Of a stretch of 64,000 nucleotides of DNA, positions 1 through 64,000 are shown piece by piece. Both the position numbers and the translations under genes were made by a program. The notes beneath the pieces are model-generated. The model saw only the letters and a list, made by a program, of their open reading frames with translations. It searched no databases and was not told the DNA's origin. Source of the stretch: Nothopassalora personata. Its lineage: Eukaryota > Ascomycota > Dothideomycetes > Mycosphaerellales > Mycosphaerellaceae. Every line of letters starts with the position of its first letter. The first letter of the stretch is position 1. Where the stretch lies: assembly GCA_033816765.1 (NCBI GenBank), contig CM066296.1, positions 62,001 through 126,000 on the forward strand, given 5' to 3'.

Positions 1-94
1 ACATGCCCTTTAGTTTATTAAGCCGATTCGGTTATCTAGACTTCACTTCATAGGGTGTTCTTACCTTAGTTAGACCTTAGTTAGTAGAGTTATA

Positions 95-3000
95 TTTACC
101 GGTCCCGGGACCGGTAAATCGGATTACGTAATAGCGTAGCATGCCCCTACTAAATGCTTACCTAGGTAGTTACTAGCACTGGTTTTCGGTTATATGTAGG
201 GTTATCGGACCTTTAGTATAACCTTAATAGCACTACTCTTACTACTTATAAGACCGGTCTCGGCGCTACTACCTTATAACGGTTATAGGGACATACGCTA
301 AGAGGCATACTTAAGCGCAGCTCTCTACCTACTACTTCCTCTCTTTTTCTTTAAACACTAATACTATTACTAGAGCTACTAACACATCCATCTACTACTA
401 CTATACATTAGACGGTTCTTTAGCCTCTCTCTCTCTTTACGACCTTAACCTTCTTTAAAGCCCCTACCCTAACACTAAGCTTTTAAAGCTTACTATTACT
501 CTAGAGTAGCACTACGAGATAGCCAGCTCTTACGATCTCACTGACAGCGAATCCTAGTTATTATAGCTTTAGCTAGTCTATCGTTACGCCCGGCTAGCTC
601 GAGTATAGCGCTTACTAGTACTATTACTAGGCTTACCCGCCTACCTTAGACCTTGTTCGAGTCTCTTCGCCTGCCGGACAACGTTAAATATGTCCTTGCT
701 AATACGAATACGCCGAAGTCCGCCGCTAATGTCATGTTCCGAGAGCTTAGTCCTTAGAAGCGGGTCGAGGTGTTAAAGGACTTCTATAAGGGCTTCGAGA
801 AGGTGTTCAAAGACTACTCCGTCTAGGTTAACCTATTTTTTGAGGAAGTTAAGAGCGGCATGGGCAAGAGCTACTAGGATGAATTCCTTAGTAATAAGAA
901 GCTCGATGTCTTGTTTCCTATCGTCAGTAAGATTCGTAAGACCGGTTTAGAGATTCGTAACCGAGAGAAGACTCTTCGAGCTACGCTTACCCGCCACTAG
1001 CTATAGCAGATAGATAACAAGATTCTTAATCGACGCGTTATCTCCGAGCTTTATAGTACTAACAGCGGGCGCCGCTAGTTTACGGCCTTTATTAATAAGT
1101 ACCTAGATTATAGTAGGGCTATTAGTAGAATTTAGAGGGTACTAATCTAGCGTATAAGGATCGGCCGTAAGGGCATAGATCGCAAGCGAATTCTAGAGCC
1201 TAGTGATCTTACCCGGTGCGATAGGGAGGCTAAAGCACGTAGTATTAATCCGTAATCGGCTAAGAGTAGGGAGATTATTAGAAGACACCGCCTAGCCGTC
1301 TATAAGGATAGCCTTCTATACTTTATAGAGGGTACTATTACTAAGAAGTCCGCGTCCCTAGAGGATAGTATAGATTAACCTAGACTATCTAGCTAGTAAC
1401 AGCTACGTTAGCTACCGGGTAGTAAAGGCAAAGGACGTGTAAAGAGTACTACGCTAACTCTACTAGCCTCTACCTAGCCTACAGTCCTATCGAGAGGCGG
1501 TCGTAAGTCGAGTCGACTTAAGTAGCTCCGCATAGGCGAGAGCATAGGTAAGGGCATAACTGCGCCTACTCGATCCTCGCCTAACCGAACGCTAGATAGC
1601 GTACCTATACGCGAGGGCAGTCCGCTAGGTACACCGGTTAGCACCCTACGATCCACTCCGGCCCTAACTAAGAATAGTAATCCGATACTTACTATATTAC
1701 CTTCGGCTATAATTAGGGATGTATTAGTCTTTAAGGATTAGATCCTATAAGAAGACGAGGCCCTCCGGATTAAGCGCGCTAACTGTACCTATAATAAGCG
1801 GTACTATAGTATTAAGTTTAGAAACTCGATTAATGTAGATGGCATTAACTAGCTACCTAAGCACCGGATGGCGGGCCTTAAGATACTCGAATATGCTGTC
1901 TCGGACGTTCTTAAGAGGGATGGTAAGGTTAGCGCTATAATATGCGATTAGTATGTTCGAGATTTCTACTATAAGGCCCTCTACTTCGTTACGAATCCCG
2001 GTATTACCGCTAATAACCTATGTAAGCGCGCGCTTAAGGTCTAAGACTAGCTCTTTAAAGGTAAGAGTTTTTCAGCTATTAAGGTGAAGAATGGGTCGTG
2101 GTTTTGCCCTAATAAGCGTAGTTAGAAGACTGTTAACCCGCTTAGCTACCTCCGTGTTCGAGGTAAAGTCGGCACTACGAGTAGCATCGTTACGTATACT
2201 AACTATAACTAGATCCTCGATAAATTCGGCATTAATAAAGCTAACTAAGCCGATCTTAATAGTACCGGTACCTATATTAATAGCAACATACTATACTAGT
2301 ATAATGACGCTAAACTAGCACCGCGGGTTAAATTAGTTAGAGAAATAATAAGTCAAGAATTCGACGTGTACCGATAGTACCTACGAGAATTGAATAAGGT
2401 TAGTAACGGCGGCGTCTACTAGAACATGTAGTATTCTCTAAGCTAACAGATTATGCGATAAGACCCCGGGCTATAGCTCTTATAAGTGGCGCTACACCCT
2501 TAACACTGCACTCGGTTTATCTCCTTCCCTAGGCCTACGATTTTTAGCTTTAATAGGGCTTATTAGGGGGGTAACGCGAACACTATAGTACAGTATACTA
2601 GGGTCGACTTAAACCTCGAAATTGAAAACTACTAGACTAGTAACCGGCTTAACATACTGTACTCTCTTAACTTAGAGGGTACTAGTGGGCCGGAGTTTTT
2701 ATACGGTTTTCATAAGAAAAGGAATACTAGAGAGTTTATCTAGTAGTGCTAGATTAACGACTATATAGAAGACGGCCGATTTAAGCGTTTCTTCTCGGTT
2801 AGGGTCTAGAATTACCTAAGCAAGAACAGCATTAGCTAGTTTAGAGAGGACCTAAGCGCTAGGCAAATGCGGGTAACTACTGTAGGCGTTCTAATAAGGT
2901 AGGCCGTATATAAGAGGATACTACGTTAGATTAACCCTTACTTTATCGAGATCCGCGACGATAACTATCTTAAACTCTAGAGAAGCTAGAGCATGCACTA

Positions 3001-4388
3001 GGTAATGGACCTCTATCGTAACTTTAAGACGCTAAGTAAGAGCGCTATAGGATTTGAGTATCGACGCCTAGTACCCGGCTATCCTTTTCCTACGGCCGTA
3101 CACCTTAGTAGCATTAGCCCTCTATCCGATGCCCTAGCGGGTTTGAAGTCTTAGAACGATAACGAAGTTATCCTTAATGCTAGAAGGTAGCTTAATGCTA
3201 CGGTCCGCCTAGACTCGGAGCTCTTCTATAAGAAGATGTATAATTAGCGCGTCCGAGCTATGAAATTGATAGACAAGTAGCTTAGCTTAGTTACTACTCT
3301 CAAGTAGATGTGCTTTATAAGCGAAGGGCGTAATAAGAGCTTCTTCCGCAACTACTATCGGAACTTTACTAACTAGCTACTTAGGGACGCGTCTAGTGAG
3401 ACTAGTGTTAGCTACGATAACGAGTAGGTCTAGACAAAGGAGTTGTGTAAGACTAAGTGGAACTGAGTAGTTAGTGTAGGACTATAGGCTCCTAGTTTCT
3501 AGTTAATTTCCGGCTACAGCTGTAGCCTATGGGATTCTAGTCCTAATTCTAGTTCTGATTCTAGTTCTAATTCTAGTTCTAATGCTTCGGGTATAGGTGC
3601 TTCTAGTCCTTAGATCTTACTTGTTTCTTATAGTTACTTATCTTCCCTTAACTTACCTTCTAGCCACGCGGTAGATTCGTCTTTAGATTTATTAGGTTGC
3701 TAGTACTAACGCTCACTTGTCTTATAAGTGGCGTTTACGTTATTCGACCATCTAGCCCGCTCGATTAATGCTAACATGGCTGTCCATTCCCTCGCTAGTT
3801 TCGTAGCATACGTTAGTGTAGTACGACGGATGCGAGTCGCGGTTATTAACGTTATTATTACGGTCTCTATTAGAAGGATCCTTTCGATCTTTATAAACTA
3901 TCGCTAGTAGGCCCTAGGACTACCTAACATCTTATATGTTAAGCTAAATAGTAGGGTAAGCTACTATGCTGCTATAAGACCACCTTAGCTTATAGCGACT
4001 AATTAAGCTACCTATAACGCCCGGGCTTACTACTTTAGAACCTAAGGACAGGTTCGTAATAGGGGAGGATATATTAACGACTAATTAGTTGTGTTAACCT
4101 TAGGTTTAGTTATGTTAACCTTAGGTTTAGAGGGAGGGTTCCTTAGGTCTAACTTGCCCCTATTTTATTTAGATTTAATTAGACATTTAGGTGAGCTAGC
4201 GGGACTAGTATAGCTGTTGAGATATATACTGCGTAGTTAAGCATTGTAAGCGTAGCATTAAGGCAACAATTTAATTTATACCTCTCGAGTAGAGGGTATA
4301 GGGGTTTAGGTCCGCTAATCCTCTTGTTTTATCCGGCTACTGCGCTACTTGTCACGTGACCTGATTTCACGGTCCCGGGACCGGTAAA
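95..4388. mobile_element. RIP-degraded TIR DNA transposon, superfamily unknown
   Basis: The two ends are inverted copies. Position 95 reads inwards from TTTACCGGTCCCGGGACCG, and the reverse complement of the right end at 4388 starts with the same 19 bases. Similarity continues for about 25 more bases, differing mostly at CA/TG versus TA sites. TA flanks both ends (93-94 and 4389-4390), consistent with a TA target duplication. The termini themselves contain a GGTCCCGGGACC palindrome. One long plus-strand frame (about 655-3466) is readable between the ends but is interrupted by many TAG codons, mostly where CAG would be expected. I could not match it to a known transposase; no DDE or tyrosine-recombinase motif was convincing. 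A run of 12-bp Asn/Ser-like repeats lies at about 3535-3595. Confidence 0.6.
655..3466 (+). pseudogene. Degraded long ORF of the TIR element
   Basis: A single plus-strand frame of roughly 930 codons runs from about 655 to the TGA at 3464-3466, interrupted by numerous TAG stops of the kind produced by C-to-T change in CAG or G-to-A in TGG. Between the stops the frame reads as plausible soluble protein with basic helices. Given its place inside the TIR element it is presumably the transposase or an accessory protein, but I do not recognise the family. It is certainly non-functional here. Confidence 0.45.
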
Positions 4389-4390
4389 TA

Positions 4391-5566
4391 CCTCTGCTTA
4401 CATAAGCACCGCTCCACACTACCACAACTTAGACAGGCCTACATAGGGTGGTTAGTAGACATTAATACCTAGCTACTAGCTTTACTACTTAAAGAGGACT
4501 ATAGTTATAAAGCGTTCTAAACCGTATATCCTACCGTCTCGATACTAGTGTTATACCGTAGTAATTAAGCGTTCTAAACGGTATAAGGCGTAGCGAGCAT
4601 ATAAATCGGTAGCTATATATCTATAGATATAAGGCAAGACGGCGGTTAAGCATTATAAAGACGTAGTAGCTATTTAATAGCACGCCTATAGTATACTATT
4701 ACGTATATTTATAGACTTATCCTACGTACCTTACTATATTCTATAATACTAGTTAATAACTAATTACTAGTAGTATAGCTCCGATAGATGCCTAACCTAT
4801 ATAGTACATTAATATACCGTCGCTTAGTACTAGATTCTTATAGATATATCGACACGAGCGAATAGAGAGTATTAGATCGTTTAGCTATTCTCGAATATAA
4901 TACCGACGCTATAATAAAGAATATACGCTATTACACTAACCGGTCTAGCGCGTTACTACAAAATTAGCTCGTCTAGTATAATCGGAAGTTACTTATAAAA
5001 TATAGTAGCATTTAATACTAGATAGGAGTATTAGTTTAGATAATCTTATATACTACCGTAAAATCTATATTATTTAAACTATCGATATTAGTACCGCCGG
5101 TTAACTAAAAGGTACTAAACGGATAATAGTCTACTAGACTATTAAGCTCCTCTATAGCGTAAAAGGTCGGAGTCTAATTACGGCGGGACCCTCGTCTATA
5201 TAGTATAGCGTTAATCGACCGATGTTTAATTAAACGACGTAATACTTTCCGACGTAACTCCGTAGTACTATAGTACCTTAACTTAAGTAATACGGTATAG
5301 CTCGAGGTGCTAGGCGCTATACCTACCTAGGCCTATAGGAATTTATAAAGGCTCTAGTTATAGCTACGTAAGAGATTTACGATAGACTATAACTTCTCCT
5401 ACGCCGGTATACTATCGTCCTACCGTCGTATATACCTCCTTGTTAGTCTAGTCGGTCCGCGTACTACCTTTATTTATATCGACGTCGGGCGTAGGCGCGG
5501 GCGTACTAGTATACTTAGAGGGAATCTAATATAATCCTCCTCTTTATTACTATCTAGAGGGTTAAT
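4391..5566. other. RIP-mutated repeat DNA left of the Ty3 element, unidentified
   Basis: This stretch is dominated by TA and TAG words and has no usable frame. It is half of whatever repeat the Ty3/gypsy element inserted into: TTAAT at 5562-5566 recurs at 15573-15577, where the same TA-rich composition resumes. I see nothing nameable in it. Confidence 0.5.
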
Positions 5567-5951
5567 TGTTATTGTCTCGTTCTAGGGCTAGTCTTAAAGG
5601 AGAGATAAGTCAAGTCACGTGGCGGTATTCTTTAGAGAGGCTAAAGTAAGCTAAGCGAAGATAAATGATAGGAATAAGAGTTGTATTCTAATTAGTAAGA
5701 TAGTAACATAAGTTAAACGCATTAGAACTATAAGGGTTTCTAGCGTTCCTAAATATAAAGGAGATTCGTAGATCTCGGTAATTAGTCTAATTAGTCTAAG
5801 CATAAGCAGTCTAATTAGTCTAAGCATAAGCAGTCTAATTAGTCTAAGCATAAGCAGTCTAATCGCTCTAAGTCTAAGCGCTTAGGTAGGATAAGTTACG
5901 TGTTTGTCTTATCGTTATAATTCTAGGGTCCCTAGGAATTATTCCGTAACA
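5567..5951 (-). repeat. 3' LTR of the Ty3/gypsy element
   Basis: On the minus strand it starts TGTTACGG and ends AATAACA. It is 385 bp against 361 bp for its partner. The 24-bp difference is one extra copy of a tandem unit (three units here at about 5780-5860, two in the partner). The other differences are nearly all CA/TA or TG/TA transitions. A polypurine tract (AAGAAGGGGAT on the minus strand) abuts it on the internal side. Confidence 0.92.
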
Positions 5952-6024
5952 CTATCCCCTTCTTAGCCTAGCTTCGTCCCGAAGCTTCTTAAGCCGTTAT
6001 CATTTCTTGTAGTAATAGTTAACT

Positions 6025-6579
6025 ATGTCTTCTTCCTCCTATAAACGCCGTTATCGACTTGCTCTAGATACTGAAATTTCCGGTATCGAAATGGCTCTAT
6101 ACACGAATTGTTAGAAGTCTCGATTCTCGGGCGTAGTAGTGAAGTGTATCGTGGGTTCTCGGTCTAGGAAGTGTTCGGCCTATATTCGAAAAGGCTATAA
6201 AGATTACGATGTACGTCTTTCCCGTCCGGAGTAGGAACGTCTTCGCGATTCGCGCGATAAGCTTAAGCTAGAGCTTAAGAGGATTGAAGAGGAGGAGGTA
6301 CGGCTAAAGATGCGTAAGATCCGTCTTCTGAAATAGCTTCGATTAGCTAAGCGTCGTACTAACGATGCCGTCGCTAAGGAGTTAGAGGAGCTCGAGGAGG
6401 AAGAGGCGCGCGAGGAGCTAGCGTCTCTTAAGCGGGCGTCGGGGGTAGAGGTGTCGCCTTCGCTAGTCTCCTTCTCGGATATCCTAGAGATGCCCGTAAA
6501 TAACTAGGCGGCGCTTTCTAGAGCGGAGCCTTAGGGCGAGTCCCTAGGGGTAGAGACTCATTAGGGTACTTATTTGTAA
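6025..6579 (+). pseudogene. Antisense accessory ORF of the Ty3/gypsy element
   Basis: A plus-strand frame, opposite to gag-pol, begins at ATG 6025 just inside the polypurine tract and ends at TAA 6577-6579. It is about 184 codons with a few TAG stops. The N-terminal third has a Cys-containing motif (SRKCSAYIRKGYKDYD), followed by a strongly charged coiled-coil-like region rich in Glu, Arg and Lys, then a short acidic/Ser tail. The nested element carries a related ORF in the same relative place and orientation. The function is unknown; the Cys pattern suggests a nucleic-acid-binding or zinc-knuckle-like fold, which is inference. Confidence 0.6.
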
Positions 6580-6603
6580 GTTGTGTCCCTATTCTCATTA
6601 ATC

Positions 6604-6678
6604 GGCTAGGTAGCTTAGTTAGTAGAGCGTAAGCTGTCTACACTCTTAAGGTCGTAGGTTCGATTCCTACTCTAGCTG
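6604..6678 (+). pseudogene. RIP-mutated tRNA-like sequence inside the Ty3 element
   Basis: The 75-nt stretch can form a 7-bp acceptor stem (GGCTAGG with TCTAGCT, two G-U pairs), a 4-bp D stem with an A-box-like GCTTAGTTAGTAGAGC, and a perfect T arm (GTAGG TTCGATT CCTAC) with an exact B box. The anticodon arm does not fold properly. Several TA dinucleotides sit where a normal tRNA has CA or TG. A T6 run follows at about 6723-6728. It lies between the pol stop (about 6706, minus strand) and the antisense ORF. It may be a captured tRNA gene, a SINE remnant or a functional part of the element. Confidence 0.5.
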
Positions 6679-7106
6679 CTCCCGGCCGACTAGTCGCTAA
6701 TCGGTAACTTAGTAGGCTGGCCGTTTTTTAGTCTTATAGTATTCCTAGATTTTTTGCTAACAGTTTCGTAGGTTTTATTTTAGTTCCTAGGTATTTTCTA
6801 ATTCGTCGTATCCTTTCTATTTAATAAGGTATCGCTAACCTTTCTTATCTAGGATTCTTTCGACTTCGAATTCGTTTTCTACTTCCGGCTCGAAATAGAA
6901 GCTCTCCTAGTAAGGTGTTTTAGCGTCTACTAGTTCTAGCTTAGAGATATAGAAGACTAGGTAGATTTTAGCGTCGGGTAGTAGTCGTAGGCGGTAGTTA
7001 ACTAGTCCTATAACTTTATCGATAAAAAATAGTCCGACCTTAACGTAATCTAGTTTCTTAGTCTATCTTCTTGTTCTTAGGTTTTTTATAAGGAGATGGA
7101 CCTTAT

Positions 7107-7434
7107 TGTTACGGATCGATCCGGAGAAGCTCTAGCTAACTAATCGATGCCTATACACTAGTGGAAGGATCCGATATGTAGAGTGCTCTCTCTAATCTGC
7201 GTGCTCTATAATAGAGTAGAGAGAGTAGGATAGATCAACTAATCCGACTAATTAGTTACGCTAAGACATAGCACTACATAGACGACGCTTCTTTACGAGT
7301 ATAGAGAGGAGCCTCGTGCTTAACTCATTTTAAGTATACACTATATACTGTTTAGGACTACTACCTTCTTAACGTTCGAGACATCTCTATAAAGATCTAA
7401 GCCCGGTTAGGATAACGTACAGCGGTTCCTAACA
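7107..7434 (+). repeat. 5' LTR of the nested element
   Basis: It is 328 bp, with termini TGTTACGG and CCTAACA, preceded by CTTAT. It is nearly identical to 9515-9842, the differences being mostly CA/TG versus TA. Confidence 0.9.
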
Positions 7435-7544
7435 ACTTTAAGCACTACTACTAGGGCCCTTTACATATGTCTAGGAGAGACGCTACCCGGAGTCCGTTAC
7501 GACAATAGCTATAGTTAACTAGCATTACGGAACGAATAAGCGAA

Positions 7545-8770
7545 ATGTCGATTATAGGAAGTAGCAAGAACAACACTCCTATAGGCATGCTAAACCCATT
7601 AGACCACTACCGTGCACCTAAGGTGTCTACGCCGGAGACGTTCGACGGGACTAAGGATAAACTAGAGGCTTTTTAACTGTAGGTTTAGTTATACCTTTAC
7701 TTTAACGCACACTAGTTTTAAGGCGAGGCTAGTAAGGTCTTATACGCCGCATCCTTCCTACGAGGAAAAGTAGCTAGAGGATTCCGACTATACCTTAAGG
7801 ACTAGCTACATAACTAGGGTAAGGGAGAAACACCTAAGACGGAAACTCGAAAAATTTTCTACGACTACGACGAGTTTAAGACGAAACTCGATGATCTATA
7901 CGGGATACCGAATAAGGAGGTATACGCCGACCGACATATCCGATAACTTCGATAGACTACTTCTATAGCGCTATACGCCTTAGAATTCTAAGGATATGCC
8001 GCCGACCTAGAATAGAACGACGCAGCTTTACGATTACAGTTCTACCTCGGGCTAAAGGATAACGTTAAAGCCGAACTATCCCGAAACGCTAGCGTTGTTA
8101 CGCTAGGGGCGATAATTAAGGTAGTAAAGGAGATCGACGAAAGGCTCTAGGAGTTAAGGTACGACCGATACGTATAGCCTAGATACTAGAGACTGTTACG
8201 GTTTAGTTCGCAGAGAGGGGACAACCAATCATCCAGGCAGCAAGGCAAGGATCAGAACACGTGACCAAGGGATCTGAGGGATCTGTGGGATCTGTCGAAC
8301 AGATCCGCAGAGCAGGACAGATCTCGCGAGACCACGCCAAGACATGGCACTATATAGACGACGCTCTTTTGCAAGTAGATAGGAGCCTCGTGCTCAACTC
8401 ATTTTAAGTATACACCATATACTGTTTGGGACCACTACCTTCTCAACGAGTCAGAGACATCACTGCAAAGATCCAAGCCCAGTTGGGATAACGTACAGCG
8501 GTTCCTAACAGAGACCCGCCGCGGGCGGAAGAGGGGGCTTTAAGGCTAGAAGTTAGGACCCTAATAGTTACGGAGACCTAATAGAATTGGACGTAACGGA
8601 ACGTAGGACAGGAAGGGGGCTAAAGAGTAAAGGTTCTACCTACTACGTATATAGCGAGCAAGGCTATTATGTAAGGAACTATAAGAAAAAGAACATAGTT
8701 AGCCGCGAGTTTAACGCAATAATTCGTGAAGAGAATGCATACTAGGAATGCGAGAGCTTTCTCTCGAAAT
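7545..8770 (+). pseudogene. Gag-like gene of the nested element, interrupted
   Basis: From ATG 7545 the frame reads a Ty3-type gag, including a PETFDGTKDKLEAF motif and a Leu/Arg-rich capsid-like region. A zinc-knuckle region at about 8641-8690 has its cysteines and histidine read as Tyr. TAG and TAA stops occur throughout, and a solo LTR (8194-8510) splits it. The frame resumes after the duplicated GAGAC. It is non-functional. Confidence 0.65.
8194..8510 (+). repeat. Young solo LTR inside the nested element
   Basis: It starts TGTTACGG and ends CCTAACA, and is flanked by a perfect 5-bp duplication GAGAC (8189-8193 and 8511-8515). Its 3' half is the same family as the LTRs at 7107 and 9515 but keeps CA and TG dinucleotides throughout. 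It therefore inserted after, or escaped, the mutation that hit its surroundings. An internal TATATAGACGACGC box could be its promoter. Confidence 0.92.
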
Positions 8771-8929
8771 CTGCCTAGTAGAAACGACCTAACGATAAAG
8801 ACATCAAACAGCGGCTTCTTAATTTAATAACCTAGGACATAGAAGTTAACACGACGACACGGAACAGGCTACGGGACAACAACTTACGATACGGCTTCTA
8901 GATCGAAACAGAGATTAGACTAGAAGGTA

Positions 8930-9438
8930 TCCGGCACTTCCTCGAGGGACGACTAAGGAAGGATAGGAACCGGTAATATGGGAGCACGACTAGGCTCTAC
9001 CGACTCTTACTCCTCGAGAAGGGACTTCTCGACGGATAACGCTTCGGCCTTACGGCTCTCGAGTAGATCTATCTCCTTCTAAAGGCGGGACTTCTTTTCC
9101 TACGCGGTAGCTTCTTCCTCTTAGAGGCGCTAGAGTGTCGCCCGCAACTCGCGTATTCTACGTAGATATAACGACATTTTCTCCTCTAGAGCGGCGCGCT
9201 GTTTTCGTAGGCGGGACTAGTCGCCTTCCGATATAACAATGTCGCAACCCTTATAGTTTGAACGAACATAAGCACTACACTTTCTAGATAAAATATGTAC
9301 GCGGTAGGCGATATCCTTTACGACGTAGCGACTGCATTTTTAGACTATAACGACCCTAAGTAACTTAATCTTATTAGTAAGGCGGGTTCGACGGACGGAT
9401 AAGCTAATCTTAGAGGATAGTTTGCGAGAGGACGACAT
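8930..9438 (-). pseudogene. Antisense accessory ORF of the nested element
   Basis: On the minus strand, opposite to gag, a frame opens at ATG 9438 directly inside the polypurine tract and runs to about 8930 with several TAG stops. It contains SRKCSAYVRSNYKGCD followed by an Arg/Glu/Leu-rich coiled-coil-like stretch. This clearly resembles the antisense ORF of the surrounding Ty3 element (6025-6579). The function is unknown. Confidence 0.55.
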
Positions 9439-9514
9439 CGTTAACGAAACATAAATTAGGGACACATTCATTATGTAAGAGCTTCGGGACGAAGCTAGGC
9501 TAAAGGGGGGATAG

Positions 9515-9842
9515 TGTTACGGATCGATCCGGAGAAGCTCTAGCTAACTAATCGATGCCTACACACTAGTAGAAGGATCCGATATGTAGAGTGCTCTCTC
9601 TAATCTACGTACTCTATAACAGAGTAGAGAGAGTAGGACAGATCAACTAATCCGACTAATTAGTTACGCTAAGACATAGTACTATATAGACGACGCTTCT
9701 TTACGAGTATAGATAGGAGCCTCGTGCTTAACTCATTTTAAGTATACACTATATACTATTTAGGACTACTACCTTCTTAACGTTCGAGACATCTCTATAA
9801 AGATCCAAGCCCGGTTAGGATAACGTATAGCGGTTCCTAACA
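9515..9842 (+). repeat. 3' LTR of the nested element
   Basis: It is 328 bp, preceded by a G-rich polypurine tract and followed by the target duplication CTTAT at 9843-9847. Confidence 0.9.
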
Positions 9843-12800
9843 CTTATCCCCCTCTTTTAGTAGAGGTGCTATTTCTCTCGTGTCCTACCGTTATCGAGAC
9901 AGTTTTTATTATACATCTTCGATCGCCTTACGTGTTTCTTTATGCACTTCCTTAAGAGTATCCGTCGTTACGATTGCTCTTTCGGCTTGTAGGTAAGATC
10001 TAGGTGTTCTAAATAGGTTAGGATCTTTACTAAAGTTCGCATAAAATAGTATCGTTAAAGTTGTCTCCGATTTGTAGTTATTTAGTGCAATCTAAGCTAT
10101 TAGCAGTAATGAGACCTAGTTGTCTTATACATAATTGATATAGTGTCGTAGGTATTGTTCTAGCGTTTAATTTATCCTTTCGGTTTGTCCGTCTATTTCC
10201 GGATAATATACTATTAATAGCTTATGTTTAATTCCGATCGTTTCTATAAGCGTCTTCTAGTAGTTTAATGTAAATAGCTTATCTCTATCCGTTATAAACG
10301 CTTAAGGGAATCCGTAGTATCGGATAAGTCTATCTAGTACGAGGTATCCGAGCTGCTCTATATTGTATGTCTCTAATGTAGGAATGAAGTATACGTATTT
10401 CGTAAGTCTATTAACTATAACTAGTATTATATCGTATGGTTGTTTCGTAACTTAATCTCTTAACGGTAGGAGTTTCGTAATAAATTCTATTATAAATTCG
10501 TCCTATGGTTTCGTCGGTAGTGTCCTAAACTATAGGTAACCGTATTTTGCATGTCTCGTAGCCTTGTTTCGTTAGCAGTGTACGTATTGTTTAATGTAGC
10601 GTAACACCTTAAGTCTTATCTATAGAAATAAGAAACTGCGTTATATTAGGTCTATTGTCTTTAAAGTTCTAGGGTGTCTATAGGCTAGTCCGTCGTAATG
10701 TTGTCGTATATATTCTTCTTCTCGATCCTTAGGTACTTAGTATTTTCCTTGCGATATAGGGAATTGTTTGTCCCTATCGCCTAATATCCGTACGATATTG
10801 TTAAATTCTCTTATGTTAGTACTAAGACTTCTATCGGGGTTCGTCTTTAATATTTTGTGTTGTACTAGTTCTTTTCCTTCTATATAGTTGCTTCTTCGGC
10901 TTAGCGCGTCGGCGCGGCCATTCTCTCGTCCTAGGGTATATTTAATTTCGAACTTATATTATCCTAGTAGCTCCGACTAGCGGGCTTGCCTTCGGGTAAG
11001 TTCTTTCGTTGTCGTGAAGTACGTAAGATTCTTATAGTTAGAAAGAATCGTTAACTTCGGTAGGCCCTCGACATATACTCTCTAATGTTATATAGTAGCA
11101 ATAATAGCTAGAAGCTCTTTGTTATAGATGTCGTAGTTCTATTCCGCTGTAGTCATTTTCCGGGAGTAATAGGCTACTAGGTGTCTCTACCTATCGTATG
11201 TCTATGTTAGACATGCGCCTATTGCTATATTAGACGTATCGGTCTCGATGTGGACTTCCTTACTACTATCGAATAGTCGAAGCGTGGGGGCTAAAGCGCA
11301 TTGTTCCTTAAGTTTCTTAAACGCTTCAATCTATTCCTTTCCCTATTTCTAAGTAACGTCTTTTCTCGTAAGCATCGTTATTAGTACTACTGTTTTCGCG
11401 TAGTCCTTAATAAATTTCCGGTTGTAGTTCGCTAGTCTAAGGAATGATTATACGTCCTTAACTGTTTTTAGTTCTAGCTATTCTCTAATTGACTATGTCT
11501 TCGTAGGGTCGATTGTTATCCCTATAGTACTAATAATAAAGCCTAAGAATTTAACTTCTTTCTTATAGAATTCGCATTTCTCGGGTGCCGTCTTGAATCC
11601 TAATTGCGTAAGTCGTTCGAAGACGTCTTAGACTTGTCTTATGTGTTTCTATAGGGATCCTTTCGTGTAGACTAGTATGTCGTCTATATAGGCGATAACG
11701 CATACGTCGAGTAGGTCTCTAAGTGTTTCGTTAATAAGGTCCTAGTAGGATGCCGGTGCGTTAGTTAATCCTATTAGTATAACTAAGAATTCGTAGAGTC
11801 CGTATCTTGTTCTAAAAGCGGTTTTCTATTCTTCTCCTTCTACTATTCGTATAGCATAGAAGGCATCTCGTAGGTTAATCTTCGTATACTAGTCCGATCT
11901 GGTTAATCTATCTTATACTTCTTCGATGTTAGGTAGCGGGTATCGGTTCTTAATCGTAATCTCGTTTAACTTCCTATAGTCTTATACGAGTCGTAACTTC
12001 CCGTTTGCTTTTAGAACGAACATGTATAGAGTTCCTATACTCGAGGTAGATCTTCTTATCTATCCTTTAGCTAGCTTCTCCTTTAGCTATTCTCGTAGGG
12101 TCTATAGCTCTTTCTTAGACATTTAATATAGGGGTCCCTATAGAGGCTCTTTCCCTAGCTAAATGTTAATCTTATAATCCTATAGGCGGTACTTAGGTAA
12201 GGCGGTTTTACCTCTCTCCTCTTTAAAGAGTCGCGACCACTTACGATACTCCTTAGGAATACTTAACTCTAAGATGTTAGTATTCTTCGATAGTGCGTTA
12301 CTTCTATTACTTCTAGTAACTTCGTAACCTAGCGGCCCTACGCTAGTGTCTATCCCGGTCGAAGGTAGTTCTTCTATCCTTCTAGTCGGCGTAAGCTCGA
12401 ATACGTTAAGCTATTTCCTTGCCTTATCTACTATCGTCCGCTATCGATACGTAGGCTAAATGTCGATAACGCAGTCGCATTCCCTAAATGTAAGTACTCC
12501 TCTTCTCTAGTCGATTACTAGATTGTACTTTCTTAACTAAGGCATACCTAATACTATGTTATAACTAGCTATATTAGTAACATCTAAGGTAATATTCTCG
12601 TAGTGCTATTAGATAGCTAGTAGCAATAGTGTCGTCTCCTATTCTACGCTAGGTAACGATAATCCGTTTACCGCGATTAACTCGTAACCCTATTTCTTCT
12701 TTAGGGTAGCGAACCCGTTTCTTCTTACGAAAGACTCGGAGATGAAATTCCCCGCTACTCCTAAGTCGATTATAACACTAATCTTATGTCCGTTAACGAT

Positions 12801-14043
12801 TGCTTATGTCTAGAAAACTGTATTTAATGTCGATGCGTAAGCCTAAGTATTGCATAACTCCCTTTAGTCGCTTATTCCTAGGGAGCTAATCCTTTTCCCG
12901 AATAGTATATAGTTCGCTATGCTTCGTGCCTAGAGGCTTCGGCTAGAACCTATAGCCCGTTACCCTATGTCTACACTTATAGTCTATTACGTTCCTAGAT
13001 CTTCTACGATTCTAAGTAGAGAGCCCGTACATACTATACTGCTATTCGTAGTTCGTTTAAGACGAAAGTTCCTACCGGTGTTAGGTATCCGGTATCCGTT
13101 ATTCGGCTTCCTATAGGTGGTCGTTCGATAACCGCTTTAGCTAAGTTCTTAGTATTGTTTATAGTTAGGTAGCCCTATACTATACCCCTTATTATATCGA
13201 GTGTCTTGTCGAATTTGTTAGGGTTTAGGTATCGTTTCCCTAAGGACTTTAGTAGGAATTCTTCGTGCCTTCGTTAGAGGTAGATAATTAACTTATAGAG
13301 TTTCTTTAGCGTATCTACCGTGAATGTGTATACTTCGTTTTTCGTCGTCGGTGTTGCTCTCTTCTTCTTCGGATAAGTCCTTGCTTAACTCCTCCGGTAC
13401 GTAATCTTCTTCGATAGTATCTAGTTCGTTTGTTTATTGTTCTAGTGCTAGTAACTAGCGTCCGTCCTATTCTAGATCCTGGTTTTCTTTATTGTCGTTA
13501 TCGAAGTAAGATTCGTCTATGTCTACTTCTTAGAGCTTATTTTGTCCGTGTTAAGCTCCTAGGGTTCCTACTAGTTGTCGTAGCTAGTACCCTACGCCTA
13601 ACTTAGCGTCGTAGTAGGTTTAACACGAGTCCTAGTAACAGAATCGCTAGTGAAGGCTTCCGTAACCGTATCGAGATTCCTTCTCAACTTTATAGTTGAC
13701 TCCTCGTGCTATTATACTAAACAATCTCATAGTCTTTAATTATTAGTTATTCGGTAGTAGTGTATGTTATTAAACATAGTATCCTCCTCGTCCTTATAAG
13801 GGGTCTAGGAGAGGCGTCGTAACCCGGTTACTATCCTTCTCCTCTACTTTCTAGGTATAGTTAAATTGTCGGGGTGTAACACTGCTCCTAGATTTACCTA
13901 CCTTTAGTTGCATTATATTAAACTGCTCGCGGCGCACTATATTTTTACCGCGGCAATCCCGCGCTATGTAGCCTTCCTTACTATAGGCATAGTATATAAG
14001 TCTTCCTTTTCCTTTAAAGGGCTTTCCGTAGCCCCTACTCTTG

Positions 14044-14359
14044 TGTTACGGTCCGGTACGATCGTGCACGTGGAAGAACTTCATTCGTTGGGAATAGGGA
14101 CACGCGCTGCCAATGAGCGGGCGCTCTTGTGTGACTCATAGCAGAGCGCTCTTAGTGCTCTACCGAGAGAGCAGGACAGACCGCGCCAAGACATGGCACT
14201 ATATAGACGACGCTCTTTTGCAAGTAGATAGGAGCTTCGTGCTCAACTCATTTCAAGTATACACCATATACTGTTTGGGACCACTACCTTCTCAACGAGT
14301 CAGAGACATCACTGCAAAGATCCAAGCCCAGTTGGGATAACGTACAGCGGTTCCTAACA
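14044..14359 (+). repeat. Young solo LTR inside the Ty3 gag
   Basis: It starts TGTTACGG and ends CCTAACA, with the 5-bp duplication TCTTG on both sides (14039-14043 and 14360-14364). About 200 bp of its 3' half are nearly identical to the solo LTR at 8194-8510, while its 5' third differs. It retains normal CA/TG content. Short open frames crossing it are chance. Confidence 0.92.
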
Positions 14360-15211
14360 TCTTGTCGATCCTCCGTCCTCGTTAGGTAACGTCTAGTTCT
14401 ATTAGCTGTAGTCTATAGTAGGGCTAGCTTTGTCGTAAGGATTCTCCCTTCGTAACGTACCCTCCTAAGGGTCTACGATCCGGAGTGTATCCTACTATTC
14501 CTCCTACTTTAGAGTCGTGTTTCTTTTCCTAGTATCGTTCCTAGAGCTAGTTATCGATGTTAATCGACGCCTTTATTAGCTCTTCGAGGTTAGTAATCCG
14601 TCCCCCGTGTCTTATTAACTCGTCCTTAACGGAGTCCTTAAGTCTACGTTGGAATATAGTTATTAACGCCGTCTAGTCCTATCCGGTAATCTGTCCGTAT
14701 TCTTCGAATTTAGCTACATACTCTAAAGTAGACGTCTTCTACTTTAGGTGTTAAATGATTCGTATAGCCTGTTAGACTTCGTTCGAGGTTCTAAAGATTG
14801 ATTTTATCTTTTCTTTAAAAAGGGTGTAGCTCCTAAACATTCCGGTAGGGTCTTGTCGTCCTATACCTTTAAGGTATTCCTTAAGGTAAGGTTTAATCTA
14901 GTTCTGCGCACTTCCGCGAAGGTACGTAATAGCGAAGATAGTTCTTTTATTAGCATCGACTAGGTTAAACATAAGATATATATCTATCTAATTGACCTAG
15001 TCGTCGAACTTAGCTCTGTCTCTATAGAAGAGGTCTAGCTTAGTAGCCTTAACGTCGTTCTTCCTTAGAGTAGGCTCGTTATCGTTATTAGACTTATCGT
15101 CCTTCGTAGTAGTCTATTGTAGTAGCACACGGCGGATGCTTCCTACTTCGCTAGGGGCGGGTGTTCCCCTACTAGCTACTTAAGTAGCGCTTATTCTAAG
15201 GGCGTTTAAAG

Positions 15212-15572
15212 TGTTATTATCTCGTTCTAGGGCTAGTCTTAAAGGAGAGATAAGTCAAGTTACGTAGCGGTATTCTTTAGAGAGGCTAAAGTAAGCTAAG
15301 CGAAGATAAATAATAGGAATAAGAGTTGTATTCTAATTAGTGAGATAGTAACATAAGTTAAACGTATTAGAACTATAAGGGTTTCTAGCGTTCCTAAATA
15401 TAAAGGAGATTCGTAGATCTCGGTAATTAGTCTAATTAGTCTAAGCATAAGCAGTCAAATCAGTCTAAGCATAAGTAGTCTAATCGCTCTAAGTCTAAGC
15501 GCTTAGGTAGGATGAGTTACGTGTTCGTCTTGTCGTTATAATTCTAGGGTCCCTAGGAATTATTCCGTAACA
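15212..15572 (-). repeat. 5' LTR of the Ty3/gypsy element
   Basis: This is the partner of 5567-5951 with matching termini and TTAAT immediately outside at 15573-15577. It carries two copies of the 24-bp internal unit. Confidence 0.92.
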
Positions 15573-16014
15573 TTAATGTCGACGTCGGAGTAGCCCTCGG
15601 ATAATCCTTCTAACTCTACGTCTTCGAATACGTGTAATAAGGAGTAGTACCGCGCGGACGGTAATTATAGGACGTTCTAATAGGTAGTAGACGCTATTAT
15701 TAATTTAATTAAAAGCGTCGAGCGTGCACTATCGAATGTAGTAGTTATTAAGGCAATAGAGTAACGTAGTAATAGAGATATATACCTTCGAATATAATAG
15801 TGCTTATTTATATATAGGGCTAAATTCGTATATACTAAAACAGCCCTATTTAGTCTTAGACTCGCTACGCGAATTAGCACTCCTAGCCCTCTAATTGGCT
15901 AAACGGTGCAGAACCGTGCTTAACGGAGCTAAAGCGAGCTTAAGCGAGCCTAGCGCGTGCGCTAGGCGAAGCCAAAGCCAATTCCTGCGGCGAGTCTGAG
16001 TTTACTGAGGTAAG
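15573..16014. other. Right edge of the RIP-mutated repeat island
   Basis: TA-rich repeat DNA continues to about 15,900. A short stretch of GAGC/TTAAGC-type words (about 15905-15965) follows, and then composition switches abruptly to normal gene-space sequence. I see no gene. Confidence 0.6.
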
Positions 16015-17253
16015 ATGAGGCACGAGTTCTGGTCAGTACAGATGATCTGGTTATTCCTGCCAATATTGCAGGCCCCATGGTGGAAGCAGTATGGTCCATT
16101 CTCGGCTCGTTGGGTGGCACCGCGTCGCAGACTCCAGCGGACTATTATCAAATCGAAGGAGTATCAGAGAGCATATCGAGACTCACCGAAGAACTATCAG
16201 CGCACTTTAAGCTCGATGCCGCAATTTATCGAGGCTATGGAAGCCGCACCTCTTGTCGCGCAATCTGCAGAACACTCCAAAGGTCAGCCTGGGTTTAGCC
16301 TCTTGGAGTTTGCAATCGATGGTTTCGACGGCAAGCAAGTGTTTCTGCGAGATAGTTACATCGCCGTCGTGGCAGAGGTAGCAAAGAAGCTCGTAAAAGC
16401 TAGTGTCATTTATGACGGAGTTGAGGTGAAGCGTATGTGCTACGACCAGAAGCCAATTCTGATGAACACTACCAGAGGTGAATACACTGCAAAGGACATC
16501 AACTGTAGCCTTCCACTCGGAGTCTTGCAGCACGATCAGGAGGCCACAGCTTCACAAAGCAACTACGTACCACTATTCCAACCACACCTTCCGGCCAACA
16601 AGCAGTAGTCGATGCGAAGCCTTGGTTTCGGCACATTGGACAAGGTCTTTCTCGTCTACGACAATACATGGTGGGATCAAGAATCCTACGCGACCATCAT
16701 CGCTAAAGGCCTGATCCGGGAGCCCTTTGATGAAGAGGAATATCCACGGCTTCACCAGATCTCCTCATGGGCTTCACACGAACTTGCCGGGATCGAAATA
16801 CACTCCGACGGCACCACATCACCTGGCGTACGCTTCGTGTCAGCGATAAAGCTCGAGAATCTGACTGGGATTCCGGCACTCTCCGCTTTTGTTTCATGCG
16901 CGAACGCAAGACAAGTTGAAGCCATGTCGGACGAAAAGGCCAGCGGCATATTGCATCGCGCGATGACATTTTGGGTTGGACAGGAGCCGCCCAAATCCAA
17001 AGGTATTCACGTCACTCGCTGGGCGCAGGACGAATTTTCCAGAGGTAGTTATAGCCACGTGATCACCGGTCTTTTAGAAACGAGGCATCGCGAAGCCTTC
17101 CAGGAACCGATCTTGAGCGTCAGTGGTTCAAGCCTTAGGTTTGCAGGCGAACATACGAGCCGCAACCACTTCGCGACTGTGCATGGAGCTTTGCTGAGTG
17201 GTTGGACTTGGCGGGAGGCTGATGCTATATTGAAGCGTGAAACTGTTCCATGA
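16015..17253 (+). pseudogene. Flavin amine oxidase pseudogene (C-terminal part)
   Basis: The frame from 16015 is the C-terminal half of an FAD-dependent amine oxidase of the polyamine oxidase/Fms1-like type. It has the substrate-domain segment leading to a GEYTAKDINCSLPLGVL stretch and, near the end, the family's FAD-binding signature (RFAGEHTS followed by HFATVHGALLSGW). No N-terminal GxGxxG dinucleotide-binding motif is present, and the first about 50 codons appear to be in the wrong frame, with alternative frame 16077-16298. A single in-frame TAG at 16606-16608 splits the protein; the reading continues immediately in the same frame. TAG in place of CAG is what C-to-T leakage from the adjacent RIP island would produce. 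Truncated and interrupted, it is unlikely to be active. Confidence 0.75.
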
Positions 17254-17499
17254 AGTGTTTTCAGGGCCTTTCTTACAGATGCGCATCTCCTTTCCGCCAT
17301 TTCGGCCACAGGCCACAGGAAGCAGTGCTATCGGCATGGGCAAGACCGGCTCATTTGCAGAAGGATGATGGCGGTCCTACCTCTCCCTCCAGGATCTTGA
17401 AAGCCTTCACCAAGCCCTCATTTGGGTGAAAATCCGACCTTTGTAGGTCGAACTGTCGGCGGAGTGGCATCCTGCAGGTACCAAAATTTCGTTGGCTAA

Positions 17500-18376
17500 G
17501 CATTTCGGACACGATTGGCGATGACCCGCTGATTGCTCAGTCATCGAGCCGCCTTCTATTGCTCGATCCTGATGTGCCGCACTACTTTGGCTCGCCGTCG
17601 CCAGGTACAAATCATGGAGGTAGTATTATAACGTGGTTCGCGAACGATGGACCTGGCTACATCATCTCCCGCGGTGCCATGCGTAAGCTCGGCAAAGATG
17701 ACTGGGATAGTGAGACTGCTGCGGTGATAGCTCGCTCGGCTTAGGATTGTGGAATGAAGCCGTGGATCTCAAAGGTAAGATACTTCTTGGGAGTGGTGCG
17801 GGCATTCTGCTAACGCTTCGCTAGGTCTATGGCCTTCATTCAACCCAAACCCACTTCAAGGCGTTCCCTTCTCGGATCTGTACTGGTGTCAGCCGGTCTT
17901 GACCATGCACAGCACTGAGCACGAAGATGGCGCTAAGCCTGTGGCATTTCGAGTGGCAATATCGAGATACGAATCGACCGTTACTGTATCGTGATCTAGC
18001 AGTGGACTTCTTTGGCATGGCAAACCTGACAAGAAAGATGGGATGGGATAATGGAAAATGGGACTCTTACGAGCCATCAGCGGATGATCCGAATGAAGCA
18101 GACGAATTGGCGGACAATTGTGAAGAAGCTTGTGTCAATGCTGAAGGCTGCTTCCAGTGGTCGTTTCACCTTCAAAGATGCTGCTTTGTCAAGTCTTTCA
18201 GAATGGGCAGAGCTAAGGCAGCCAAGATTGAGGATGACCGCAAAGATCGCGAGTGGCCCCGCGAGGAGCAGAGGATCATCGCTGGCTGGAACACGGAAAA
18301 GATGAAGCGATGGATAAGTGAGAGGCCTTGTCACGAGGTGCAATGGGTCAGGCCGAGTACTGAAAGGATCTTCTGA
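17500..18376 (+). pseudogene. GT31-type glycosyltransferase pseudogene with PAN-like tail
   Basis: The stretch encodes the C-terminal half of a fungal glycosyltransferase family 31 (Fringe-like) protein. It reads PHYFGSPSPG, then a Gly-rich PGYIISRGAM motif, a WCQPVLTMH motif, LWHFEWQYRDTNRPLLYRDL, and a Cys-rich PAN/Apple-like tail (CEEACVNAEGCFQW) ending at TGA 18374-18376. It is broken by a TAG near 17742, a one-base deletion about 10 bases later and a one-base insertion near 17940. A plausible intron lies at about 17775-17825 (GTAAGA to CTAG). The catalytic N-terminal part is missing or unreadable. It lies between another pseudogene and a BTB gene, in a zone of decay next to the repeats. 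Confidence 0.65.
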
Positions 18377-18636
18377 GGTCGATGCGCAATTGTTGTTCCT
18401 CTTGATGATGATCATGGGAACAGTCTGCCTCACTCACGTGCCCTTTACTGGACCTCAGACTTGCACACTCACCTGCTCCGCGACACGGTCACTGCTCCAA
18501 GTGAGGACTGCGACCCTCAAACATCCTCCAGGTCGGCTACACACGAATGACATAGCAATTGGTACAGCTGGTAGTATCATAAAGCGCACAACAAGGAGGA
18601 CTACCATGGCGACCGACATAGACCTGGATTCAGTCC

Positions 18637-19581
18637 TTGACGAGTACGAAAGCTTCCCGTGACACTTCCTCGGCAAGAGCTGACGTTTGTAATAGCTTCA
18701 GCCAAGAGAAGGTTATGCTGGTCATTGGGACAGACATGCTGACATGGTCAATTGACCGCAAAGCTCTCGAGCGATCCAATCACTTCCGCACAATGCTCGC
18801 GCAACAGTGGCTGAAAAAGAAGCCTCGCATCCTGGAGTTACCTCATACCGACACAATAACACTTCGAGCATACCTGAATTTCCTGTCCACGGATCAAGTA
18901 CCGGATCTGGGTTGTGATACGCTGGCTGATTTGTACGTCTACGGGCAGCACATCTCGGACGGGCGCTTCAAGAATGCTGTCCTGGACGCCTTGACCACTC
19001 GCGTACAGGCGACCACCATGGATGGCAATACTTTGATACCTAGCAAACTTGCAGTCAACGCGATCTACCGTGCGACGGCAGCCGAATCACTCGGGAGGAA
19101 GCTCATGGTGGACATTTACTACCATTTCGCTGAGCCGGACACCGATGCTGCGTGGGCTGAATACCATGTGGACTTTCGGCGGGATCTAGCACTACGGTAT
19201 CTCGAAGAGAACAAGCATGACACTGAATTGCTTAACGACTTCATACAACTCCGCCTTGCAGAGAATCAGGCCGCTCGTAGGAGTAGACGGCGAAGATCTT
19301 GGGACGTCTCCAGGTTCAGCCACCATGAGGATTCCAGTAGTGATAGAGTTGGCCTGAACTCTGCCAACGAGTGGGACGAAGACGAAGCCATCGATCTCGC
19401 CCTTGGTTGTAAGGACATGGTCTCACTTGGAGCAGTCAAGCATGGTTTAGATCTTCTCGCCGGCAAGGATGTCTGGACACCAGAAGCTGCAATCGGGCCT
19501 GGTGTCCATGGAAGATCACTCTCGACAGACTGCAGTGATAAAAACCTACTTCCCGGAATGTACTTCTACACTGGTGCATAA
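18637..19581 (+). CDS. BTB/POZ domain protein
   Basis: An uninterrupted 314-residue ORF. Residues about 22-120 have the fungal BTB pattern: a short hydrophobic strand (KVMLVIGTD), a helix in which the side chain that must not be re-exposed is replaced by a WSIDRKALERSNHF segment, then LPHTDTITLRAYLNFL and a YVYGQHI helix. After this comes an Arg-rich stretch (ARRSRRRRSWD), a Ser/Asp-rich linker and a C-terminal tail. Such proteins are common in dothideomycetes, and their roles (cullin adaptor or other) are mostly unassigned. The start is uncertain: a short upstream ORF (ATG 18606) ends at TGA 18660 and could be a first exon. Confidence 0.6.
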   Translation: MTSTKASRDTSSARADVCNSFSQEKVMLVIGTDMLTWSIDRKALERSNHFRTMLAQQWLKKKPRILELPHTDTITLRAYLNFLSTDQVPDLGCDTLADLYVYGQHISDGRFKNAVLDALTTRVQATTMDGNTLIPSKLAVNAIYRATAAESLGRKLMVDIYYHFAEPDTDAAWAEYHVDFRRDLALRYLEENKHDTELLNDFIQLRLAENQAARRSRRRRSWDVSRFSHHEDSSSDRVGLNSANEWDEDEAIDLALGCKDMVSLGAVKHGLDLLAGKDVWTPEAAIGPGVHGRSLSTDCSDKNLLPGMYFYTGA

Positions 19582-19883
19582 GAAGTCAAGCGCTTCGTCT
19601 TGAAGCACAGAATCGAGTCTTCGTGCATCAGCAGTGCTCAAGTCGCCATGCACAACACCAGAGAGGAGCGCCCGGTCACAGCAGCTACTTTCTTACCACG
19701 CTATTAGTAGCGGCCTACAATGCCCATGCTGTACGCATAGCAATGCGATCCAGAAAGCATCTCCACAATGCCATCGAGACTGCAACATAGTACACCATAT
19801 TTTCACTCTCCGGTATCACTACCCCCAGAATCGAGCACAATTGTTCCTCCTCAAAAACAAGCGAAAAAGAGCCTCTGCCCGTC

Positions 19884-20267
19884 GTGCCCTCCAATAGCAA
19901 CACCGCCACATCAACCTGGTTCATCATTCTCCCACACCTCCACAATTCAAGAAAGACGACCAGCTACCGCTTCAGTACACTCGTCGCCTTAGCACAGACG
20001 GAGTTAGACGCTGTCCAATGCATCAAGAAGCTTGTTGCCGTGGGCTTTCCGGCAGGGTATGATGACCTTAATAACACTTTTCTCGAAGCAAAAGCTGCGC
20101 AACCAGATACGAATGACGCGTCACTCGAGATGATTTACGACGAATATCGCAGACAACGGCCGGAGGAGGATGTGCAAATAAGGCACTTGGCGGGCAGGGG
20201 TTACGCTTACATAACCAAGAATGGGACCCAGAAAACTTCAAGGTATAATCCTTTCGAACCTGGATAG
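19884..20267 (+). CDS. Hypothetical small protein
   Basis: An ORF of 127 codons ending at TAG 20265-20267, 12 bases from the end of the convergent transporter gene. The second half (residues about 35-127) looks protein-like: an amphipathic helix (TELDAVQCIKKLVAVGF), an acidic segment and a charged C-terminus. The first 35 residues are low quality and may be leader. I do not recognise a family. It could be the last exon of a decayed gene. Confidence 0.3.
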   Translation: MPSNSNTATSTWFIILPHLHNSRKTTSYRFSTLVALAQTELDAVQCIKKLVAVGFPAGYDDLNNTFLEAKAAQPDTNDASLEMIYDEYRRQRPEEDVQIRHLAGRGYAYITKNGTQKTSRYNPFEPG

Positions 20268-20279
20268 TTGTTTCAATAG

Positions 20280-21773
20280 CTATGCAGTGAACACAAAGCG
20301 AGGGTTCTCGTCACCTAACGCGAGGATACTCTCCTCACTCAAACCACGTATTTTCTCATCTCGTGCCCCACTAGCCCGCTTCCTGTTCTCAGCCTTGAAG
20401 AAGAGATACATCAACCCGAATATGATAACACCGAATGAGACCAACGACAACGTGACGGCGTGACCCTTCACATATCTCGGACCCTCAGCGGCTGGATACA
20501 GAAAAGGTGCCATGATTCCAGAGCAGTTGCCGATTGTCAGCTGCAGTCCTGTAGCAGTCGTCCGCTTGCCGTATCGTGGGTTATTGCTCGGTAGCCATGC
20601 CAGTGGTATGCCTACTACGACATACAAACCCATCGCGACCAGGAAACAGCCCGCAAAGTGCACGCCAGAGCTCGCGTCTGATATGAGCAACACATATCCC
20701 ACCGCTGATATAATACCGAAGAGAACCGTTACCAGACCTCGCGACTGCTTGTGATCGCTGTATCGTGCTGCAGCTAAATACGTGATTGCACCAAGGGCAT
20801 AGCAAGGTATCGTCAAGACCTGTACGATCGCTCTCGAAGAGTCTGGTCGAATGCCTTGAATGATCGTTGGCAGGAAAGTGCTGTACCCGTAAAGCATGGT
20901 GTCCACACAGAACTGCCCGACGCAGACTGCCCATATCTTCCAGTCTTTCAGGCCCTTCCCCACGTCTTCCCATTCGAAAACATCAGTCTGGCCCATCTGT
21001 CCTGCTCTGCGTTGAAGCATCATCTCTTTCTCCTCATCGTTAAGGTAGTACGCCGTTTCTGGATCATCAGCTAGGATCCAACAGCATGCGATTCCCAAAA
21101 GGACAGTCGGAATCCCTTCGAGTATAATGATCCACCTCCACCCTCTAAGCCCAGCAACTCCATCCATGAATCCAATGCCATACGCCAACAACCCGCCGCA
21201 CGCTCCAGCCAGCGCAGCACTTACGAAGAGGTATGCAATTCTCAACGCCAGCTCGCGTTTCGTGTAGAAGAACGTCAAGTATATCGCCGCCCCCGGAAAG
21301 AGGCCTCCTTCGAACAATCCCAGGAGTAGCCGACATACTATCAACCCGGCATACGACTGCGTGATGCCTGTGAGGGTTGCGATTATTCCCCAAGATGTTG
21401 TGATGAATGCAATCCAGCGAGAGGGACGGACGTATTTCTTGAGGACAAGGTTCGACGGCAGCTCGGAGAGGATGTAGGTTACGAAAAGGAGGGAGACGGC
21501 GGTAAGGTATTGGTTCCCGACCATGTTCAGGTCTTCTTCGAGGCCGTAGAGGCGGGCATTACCGATGTTGACACGATCGAGAAAGGAGAGGAGGTAAACG
21601 AGCATGACGACGGGGATGATGTGGAGGTCGAGTTTCCTGATCAATTTCTTCTCTTTCGCGCGGTCCAGTTCGAAGGTACCGCCTTCGTAGACATACTCTG
21701 CTGGCTTGTCCTGCCCTTCCATCGCTCCATTCATCTTCCTGTCAATCGACTCGTCGCTTTCGATTTCGACCAT
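20280..21773 (-). CDS. MFS transporter, allantoate permease (Dal5/Tna1-like) family
   Basis: A single-exon 497-residue protein with about 12 predicted membrane segments. The N-terminal LIRKLDLHIIPVVMLVYLLSFLDRVNIGNARLYG block is characteristic of the anion:cation symporter branch of fungal MFS carriers, which import allantoate, nicotinate, pantothenate and related organic anions at the plasma membrane. Further family marks are RLLLGLFEGGLFPGAAIYLTFFY (segment 4) and a GWRWIIILEGIPT turn between segments 5 and 6. A charged loop separates the two six-helix halves. The C-terminal cytoplasmic tail is Lys/Arg/Glu-rich. The length matches the family. The substrate cannot be read from sequence. The start is the first Met after the upstream in-frame stop. 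Confidence 0.9.
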   Translation of the reverse strand: MVEIESDESIDRKMNGAMEGQDKPAEYVYEGGTFELDRAKEKKLIRKLDLHIIPVVMLVYLLSFLDRVNIGNARLYGLEEDLNMVGNQYLTAVSLLFVTYILSELPSNLVLKKYVRPSRWIAFITTSWGIIATLTGITQSYAGLIVCRLLLGLFEGGLFPGAAIYLTFFYTKRELALRIAYLFVSAALAGACGGLLAYGIGFMDGVAGLRGWRWIIILEGIPTVLLGIACCWILADDPETAYYLNDEEKEMMLQRRAGQMGQTDVFEWEDVGKGLKDWKIWAVCVGQFCVDTMLYGYSTFLPTIIQGIRPDSSRAIVQVLTIPCYALGAITYLAAARYSDHKQSRGLVTVLFGIISAVGYVLLISDASSGVHFAGCFLVAMGLYVVVGIPLAWLPSNNPRYGKRTTATGLQLTIGNCSGIMAPFLYPAAEGPRYVKGHAVTLSLVSFGVIIFGLMYLFFKAENRKRASGARDEKIRGLSEESILALGDENPRFVFTA

Positions 21774-22327
21774 ATTCGCTTTCGCTGCTCATTTGCCCCT
21801 AAGAAAGAAGTAATGTAATACTGACTGACAAGGAGGGAGTAACGGTCTTGTACGTCATTACCTACCTGCCTTCATCATATTCTTCTGCAGCAGTCGCCAA
21901 GGGATGCTGCAGATCGTAGAGCGGCGCTGAACGACAAGAGCATCTAGACATCTAGACGTTCTGCCAGACTTACGATATGCAATTGCATTTGCAGAAGTGG
22001 GAAAGGATGAGCAGTGGGGAGGAAAGATCGACATCCTCGGCAATTCCCGATCCCGTGAAGGGGTGGAGGGGGCCGGCAGGCGTGTTGGCATGTTGTCCAC
22101 TCGCATACTGGAAGTTGGTGACAAAATGTCTCTCTACATGTCAATCTGCTCTAATACATGGTCTGTCACTTTTTCCATACATTGTCCCGGATTGGCTGCA
22201 TGTTTCACTTTCACTCCGACGGTCCGAGCTCCGAGCTAAGATCTTGGCAAGAAGGGGATCACTTATACCGCGGCAGTCTTGAAATAATATATATCATATA
22301 CAATTGTAAATTCACGCTTACTAAAAA
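21774..22327. other. Intergenic, transporter promoter region and tRNA 5' flank
   Basis: About 550 bp between the transporter start and the serine tRNA, presumably holding the minus-strand transporter promoter. I see no ORF with family features. Just upstream of the tRNA the sequence is AT-rich (TAATATATATCATATAC), compatible with a TATA-like upstream element. Confidence 0.5.
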
Positions 22328-22582
22328 GCTGTGGTGTCGGAGTGGTTGTAAGTCTCGTAATCACTTACCCCAGACGAAGTATAACCTAATTTGGAGCAGA
22401 ACGAGTCAGACTTGAATGCCTACCATTCCAGTTATCTGATGCCTTCGGGCGCGCAGGTTAGTCAGACATTAGCCAACTAATGGCCTTCTTATTCTAACGT
22501 TTCCTGAAGGTTCGAATCCTGTCGTAAGTTCTTCTTCGCTAGTCAGTAACTGGTCACGTTCTGACATCCTCACAGCGCAGCG
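22328..22582 (+). tRNA. tRNA-Ser(UGA) with three mRNA-type introns plus the canonical intron
   Basis: The spliced exons are 22328-22347, 22400-22416, 22434-22456, 22510-22523 and 22576-22582, giving an 81-nt class II tRNA. The acceptor stem GCTGTGG pairs with CCGCAGC (one G-U). The D arm is TCG/CGA with loop GAGTGGTTAA. The anticodon stem TCAGA/TCTGA is perfect with anticodon TGA at 22413-22415. A GCC-TTCG-GGC variable arm is present, and the T arm is GCAGG TTCGAAT CCTGT. The discriminator is G73, as expected for serine. A 17-nt intron (22417-22433) sits at the normal 37/38 site. Three other insertions must also be removed: 22348-22399 (52 nt, D loop), 22457-22509 (53 nt, T stem) and 22524-22575 (52 nt, acceptor 3' strand). 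They start GTAAGT, GTTAGT and GTAAGT, end CAG, AAG and CAG, and have branch-like CTAAT (22386), CTAAC (22494) and CTGAC (22561). A box 22335-22345 and B box 22509-22519 are intact. Confidence 0.9.
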
Positions 22583-22610
22583 TACTCTGCCATCGTTGTA
22601 GACGACTCTC

Positions 22611-22616
22611 TTTTTT
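22611..22616 (+). terminator. Possible Pol III terminator of tRNA-Ser
   Basis: A T6 run 28 bases after the tRNA 3' end. No T-run of four or more occurs inside the gene or its introns, so a Pol III transcript could reach this point. Confidence 0.5.
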
Positions 22617-22738
22617 GCTTTTCAAAACCTCCTGGGCAAGAATATCACACCTACAGTCAGGCTTTCGACTTCTCTTTTGCTCGGGATACGGAACGTGCCA
22701 TCAGCGATTTCGACTCACTGTCGCTCGCTGTCACCCAC

Positions 22739-23881
22739 ATGGCAAACATCGACAGTGTCATATCCGCCAACGACCTCAAGCCGTTCTTCCCATATAAGTC
22801 TATTTCACATTAGTTACAGCTCTACCTGCCTAATACTTTCACCACAATCAAGCCTCACAGAAGAAACAGCACGCTGGCTTATTGCCACACTCTACAAACA
22901 AACAATATGCCTCTAAAGTTGCCCTTTCTACGCCCGACAGCATTCACTACAGCACCGATTGAGAAAGCTCAATTGGAGCGCAAGAATACCTTAGTCGTAG
23001 TCATAAGCAGAGACGAGCGGTTGCCAAAGGCAGAACAGATATGCGGAGAGGTGTGGATAAGGGAGGAGGTCAAAAATCAGACGGTGGCCACTGTTCTGGT
23101 GTAGTGTACCGCGATCTGGCTCCGCACATGAAGGGCGCATACCTCCAAGGTTGAGGCGAAGGAATGTTCAAGGACAAGAAAAAGGACGAGAACTACACGC
23201 AGATGTTCATCTCCGTCACAAGCGAACCTACCAAGCTTAGAGCAGGGCAGCCACATTGGGGAGCCATCCTCGAAGCCATCACCGCCACGATGCATTGGTG
23301 TGCATGCATGGTTAGACTAGTGAGATCAGCGAGCTTCGCAGCGAAGGAAGGATGCATGAGGCACAGATTCCGGAGTGAGAAATCTGCGCTTGCGAACAAG
23401 TCGTGCAGTGCAAGTTCAACGACATCATCAGTTGCTTGAAAGACTTCGTCAACCAGCCCGTAGGAACATCAGCAACATCCGCATGCCAGTAGACGCTTCC
23501 GAAGAGTGAGTCCGCTTGACGGTGGGATCAGTCTAGCAGATCTTCGCAAAGTCCTCCCACCTATTGACCAAGATCCTCCAAGCGACCATAATGATCAGAC
23601 AGACCGAGCCAGAGCAATATCTGTACATCTTCAAAGACCTGGACACTCGCCACGATTTGTTTCAGCGATGCTGATGGAAGGAGAATCATCAAGAATTGGG
23701 GCGTTTTACGTTCTGCGATGCAGCCCGCGGCTCCATCGAAAACATGGAGACTCTTCGCGCACGCCGGGATGACTTCACGGAGATGATCGCGCAGTTCTGC
23801 GATGACGGCTGGCGTTATGTCAACAGCCCACAGAACATACAGGACACTTTCCCCGCCGAGACAGCAAACATGCACATCTGA
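22739..23881 (+). pseudogene. Decayed gene of unknown family
   Basis: Protein-like segments in changing frames follow each other. They are 22739 onwards (a short MANIDSVISANDLKPF start), 22907-23090, 23100-23330 (VYRDLAPHMKGAYLQG, then a TGA, then GMFKDKKKDENYTQMFISVTSEP), and about 23560-23881 (QYLYIFKDLDTRHDLFQ, a TGA, then LGRFTFCDAARGSIENMETLRARRDDFTEM to the end). The frame jumps near 23100 and the in-frame TGA codons cannot be explained by clean introns that I can find. I do not recognise the family. It looks like a recently broken gene rather than chance ORFs, because adjoining segments stay coherent. Confidence 0.4.
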
Positions 23882-24331
23882 TCTTCATTCTAGCGCAAAT
23901 TTGTGCTTCGCAATAGTGCTCTCCGACTGACCTGATGCAGGTTTACTTGCGATGTAGTAAGAGGGTGGCGCTGGCATGGTTCGTGTCGTCGCTTCAAGGG
24001 TTTTCAGAAGCGATGGCATGGAGAGTGCACGCTCCAATACACCGGCCATGTGAGCAAGCTGTTGTGGGGTCACAGACCTCCCTTCACATTGTGGCGACCT
24101 TGTGCTGAGGCCATTCCGCAATATATCTCATTTGGATCTGCGACTATGCAGTCCTGGTGACGCTCAGGAGGAGCCTGGTCTCACGGGATGCATGCTATGC
24201 AAATCTCTCTACAAACCGAGCGTAACCCTCATCATAAAGAGCGACTCACGCAACCCAAACCTCACTACCCCAACGAGAGACAGCATCCTGCTCTCCTCTT
24301 CACTGTCGAAGTGATCGCTAGCGCCTAGCCC
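23882..24331. other. Intergenic
   Basis: About 450 bp between the decayed gene and the 3' end of the VOC-domain gene. I see no gene or strong motif. Confidence 0.5.
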
Positions 24332-26280
24332 TCAAGCGAACCCTAAAATACTCCTCTTCCCCTCCCTCTCCCTCTGCTTTCCGCGATACGGTATAGCAGT
24401 TTGTTTACTCTCACTATACCTGCTGCCACCATCCCACTCCTTCCGTGCCGACCTCACGGTCCGTTCACTACCCGCCTCACTCCTCCTCGACCTATGATGC
24501 TTCCTCCTCCGCTTACTCAAATCGACACAACTGATGCTGTCATCCGGCATTACGGTCCTGACATCGCCGAGTCCATCACTCTCCTCGCCGACGAAGTCTT
24601 CCCAGCTTTGTTTGGACTCAAGTGCTTCCATTGGTGGGATCTGAGCATCGCGGATTGACACATCAATCGGGGCTTTCGAGCCAGCGTACGGGCGGGCACG
24701 TTCTTTGTCGGTGCGGGACTCTACTTCTGACGGTGGCAAGGGGATGGCCGCTGGGTAGTAGCACGAGTCGGGCGCTTTCGATGCCGCTCTTTTGCCCACT
24801 GCAGCTTCGACAGCGGCTTGGATGTCGTCGTACTTGGACTCTCGGCGTGAAGGCTTGATGGTGCTTGCTGAAGATCTTCGACTCGCTTCGCTGCCGCGGT
24901 CGCGGTGACTGCGGTGGGAGGAATGCATACTCACGCCACTATCGTGGCGCTTGAGATACGCATCGTCATGGCTGCTGCGACGATCGTAGTGCGACCCGGA
25001 TACGGAACCGTGGAGACTTGCGTATCTCGAGCCGCTGGACTTGGCGGGAGGAGCTTCTATGTAGTAATTTGGGCGGTCTTCGAGGGGGAGAGTAATAGCA
25101 CGTTTGATAGAGTGGCCTGACGGGGCTTCGGATTTCGGTGCTCTTGATTCTGGGGCATGTTCGAGTTCATCGTCTCGATTCCTGGTGGCGTGAGGGCGCA
25201 TATTCGTATAACGGCTCAGCACTTCCTGGACATCCTCATCATCCTTATTGTACCCAGTATCAGCAATCATGCGCATGGCTCGTGTCTCTGGAGGCGGGGG
25301 CCTTCGACTGTAGGCGGACTCTGTCGTGCTGAAATTGCGGTGGAACTTCCTAGTGTCATGCTTTGACGATGGTGGCGGTGGGGGCGGTGGTATTGACTCT
25401 TTCACAGTCTCTGCTTTCGGTGGCGGTGGTGTCGTCGTTCCGGCGACAGATTTCCGTCTTGAGAACTTCGACGACATGTACGCATGATGCTCAGCCTCCT
25501 CCTGGGCATTTCTTGACTCCGCTCTGTGCATCGCATACATGAGGCCAGCTCCAGCAACAGCACCCAAAGCCACTCCAATCAGTCCTTTGGCAGGAAAGTT
25601 CGGTTTTGCAGGAGCAGTGTTAGTTCGAGGAATGCCTTGACGGGGAGTGTCCGACTTGACCGAGTTCGATGTATTCGAGACAAGGTCAGTGACGGTCTGC
25701 ATTCGCGACTTGGTTTTGGATGCTTGAGATGCCATGGTTCCCCGCGAAGCCTGAGATTCTACTAAGGATTGGGCGTCTTCTGGCGCACCCTCTTCAACAT
25801 CCTTCTGCCAAGTAATCACTCTCTGATCCTCAGCGGGTCTCAGAGTACCGCAGCAGTTCCCTTCACCATGCGGCTGTCGAAAGATGAACTCGATTGTGTT
25901 CCCATCCAGGTCCTCTACAGCAGCATTGAAGCATTCGCACTCCTCGTTTCGGTACTTCGGCGATCCACTCGGGTACGCTCCAGCGTTCAGTGCAGCCGCA
26001 TAGCACTCTCTTACAACTAGCCTGCTCTCCGCAAGAAAGGCGATATGATTTGGAGAAGGTCGTGTGCTAGACTGACGTCAGCCTTGATCGAAACACAGCC
26101 CGGCGGTACTGACCCAAGCGGCGCCTGTGTGATGAAGAAGTCGGCGGAATCAACTCCAAGACCAATAGAATTGCCTTGATGTCCGATGAAGCGGTATCCC
26201 AGGGGTTGCAGGGCAGCAAGATAGAACGAAGTAGCCGACGGAATGTCAGTTACCGAAATGCCCCAATGTGATATCGGCAT
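24332..26280 (-). CDS. VOC (glyoxalase/dioxygenase-fold) protein with long disordered tail
   Basis: Two exons: 26280-26114 and 26066-24332, with a 47-nt intron (GTCAGT to CTAG, branch CTGAC). This gives 633 residues. Residues 1 to about 135 form one VOC (glyoxalase/bleomycin-resistance) domain: ISHWGISVTDIPSATSFYLA at the start, NHIAFLAESR after the intron, and FNAAVEDLDGNTIEFIFR at the end. The reading then continues without a stop into a low-complexity region. A Gly/Ala-rich hydrophobic segment (GLIGVALGAVAGAGLMYAM) may be a membrane anchor; Pro-rich repeats (PPPPPPP), Ser/Arg/His-rich stretches and a basic C-terminus follow. The VOC fold binds a metal and catalyses varied reactions; the substrate here is unknown. 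The fusion is unusual, but the frame supports it through the intron. Confidence 0.75.
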
Positions 26281-27548
26281 AGTGGCGCAGAATTAGAACG
26301 AATGCAAATTATCCAAGAGCTTAAACGACAATTTGCAGACCAAGACGCAAAGCCAGCACAACAAACAGAAAGTGAAGTCGAAGCAGGGGACGGCTGTGGT
26401 GGATGTGGTTGCTGTAGTAGGAGGAATCGGGAAGATCAGCCGGTGACGGGTATGTCAGGCCTGACGACGGTACCAGGTAGTAAAAGACGCAGTTAAGAAT
26501 ACAAAGAGGCAAAATCTTCTGTTTGAGAAGAAGAATAGGCGTAGAACGGTAGGCCCCATAAAACTTAAAACAAGGAGAGAGGACATGAGCATGCCCGGGC
26601 AAGGCATGCCTACATACCACACGCTTCCATCGTGAGACACTTCCTATCGGTGCCTTGGTCGGTGTACAGAATCATTGGCGGGTAAAAGGAATCGCCGCGA
26701 CTCGGTGGTCGATGGCCGGGTGATGTGAGCAACAAGCTGCGAGCAGCGCAAAGCAGAAAGCTGAGGCATGCTATAACGACGCCTGTCACTCCACATGGTG
26801 AAGTGGGAAGGGCGCTGCAGCGTGGTCTTGCGGTCGTTTGGGACTGCTTCGTTAGCGGTGACAGCCAAAAATGCCTACTGGCTGGCGCGGCGTCGTCGAT
26901 CCAGGAACTGTACGCACACAGAGGCTGCCACGTCCGTGTTGCTCCTGCAGCTAGACAGCGGCTCGACTGCGATTTGACGGTACGGCCCTCATTATGCGTG
27001 AAGCGGCTCAAGGTTGGCTGGGATGTGGTGGGCCGAGGGGCGGCCAGCACGGGAGGGGGTCGGGGGGGGGGGGGGGGGGTGAAGCATCGTCTGGTGGGAG
27101 GTGTTGATGTGGCTACTTTTTGCGTTAATACTCTTGTGTGGTTGGCATCTTCAGCCGCTCGACATCTGATCAACATCGTCGTATGAGGAATGTCAGTGAG
27201 AGATGTCGCTGACGTTGAACGATCTGGACGAGTCTTGAGCCAAGCGTGGGACCCCAGTCAGCAACGTCGTGAAACAGCGTCCGACGATGCCGAGGAATGC
27301 GGTCTGAGTGTGCCGACTCGCTCATGTTACAGACACCACACCGGTTCGTTCAGCGTGACCGCGTGCGTTGTGCTCCCATCGCTTCTGCACATCCGGGCTT
27401 GCGTTGCTCCCTCCCACTCAGCCCTCCCCAGGAGTGCTGATTGGATTCAAAGAAAGCACGGATAAGTGATGTGTGAGTGATAAAGTGTCTCCGCCACGGC
27501 GCTGGTAGCCTCTTTAAAAAGCATCCGCATAGTGGTGGCAGCCAATGA
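26281..27548. other. Intergenic with an 18-G homopolymer
   Basis: About 1.3 kb with no convincing gene. A 64-codon plus ORF at 26302-26496 contains a CGGCGCC cysteine cluster but no other support. A G-rich stretch ends in 18 consecutive G (27062-27079), preceded by GGGAGGGGGTC. Confidence 0.5.
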
Positions 27549-27635
27549 GTGTCACCGAGGATGTACTGTAGCAATACCTGCAGGCTGCAGCGGAGCAAGT
27601 GGTGCAGTGCTACAGAGCTGTCAAAGCAGCTCGTG

Positions 27636-28440
27636 CTATGCATGGTTGCGTTTATCGTAGTTCTACTCATTCGAAATGTCAACCACCATTCCCCCAAGAC
27701 CGGCCAATGTCTCTGCGGTGCAATCAAGTATGAACTCGCAGGAGCCAGCGCGAATCCATACTACAACACTGGTATGCCGTAATACCATCTCGTGGCATGT
27801 CGTAGTTAAGCACCGGCTCAGCATTTCTCCTGCCATCAATCTGCCCACGCCATGCATGTGCGCTTTCCACTCACGTGTCTACTGCTACATGCACTGCTAC
27901 CTGTCGTGACACAATTGGCTGACCACCTGCACAGGGGTTCAGAGTGACGGAAGGGAAAGAGCTTCAAAAGGAGTATTGGGATGTTGCAACCGACACGGGC
28001 ACGAGGTTGAAGTAGGCCCGGTTTCATATGCATTGATGCCCATACACGATATCGGCAAATGCTGACCTTTCGATGCATCTAGGCGAGTTTTCTGCTCACA
28101 ATGCGGCAGCAAGCTGTTCGCTCTCACACCACTCTGGTAAGCCCGTCGATCCACTCGGTCGAAAGCCAGGCCTGAACCCATGGTCCTTCTCACGTCCGGA
28201 GATGCATCGCAGTGCCCTCACATCACTGTTATCGACAGATCAGCTAACACGAATGATCCTCCCAGGGACGCAATAGTAAGCGTCACAGCTGGTACGCTCA
28301 ACGACTTCGACTCCTGGGAACCCAACACCGAACAATGGTGCATTCACCGCGCCTGCTTCCTCTCCGCGATCAATACCGTACCATCGGAGCGGAACTTCGA
28401 CAAAGCAGTACAGCAGCGAATCGCAAAGGAGAGCAACTAG
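27636..28440 (+). CDS. GFA/CENP-V domain protein (possibly a pseudogene)
   Basis: Fragments of a glutathione-dependent formaldehyde-activating (GFA, Mss4-like fold) domain appear in order: KTGQCLCGAIKYELAGA (zinc-ligand CxC) at about 27698-27750, INLPTPCM then GFRVTEGKELQKEYWDVATDTGTRLK at about 27836-28012, VFCSQCGSKLFALTPLW (CxxC) at about 28080-28135, and DFDSWEPNTEQWCIHRACFL to the TAG at 28438-28440. Introns with CACAG and CTAG acceptors can join the later parts. The first part is harder: the nearest ATG (27676) is out of frame with the domain, while 27636 is in frame but adds a hydrophobic leader, and TAG/TAA codons lie in the CHC-type segment near 27800. The model is tentative and may be a decaying copy. 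Such proteins bind zinc; their substrates are usually unknown. Confidence 0.5.
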
Positions 28441-28493
28441 AAGCCAGACCACCAAGGCAATGCATCATCCGTCTATCCTCAGGTATACCCGAC

Positions 28494-30967
28494 TCAATGG
28501 TCGACCCCATTTCCCTCGGGTTCTGGCAAATCATCAATACCTCCGCCGTCCAAATTCCCTAAACTCGCCTGCGTAGTCGCCCTCCTTCTAAACCCATTGA
28601 TTCTACTCCTACTTCTACTCATCCCAGCCGCGCTCCCGAAGACCCCGCTCGCATCACTAAAAGCCCTACTACTTCGCCTCGTCCTCACCGCCGTTGCAAA
28701 GTCCATCTCATCGTATTCTGTAAATACATCATCCACATCATCCATCTCATCTAGGACACTCTGCGGCGGATCCGTATCGAAGACAGCTTGGAGATCACCA
28801 TGCGCTCCAAAACGCGCCCACATACTGAGCCAAGTGTGTTTTCTGGGTGGGGACAGGAACCGGGCTCGTTTCCAAAGGTAGCGGCGCTCGTAGAGCGTGA
28901 TGAGGATGAGGATCGGGAAGTTGAGGATCCGTATTGCCGTGATGTTGACTTTGTGGAACCAGCGGGGCGAGAGGATGAATTTGAGTGGAAGGAGGACAAT
29001 GAGGGCGATGACATTGACGGGAGGTCGGTAGGCGAAAATGGCGTCGGATTTGACGCCTTCGAAGGTGAGGACTGCGCGGCGGAACTCGATTTCTGCTGTG
29101 GCGTTCCGGGAGAGATTATTGTATGTATTGGAGAGCATGGCGACTAGGATTGTAAGGAAGAGTGTATTGCCAAGGAAGGCGAAAGTTATCATCAGAAGAG
29201 GTCCGAGGAACCAGTGCATTTCGACTGAGCGCTGGACACCTGTGCCGTCGAGACCGAACCAGATCCAGAGCATCCATTTGCAGATTGTGATGACGGTATG
29301 TTTGAGGAAGCCTTCTCGGCCCTCGCTGAGCCAGGACAGGGCGAGAATGAAGCCACCGAAACACCAGCAAGCCAGGACTGTCAAGAAAGTGAAGTCGGCC
29401 ATCATGGCTCGAAGAGAGATGAAGAGCATGTTCTCCGACATCAAGCAGAAGGCCAGCCGCGGTAGCAAAACGGGTGCGCCCAAAGATAGAATCTGCTCCG
29501 CGAGCAAGCTATACTCTCGATCTCCAACTCGAAGCGCATGCACCCGGATGCCAAAGTAAATCCAGAAAATCAGCACGAAGGCGAGGTCGAGGAACGACCA
29601 CAAGTTCTCCGTGTGTACTGTCCAGCCGTGTTCGGTGATACTAGCCAGCTCGTCCACGTTCCAGCCGATAGCATAGACGACGAAGACGAACTCCAATCTA
29701 GTAAAGCTGAGGTGACTTGGACCTTTCTCTGCCGCCTTTGATATCATTAGTGTGAGATATAGGACCAGTAGTATCACGAACTGAACTGTCTCGATCATGC
29801 TTCTCGTCCTGGGTACTATCAGACGATACTGGTTGAGATAAGGTGCTTTCCGTGGATCGTAGAGTGTTATCCCGCGATTCTTGTAGTGGTCTGGCAGGAT
29901 GTCGATGAACGATGTCGGCGTGTAGATGATCCGACCACGATACACATTCTCAACGATCTTTTGGCATGCTGAAGATGACAGGAAGCCCTTTGCTTCTGTC
30001 ACGATTGCGACTTCAAGTGCAGTGAGCATGCGTTGATATTCTGGTCGTGCGAGCTTCCATTTGACGGTCCAATGTAGATCTGTCCTGTGATCACGGGTGA
30101 TGTCTCGAGGTGCATTCTGAAATGGCTCGAACCCTGCCACCTAAAGGCAAGGTAGATTAGCCTAGGTGTCTCAGAAGGGAGGCACAGAAGCCATGAGCGT
30201 TCTGAGGGTGTCTCAGATTTCCCATCATGGCTACTGTACTTGACCTTACTCACAAGGACATGCGCGACTTTAAGCAGACCCATCCGCCCTTCGTGATCTT
30301 CGTCAAATCGCCGCAGAATCCTACTCGCAACGATCTCGCAAAGATTCGCCCGGGTGATATTCACAGACTGATGATGCGCCTGGTAGGACTGCTCTCGCAG
30401 AAATTGTGCGCGATTTACCAGCAAGCAGAAGACCACGGATACATCCTCTGCATCGTACAGGTGGTCGATCAACGGCCTGATGACTGCGACGTTCATTCGC
30501 GGACTCTTCAATTGCTCGTTGCTGTATGGATCGTCGAGACTGGCTATTATAAGCCGTCTAATCTTGTGTATCGTGGTGTACACTGGCAGTTCAGCATGTG
30601 GATTTGGGACTGTCGGATCTGAGTTCTTCCTAGGAGGGTAGCATCCATCGTCGTCTGCCTCTTCGTTCTCGCCGAGCAATGTTTCTTGCTCTTCTCGTGC
30701 GCGGGCCAGTCGCAATGCTTCTTGAAGCTTAGCTTGACTGGTACCTCGCATAGTGTTGCGATTCGGTAAGCGCGGTCGTACTGGCGATGCCATGCGGATG
30801 TGCTGAGATGAGGCATCGTCGTTGGAATCGTTGCGTTGGGTATGTCCATTCGTGAAGCTGTCGTTCTCGTTCGTTTCGATGTCGCTCATGCGCCGCTGTT
30901 CTTCCAGTTGTGTCGTTGTCGCCCGCGACAGTGGCGTACGCGCCGGATCATCGTCCATCGTCGCCAC
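28494..30967 (-). CDS. YVC1: Vacuolar TRP-type cation channel, YVC1-like
   Basis: Two exons (30967-30254 and 30140-28494) joined across a 113-nt intron (GTGAGT to TTTAG) give 786 residues. The N-terminal about 110 residues are polar and disordered. A cytoplasmic helical domain follows (VYTTIHKIRRLIIASLDDPYSNEQL; FCLLVNRAQFL). Residues about 345-600 contain several membrane helices ending in a pore-like segment (WFGLDGTGVQRSVEMHWFLGPLLM) and a last helix with FLGNTLFLTILVAMLSNTY. The C-terminal tail is acidic and then Arg/Ser-rich, including an EMDDVDDVFTEYDEMD stretch that fits the acidic calcium-responsive region of fungal vacuolar channels. The family releases calcium from the vacuole under osmotic stress. 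The order and length match YVC1 homologues. Confidence 0.85.
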
Positions 30968-31705
30968 TCCGTCTGGCTATATTTGCATCGCGGTGGTCAG
31001 TGTTAGCTGTGTCGAAGTTCTTTTGTTTACGGCAAGATGGACTGTAACATCAAGTGGGGTGTCGCTGCCACGATGATGATGCCAATGCCGCTGTACCTGC
31101 TGTACAGCTCGAGCAGAGCTTCTCTCACATGGAGTATCTACGCCCCATGATCGGCAGCTTGAAAAACAACGCATCCCGTGGGTCATTTTCCGGACGTTGT
31201 GCTGCAGAATCACCGTTGGAGTAGCAGAAACTGCTGACCTGAGAACGAGAGCGCCCTCAGAAGCGATGCCAAGCCGAAGCTGCACCTCAGCCTGTATTCA
31301 ATGTACGCTCCGCACAATCATGCATTTGACATGTACAGGTATGGCATCATAGTATGACTGTTGGTCCTTTCAACGTAGAAGACTGCATGAGTCCGCTTGC
31401 ACGGCCACTTGTCGTTTGCATGGTGGCCTGCCCCAACCAAAAGAGCTAATTTTGACTGGGCGGTAAGCAGGACATCTGTAGATCGATGCAACACCTGGTG
31501 ACGTTCCTTCGTCTTACTATCGTCACTGGGAACAGGTTCCGTGAGTCTATGGCTTCACGACTCCGTACGCGTAACAAATTTTGCAAAAGACATCTCATGG
31601 CACAACAGTCATGGACCGCCTGTGTATTGAGCTATATGAATTTTTCAAAAAACGTTATCTCATCCAATCAGAATCGGTTAAAGGTTCAAGGCCGCCGTGG
31701 CCAAT
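30968..31705. other. Intergenic, YVC1 promoter and tRNA-Ala 5' flank
   Basis: About 740 bp between the divergent YVC1-like gene and the alanine tRNA. An AT-rich TATATGAATTTTTCAAAAAA segment lies 50-70 bp upstream of the tRNA and could be a Pol III upstream element. No gene is seen. Confidence 0.5.
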
Positions 31706-31843
31706 GGGTTTGTGGCGCAGTGGTAGCGCGTAAGTGACACCGAAGAATTCACGGCCCAAGCACAATATCTAAATCATCAACAGGTCCGCTTTGCATAATG
31801 GAATGCTTGCGGAAGGACCGGGGTTCAATCCCCCGCGGATCCA
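31706..31843 (+). tRNA. tRNA-Ala(UGC) with one mRNA-type intron plus the canonical intron
   Basis: The spliced exons 31706-31729, 31784-31795 and 31808-31843 give a 72-nt tRNA. The acceptor stem GGGTTTG pairs with CGGATCC and includes G3-U70, the universal alanine identity pair, with discriminator A73. The D arm GCGC/GCGC has loop AGTGGTA. The anticodon stem TCCGC/GCGGA is perfect, anticodon TGC at 31792-31794. The variable loop is AGGAC and the T arm CGGGG TTCAATC CCCCG. A 12-nt intron (31796-31807) sits at the canonical 37/38 site. A 54-nt insertion (31730-31783) between positions 25 and 26 must also be removed. It starts GTAAGT, has CTAAAT at 31769, and ends CAACAG. The A box (31713-31723) and B box (31822-31832) are outside it. 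Without this removal no anticodon arm forms. Confidence 0.9.
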
Positions 31844-32379
31844 CTCGATATTTTTTTCATTGTCCTTTGCCATGAAAGCATTCAATGATATTATCGTTTT
31901 TCCATTCGCTTCACCACTAGCTTTGCACGATCTTTTTCGTCCATAAATAGTGTATTTTTGGGTTACCTGGACTGTTGTGATGCACAAGGGGTCGCAAAGT
32001 CCCCAGACAGTTCGGCACAACCCCTGTCAATGTTGCCCATGGTTGAACTTCAGGTATGAGGCTATATGCCAGGTCTGGCACGGACATTCACAGCCGAGCT
32101 TTTCTTCGATGACTTCTCCTCTGCGACAACAGCAACGACACCATGCATCGTAGAAATCTCAGCTACCATCGCATGACGTATAGAAGTTGATGTGACGAAG
32201 TAGAAACGACTTTGGATTACCCCTGCGCTCCCATCGTCGATCTACCTGTGGAAATTCTCAGCCACACTGTCTGCTTGTGCGATTCCCAAAAACTCGTTGA
32301 ATTAAACATTTCTCTTCGATGTATTCGCTTATTGTTTGAAAGATTAGACGGATGATATTTTGCCTCCAGCCACACGAAT
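31844..32379. other. Intergenic
   Basis: About 540 bp after the alanine tRNA; apart from its terminator I see no supported feature. Confidence 0.5.
31851..31857 (+). terminator. Pol III terminator of tRNA-Ala
   Basis: A T7 run begins 7 bases after the discriminator base, the usual place for a Pol III terminator. Confidence 0.8.
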
Positions 32380-32904
32380 GTGACAGAACAGGAGCCTTTC
32401 CTCATACAGACTCCAACTGAATTGCTGGACAGTCCGAGCAAGACGATGCCTATGTCGCAGAAAAGCGACAGATCCTTCAGCAACCCAACGTTTCACGGAT
32501 CTGCCATGCTCTGGAAGGACGAGACAGGACTTGTCTTCGATGACACATTCCCCAATTCAGGTATGCAAGCCTTCGCGGATCGCTTCTTGCACTCTATCTC
32601 GTGTTCAACGGCACCATGCCCAGGTTTCAAGCTTCGTGGAGCTCGGCGCTGCACCTCTATGGCCGTCGCGCAAAAGACCAACATGTCGAAGTATAGTCAG
32701 TCTACAGAAGACGGTCCTAAACCTGCAGTCGGGAACTCCGCCTCGGCACGATGGTTCAAGGTGCAGACCGATGCGAGGCCATCTCAATACGTCCGCCGAG
32801 CTCCTGTGACCAAGGCTCCAGTACTAAAGGTAGTATTAGGTTCTAGTAGCAAGCTTCCAAGTCACCAAGCAGCTGCAGGCTCTCGCAACGTGATTGAAGC
32901 GTAG
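32380..32904 (+). CDS. Uncharacterised ORF, doubtful
   Basis: An open frame of 174 codons with no recognisable domain. A possible intron (GTATGC at 32562 to CCAG near 32624) would change frame and read RRAKDQHVEVYSQ in exon 2, so the true product, if any, is unclear. The composition is Ser/Pro/Lys-rich. It may be chance or the remnant of a gene. Confidence 0.25.
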   Translation: MTEQEPFLIQTPTELLDSPSKTMPMSQKSDRSFSNPTFHGSAMLWKDETGLVFDDTFPNSGMQAFADRFLHSISCSTAPCPGFKLRGARRCTSMAVAQKTNMSKYSQSTEDGPKPAVGNSASARWFKVQTDARPSQYVRRAPVTKAPVLKVVLGSSSKLPSHQAAAGSRNVIEA

Positions 32905-32931
32905 TCTGGCTGGGGACTCCGGTCATACCAT

Positions 32932-33038
32932 CTATGGCAGAGGTGGAAGATAGTGCCCGCGAACCCGCGGCTGAGCCTACCGGCAGCCGCAAGGTCATTG
33001 ATCGATCACAGCCTGGTCGCGTTCCACCTCTTCCATAG
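32932..33038. repeat. Imperfect inverted repeat, 107 bp
   Basis: CTATGGCAGAGGTGGAA (32932-32948) is answered by TTCCACCTCTTCCATAG (33022-33038), 16 of 17 bases complementary. Inside it GCGGCTG (32967-32973) pairs with CAGCCGC (32984-32990). A transcript could fold into a two-part hairpin. No target duplication is obvious. Confidence 0.55.
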
Positions 33039-33434
33039 AGCTCACACGCTCTTCTCCAGCAAATCAGACAGTCCCATCCGCGTGGTCAGCCAGGAAGACA
33101 CCAGATTCGACCGGTAATGAATCCAGGGAAGTCAGACCACTGCCACGAGTACACACCGCTCGAACGCTGGGATTGTAGGGAGTTGCACGTCGAGGACATT
33201 GAGGACGAGCGAAAGTAGTGAGAAATATCTTCGCGCCAGCTACGTTTGAAGCTCATATGTGGAAACAGTACAAAGACACTTCCTCGCTCCATACTCAAGC
33301 TGCAATCACTCATACGCTGAAAGTGGTATATCCATTCCCATTCCTTCCAAAGGCCTGCCTCTGATGCTGTCTCATGCTCCTCTCCGTTCGTCGTGACTGT
33401 ATAAAACCAATGCTATGCCTAAGCATCAACACAT

Positions 33435-35972
33435 CTAATTGCCCGCGTCTGGATCAGGTACTTCCTCCACCTCCACGGCTCTGGCTTTGCCTTTGCCGCT
33501 GTAACCTTCCTGCTGGGTGGACTGTTCAGCAGATTGGCCGGTAGAAGCAGAAGTCGGTGCGGCCGTGGTGGCTTGGGCATCATTCGACTGATCATCAAAG
33601 CTCCAGTCACCTCCGACCCATGTTGCTTTCGTTGGCTCCTGTATTGATGCCGAGGGTGCTGCAATGGAAGTCGTGCCAGTCGGCTCTGAGGTGGGTTGAA
33701 TCGGCTGAGGCCGTGTTTGCTCGGTCGCAACAGGTGGTGGCTGAGAAGACTCAGCGACATTGCTTGTTTCAGTCGGCACAAAGAGCGGCGACCCGTTGTC
33801 GTCAACGGGCCCAGTATTTTGCTGCGTTCTTTGTGGCTGTGGCTGTAAGCCTGCAGCTGAAACTCTTGCTTCAATTGCGGCGATGACCTCTTGGTCACTC
33901 AGCCGACCAACGGTACTAGAGCCTGCGTCTTCCCTGCTTTGAGCGGCTTCTCGGGGCACAACCGGTACTTGTGCTGGTGCTGGGTTCTGATTCTGATCCA
34001 CTCGATGCAAAGGCATCAAAGTCCAGCCCTCCGGCAGAACAAGACCTTGTGGCAAGTTCTCATGTCCCGGACCCATTTGTTGCGCAGAACTACCTTGAAG
34101 CGCTTCAGGCTGTGGAGGTGGCATGAAAAGTTGCTGTGTTGGCACGAAACCAGGAATCGGTAACTGCGCCAGCTGCTGCGCTCCAACAACCGCCTGTCTC
34201 GCTACGCCATTCGTGCCAACCGGCTGTTGCGCCGGAATGTGCAACGCTCTCAGACGCGCCATCTCACCCTCCATCAACCTCAGTGTCGCCAGCTGTTGCT
34301 GTTCGATGCCAAGATTGTGTGCTTCCTGCACGATCCGCTGCTCCATTTGCATAATGCCTACATCGATAGGGACCTGTGCTCGACGTCCTGTTCTTCGCGT
34401 ATCTGATGGACCTGCTGCTTGACCATTTGCGTACGGCACCTGAAGGCCAAGATGATTCGGTCCCTGTTGGTTCGCATCAGCAGGATTCCGGTCAGCATTC
34501 TGGTTCGCAGCATCTGGGTTCTGGAATCTGTTGATGAAGTCCTGTATCTGACCTTGTGGAGCATTCAACAGTCCTACCCTAAACGGACCAAGGTTGAAAA
34601 TTCTAGCTCGCGGTCTTTGCGCTTGCGGCTGGCCTGCTTGTCCAGGAGGTGCGGGCGGAGCACCAGGAACGGCAGGCGCATTCGGTGCGGTGGGTGTCAC
34701 AACAGGTCTGCGACATGTTGGGCATACTTGCTGTCTCTCCAGCCAGGCCTTAAGACAACGCAAGTGTAAAATGTGCCCACACGGCAGCTTCTTCGCTCTC
34801 AGACCTTCATCTCGGCGCCTAGCCGGTGTTGGTGCTGCAGCAGGCTGCTCGCCAGCTGGCTGTGCATTCGCATCGGCGGTCGGCTGTTCCCAAGATACCA
34901 TCGTCTCTCTGCACACGATACATGCATCACCTCGAATCTCCTCAGTGGTTGCGTCTGGATACCTCGTATTCATATCGCTGGTAGCTTTCCGGTATGCCAC
35001 GTAGTCTCCAACCCGCTTGCTGAAAGATGCAAAAGTCATGTAGACATCACGCATGATGTGCATGGGCAGGCCGTTGAAAGTGATGCTCACAGTGAAGAAG
35101 ATTATGTAGATCATCAGCTTGATGAAGTCCGTAATCACTTCAAGCGCAAACAGATATCGTCTCTTCTCTTCCCACCCGGGAACATCCACCTCGTTCTCGT
35201 CCACGTCGATAGGCGAAGTGTCCATCGGAGGCAATTCCGCTGGTGTACCATCTTCCGCTGCGTTGTGCGTTGCTGCTGCTGCCGCCGCCGCCGCATGCGC
35301 CGCTGCTCTTTCTTCCCGAATCTCAATCTTCCGCGTCTCGATCGCCAGCCGTGTCTGCTTTCTGACCTCCCACGCTTCCCAGCACGTCAACAGATACCTG
35401 AGGAACGTAAAGCCGGAAAAGATGGTGAGAACGGCGAACTCAAAGGCGAAGATGACCATCATGCCCGGGCGGGGATCCGCGACCACGGTGTTGAAGCAGT
35501 ACTTTAACATGAGCGCGTCGAAGACCACGCTCACCGCCAAACTCGTAAACAACCGCGTGTGGAACAAGGTCGGATTCGCAGGCGGCTGTTGCTCAAACAC
35601 ATCTACTCTTCCCTCACCTATCCATCCCCATACCTTCCCGGCCAGAAGCAGTACGAACATGGTCAACAGCCAGCCTCCCACATCTTCTCTGAAGCTCGGC
35701 ATTGCCAGGAGAGTATCCAGTACGGCATACCACGCCTTCTCAGAAAGCTGCTCGATCTCGATGGGTCGGAGGGGTCCGTAGAGGAGTCGTTGCAGCGCAA
35801 ACATGAAACTGCAGGCCAGAACCAGGAGGAGGTTTGTGAGGATGAGGAGACATGCGTTCGATTGGGAGAGGTAGACGGTCGCGCTGTAGAAGTTGGGTCG
35901 CTGGTGGAATGCCTTGAGCAAACATGCTGCTGCGGCGGCCGTGGAGGCGCCGGCGTAGTATGCGAGGCGCAT
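33435..35972 (-). CDS. HRD1: HRD1-type ER ubiquitin ligase (RING-H2, multi-membrane)
   Basis: A single-exon 845-residue protein. The N-terminal about 340 residues contain several membrane helices, beginning [19 protein letters not shown], typical of HRD1/synoviolin, with an Ala-rich and Glu-rich cytosolic insert between helices. A RING-H2 domain follows: CIVC, a Pro/Ala-rich insertion, [29 protein letters not shown]. The remaining about 400 residues are Gln/Pro-rich and disordered. HRD1 sits in the endoplasmic reticulum membrane and ubiquitinates misfolded proteins drawn out during ER-associated degradation. The insertion inside the RING loop is longer than in yeast but common in filamentous fungi. 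All eight zinc ligands are visible. The start Met lies immediately at the first membrane segment as expected. Confidence 0.92.
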
Positions 35973-38144
35973 CTTGGTGTGAGATTATCGTATCGTGAAG
36001 TGTTTCGTTATGTCCATGTCCATGTCCACGGCCATCAGTGAAGAGGTCTGGGAGCGGTGGAAGTGGTGCGTGTTTGTTGCAAGTTGGTCTCACGTGTCAA
36101 AGGCCAACTGTTTCCACGTTAATTGTACCGGAGGTAAGCGCAAGCGCAAGCCGGTCGCTCGGCCTTCGGACACGTCATCCCGAGAGCGAGACAACGAGCC
36201 GTCAACACGATAACTACATGCACATCGACTGATCGACTGGGAGTGTAATCGTCTTCGTTATGTTGTAGTGTCTATGCTGGCGACACCCGACGAAGAGAGG
36301 GACTCAAGACACAGCCTATGTGATACGACTAATCCGCATGAACGGTCTGGTCTACATGTGTTCTACGTCCAACGCCACGAGTCTCTTCCACGACTTCCAA
36401 AGCAGAACACATCTGGGTATAGATCAGAGTCTTTGCACATGGAGCCTCGGATATCAGTCGTCCAACTCAGCATGGCAAGGTCCTGTCCTCGCCCACTAAG
36501 GACCCTTGTTCTCTCACTTTGATGCCGTCAGCACGATCCCTAGACGAACAACGCCGCGGGCGGTCTGTCCTGATCGTGCAGCGTGAAATGCTAAGGGCCA
36601 GACCAGCCTTGCTAGAACGAATTGCCACGTTAGGGTTTTGATGACCTATTTGAGTCGACCGCGTCAGGTAACATGATCTCGTGGGGCTGGCCTGTCCCTA
36701 AAGAGGCAGTGATTTGACTCGTGCTTCCTTGAGCAAGGCGGCATGTGCTGCGCTATGCCTGGACACTACCTTTACAAGACACTTTTTCAGGCAATTGCAG
36801 ACAGATGGGTGCCTGAACTGGTGGTATCGTTGCGATAGAAAATCGAGGATAAAGTGGCGATGTTGGTGGTATGTCACCGGCGATACAATCGGAGACTACT
36901 GTTCGATCGACATAGAATGCAGCTCGGTCGGTATGATCCTGATAGCACTGGTACTTACCGATCATAGTCATCAGCGCCAAGAACGCGTCGCTGCCGTGCT
37001 ATGGCATTATTCAGCAGCTGCAGGGTACTCTGACATGGAAGCAATAGGGAGGCTCGGTGTGGAGGCTTGCACGGCATTGCCATGGGGTCTTGCGCTGCCC
37101 GTGAAACATCGAACTTTGCTAGTCCGTTCTGATCAGTCTGGGGCGTCCGCATCGTACGTCAATCAGTGACCGTGGAAGGGCGCTGCTAATGATTCGTGCG
37201 CGGTGTGTCAATATGGAGGCTCCCCATGTCAATTATTATCCGAGGAGCGGCAAGACAGTCCACAATGAAGCATATTGGTACCGCGCTTCTCGGCGCATTG
37301 ATACTCTGATAGAAATAAACAACGCTATGATCGTCCGTTCCGCAATCTGCCGAAGCAAAGACATGCGCTTTGGTCATCAGTTCCCGGCTTCAGTTTCATC
37401 TTGTCCGTGCTTCATTGGACGTCTTCTGGCGGCAGCCATGCGATGGTAAAGTGACGCCAGTATATGCCCACGCGGCCAGTGGTCTGCGGCATCCGCAAGA
37501 CTTCCGCGAAAAATCACCGAAAGGAGCAAGGAACAATTCAACGAGGCAGCTTCGCAAGACAGGCAGTGCTCAGATTCGCCCACGTGCGGAGACCTCTCAC
37601 TCATGCGATTCCTGGGACGGGGCAGGCTCGAAAGGCGCAGTGCTGTGAGGTCGATAGGATGGAGTGAACAGTTTCATTCGGTCCTTCGCACAAGGCATCC
37701 CCAGCTATCAGGCGGGGACACACACTTCGTCACTTCGTCGGCTAAAAGGACGACAGGGCATCCTGTTCTCGCACAACACAGAAGCACGTAGTCAGATGTC
37801 AAACTGGACAGCTTTGGAAAATGAGTTGCGCAGGCGTCGGATGTCCGTCCGTACAGATGTTTCAAGAGGTCGTTCCCTACTCAGCCGCAAGTGCCCTATT
37901 GGCCACAGCGAGATCGGAACGGCGGGCAGCAGGGCAGACCGGCCTGGCTAGGAACTCGTGCGACGGGGACCTTGGACTCTCTTTCGCAAGTTGACAACAG
38001 AGGTCGTGTGTATAGTAATACCAGGAAGTGTTGTCAGAAGGATGGCTGCGGACTGAACGGCCCTTCTGAGCACGAACGATCGGCACTCTCACCTCGACAG
38101 TGGAGACCCCAGTGCTTCGGCCGTAAGGCACACAACGCACGACG
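35973..38144. other. Shared upstream region of HRD1 and the Zn2Cys6 gene
   Basis: A 2.2-kb divergent intergenic region. Several open frames of 60-150 codons cross it (for example 36714-37169), but none shows a domain or coherent protein composition. Near the HRD1 start there is a run of related words (TGTCCATGTCCATGTCC at about 36010). It probably holds both promoters. Confidence 0.5.
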
Positions 38145-40899
38145 ATGGACACCTGGCTGTACTCATCTGCAGCCGGCGGGTCTGGAAGCGGCAGCACCTC
38201 ACGGGCATCCGTTGATGGTCTTGGGCACCACAAGAACTCGGCCATTCAGTCGGCGGCCTACCGAGATTCATCCTCGCCAGATGAGGCCAAAAGCGCCAAC
38301 AAAGCGGCCACGCAGAGTGCTCCTAGGATCCGCCGAAGGAATCGTCAGATCACCTCGTGTTTGGAGTGTCGTCGCCGCAAGCTGAAGTGTGACAAACAAG
38401 CACCATGTACGAACTGCACTCGCTTCAAGCGGGACTGTCTGTACTTGGCTGCCGCGCTGGACCCGTCGGCGCAGCAGAAGCTGGCAGACATGAAGGAGAA
38501 GATGGGCGCGCTTGAGAAGAACCTCGAGCGAGAAGTCGCGGCCAAGACGCAGAAAGCCCATGTTGGAGGTGGCAACGTAGTCAAGCCCACAGCCGACGAG
38601 TTCAGACAGCGGCAGGAAGCAGAAGATGAAGAAGATGCTGCCAATGAGGACGAGGATGCCTTGGAGCCTACACCTTTGGCGTCACTCGACAATGTATATG
38701 ATGACAACGTCGACGATGAGCTGATGGATCTGGGAGTTCAGGTAAGTGCAAGATCCTCTATCATACGAGTCAATTTTTAACGTGCCCTAGATGGGCAAGA
38801 TGCGCATCTCCGACCGCATAGGAGGCTGGCTTCGTCCGAAACTTGTCACAGAGCTCAACGATACCCTCGAAGATGTCAAGGCTGGCAAGTCGCGCTACTC
38901 CACCACTCCAACGAGCAATGGTCATGTTGATCTAGTCCCCGGTGCATCAAAGCTGCAAGCCTCGCCGGTGAGCTACATTGGACCTGGTCCTGACTACATT
39001 GCTCCTGCTTCAAGCTTCTTCTTTCCTGGAACAAACATGAGCGCGAGCCTGATTGACTATCTTCCTTCGAGGAACGCGGCAGATCAGCTCATTAATCAGT
39101 ACTGGAACGCCGTGCACTACATGTGTCGAATCGTGCATCGTCCGACCTTCGAAGCACAGTACACTCTCTTCTGGGGACAGATCGCAACGGATAGCGAGCC
39201 TGCGGAATCTGTACAAGCGATTATATTCAGCGCCATGTTCTCGGCAGCCGTGAGCATGACTGCTGAGCAAATTACGCAGCGGTTTGGCGCCACGAAGAAC
39301 GCGCTCGTTGACAACCTCCGCTCTGGAGCCGAGACGGCGCTTGCAAAGGCCAACTTCTTGAGAACCACTCGAGTCGACACAATGCAGGCATTTGTGATGT
39401 ACCTCATTCCCTTGGTACGCTCGGAAGTCTCCCGAGGACATTCCGCATTGGTAGGTACAGCGATTCGATTGGCAGAATGCATGGGACTGCATCGTGATGG
39501 GTCATACTACAACACGACTCCCATAGAAACGCACGTCCGGCGAATGGTCTGGCATCAACTTTGCTTCTTGGACATGAGGACTTGCGAGGCGACTGGACCT
39601 CGACCTCAGATTCGCATAGACGATTACGACACCAAGATGCCGCTCAACGTGGACGATCTGGACTTGCTTGGACCTCAGCCCCCAAAAGAGGACAATTCAT
39701 TCTGGACTGACATGACTCTCATGCGCATCCGTGCCGAATGTCAACAAATGAAGCGGCAGGTGTGGTACGACATCGTTGACTTGGACAAGAAAAAGAAGTC
39801 CTTAACTTCCATACTAGTGAAGGTGCAGAGGTTTCGGACGAGCATGGAAGATAGGTATCTGCCCATGATTGATGACTCCGTGCCCTTCCAAAGATTTGGA
39901 CGCCTCGTCTTCGAGATGCACACGAGAGCGCTTCATATCCAGGTTTTGCATCGATACATGTTCAACACGACACAACGCATGCCTGATCGCTTACGACAAG
40001 TTCTCATTGAGGCTGGTCTTTGCCAGATGGAGTCATCGATAGCTTATGAGACGGACCCCGATATGCAAGCGTGGACGTGGTACCGCGGAGCTTTCAACCA
40101 ATACCACGTAGCCCTCTTACTCATGGGAGAGGTTTACGCATACCCAATGCGAAAAGAGGCCGCTCGCGTCTGGAAGTGTCTCGACTACATCTTCGAGATA
40201 CCCTCGCATCTTGCGCCAAAACAGAAAGCAGAGCTAGTTATGGCAGATCTGAGAGATCGAATGGAGGTGTACCATCAAATGCGTAAGGTGAAGGTGTCGA
40301 AACAAATGGAGCAAAGAGTTGGCGGCAATAAGATTGGCCTTTATCAACGAGCAGATATGATGCTTGACGAGATGGGCCAGATGCATCAGAATACAGCCGC
40401 TCAAGCAGCAGGCGCTGGGACACTTCCGCCTCCGCCAAAAGCAAATTCTGACACTAGCAGTTCTGGACGACCTCACAGCCTCTCCGGTGGGCCGCAGGAC
40501 GTGCAGATGGAAACTATGGAGGACATCGACTGGGTAAGATAATCCCTACCCCTCTACGAGACTTAACTAAAAACCCAACAGGTCGAATGGGAAAAAGTCT
40601 ACAACCCCGAACACTACACCGGCGACCTAAATCTACCCGACTTCAACATGACCGACTTCACAGGAGACTACAGCGCCAACTCTGCAGGAATGGACCCAGC
40701 CGCCTTCAACATCACAGCAGCTGCAAATATTCACAACATCGGAATAACGCAGTCAGAGCTGCTCAACATGCCGACAGAAGCAGAGCTCGCCGACTTTCAC
40801 TTCACCCCATCCATGATCCCGCCCTTGAATGCTGCTTCCCAGATGCCGGGCGATCCTTACCAGCAGCACTTCCCTCCCTCCAAATACTCGCGAGGGTAA
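38145..40899 (+). CDS. Zn(II)2Cys6 transcription factor with fungal-specific TF domain
   Basis: Three exons: 38145-38741, 38791-40533 and 40582-40899, with introns of 49 and 48 nt (GTAAGT/CCTAG and GTAAGA/AACAG). The product is 885 residues. The Zn2Cys6 binuclear cluster uses Cys72, 75, 82, 88, 91 and 98 with the standard spacing. A short coiled coil follows (about 108-135) and probably mediates dimerisation. A long acidic linker leads to the fungal transcription-factor regulatory domain (Fungal_trans), with YWNAVHYMCRIVHRPTF and GTAIRLAECMGLHRDG as its typical motifs. The C-terminus is Asn/Asp/Pro-rich and could activate transcription. The target genes are unknown. The class II aldolase gene downstream is convergent, not co-oriented. 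Confidence 0.9.
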
Positions 40900-41194
40900 T
40901 GCGAGGTCTGGGGTGGGCCAAGTATGCTGAGGTTGGTACAGCACACGTGACAGAGCTCGAAATCTGGCGAAACCCTGAACACGACTCATACGAGCATGTT
41001 CTACAAGACGACCCCTGCCCGTAGCCTCGGCGTCGACATGCATCGACTAATCACTCCTACCTCTCGCAGGACCTGAATGATAAAGCACCACATCACCCCA
41101 CTGGACACAGCTGCGTAAGCATAGTGACTTTTGCGAGAGGCGTACCTGATCAACAGCAAAGTCTATTAGTTTACCTGCCCGTCAGTACTCCGCC

Positions 41195-42282
41195 TTACAC
41201 CTCTTCGCGTTCAATCTCATTCCGATACAGACGACTTGCCCGCGTCTCCTCACACCAAAGTTTCCACGGCCTCTCCGCATGCCTCTGGTTCGCAGTCCAA
41301 GCATCCTTCGCCTCCCGCTCACTCAAAAACTTCACGCCCTCCTGCTTCGCTGGGCCCGCCTGCCCGGGAGTCTCCTCTTTTGCTCCCAATCGCTCCGCGA
41401 TCAGACCTTGGTTGTATGCACCTTGCATTAGGAGCGCTGTGGTTTGGACCCGGGCATTAGTGCAGGTGAAGATTGCGCGGTAGACTGCTTCTTCGATGGT
41501 TGTGGCGACGCAGGTGAAGCCGTGGCCGCGCATGAGGACTGTGGGGTGTTGGGGGAAGTCGGGTGGAGGGGATGTGGTGGAGGTGATGTAGTTTTTGATC
41601 ATGGTCGTGGCTTTCGCCGTCAGAGTGGATGGATTGAAGCCTGCGGCGAGGCCTTCGCCGAGGTGTTGGTTGGTGACGAGCAGGGAGTGCAGGGAGTCGG
41701 TCGGCTTGTAGTGGTTTTGAATGTCGTATACAGGGACCGTGGAGCCTGGTGATCGTTAGCATTGGGTGGTCCTCGTCGGTGTGAGATTGCAATGCGTTGC
41801 GTGGGAAGTTGTCAATGACACATAACTTCGTAAAACTAATGAGAACGACATTCCAACATACCCATAACACCCCCCATATGAAACACCGGCCTCAACGGCA
41901 CACTGCTGATCCCAAACGGCAGAACACTCTCGTTATGCGCATGCACCACCGCATTCACACCCTTGTACTTCTTATACACCTCGGAATGAATAAACCTTTC
42001 CGCATATCCCTTCGGCGCGTCCTTATCCACCGGACTTGCATCCTCAACATAGTACTCCTCCAAGTCTTCACGACTGGAAACCAGAGCAGGCGCGAGGGAC
42101 TTGGAGATGAAGAATGTCGCAGGGTTCTGAGGATTTCGAACGGAAATGTGCCCGAACGCGTCGACGACGTTGTGGTAATGGAGGATGTGGTTTGCGGTTA
42201 TGAGAGTGCTGAAGAGGGATTTGGGGGGTGGTTTGGAGGCGCGGAGGAGGGATTCACGGGTGGAGTCTGTGGAGGAGGTCAT
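41195..42282 (-). CDS. Class II aldolase/adducin-fold protein
   Basis: Two exons (42282-41862 and 41745-41195) with a 116-nt intron (GTATGT to CCAG) give 323 residues. The class II aldolase/adducin fold is evident: an AFGHISVRNP motif, VVHAHNESVLPFG carrying two zinc-binding histidines, and LMRGHGF with the third. The early HYHNVVDAFGHIS segment also fits. Bacterial relatives are fuculose- and rhamnulose-phosphate aldolases, but fungal members of this group are mostly uncharacterised and often described as meta-pathway or phenylpropanoid degradation enzymes. The zinc ligands are present, so an active enzyme is likely. The C-terminus is extended by a charged helix. The substrate is unknown. 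Confidence 0.85.
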
Positions 42283-42642
42283 GGTGATGGGGGTGTGTTG
42301 TGGGAGGTGAGGGGGGCTAGAGTGTGGTGGTGTGCAGCAAGGTCGCGTTGTGTATTGAACATGTTTCCGGCTGTTGTGTATCGGCAGCTTGACGTGAACT
42401 TTGATCAGGTTTCAGAGCCTCTGCCGGTGCTGTTTGATATGCCGCACGTTGCCCCTCCAAAGCTCTCACTCGTGGCGGCGGGGTGATGATGATGACGTTG
42501 GGGCTTGTGATGCTTGTGATATCACAGCCGAGCAGTTCGTGAGAAACTTGAAAGTGTCCGACGCTGTAACGAGCACTTGTAGTCCAGAACCACATCGAAC
42601 AGACTAAACGTCTTGCGAGTCCAAGCTTTCACCACATTGACA
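42283..42642. other. Divergent promoter region
   Basis: About 360 bp between the aldolase-fold gene (minus) and the alpha/beta-barrel gene (plus). It contains ATGATGATGACG near 42486-42497 but no gene. Confidence 0.5.
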
Positions 42643-43394
42643 ATGCCCACCACCGAAATCCTCAACTGCGCCCTCGTACCCGGCAGCGAGCTCGGCGATC
42701 CCTCCAACCATGCCGCCCAAATCATGAAGGAAGTCGGCGACACTCTCGCCCAACAAGATGGCGTCCAACAAATCAACTTCGGCACGCACGTCGAGAGTCC
42801 TGATACGTTGCAGTTGTTCGTTCGCAAGTCTCGCCCACAATTTCTCGCGCCGTTGTCCGCATGACTCGACGGAACGCTGTATCTTCATGACTCGGAGAGT
42901 TTCTGCTGATAGCAAGAATAGATTGGGACAGCCTTGATGCCCACAAGGCATTCACGGCCGCGGCGCATTACCAACCCTTCCTATCGCGCTTCTTGACCAT
43001 CGCCGCCGCAACGCCCAGCATAGCGCATGCAGACTTGCAACCTCCGGGTGCTGTTGCCAAAGCTCTGGCTGCGCCGGTCACGGAGGTAGCGACGTTCTAC
43101 TTTGACTCTGCTCCACCGGATGATGCGCTGGATAATGCGCAGAAATTCGTCAAGATGCTCGAAGACGAGCAGACGGAAGGCTTCCTTGGAGCAGCGGTGG
43201 GTATCACGTATGAGGAAATTGAGAGAGAGGGTGTGAAGGGTAAGGGAATGGTGATTGCCATCGGATGGCAGAGCGTGGATGTGCACAAGAAGTTCCGGGA
43301 GACGGAGACGTTTAAGAACAACATTGACTTGCTGAGGAATGGGGCGGCGAAGATTGAGATGCATCATGTTGCGTTTATGAATTTTGTGGCATGA
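42643..43394 (+). CDS. Dimeric alpha/beta-barrel (ABM-like) protein
   Basis: Two exons, 42643-42827 and 42917-43394 (89-nt intron, GTCTCG to GCAAG), keep the frame and give 220 residues. The splice sites chosen are those that restore a VRKIDWDSLDAHKAFTAAAHY reading, which matches the WxSxEAHxxF signature of antibiotic-biosynthesis-monooxygenase/EthD-type barrels. A second similar half ends GMVIAIGWQSVDVHKKFRETETF, so two barrel domains lie in one chain. Family members are small heme-free or heme-linked enzymes or stress proteins; no specific role can be read here. The exact intron ends are uncertain. Confidence 0.6.
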
Positions 43395-44620
43395 GGAGAG
43401 GTCGAGCGTATGGGTGGCGAGAGAGTGCAGTAGAGCTTGTACTTTACCAATACGATGTTGATGCTTTCTTTCGCTGGGTGAAGGTCAAGCAATCGCGCTC
43501 CCGTTGAAAAATCTTGCCCAGCAGTGCGTATTGTGGAAGGCATGGCTTCATGACTCGGCTCGGCTCGGGGATGTGTTCTCCACCGCGGGTCTCCCGTGTT
43601 TGTGTTTGGGACATGGCTCGATGGCTCGATGGCTTGCTGCGCTGTGCCGTTGGCGATGGCGTCGTCATGGACAGCGACCGCCAACTGCCTCGCCGAGTGC
43701 GAGCGCTGCGGTGACAAGCCATTTTTATGGGAAAGCTGTCTGCTACGGTACATTCAGACATTTTGCAAATGGCCTGTCACTGCGATATTAGCCTTGTAGA
43801 AGTCACGAGACAGCGGAAGTCGTGCAATAGACTTTGCTGCGGCCAACACGAGGTGCTTCCCGAGTTGGTTTTGCTGGATGATTAGCACTAGCATCCTCAG
43901 GCGTCGTCTGCACGTTTCATGAGCAAGCTTCTTCTCCCCTCTGCGCAGTGTTTCAATATAGCCAGTGCCTGCATTATCATTGTGCAGTGCCGAAGGCTGC
44001 AGGCAACGACTTGTTGGATGTGGTTCGCGGGTGCTTGGGGATCGACACGATTAGTGGGTGTGGGAGGAGTGTTAGAGACGGACGCTTGCCCGGCGTGTAG
44101 ATCGGTGCAAAGTGTGGACAGGCGCACAGCAGTCACTCCCCGGTGACCGTGGACTCGCTATCGACACCTCCTGGTCCCATCCCATCGTCGGACATATTCC
44201 TAGAGTGCATCAATATCTGTCTGCTGGAGCGCGTGGTGCACCCTCAACATATCACGCGCCGGTCAGAGCTCCCGTCGGCGCAGCCCACCACAGCCTGTCG
44301 CGGAGCGCAGTCCACCTCGAGAGATCGATCCGCTTACCTGGTACGGTAGTCCTATTACTATCGCTCCCTAGCCGAGGGCCGATCATTGGACATTAGAACA
44401 CACATGCAAGACACGCGTATTGGGCACACACAACACCGGACAAGAGTTGCCGGGCCTCGCTGCTGCGCTTGTACGCACAGCGCAGGCAGAGCACACCTGC
44501 GCGACAACCACCACCACCACCACCACCATCACCCCGAGCACGAGCACGAGCACGAGCCTCGTCAGGACATCAGCTGGGCACGGGCACGGCGACGGGCACC
44601 GCACGCTACACCACACCAGC
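43395..44620. other. Upstream region and leader of the WC-1 gene
   Basis: A 1.2-kb region. Near its 3' end are CCACCACC repeats (about 44508-44530) and several ATGs out of frame. An in-frame ATG at 44420 would add 67 Thr/Ser/His-rich residues to WC-1. No other gene is seen. Confidence 0.5.
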
Positions 44621-47600
44621 ATGAATGGCTACGCATACAACGGCGGCTACATCTCCGCCCACGGCATGGACCAGCATGACGACGGCGACAGTACGATGAT
44701 GATGATGGGTCAAGAGTCAATGGCGCCACCGGGCACAATGTTGGGAGGGCAGTCGCTGGACGATATCGTCAATCAGAATGCGAAGATGATCCGGAGGCAG
44801 AGCGTCCCGCAGCCGCAGCCACAGCAATATACTAGTAGTCCGCAACACTTGAATCCTGATATGAGACGTGTCTCTATGATGGACTATGGTTCCACCTCTC
44901 CTGCTGGTTCTGTAGGCCAAGTGCCATTCCAATATGGCACCACCGACGGAATCGACCAAGGAGGCTACACATCCGGTGCCATCACTCCTGCTGCGCGCCC
45001 AACGCTCCAGCATCAGGATCGTTCGTTGCCAGCACGCCGGGGATCTGCTGGAGATCTTTCAGTCAACACCCATTACGGGAACCCCCCGAACTTCACATCC
45101 ATGATGCCACCCAACTCTGCATACGCAACATCCCCAGCCCATCCTGACGCGACACTGGACATGTCAATGGAAAGCCCTTATGTCGATTCTGGCATCAACA
45201 TGAATCTGGACTATGGCATGGACCAGAACATGAACGGCAGCATAGCAGGCGATGCAATGGCCGTGAATCTATACAATCAGCCGCAATTCAGCCATACTCC
45301 TCTTACCTCTCCAATGCCACAGTCGCAGCAGCAGGGAACACCGCACTCTGGAAGAGTGTCCGCTCATGACTCTGCTGCTGCAAATGGTGGCATGCAATCT
45401 AAATCTCCCTATGGTCAGACTCCAAGCTCGCATAGCACTATCCGCCAACTATCGCGGACTCAAAGCCTCCATGTACCGGATATGCAGAGCCCAGCTCATG
45501 CTCAGTCTCCTATGAGCGCGCCGCCATCGAGAGCGCAGCACCAGCGACCGCCACAGCGACCTTCTACGCTGCAGCATAGCCATAGTCAGCGTAGTCAGAA
45601 TAGCAACGCCGGCTTCGCACCTCAGCCACAACATCCTGTACCAGGCTCAGCTCAAGATCGACCAGTTGGACCGTCTGCGAAAGGAGGATACGATGGAACG
45701 AACGGGCCCGTGGCTGCTACCACGAACGCATATAACCCAAACAATCAAAACTTTCCTTGGGAGGAGCGTGAAGGAGGATGGCCCTCGACCATGGTTGGCA
45801 AGCCGCATATGCACTCAGCGTACAAGAACGCCTATTCTTCAACGGGATTTGACATGCTTGGCGTGCTCGTAAGTACATCGTCATTTGGTTGCACAGTATC
45901 GTGCAGAGCTGACGTCGCTTAGATGCGTGTGGCCACGCGACAGAACCCAGAGATCAACATTGGCTCTGTCGATCTGTCCTGCGCGTTTGTGGTGTGCGAT
46001 GCTGAAAAGGACGACTTCCCGATCGTGTACTGCTCCGATAATTTCGAGCGTTTGACGGGTTACACCAAACACATGATCCTAGGTCGTAACTGCCGCTTCC
46101 TGCAGTCGCCCGATGGCAACGTCGCGCCTGGTGTGAAACGGAAGTATGTGGATGACGACTCGGTGTTGTACTTGAAGAATATGATCAATATGCGTCGTGA
46201 GGCGCAGATATCGCTCATCAACTACCGCAGGGGAGGTCAGCCTTTCATGAACCTGCTTACCATGATCCCCATCTCGTGGGATACCGATCAAGTCAAGTTT
46301 TTCGTCGGATTCCAGGTCGATCTGGTGGAGCAACCGAATGCGGTCACGAACAAGAACCCTGGTATGTTGTGCATCGTCCGATTACGTTGGCGATCGAGAC
46401 CGATCTATGCAAGACATTTTGGGAGGATATGTGCGTGAGCATTTGCTGACATTGAGACAGATGGATCATACACGATCAACTACCAGCGAGGCATGGCGAT
46501 GCCCCGTTATGTGGTAAACGCTCCAGACACTACACAGAAGACCGACCTTGGACAGACCGTACCCCGTGATGACGTGTCGGCTATCCTCAGCACTATTGGC
46601 AGTGGAGAATCCGAATATGCTAAGCGAATGTGGGACAAGGTCCTCCTGGAGAACACCGATGATGTTGTTCATGTTTTGTCGCTGAAGGGTCTCTTCCAAT
46701 GGATATCACCATCGGCTTTGCGTGTGCTAGAGTACGAGCCGAGCGAGATCATCGGCACAGCTCTCAGTTCCGTATGTCATCCTAGTGACATTGTACCGGT
46801 GACCAGAGAACTCAAGGACACCTCCACTGGCGCATCCGTCAACGTCGTCTTCCGCATCCGACGAAAGAACAGCGGCTACATGTGGTTTGAAGGTCATGGC
46901 TCCCTGCATACCGAGCAAGGTAAAGGCCGCAAGTCCATCATCATGGTCGGTCGGGAACGACCCGTCTACACTCTGAGCAAGCACGAGATCAGCAATGGCG
47001 GAGGCATTGGCGAGAACGAACTCTGGACCAAGATGTCGACTTCCGGCATGTTCTTATTTGTCTCCTCTAACGTGCGGCAACTCCTCGATCGACAACCCGA
47101 CGAGCTTGTAGGCGTCAGCATTCAGACATTGATGCGAGCAGAATCCAAGCACGAGTTCGGCCGCATATTAGAGCACGCGAGAACTGGCAAGAAGGCATCT
47201 GTCAAGCACGAGATGATCAACCGCCGAGGCCAGGTGCTCTCCGCCTTCACCACGCTCTACCCAGGAGATGCAGTGGAAGGCCAGAAGCCGACCTTCATCG
47301 TGGCGCAGACAAGACTCATCAAGTTTTCCAGAGGTAGCAGCACGGCACAACGACCGTCCATCTACGGGAAACATGAGCGGACATCCTCGGAATCCATGTC
47401 GACCGCTGGAGTTAATGAGAATCACCCTGTCACAGCGTTACAGGCGCAGTCTTCATCGGGCAATACTCCTAATTCAACGCTAGCTGGCAAGAATTACAAC
47501 ACTACCGACGGCTCAGTGGCGACATACGCCGGACAGAACGGTCTCCTGATCGGACACCAAGATCAATCTCTGGCATCCGAGGACAATCTTTTCGATGAAC

Positions 47601-48147
47601 TCAAGACCACGAAATCCTCTTCGTGGCAGTATGAGATACGCCAACTGGAGAAGCGGAATAGAATGCTAGCGGAGGAAGTCCAATCGTTGATAGCAGCGAA
47701 GAAAAAGCGAAAGCGAAGAAAAGGAGCAGGGAACCAACAGAAGGACTGCGCGAACTGTCACACGAGAGTCACACCTGAATGGAGACGAGGGCCTAGTGGA
47801 CAGCGGGATCTCTGCAACAGTTGTGGGCTTAGGTGGGCGAAGCTGGTAAGTATTTGATCCCCTTCACACCGATACGTCATCACTAACATCTCGATCAGAA
47901 CGGTCGCGTCTCGCCGAGAACGTCCTCGCAGGCATCGGATAAGGCATCAAAGGCTAGTGCCAGCCCTCGACATGCCAGCATTCTCAATCAGACGCAGAAC
48001 GCCGTCAAGGGCGAGGGTGATGGTAGCGCACCGAAGGAGAGCCCGAAAGCGCAGAAGTTGAGTCATCCTGGCGATGGGCATTCGGCGAGTATGGAGGGCG
48101 CACATGGCGTCCCAGCAAAGATCGATGAGGGAGTTGAACCAGATTGA
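44621..48147 (+). CDS. wc-1: White collar-1 blue-light photoreceptor and transcription factor
   Basis: Four exons: 44621-45868, 45923-46361, 46461-47845 and 47899-48147. The introns are 54, 99 and 53 nt with CTGAC/CTAAC branch sites. This gives 1106 residues from Met 44621; an in-frame ATG at 44420 is possible. The first 400 residues are disordered and Gln/Ser/Pro-rich. The LOV domain carries the flavin-linked GRNCRFLQ motif (Cys near residue 473). Two further PAS domains follow, then a basic nuclear-localisation stretch (KKKRKRRKG) and a GATA zinc finger CANCHTRV to LCNSCGL with the WC-type CX2CX18CX2C spacing. An intron lies just after WAKL. With WC-2 it forms the complex that drives blue-light and clock responses. 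All signature residues are present, so it should be functional. Confidence 0.95.
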
Positions 48148-50963
48148 GGAAACTGTTGGTGGATGCATGCCGACTAGACATCAGAAGTCAGCCACTCGAG
48201 GTGTCCCGAGAGAGGGAGCATTCTTCATCAGCCTCACCTCAACAGACTCGGAACTGGGCCGAGACCTGCTGCAGCACCTTCACGCAGCCAATGCGTGTCC
48301 TGGACCGCTTCTTCAGGAGGCGCCATGGACGACACGGATCGCATTGACGACGGCCACCGACAGCTTATTGCGCAGTCGCCATAGGCTTTTATGGCCCGCT
48401 CAAAGCCTGCCGAAAGAAGGGACGTCCAAGTCACCGGACTCCCACGAGTCCTGAATACGACATCTTACATTGATCTACTGCTACGAAGTCACGATACACA
48501 AATTGCATGGGAGGAAGCTTTGTCATCGGAGCTGACAACACTATGTTGGGGTCTACGGGTTCTACCGCGAGTTGATGACATTGAACCACTTAGCGAAAAG
48601 TTGTTCTGAATACGTGGCGAGGCGTTCTTAGGCGCAATCGAGCAAGAGGGTAGATACCAAGCAAAGTGAAAGAGGTGTGCCGTGTGCACATATTTGTCTT
48701 GATCCTTTGGTGACAAGTGATGCAGGCGTACAGGTGCTCTGCTCACCACTACTACTGCTCCGACATTTCGTGCCGTCTCAATACTTTCAACCCCTTTGTC
48801 TGGCCCGACACAAGGCTTGACACATAGCCGATCTCGAAGGACATTATCACACAACTGCAGAGCCACGCCGATGGCAAAGCCCCAACCACTCGGACGGGCG
48901 AGACCTATATCAATCGAGCACGCCAATCCGGAATGGACTACCCGAAAAAGTTGCCACTGTGACGTCGACGTCTGATCAGGTTTCGTCAGAACCATCAGGA
49001 GATGGGGGGTTTAGGCGTCGTTGGAAAAAATTTTATTATGGGACAGGGAAGTCCCTCGCGAGACACTTTTTTTTTCCAGGGAGCTTTCGAAACGCGGGAT
49101 GAGGGTAAATATAGATAGATGGTTATTATCGGGCATGAACGTGCGAGAAGGGATCTGCTGTGCAGGCTGACTCTCTGGTTGTTTCGAAGCGAAAGGGCTG
49201 CGGCTGCGGTTGGCAGGGTTCCGGCGTGATGTGTCGTTCGGGGTGTTACCGTAAAAGGGTTTGCGGGTGATGTCTGAGTCGTGGGATGCTCATTTTGGGG
49301 GAGAGATAGGAGAGAAGTGTTGGGTCGATTGTTGCCGGGCTAGAGTCGCTTGTCCCTGGCTCTTCCATCGCGTTGAGACAGCTCAGCTCAGCTCAGCTCC
49401 CTAGCTTCCGTTGACCATGAGGGTGCCTTCATCTCGACTACGTTCAGTAACTCTGTGGCTGTTGACTCGTTTATGTGCAGTAGCTTACCGGGGGGCCCGG
49501 AGTGTCGGGAAGCTGAGCCGCGAGCCGACGGCTATCTCTCGGGACGAACGCAGGGCAAAACGGCGGGCGTTCAGCACCGCCAGATGTGTGTGGGGTTTTA
49601 CATCCTGAGTGTTCGCGCATGTACTGTTGCTGATTGCCATGCGGCTGTTGTGTGGTTCATGTTTGGCTCATGAACCACCAGCTGGGTTTCGCGGGGAAGC
49701 ATCGTTCAGAACGTGCAATGCGATGCACCTCCGTGTAAGCTAAGCTGTCATTTGCACCAATCGAAGAATGTGGCGGGCATTGTTGACTTTGGTGCTCCTG
49801 GATATCTGCTACGGTCGTCGCTATCCCGGTGAACATTCTTCGGTCCAGGTCAGCTCGAGAGCGGGAACGTTAGGACAGGGGTAGCGCAAGAACTGCGGAG
49901 TGCATAGAAGTTTGGTTCGTGTACGGGAGTGGGCTGGAGGGTCAGGAGATGAAGCAACAGGTAGGTAGGACAGCTTGCCTGCCAGGCAGCCTTCTCCGGT
50001 TCTTGGGCCTTCTCTCTCTTCCTACGTCCAGGCGCGCGCGACACGAACACTGCGATATGGCCTGCTACATGTCCGACGACGTCAACTGGATCAAGTCGAG
50101 GTCGACGAGGGTAGTACTGTAGTATTCGTGTTATAGAGCGAGAGGTAGTTCTAAAGGCTCGAGGGTGCTAGCGTAGAGGCGTCTTGTTTAGCCGCGACCA
50201 TTCCCCGTGCTTGGGTTATCGGCGCCAAAGTCTGTGTCCTTGTACTGTACAGTATGTTGGAGCTTGGAGACTGGCGACCCCTGCGCAAGTCGGTGGGTGT
50301 TTGCTTGTCGTCGGCGTCGGGAAGGGAGAGCACATGCATATCCTGGGTCAAGCCTGGCACCTGGCAGCCAGGCAGCCCGCGATCTGCGAAGGTCATGCAG
50401 AATAAGGTTGCGCCCCACGCCGATCATTTGCGCTGCCGAGACCGTTTCTCATCAATCTTAAAAGCCGCCTACCACGACTTGACTCTGTGCCCGACTTAGA
50501 CTGCCTTCACGTGTGGACGTTGAGTTTGGAAGCAGCGACTGCAACACCAGTCGACCTGACCTGAGCTTGCTCCCTGCGCTCTGTTGTCGTACTATTAACA
50601 CCACTGCGTCAAGGAGACGATATGCCGGTCGGGCTTCAGCGAATGTGATACCTCCGTACCTGCTGGACCTCATAACTGACCTTGTCCGCCTCACTGCCGC
50701 GCTTTCTGCACGATACCGACACAGCGACTGGACGAACAATCTATCCTGCAGGTACATTCGGACACCTTGGACATCCCTCGGTCTGCTCTTCACGACGACC
50801 TTTCCGCCCATCTCTCCTCTCTGGGTCGCGCTTCCCAACCATCGCACTGCACTGTAAACAACCAAATCCGTCCTCCCATTCCACGGCTCAACGACCACTG
50901 CATAAGAGCTGCTTCGGAACCGTGGATTCAAGCCGACACGGCATTGCCAGTGTACCCTGTTCC
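48148..50963. other. Long intergenic region
   Basis: About 2.8 kb between WC-1 and the Ras-like gene. A CAGCT/CAGCTCAG microsatellite lies at about 49380-49400 and T9 at 49069-49077. Open frames up to 168 codons (48489-48995, minus) show no domain. It may contain the long 5' leader of the Ras-like gene. Confidence 0.5.
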
Positions 50964-51772
50964 ATGATGGGCGACGCACACAAGATCTCAATCACAGTGT
51001 GCGGCGACGGTGGCTGCGGCAAGTCGTCCATCACACTGCGTCTGGTCCGTAGCCAATGGACGCATGAGTACGCAAACCGGTCATCCCGGTATACACCGCT
51101 TAACACTAATGCCTCTGTGCAGATACGACCCCACCATCGAAGACTCCTACTCGGTGACGCGAACGATCGACGGCACGACGTACCAGCTCAATCTGACTGA
51201 CACTGCTGGCCAAGAAGAGTATCGCGGACTATGGTCATCGTCGAACCTGACCTCCGATGCCTTTCTCTTGGTATACGACATTACGCAGCAGACCTCGCTC
51301 CAAGCGTTGGACTACTTCAACCAGCTGATCGGCATGGAGAAAGAGAATCGTGTAGAACGCGGAGCAGTACTACCGGTCTGCATTGTCGCGGGCAATAAGT
51401 GCGATTTGCAAGGTATCCGACAGGTTCCTGCGAGAGAAGGTCTCGACTGGGCACGGGGTCTTGGGTATGGCTTCATGGAGACTAGCGCAAGAGAGATGGT
51501 CAACATCGAGGAGACATTTGCTCGTACGTATCAGTATGCTTTGCTGTACTGACACGTATGCTGATCGTTTCGCAGTCTTGGTGAGAAGGGTTGTGCAAGC
51601 ACGGAAAGCTCATTCAGAGGGCGTCATGAACCTACCAAATTCCACCGCTCGAACGCGACCACTAGAGCCCCTGGCACCTTTGGACGAAAAGGCACTTCCT
51701 CCCGACCCGAAGTGGGATGAGCACGAGCAAATGCCAAAGGACCGATGGTGGCACAAGCTGAAGTGCTGGTGA
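50964..51772 (+). CDS. Ras-family small GTPase lacking a CAAX box
   Basis: Three exons: 50964-51067, 51123-51523 and 51576-51772, with 55- and 52-nt introns, giving 233 residues. All GTPase boxes are present: P-loop GDGGCGKSS, switch I YDPTIEDSY with the invariant Thr, switch II DTAGQEEY, GNKCDL and ETSA. The effector region is Ras-like rather than Rho- or Rab-like. After the G domain come about 60 residues with a Pro-rich PLEPLAPLDEKALPPDP and a Trp/Lys-rich end, DRWWHKLKCW. There is no CAAX prenylation box: the only terminal cysteine is second from last. The intron sites give uniform phases and the C-terminus is in frame to a TGA, so this is probably not a misread. The role is unknown. Confidence 0.85.
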
Positions 51773-53468
51773 TCAATCACTGGTCACGGCGGATCGATCA
51801 CTCGAAGCAGAGCAAAATCCCGTCTCACGACCTATTATGGAACAACGCATGCAAATCTATCGATGACCACGGACCCATGACGTGTCGATGCACCATCTAA
51901 TCACGAAGCATGCCACTATGTACACCATCTTGCAACTGAGCAACGCGACGTTTATCACCGACCAAAGTGACTCGCAACGCTGTCCCAATTGCACGGGCCT
52001 TGGTCGTTACGGATTAATCTACCATGCGGCAACACCCCCGCCTCCATGACAGCACCAACATGGATTCCAACAAGGATAACACAAGTTCTGGAGTGATTTC
52101 CCACTAATCTACCGGGTCCCGGCATGATCTGCCAACGGAATCTCACCAGCCTGATTATACCCGGGTTAGACCGTTGGTGATTTGCTACCTATCAAGTTGT
52201 CGATCATCTGCTCGCGTTCAAGCGCGACAAATCTGGCGTTGTGATTTATGAGATGAATGGCCCACGCTGTTCTATACCCTGTATTTCTACATATACCACG
52301 AGTTAACGAACCTATGTAATACGAGAAAAGCTCAACCAGCAGTCACTCTTCGTTGTCCAGCGACAGCTCAACATAGTTGACATCGAGTATGACATCATTC
52401 ATGAGCGAGGGTGAGATCGACTTGGCGACTTCTCTCATCTATATGTTTCCAAGCTACACTCCGTACCCAGGCTGAGGTAGTCTCGAGGGAATGTATCGCG
52501 CAGTTGGAGGGTCTCCGAGGATGGAGTGGGCGCTACCTCCTGATCCGTGATCGCAAGTGCTAATTTTTGTTGGCAGGTGTCACGCCAATGTCGAGGTCGC
52601 ATTGTGGTACAGGATTATCCTTCTCACATCGTCTTTACTACATCCGTTGTAACGTCCTTGCGCAATCCGCTACGGACGGCATCTGCCAGGATCCCAGCCG
52701 TACGATCCTGTCAACGTTCTGCCCGAAACCGCACTAGAGATGCGGCCCACTCGCCCACCGCTCAGGCAGCGTGTACCACTGTACATAACCTGTCCGTACG
52801 GGCGTAAGATACGCCCACTGTGTCTACTGCCAAGATACGGCTCTGGTGCCTGACAACGATCCCTTTGGGAGCGTGAAGTGGCCTTACTAGGCCGCCTAAA
52901 CGTCGCGGTCCTTGTGTCCACACCGTGACCCATCGGCGGCTACAATTTTTGACACATGAGCGACAGATGGCCCACACGTGTCCACGCCTCTCTAAATCGC
53001 ACATGAGACAGCTCCCTGGCGGAATGCGAACTCTAATGAGATAAGGCTGCTTTTCCATAGCATTCTGGACAGGCAGCATCCTAATTGGTTGTTTGAGATG
53101 CGGTTGAAAGTGCTTGTTTGTTCTGCAACGACGGCTTCACTGCATGGGTGCAGGGTATGGGAGGACTGCGGGACGCACTCATAGCCAATAACACGTCCAA
53201 GAGATACAGCTTCACGCGTCAATGGCAGTTCGACGCGTTTGACAGCGCCACATGCGTGGGCTAGTTCTTGACTTATGCTCCCACTTATAAAGACATACGA
53301 ACGATCCTTTACCACGCGGCATCTATGTTGTTCTCTATCGACATTCGTTTTACCACGCGGCACATCGCTCGTTTCCTGTCGCCGTTCTTTTCACCACGCG
53401 GCATACAGCTCGATTCTTATCGACACTCTTTCTGCTCCACGCCATACCACATTCGTTACACCAGTACG
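51773..53468. other. Intergenic, upstream of chitinase
   Basis: About 1.7 kb with no supported gene. The last 160 bp hold imperfect tandem repeats (separate entry). Confidence 0.5.
53305..53440. repeat. Imperfect tandem repeat before the chitinase start
   Basis: Three degenerate units of about 41-45 bp share CACGCGGCAT/CACGCGGCACAT and a TTTC/TCGACA motif, beginning at about 53309, 53352 and 53393. They end about 30 bp before the chitinase ATG, so they would sit in its 5' leader or core promoter. Confidence 0.6.
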
Positions 53469-54915
53469 ATGTACAAACCAATCCTTAGTGTGCTGCTGTT
53501 TTTCTCGGCCTTTAGCTACGCCTCAAACCCACAGCATATGCATCTCCACAACAAAGTCGGCGCCAGAAGCCTCCAGTTGGCTCGCGATGGCACCCAGAAA
53601 GTGCATCAAGGCTTCAAGACCATCGGCTACTACGTGGAGTAAGAATCCCTACCCGTCGCCACCTCAATGGAATCACATGCTAACGCCGCAACAGCTGGGC
53701 CATCTACGGCAGAAACTGGCCCCCCTCCAACATCCAAGCAACAGAACTAACGCACCTCCTCTACGCCTTCGCCGGCATCAACAACAAGACCGGCGCCATC
53801 TATCTAACCGACGAATTCGCAGACATCCAAAAGCAATATCCCGGCGACGACAACCAGACCGATCACCTGTACGGTAACCTCAAGCAAATCTACAACCTCA
53901 AGAAGCAGAACCGTAACATGAAGACCATGCTCTCCATCGGCGGTTGGACCCTCCGCACATACTTCGCCCCAGCTCTCGCCAACGCCACAGGCCGCGCGAC
54001 ATTCGCCAAAACTAGCGTGCGCATGCTCGCAGACTTGGGCTTCGACGGCCTAGACATTGATTGGGAGTATCCGAACTCGGCCCAAGAAGCGGCAGACCTC
54101 GTCGAGACCTGTCGCCTCTTCCGCGAGGAGCTCGACAACTACTCTCGCAACGTCACGGGCGGGAAGTACCATTTCCTCCTCACGCTCGCCGTGCCCGCGG
54201 GACCGGATCATTTCAAGTTCTTTGATGTGCCAGGTCTGGCGCCGTACGTAGACTTCCTGAACCTGATGGCGTATGATTTCCAGGGTTCGTTTTCGAACTA
54301 TTCGGGACATAATGCGAACATGTACAAGTCGCAGACGAACCCTCGGTCGACGGATTTCGATGCGCAGACGGCGATTGATTACTACGTTAACTCTGGGTGG
54401 CCGAGGGAGAAGTTCAATCTGGGGATGCCGCTTTACGGGAGGAGTTTTGCCAACACTGCTGGGCCGGGGACGAATTTTACGGCGGCTACGGATGGGAGCT
54501 GGGAGAATGGCGTATGGGATTATAAGGTGACTACTATTCCTCACCCTGATGCATCCATCGTTCACTAACGTTTGCCTAGGTGCTGCCCCTCAATGGCTCT
54601 CTCGTCTCCCCAGTCTACCACGACGACAGCATCATCGCATCGTGGTGCTACAACAACCGTACGCGCTACATGGTCTCATACGACGATCCCAGCATCGCGA
54701 AGACGAAGGCGCAGTACATTAACCAGAATCAGCTGGGTGGTGCTATGTGGTGGGAGCTTAGTGGGGACCGTCCACTGAATGATTCTCGCAGTCTTATCAA
54801 AACGGTGGTGGATGAGTTCCAGCAATGTGGCGGGCTGGAGTACTGTGAGAACTGGTTGGACTACCCGCAGAGCAAGTATCCGAATATGAAGGCGGGAATG
54901 CCGGCCGAAGGCTGA
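53469..54915 (+). CDS. Secreted GH18 chitinase
   Basis: Three exons: 53469-53638, 53695-54526 and 54580-54915, with 56- and 53-nt introns carrying CTAAC branch sites. The product is 445 residues. A signal peptide (MYKPILSVLLFFSAFSYASN) is followed by the GH18 barrel: GYYVDWAIYGRNW at strand 1, SIGGWTLRTYF at strand 3, and the catalytic DGLDIDWEYP (Asp and Glu). Further family segments are LMAYDFQGSF and GGAMWWELSGD. Such chitinases hydrolyse chitin during cell-wall remodelling, autolysis or nutrient scavenging. No chitin-binding module is present at the C-terminus, which ends in a short Cys-containing tail. The catalytic residues are intact, so activity is expected. Confidence 0.92.
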
Positions 54916-55697
54916 GTTGAGATGAGTTGCAAGCGGAAGGTCTGGGGTGGTGAGCTGGGTCGTACTTGGCACTGGAGCAAGGCAGGACGCAACGTGATTG
55001 CGATAGACCATTAACAGCGTGCGAAATGGTTTGAGGACTGGGTGCCCACACAACATGAACAGCTAGAAGCAATAGTACTACAATACCTCTTCGTGGCCGT
55101 GTCAGCTTCGTATCGTGGTCGTCTCGTCACTGTGCAATAGATGCCTGACGATCTCTATGTGCCAACGGACTTGATACCAGCCATAGCCGCAGTTCCTGCC
55201 AATTTACTGATATAGATTCGCTGTCTGGTCGAAGGCACATGGCAATACCCTGCAATGATTGGCAGGACCGCAGGATTCTGCCCAAAATGTATGTCGGACT
55301 CCCGACAAATGTGCTGTAGGAGCAATGTGGTCGCGTTGCATGATGATTGATCACCATTGAGGATGCCGTGTTCCACGTGAAAGAAACACATTTCTGCATG
55401 GTGTGTTGATCGACTGGGATGGCTGCCATGGGCCTGAAATTTACGTTCAGCTCGAACGTCTTGGTGGGAATGATCTGCGACAAGCTTTGCTTAAAGTCTT
55501 GAGTGTGGTGGAAAGAGAGCAAGATTCTCTTCGTGTTGCTTGTCGCGATGCGCACGAAAGCGTTGGAGGCGTCCATACACCTTGCAAGCAAGCCACGCCT
55601 GATCCTTCGTTGACTCTTCTGATGCCAGCCTACCAGCACTCCTTACAGTCGAAGCCCGAGATCGCTAGCGTTTGGTCAGACAGAAGATGCGCTTCAT
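54916..55697. other. Intergenic
   Basis: About 780 bp between the chitinase and the broken NTF2-like gene. Open frames here (55127-55639, minus) have no domain. Confidence 0.5.
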
Positions 55698-56133
55698 TTG
55701 GAGAAGAACTCACGAGGGGTCATTGATTCCATCAACAATCGATGCTATAAAGCTGCCACCTCTTTGGTGGCCACAACGTACCGGAGCGATATCGATCATC
55801 TGCCCAAAGCGGAGTCGTACGATCACAACAAGGCGCAGTTCCAGCAGATGATGCAGAAGCACCCTGAGTATCAGATCGAGGTCGTGGACGTGTCAGCGGA
55901 TGTGGACGAGCAGTCAGGATATGCCATAGGTAAGCGTTCCAACAGGAAAGAAGCGTCGCAAGCTCTAGCCTGGGGCAGTATATTGCCTCCTCTCGGTCAC
56001 AGGACGGCCCGCCAACGTTCGTTGTCAGTCCATCTCTGTTGTGGAAGGGATGCGCCGGGATGGCCAGTGGCAGTACTACAACGCAACCGTCGTAAGAGGC
56101 CAAGACCTATCAGGTGTTGTCTGGCATCGATGA
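55698..56133 (+). pseudogene. NTF2/SnoaL-like domain gene, frameshifted
   Basis: Residues reading SINNRCYKAATSLVATTYRSDIDHL, then QQMMQKHPEYQIEVVDVSADVDEQSGYAI, then after a GTAAGC-CACAG intron (about 55930-56012) GRPPTFVV, and then in another frame ISVVEGMRRDGQWQYYNATVVRG to TGA 56131-56133. The last two segments belong together but are out of frame by one, so the copy is broken unless there is a sequencing error. The fold resembles the small alpha/beta cone of NTF2/SnoaL proteins; that assignment is tentative and the function unknown. Confidence 0.4.
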
Positions 56134-56980
56134 GATTCTGATGCCTGTCATTCCTGGGAGCCTGCATCGACAGCAGTCCTTACAGCCATGATCACCTTCG
56201 ACCGGAAGAGAGCTGGTCGTCGACTTCTTGCACGCTGCACCCGCAGACGGCCGACAGAGCCTTTGCTCGCTGTAACGTTATCGGCTCCGTCAGTAATACT
56301 TGAGTCAGAATCCTCGACCTGACTTTTTGTACACGACACAGAAGACTCAAGAATGGAGCGGAAACCGAAATCAAAATGTCTTGCACCGGGAATGAACATC
56401 AGCATCGCCCACATCCAGGCTGGAAGATGCATTAATATGCAACACGATGCAGTCGAAGCCGAATTCCAATGGTGTATGTCGCTGGATCCACGGAGCAGAC
56501 GCAATACGATAATCTACTAGCGGTGGCGGGTTCTCATTATACCGCCAATGATGGATAGAATCAGATCACTCGCTGCGTCCAAGGGTATACTGGGGACGAT
56601 CTTCCAATGCCTGGGGTACCCACTTTCGCGTGCTCGTGCCATAGCCCGCCAAAGAAGGTAGATCGTATGCTGAGCTTCGGAAGCCAAAGTCAAGGCGCAC
56701 TGCAAGGCAAGCCGAGATGTCGGTCTACCTGTGCAGAGTAGCAGTCTGCAAATCAACCTTCCGCATCAGACCTGTCCGGGACGCGAGCGTGTCGCGCGAT
56801 CATTCTGTTGGTGTCGATGTCGGTCGTGGTCGGTGATTAGGAAGCCGTCAATTATTGCTTGCAGAAATGACTTGAGCTAGCCTCGGTTGGGGCCGAGCCA
56901 ATGAGCATCGGTGAGACTCACGTGCAATCTCGATACCTCACACTTGCCACGAACATCGTCGTTATTACCACCAGGTCATC
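56134..56980. other. Intergenic, upstream of TGS1
   Basis: About 850 bp. Minus-strand frames at 56148-56504 have no domain. It presumably includes the TGS1 promoter. Confidence 0.45.
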
Positions 56981-57750
56981 ATGGCCGGCATAGAACAGCC
57001 GCCCGAAGGCGTGCACTACTATGAGAAAGCCGAGGACGTCCCACAAGATCTCGTGAAATACTGGCACCAACGGCAGAAGATTTTCTCCAAGTACGATGAA
57101 GGCGTTTGGTTGACAGACGCTGCATGGTATGGCGTAACACCAGAGCCTGTGGCGATGTATTGGAGTTCCCACATCGATCATATGACCATGTCTAATAGTT
57201 TCGCAGGAAGATTGCAGAAGCCGTCGCCACCGCACCTGCGTCCAAGACAATGCTGATTGATGCCTTCGCTGGCGTGGGAGGCAATGTCATTTCTTTCGCC
57301 CTCTCCGGCCGCTGGAAACAGATCTTCGCAGTGGAGAAAGACGCAAAGACTCTCGCGTGTGCCAAACATAATGCCAAGATCTATGGCGTCGATAAGAAGA
57401 TCTTCTGGATTCACGGTGACATCTTCGACCAGCTCAATGGCCGCTTCAAGACTACCGGAAAGAACGCTGTCATCTTCGGCAGTCCGCCATGGGGAGGTCC
57501 ATCGTATACGGACTGGGACGTCTTTGACCTCTCAACCATGGAGCCATACTCCCTCAATCGGCTTCACGATGCTTTCTCAGCAAGGACCACGGACTTCGTG
57601 CTGTACTTACCCAGGACATCAGACGTACGCCAGATCGCAAAACATGCTGGAAAGGACGAAAAACTCAAGGTTGTCCACTACTGTATGCACGGGTCAAGCA
57701 AGGCGTTGTGTGTGTACTATGGCACTTTCGACTTTGAGGAGGTTACCTGA
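56981..57750 (+). CDS. TGS1: Trimethylguanosine synthase (snRNA/snoRNA cap hypermethylase)
   Basis: Two exons (56981-57156 and 57207-57750) with a 50-nt intron (GTATTG to CGCAG, branch CTAAT) give 239 residues. The protein starts with the short N-terminal WYGVTPEPVAMKIAEAV lead-in of fungal Tgs1. It has the SAM-binding IDAFAGVGGN motif, an adjacent FAVEKDAKTLACAKHN acidic loop, and the catalytic SPPWGGPSYTDWDVFDL block with the SPPWGGP signature. TGS1 converts the m7G cap of snRNAs and snoRNAs to 2,2,7-trimethylguanosine in the nucleus. The length fits the fungal enzyme, which lacks the long N-terminus of animals. It is convergent with the sulfite oxidase gene. Confidence 0.92.
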
Positions 57751-57929
57751 TAGTGAGACCTTGTTGGGTCTGAATTACATACGGATCGAGATCAGCCTAT
57801 TTCTCGCATAGACGGAGATTCGAAAGGTAGCAGTTGCTCTCAGCTGGCACAAGCGTACGCCACTATCCCGACGAAACACCAAATATGCAGCTCAACGACC
57901 AAAACAAACCAGGCTGCTTGGTGCACATG

Positions 57930-59907
57930 CTAAGCGCTTTGGGCAAGACCCTCCCTTTCCCGGGCCGTGTATGTCACACGATGCCAGGCATTTCCAAGCA
58001 GACCACGGAAATTCCATGTGCCCGCGAATGTGGCTGGCTGGCAATTATGCGACTCGTCCACAGCTTTGACCACGAACTCTACATTTTCCTTAGGAAGTTG
58101 ATCCTCTGGCCATTCCATATTCCACAGAGTCCACGCCCAACGTCGTGTACCTTTGGCGTTGTCTTTGCGCAGGCAAGCTTGTTTCCAGGTCTTGCCGCCG
58201 TCTGCACTCACATCTACTCTCACAATCCTTCGGCCACCACCGCTGTACGCGAAGCCATTCAAGGCCACAGACGCATCTTCCATCCTCTTCATATTAGTTA
58301 TGGCACTCTGGACTGGAAGTTCCTGGATGCTCTGTGCTTCGTCCCAATCTTCTTGTTTCAGATCAGCTGCTCGCACATTTGGTCCGAAGCACTTATAGTC
58401 ACGGCTGTGCCAATTGCTTTGCGATTCGTCACAGCTGATTCTGACCTTTTCGACCCACTTCACACTGCGTGTGGCAACACTTCCTGGGACTATGGCTCGC
58501 AGTGGTCCACCATGGTCTCTCGGCATGGGCTCTCCATTCATCTCCCATGCCAAGAGGACATCCGAAGCTGGGTTCAACGCAGTCTGTAATGGTATGGACT
58601 GCTCGTATGTGTCGCTCGGAGCGCAAAAATGGATGTGTCGGTCGGCTTCTGGTTCGTCTGGGCATGACATGCATGCTGCAGTAACGTCGTAGCCAGAGTG
58701 CATCAAGACATCACGAAGACGCACGCCAGTGAACTCTGCAGTACCTATGGCACCAACATCCCAGGGAAGACCAGATGTTTTGCCGTGACCGGCTTCGTTC
58801 ATATGACCCCGTCGGTTGCCTGCACATTGTAGCGTCACTGTAACAGTGTGCTGCTGGAACTTCTGTTTCAGGTCATCGATCGAATACGCCACCTCCGTTC
58901 CGTCAGACATTTCGATCTCAAGCTTGTGCTTGCTGACATCCAGTCTTGGGACCTACTTACGTGTCAGGACCGTATTACCGGGCGAATGGTTTGAGCACAG
59001 ACTTACCCAAAGATGATGCCGCACGAAAAACAGTCGCAGCGGTGTCAAGAAGTCGGTGAGGAGCTGACCCGGTGTTTCGGCATTGAATGGCTTAGGTGTG
59101 TGGACTATCAATTCTGGATCACGCTCTGGATCGTCCTTGAACGGATCTTCGCAGCTGCTACAGTCATTACCCAACACACTCCAGTTAATGCGGCCGTCGG
59201 TGTCCAGATCTCGTTGGTCGACCTCGCCAATGTAGAAGTCGTCAAGAATCTTCTGGACCTCGGGCTTGTTATGAATGCTAAACAGTTTCCAGAATGGATC
59301 GATACTTTTGCCACATGCTCTCAAGATGACCTTACCGCCAGGATGACTGGCTACGAACTCTGTGATGTCGTAGACTGCTGTCCCATGGACTACCCACTTG
59401 CTGTCTGAATGCTCGTCGTGTTTCGCTATGTCGGCAAGACGATGCGTCTGGATACCGGCAGCATCTTGAACGCAACTTAGCATCGATCGACCATGGCATC
59501 ACTAAACTGAACCGCTTACCTTCGTGTTCGCTGATATGAACATCGTTATCAACAACATTCGATCTGCCTACTTGATCTCCGACCCAAGTTGTCATCGGAG
59601 CTGCCAGAACAGCTATGGCAGAAGCACCAAACAACAATGCTAACGCTCCACCAGCATGAGATCTCTTAGGTTCTGCTCTGGCATAACTGAACGTCCCCCT
59701 AATTGTCCCAACACCTCTTCTCGGGAATCTCGTTCTCGATCCCTTCCATATCGACTCTTGCAGTTTCCCGGGCGCAATCTGAGCGAAGCATTTCGTCGAA
59801 GTCGTCGTAAGGCTGCGGGCCGACGATTTCGGGCCAGAAATGGATATCAGGCTTTCGGCTATTCGCTTCGGCGTGCCGATCGTGTTTTGGAGCCGAATTG
59901 ATGGCAT
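57930..59907 (-). CDS. Mitochondrial sulfite oxidase (cytochrome b5 + molybdopterin)
   Basis: Three exons: 59907-59520, 59464-59007 and 58952-57930, with 55- and 54-nt introns, total 622 residues. The first about 60 residues are basic and Ser/Arg-rich like a mitochondrial presequence, followed by a hydrophobic segment (GGALALLFGASAIAVLAAP). This fits import to the intermembrane space. A cytochrome b5 heme domain follows (WVVHGTAVYDITEFVASHPGGKV with the heme His-Pro-Gly-Gly). The sulfite oxidase molybdenum domain comes next, with LQCAGNRRGHM carrying the cofactor-binding Cys and HGGPLRAIVPG. The C-terminal dimerisation domain has RRIVRVDVSADGGKTWKQA. It oxidises sulfite to sulfate, passing electrons to cytochrome c. 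Met 59907 was preferred over 59952 because the sequence after it is the better presequence. Confidence 0.88.
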
Positions 59908-59952
59908 TCTGGACGACTTTTGGGACTGTAACTGCTTCGCAAGACGAGGCAA

Positions 59953-61106
59953 AAATCACGACATCGACGCTTGTACTGAATGGGTCGTCGGGCGGGGGAA
60001 CTCTGGGTCTTGTAGGGTGACTCTTGAGCCGAGCAACGTGACCTGGGCTGTCGGCTGATCTGCCGGATCCTCGCAGTGATAGGCACCGTACGGTATACAC
60101 CCTAGATGAACTTCGCGTTCGTGTGGATGTGTGATTGGGTGGGCTCCTGCGTGGGAGCATGGCTCGCTGATAACGACCGCGGCAAGCGCGAGCAGACGTG
60201 GACCTCATCTGCTGGGGAGAGGCAGCTGCATCTTCCACGAAAGTCAACAACATCGCACGGGAACCACTGCCTGTTCTATCCGTGAATGTTGCTGCAGGAA
60301 AGACGACCGCTGCTCGAATCGGCGCCTTTCCTGCTGCAGAGGGCCAATGTTGTCCGAGCTATCGACATTTCGTGGGCTGGGTTGTTATTGAAGCAACTGT
60401 TGGAAACCTGCAGCTGATGAACCCAAAGGAATAACCAAACGTCTAGGCCTCCCATGCGATTCACTGCCTCGACCCACTGCACTTCAATACCATTAACGGC
60501 AACATCTGTGACTGCGTCCTGGCAGGGCAATGATTAGCGATTATAATGATATCGAACCGTACCACTAATAATGACAAGCTCCCAACCCATGACTACGAAC
60601 GACACAGCAAGGTTTCATGGCATTGAAGGCCTTCAGCGGCATGCGAGCGCGAAACACGGATTGGCATCTCAACGCAGGCATCTGATGCGACTGAATGAGA
60701 CATCTGTACAATGTCTGCGGCCGATATATGCTAGGCCGACTCATGTCCTGAGGAGCGTTACCACGCCGCTTGCGATGTTCTGGCATCTACGTTGCGTCCA
60801 GCAACATTCACACAGCATGGCGCAAGCTCTTCTCGAGCATGTCTGCAGGTTTGTTCTGTGAAGGCTACACTGTTCGTACTGACTCATGATAGGGTGTGCG
60901 ATCGCGCAAACAATATCAGCACCATGGTTGTGAAGCAGTTTCGGCTTGCTAGTGTACCTCGCTCTACTTGCTCCGACGAACATCCACTAGCGCGTCCCAA
61001 ATTTCGTCCGCACATCCGACTTCACTCTCATAATACTGGCATGTACTGCTGATACTCCCAACAGAGTTCAGATCTCTTGTTCCCACCTCTCCGCCTCAAT
61101 TAATAG
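59953..61106. other. Intergenic, sulfite oxidase promoter side
   Basis: About 1.15 kb. A minus-strand frame (59699-60253) overlaps the first exon of sulfite oxidase in another frame and is treated as a shadow. Nothing else is supported. Confidence 0.45.
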
Positions 61107-61442
61107 TCAGCTGTCTCTTGTCGGCAAACTCTTTTCGACATCTTTCGCAGTGGATCTTTTCATAGACCTCCTCAGCTTGTCACTGCTGACTCGCTTCTCC
61201 CAGTCCCTCGACTGCGGCCAGTAGTAATCCGAACAATAATTCCACATGGCTCCCTCCGCCTCGCCTTCGCTTTCAACGCCGGTGTGGGTCTTCATAGATT
61301 TGATGAAGTTGCCTATGGCTAGTAGCCCGACCTTGATCATTCGGAGGCGTTGATTATTGTTGGGAACAGCCCTCATACTCGCATCATTGACAGTGGCAAT
61401 GTGCATTCTGACACGGGGAAGTTCTGGCAGGAACTCCTTCAC
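61107..61442 (-). pseudogene. CHD1-like C-terminal domain fragment
   Basis: A 111-codon minus-strand ORF ends at TAG 61107-61109. Its sequence (KVGLLAIGNFIKSMKTHTG, then AMWNYCSDYYWP, then KRVSSDKLRRSMKR) resembles the helical C-terminal domain of the CHD1 remodeller (the family with an IGxxI helix, an aromatic core and a late KLR helix). No ATPase or chromodomains are found upstream, so it is at most a relic of a gene or a gene fragment. The assignment is tentative. Confidence 0.3.
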
Positions 61443-61971
61443 AACATCCTAGAACCTGCGCACATGCACTGGCGCTAGCTCGCAGATGTCCGCAGCATCT
61501 CAGAGCCGCAAACGACAATAGCCGATCGTACATACATAGACCAAAAGCTCTCCAAAGACACCGAGGGCTGCTGATCAAAGAGGTGAACGACGGTACAGTA
61601 ACTCAATGATGTGTTGATTGCAACGATAGCGACTCGGCCGCGCAGTAGCTGTATGTGAGGTGGAAGTGTGAGAGGGCGCGCGTCGCTCTGACGAGTACTG
61701 CCTAGGTTGATGGTGCTCACAGCACTCTACGCGGACCAAAATTGCCGTCGAGTTTGGAGTGCGGTGGCCACCTCTTCTGTCATGAGCCCTCGCACTGAAA
61801 AGTCAGCCCAGTCGCATCTGACACGGCATGATTCGTACCAGTTCTCAGCATAAATATATGACTGGTCTACTTGTACCGTAACTTACAACCAAGCGTATCA
61901 TGCGCCCCTCAATCTCCGTGGTATCGTACTGTCACATATGCAAACCTATTGTAACGCCATGCCCAAATAAA
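61443..61971. other. Intergenic
   Basis: About 530 bp between the CHD1-like fragment and the TAF5 stop codon; no gene seen. Confidence 0.5.
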
Positions 61972-64000
61972 TCAAGGCAGATATGCCCCTCCCGCAACGA
62001 CCAAGTTCATATGCGTAAAGCGCACCTTGTAGACCGGACTCTTCTTCGTCGGGAAAGCCATGATCTGGTCTGGCGATACCACAACATCCTTCTTGGTCTT
62101 GCTCTTGGTAGTTGCTCCAGTAGAGATCCCGTCGATCTTTGTGCCAGCACCACCGTCACCAATGACCTTGCCTTGAATTTCTTTGTTGTTGGTTTGCACG
62201 TCCCATGTTCTGACGGTGCCATCTGCACCTGCCGAGACGAGCACAGTAGACTCGACGCTCCAGTCCAGACTCCAGATGCCGCCACGAGCATGACCGCGCA
62301 TGCGCTTCACGAGTCGTCCAGTTGCGAGGTCCCAGAGGATGATCTCACCACGGTCGTCAGCGCTGGCCACGACTTGCCCGTTGGGCGCGCATGCAAGCGC
62401 AGTGACGTGACCTGTATGTCCCGTGAAGATTCGCACTGCTAGACCGCGCTGCAGATCCCACATTCGTACAGTGCGATCACCGTTGCCCGCTCCAGTGAAG
62501 ATGTAGGCATTGTTGGGGTGCCAAGCTACTGTCTCCACGTCCGAGTCGTGCCCAGCAAAGATGCGCAAAGGAGCAATCTGCGGCGTGCTCCATAGTCGTG
62601 CTGTCCGGTCGGCGCTGCACGAGATGAAGTAGTGGCCTTGTGGACAGAATCTGACGTCCCATACGGGCATGTTGTGCGACCGATATACGACTAGGTTGGT
62701 CCATGTGTCCAGTGACCAAAGTCTGATGGTGCAGTCCGCCGAGCAGGAAACCATATATCGCGGCTGCGAATCTGATCTCCCGCTGTTGTTTGTATGTCCA
62801 TTCGTTGTTGGCTGCGGCAGAGCAATCGAAGGCGAGAAAGACAAAGCGTAGACCGGTCCTGAGTGACCTACCAACCGCCGTGATGCAGATGGCTGGTATG
62901 AGGGATGATCAGTCGGGGATGTGAGAGCCTTGTTGTCGAGCGAGAAGACTCGGATGTACGACTCTGCGGTGCCGATCGCGACCAAGCTGTTGTCACCAGA
63001 GAACTCGATGCAGTTGACGCTGTCGAATGTGTTGTGGAACGTAAACATGGTCACGCTGATACCAGGCCCTATGCCTCCAGTTCGGGTGTCGATGATACGA
63101 AGACGATCTCGGAGCTCCTTGACCCTCGAGACCTCCATTGCAACATCTCTGGCGGTGGAAGGAGGAAACGGCAGGGGTTCTTTAGGCGGTTCATCGAGTG
63201 GTTCGCGCTTGATCGCTTGCTCATATTCGTCCAAATAGGAGTTCTGGCCGGGTCCAGAAGGATTAGCGTTATCCTCGACCTGGAGCTCGGCTTTCACGTC
63301 CTCCATTAAATCATTCTCTGGTGGTGCAAAACCCAGGGAAAGTTTCGACAATACTGCTGGCGCGTTTGCAGCCAGGTTTGCGGATCCAGGGTTATGACCT
63401 GGTATACCTTCGTCTTCTGCAGGTACGTCCATATTTCCTTCACGTTGTGCAAGCAGCTTGGTGAGGCTTCTTTCTGCACCGAAAGATGCACGGTCAATGG
63501 CTTTCAGTTCCAAATGAGCACTGATGATCATGACTATGATGCTGCCGCCTTCATGCTCCTTGGCCTCGAGATACATCATCAACGTGCCGTACGCCATCTG
63601 ACTGAGTGAAAGGCGGTATTTGTTGTTGCGGTAAAGCTGAGCAACATCGTTCTGTTCAACATGCTCCGGTTCATAGATTCCCGCAAGGGCACGGATGTCG
63701 TCCTCGTGTTCTGATTCGAAGGCGCCCCGAAAGCGCTGGAAAAATTCTCTTGCGTCATTCGAGAAGAATTCATTGATGCATTGCAGAAAAGAGTAGACGA
63801 AAAGTGGCCACAAGATGCGCTTGAGCTCAGGCTTGTAGATTTCGAGAACGTTGTCGACCCAAAGCTGCATCGCCTCGAACGCAGCGACATACTTCTTGCC
63901 GCCCCTCTCATTGATGTTGGTCGGGAGAAGTGGGACTCCATTAGGGTCAGTGTGCTGGCTTTCCTTCCTGAGCATGGCTTCAGTCCTGCTGTAGCCCTTC
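61972..64000 (-). CDS. TAF5: TFIID subunit TAF5 (partial at 5' end)
   Basis: The frame from the window edge to TAG 61972-61974 gives at least 675 residues. The edge residues read KGYSRTEAMLRKES, the end of the LisH motif that starts TAF5, so the gene begins beyond base 64000 and Met at 63975 is internal. After LisH come the TAF5 N-terminal domain (VAAFEAMQLWVDNVLEIYKPELKRIL to the AYGTLMMYLEAKE region) and an acidic linker. A beta-propeller of WD40 repeats follows with WD-type ends (CTIRLWSLD, RTARLWS, RTVRMWDLQ, GEIILWDLATG, GTVRTWDVQT). TAF5 scaffolds TFIID and SAGA in RNA polymerase II transcription. The C-terminus is short and complete. Confidence 0.93.
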   Translation of the reverse strand, partial: KGYSRTEAMLRKESQHTDPNGVPLLPTNINERGGKKYVAAFEAMQLWVDNVLEIYKPELKRILWPLFVYSFLQCINEFFSNDAREFFQRFRGAFESEHEDDIRALAGIYEPEHVEQNDVAQLYRNNKYRLSLSQMAYGTLMMYLEAKEHEGGSIIVMIISAHLELKAIDRASFGAERSLTKLLAQREGNMDVPAEDEGIPGHNPGSANLAANAPAVLSKLSLGFAPPENDLMEDVKAELQVEDNANPSGPGQNSYLDEYEQAIKREPLDEPPKEPLPFPPSTARDVAMEVSRVKELRDRLRIIDTRTGGIGPGISVTMFTFHNTFDSVNCIEFSGDNSLVAIGTAESYIRVFSLDNKALTSPTDHPSYQPSASRRLVGHSGPVYALSFSPSIALPQPTTNGHTNNSGRSDSQPRYMVSCSADCTIRLWSLDTWTNLVVYRSHNMPVWDVRFCPQGHYFISCSADRTARLWSTPQIAPLRIFAGHDSDVETVAWHPNNAYIFTGAGNGDRTVRMWDLQRGLAVRIFTGHTGHVTALACAPNGQVVASADDRGEIILWDLATGRLVKRMRGHARGGIWSLDWSVESTVLVSAGADGTVRTWDVQTNNKEIQGKVIGDGGAGTKIDGISTGATTKSKTKKDVVVSPDQIMAFPTKKSPVYKVRFTHMNLVVAGGAYLP

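Follow-up and report, generated by a model that had tools for sequence, protein, structure and literature searches.

An interrupted tRNA-Ser(UGA) gene

The DNA analysed here, a 64-kb stretch referred to below as the window, carries on its forward strand a tRNA-Ser(UGA) gene (22328-22582) that is divided into four exons by three inserts with the signals of mRNA introns. Exon 1 (22328-22347, as in the ARAGORN call) supplies the 5' strand of the acceptor stem, the A-box region and the start of the D loop. Exon 2 (22400-22456) contains the rest of the D arm, the anticodon arm, the variable arm and the start of the T stem, while exon 3, of just 14 nt (22510-22523), provides the end of the T-stem 5' strand, the T loop, the T-stem 3' strand and position 66. 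The seven nucleotides of exon 4 (22576-22582, again from ARAGORN) are the 3' strand of the acceptor stem and G73.

The first insert (22348-22399, 52 nt) lies in the D loop and has GTAAGT at its 5' end, a CTAAT branch site and a terminal CAG. The second (22457-22509, 53 nt; GTTAGT, CTAAC, AAG) interrupts the T stem between positions 52 and 53, and the third (22524-22575, 52 nt; GTAAGT, CTGAC, CAG) the acceptor stem between 66 and 67. The coordinates are exactly those given in the initial annotation, which was made from the sequence alone, and the gene reads as described there. The ordinary tRNA intron at 37/38 that it described is also present, with a length of 17 nt (22417-22433; shifted by one base in the 3' direction in the ARAGORN output).

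The claim that a serine tRNA emerges only when all three inserts are taken out was borne out by ARAGORN, which calls a tRNA from that one of the eight possible subsets of removals; the other seven yield none, and hence no fold with fewer insertions. Similarly, the region 22201-22700 contains six consensus-like GT-AG candidates allowing 21 combinations, and a tRNA results from one only, the same set of three. The cloverleaf obtained has an acceptor stem of seven pairs (one of them G-U), five pairs in each of the anticodon and T stems, a long variable arm and a consistent anticodon. Both the A and the B box are contiguous in the DNA, the B box taking in the last G of intron 2, and a run of six T residues downstream (22611-22616) is a possible RNA polymerase III (Pol III) terminator.

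An Rfam scan of the window missed this gene. A DNA search with the spliced serine tRNA gave no match and, since it failed to recover even the gene from which the query derives, is uninformative. With one 13-mer probe, for which 38 of 54 other places in the genome were examined, no second tRNA-Ser(UGA) gene was found.

A second interrupted gene in the window

The same Rfam scan detected a tRNA-Ala(UGC) gene, also on the forward strand (31706-31843). Here a single GT-AG intron of 54 nt (31730-31783; GTAAGT, CTAAA, CAG) falls between positions 25 and 26, separating exon 1 (31706-31729) from exon 2 (31784-31843), the latter containing a 12-nt intron at 37/38 (31796-31807). A run of seven T residues follows at 31851-31857 and may likewise serve as a Pol III terminator. 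When both strands of the window were scanned with a model permitting up to four consensus introns at any place in the tRNA, only these two genes matched.

Interrupted tRNA genes across the genome

Targeted searches of the fungus's own genome (assembly of 54.5 Mb in 40 contigs) yielded 33 nuclear tRNA genes, a sample rather than a census, spread over 10 contigs. Two thirds of them, 22, carry GT-AG introns, from one to four each and 46 in total, with lengths of 49-62 nt and a median of 53 nt. The initial annotation had presented the serine gene as a single oddity, which it is not; its reading of the inserts as introns of mRNA type is supported.

The interrupted genes, with the number of GT-AG introns in brackets, encode Ser-UGA (3), Leu-CAA (3), Leu-CAG (4), Leu-UAG (2), Asp-GUC (four genes with 1, 1, 2 and 3), Glu-UUC (2), Ile-AAU (2), Arg-UCG (2), Val-CAC (1), Val-AAC (two genes with 1 and 2), Ala-UGC (1), Asn-GUU (two genes with 2 each), Pro-CGG (4), Gln-UUG (4), Lys-UUU (2), Thr-UGU (1) and Trp-CCA (1). 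The 11 genes free of them are five for Gly-GCC and one each for Tyr-GUA, Ala-AGC, Ala-CGC, Arg-UCU, Val-AAC and Pro-AGG.

The first 27 genes, 16 of them interrupted by 35 GT-AG introns in all, came from B-box patterns combined with an intron-aware scorer; the places examined for these patterns were 15 of 15, 32 of 37, 9 of 24 and at least 11 of 204. Probes made from exon fragments added two Asp genes, one Asn and one Lys (4 of 4 places examined for a 16-mer from the Asp D arm, and 4 of 4 for the Asn/Lys exon probe), and an A-box probe (19 of 33 places) added the Thr and Trp genes. Looser rules were used for L036, L040, L137 and L138, and L141 was placed by hand with its anticodon arm unscored. 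Gene finding relied mostly on the GT-AG model, so that inserts of other kinds could escape it. One sample only was drawn independently of the B box, namely the six places that differ from the A-box probe by no more than one base. Five of them proved to be tRNA genes, four of which are interrupted; the sixth, L142, agrees with a D arm but for one base and is a candidate.

A scan dispensing with the B box recovered 25 of the 31 genes known at that stage, missing L036, L040, L044, L082, L137 and L138 because of its stricter intron rule. A tRNA-like repeat (L064) scored 19.2 in that scan. When 63 of the 2063 candidates from a genome search with the Rfam tRNA model RF00005 were scored, none of the 33 genes was among the 63 matches listed: three of these lie on an AT-rich contig that is likely to be mitochondrial, and the 27 others examined are copies of a tRNA-like repeat.

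Could such genes be assembled by chance from tRNA-like pieces, or arise through errors in the genome assembly? A finder free to pick among many possible introns might be suspected of the former. Against this, among 432 shuffled regions (16 from each of 27 regions, with the T arm kept) the best score was 16.5 and none reached 17, as compared to 19.9-25.7 for the 27 real genes, and 2326 shuffled windows gave no match at all. With the 33 genes dispersed over 10 contigs and, as described below, exact empty sites present in paralogues, chance or misassembly is the most improbable explanation of all those considered.

Of the 27 genes in the first set, 25 also have an ordinary intron at 37/38. The Arg-UCU gene (L052) has an insert of 58 nt there, as compared to 11-33 nt in the other genes, and it offers no strong GT-AG reading. 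The five Gly-GCC genes (L050, L051, L055, L066 and L071) encode identical mature tRNAs and differ in their 37/38 introns (18-28 nt), which, from the sequences, is drift in ordinary tRNA introns as well. At least 17 5S rRNA genes scored above cut-off (47 of 2839 candidates scored), each 120 bp long and uninterrupted; Pol III genes have thus not all been invaded.

Intron signals and class

Partly by construction, since candidates were mostly selected with such motifs, 45 of the 46 introns begin with GTNNGT or GTNNGC, their 3' ends are CAG (29), TAG (9) or AAG (8), and in 42 of 46 a CTRAY motif occurs 8-32 nt before the end, against 5.9 in shuffles, with a median distance of 12 nt from its A to the intron end. 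The 35 mapped inserts occupy sites from 9/10 to 71/72, none of them at 37/38.

Because the finder had the GT-AG rule built in, the rule was dropped in a further test in which all nearby removals of 40-72 nt were tried for each of 35 introns. The GT..AG removal was the sole best in six and best or tied in 26. The remaining nine (L036#2, L040#3, L042#3, L044#2, L058#2, L060#2, L060#3, L067 and L074#1) were beaten by another removal by a margin of 0.3-0.8. One of these, L042#3, is the third intron of the serine gene in the window, for which an end five bases earlier (GT..CT) scores 24.3 against 23.6 because the last bases of the intron mimic the acceptor strand. Introns 1 and 2 of that gene are tied best with 28 and four other removals, respectively, mostly shifts of a few bases. 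Loosely placed introns are L044#2, inside the anticodon of the Leu-CAA gene, where the rival removals would put a Thr anticodon on a Leu-like tRNA, together with the second and third introns of the Leu-CAG gene (L060#2 and L060#3).

The initial annotation had also likened the inserts to the introns of this organism's protein genes. Size and signals do agree with the small sample of five protein introns from the window, four of which contain CTRAY. Two were placed by alignment to homologous proteins, in genes for a YVC1-like channel (30141-30253, 113 nt) and a sulfite oxidase-like protein (58953-59006, 54 nt); the other three, in genes for a Ras-like protein (51068-51122, 55 nt), a Zn2Cys6 protein (38742-38790, 49 nt) and a GH18 protein (54527-54579, 53 nt), were placed by reading frame.

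The statement that known tRNA introns of eukaryotic nuclei sit at 37/38 proved too strong, as two papers describe several D- and T-arm introns in tRNA genes of the red alga Cyanidioschyzon merolae (PMC4090602; PMC9602550). By analogy, the inserts might be tRNA introns at ectopic sites, removed by the tRNA splicing endonuclease. The central helix of the bulge-helix-bulge motif is, however, absent: none of the 46 GT-AG junctions fits a strict definition, and a relaxed one is matched by 5 of 35, which is the shuffled rate (null 13.5%). Bulge-helix-bulge introns were rejected as a class on these grounds. The strict test also finds none among 25 of the 37/38 introns of the same genes, indicating little power against the ordinary eukaryotic endonuclease and blindness to other modes of recognition; for this reason it rules out introns of the red-algal type better than it does other endonuclease recognition. 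The constant GTNNGY, CTRAY and YAG or AAG elements and the narrow length range of 49-62 nt are spliceosomal marks for which the endonuclease has no known need, and we regard its involvement at the GT-AG sites as very unlikely.

Self-splicing introns, or copies of transposable introners, would account for the spread of inserts in another way. Group I and II ribozymes are far larger, and a length of 49-62 nt is too short for them. Introner-like elements do occur in relatives of this fungus. Among 35 introns, though, the best similarity was 26, slightly above the maximum of 24 in 20 shuffled sets, and no family of copies was seen, so that a transposable introner family was rejected. Together these two possibilities have next to no likelihood.

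Filled and empty sites in duplicated genes

Paralogues provide a comparison of the same tRNA with and without particular introns, independent of any folding model. Of the 14 introns present in the families for Asp, Val and Asn, seven have their exact 14-nt exon join uninterrupted in the DNA of a paralogue. The mature tRNAs of the four Asp-GUC genes differ from that of L069 at 0-1 of 72 bases. L048, L069 and L136 each have an intron in the anticodon stem that is absent from L135. Two further introns, one where the T arm begins and one within the T loop (GGTTCG/GTAAGC...AAAG/ATTCC), occur in L135 and L136 and are absent from L048 and L069. The anticodon-stem introns of L048 and L069 are offset by one base (ttt/GT versus tttc/GT) while leaving the same mature join, an arrangement suggestive of an intron that has slid or been gained independently.

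Introns at shared sites are 58-75% identical, within the range of shuffles for Val and Asn, while the exons compared are identical or nearly so. The two Val genes L078 and L082, for example, are identical over 74 bases, and their shared-site introns are no more alike than shuffled ones. Frozen exons beside drifting inserts are what one would predict for sequences that leave the RNA. The genomic DNA itself shows the inserts with their splice signals, the tRNAs predicted on their removal and the empty sites in paralogues.

These comparisons bear on whether the interrupted genes are dead copies, with uninterrupted genes elsewhere supplying the tRNAs. Eleven of the 33 genes do lack GT-AG introns, and the gene sample is incomplete. 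The exons of the interrupted genes, though, are frozen (Asp as above, and the Val and Asn pairs identical) while introns at the same sites diverge, and all four Asp and both Asn genes found are interrupted. For Asp, the D-arm 16-mer, with up to one mismatch permitted, occurs at four places, each of them an interrupted Asp gene; an uninterrupted one with a more divergent D arm could escape this search. In eukaryotes the Asp codons are read by this single tRNA. With every Asp and Asn gene found being interrupted, their splicing would be essential. That the interrupted genes are dead is accordingly very improbable, and the narrower proposal of an isolated serine pseudogene was rejected given a genome-wide pattern and the frozen exons of paralogues.

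Promoter boxes, terminators and polymerase

The A box (positions 8-19) is split in eight genes (L036, L040, L044, L053, L057, L074, L093 and L138) by introns at 9/10, at 10/11 or early in the D loop, and the B box is split inside L135, L136, L137 and L141. Thus in 12 of the 22 interrupted genes one or other box is broken, a configuration which, judged from the DNA, sits badly with ordinary Pol III initiation and raises a second question of how such genes are transcribed. Runs of at least four T residues occur within 70 nt downstream of all 33 genes, and of five in 26 of 33, as raw counts for which no background rate was taken; no run of five lies inside any gene. This combination points to Pol III. 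Avoidance of T4 within 35 introns appears when they are set against mononucleotide shuffles (2 versus 7.5, P 0.011) and is not significant against dinucleotide shuffles (2 versus 3.1, P 0.37). A TATA element lies 20-60 nt upstream of 15 of 32 genes, again a raw count without a background rate.

With the promoter boxes of 12 genes split, the polymerase could be either Pol III or Pol II. The introns would still be spliceosomal if Pol II made the transcript, with splicing coupled as for an mRNA and the ends of the tRNA released later. The split boxes favour such a pathway; the downstream T runs, subject to the proviso on background, and their absence inside the genes do not, and Pol III transcripts can in any case be spliced, as the U6 RNA indicates (PMC10484740). 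Transcription by Pol II is, on balance, unlikely.

A proposed route to mature tRNA

Taking these lines of evidence together, we consider it highly probable that the serine gene, as one of 22 interrupted genes among 33, contains three mRNA-type introns in addition to its 17-nt intron at 37/38, and that the three are removed by the spliceosome before the tRNA folds. More generally, removal of the GT-AG introns of tRNA precursors by the spliceosome is very likely, as far as genomic evidence allows us to infer.

A transcript ending near the downstream T run would be made by Pol III or Pol II. The GT-AG introns, of U2 type and 49-62 nt long, would be spliced first, by intron definition, the usual mode for short fungal introns. 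This order would follow from the structure, as the unspliced serine transcript cannot form a cloverleaf and has to lose its GT-AG introns before any other step. Processing of the ends by RNase P and the 3' endonuclease, and the addition of CCA, would come afterwards. The 37/38 intron would leave last, cut by the tRNA endonuclease, because that enzyme requires a folded tRNA body. On an evolutionary scale, introns would be gained or lost unevenly between duplicated tRNA genes, and would be free to drift because they leave the RNA.

It is also probable that tRNA production in this lineage depends on the spliceosome, given that two thirds of the sampled genes, including each Asp and Asn gene found, are split by up to four introns of U2 type, some of them within a promoter box, the anticodon or its stem. 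Translation would then be impossible without spliceosomal processing of tRNA precursors.

Whereas introns of the spliceosomal kind typify mRNA genes, those of tRNAs are the business of a different enzyme; the genes described here contain both. Confirmation of the splicing would show that the spliceosome can handle tRNA precursors at high flux and with exons of 7 to 20 nt. Intron gain would then be directly testable, duplicated tRNA genes holding filled and empty sites between frozen exons. In that same event, standard annotation, for which the tRNAscan-SE 2.0 paper limits eukaryotic tRNA genes to one intron (PMC8450103), would miss a large part of the tRNA complement in genomes of this kind.

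Relation to known systems

Neither this type of intron nor the splicing of non-coding RNAs is new. No report of spliceosomal introns in nuclear tRNA genes was found in the open-access literature, and nuclear tRNA genes as hosts of mRNA-type introns, in such numbers, appear to be a novelty. The closest parallel is the U6 RNA of Schizosaccharomyces pombe, a Pol III transcript with an mRNA-type intron that is spliced (PMC10484740, citing Tani and Ohshima 1989, 1991). As is probable in this fungus, the intron resides in a short RNA made by Pol III, but a single gene is concerned, as against 46 introns in 22 tRNA genes here, and the same source attributes the U6 intron, tentatively, to a reverse-splicing event close to the catalytic bases of that RNA.

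The nuclear rRNA genes of filamentous fungi offer another precedent, in that a structural RNA again contains mRNA introns, according to a 1993 title on spliceosomal introns cited in PMC11782384. Unlike the genes described here, they yield a Pol I transcript. Later work has reported spliceosomal introns in rRNA genes of ascomycetes.

Several introns per tRNA gene, at ectopic sites, are shared with C. merolae and with a nucleomorph, where up to three per gene fall in the D, anticodon and T arms (PMC4090602; PMC9602550), and, with respect to number and varied position, with archaeal tRNA genes, which also have up to three (PMC8450103). In contrast to the GT-AG inserts, the introns of C. merolae and the nucleomorph are described there as of bulge-helix-bulge type and cut by the tRNA endonuclease, and the archaeal ones are likewise of bulge-helix-bulge type. 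In C. merolae the D- and T-arm introns are removed before the anticodon intron, as stated in PMC9602550, which parallels the order proposed above. Ordinary eukaryotic introns at 37/38 are present here too; the GT-AG inserts differ from them in position, length, signals and, very probably, enzyme.

Other features of the window

A tRNA-like element with the anticodon CUA (tRNA-Pyl according to ARAGORN) lies on the forward strand at 6604-6678 and scores 50.9 bits. It belongs to a dispersed repeat with many near-identical copies, of which 27 were examined (L005-L031), and is likely to derive from a tRNA or to form part of a transposon. At 43706-43785 (forward strand) lies an inverted repeat, its arms about 22 nt long, that scores 23.8 bits against a miRNA family whose threshold is 88 and is perhaps the remnant of a small transposon. 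The proteins encoded in the window have their nearest relatives among the Mycosphaerellaceae, Fulvia fulva included: one, an MFS transporter, is 88% identical to its counterpart in Fulvia, and the YVC1-like channel is 96% identical to a metagenomic protein and 79% to one from Zasmidium.
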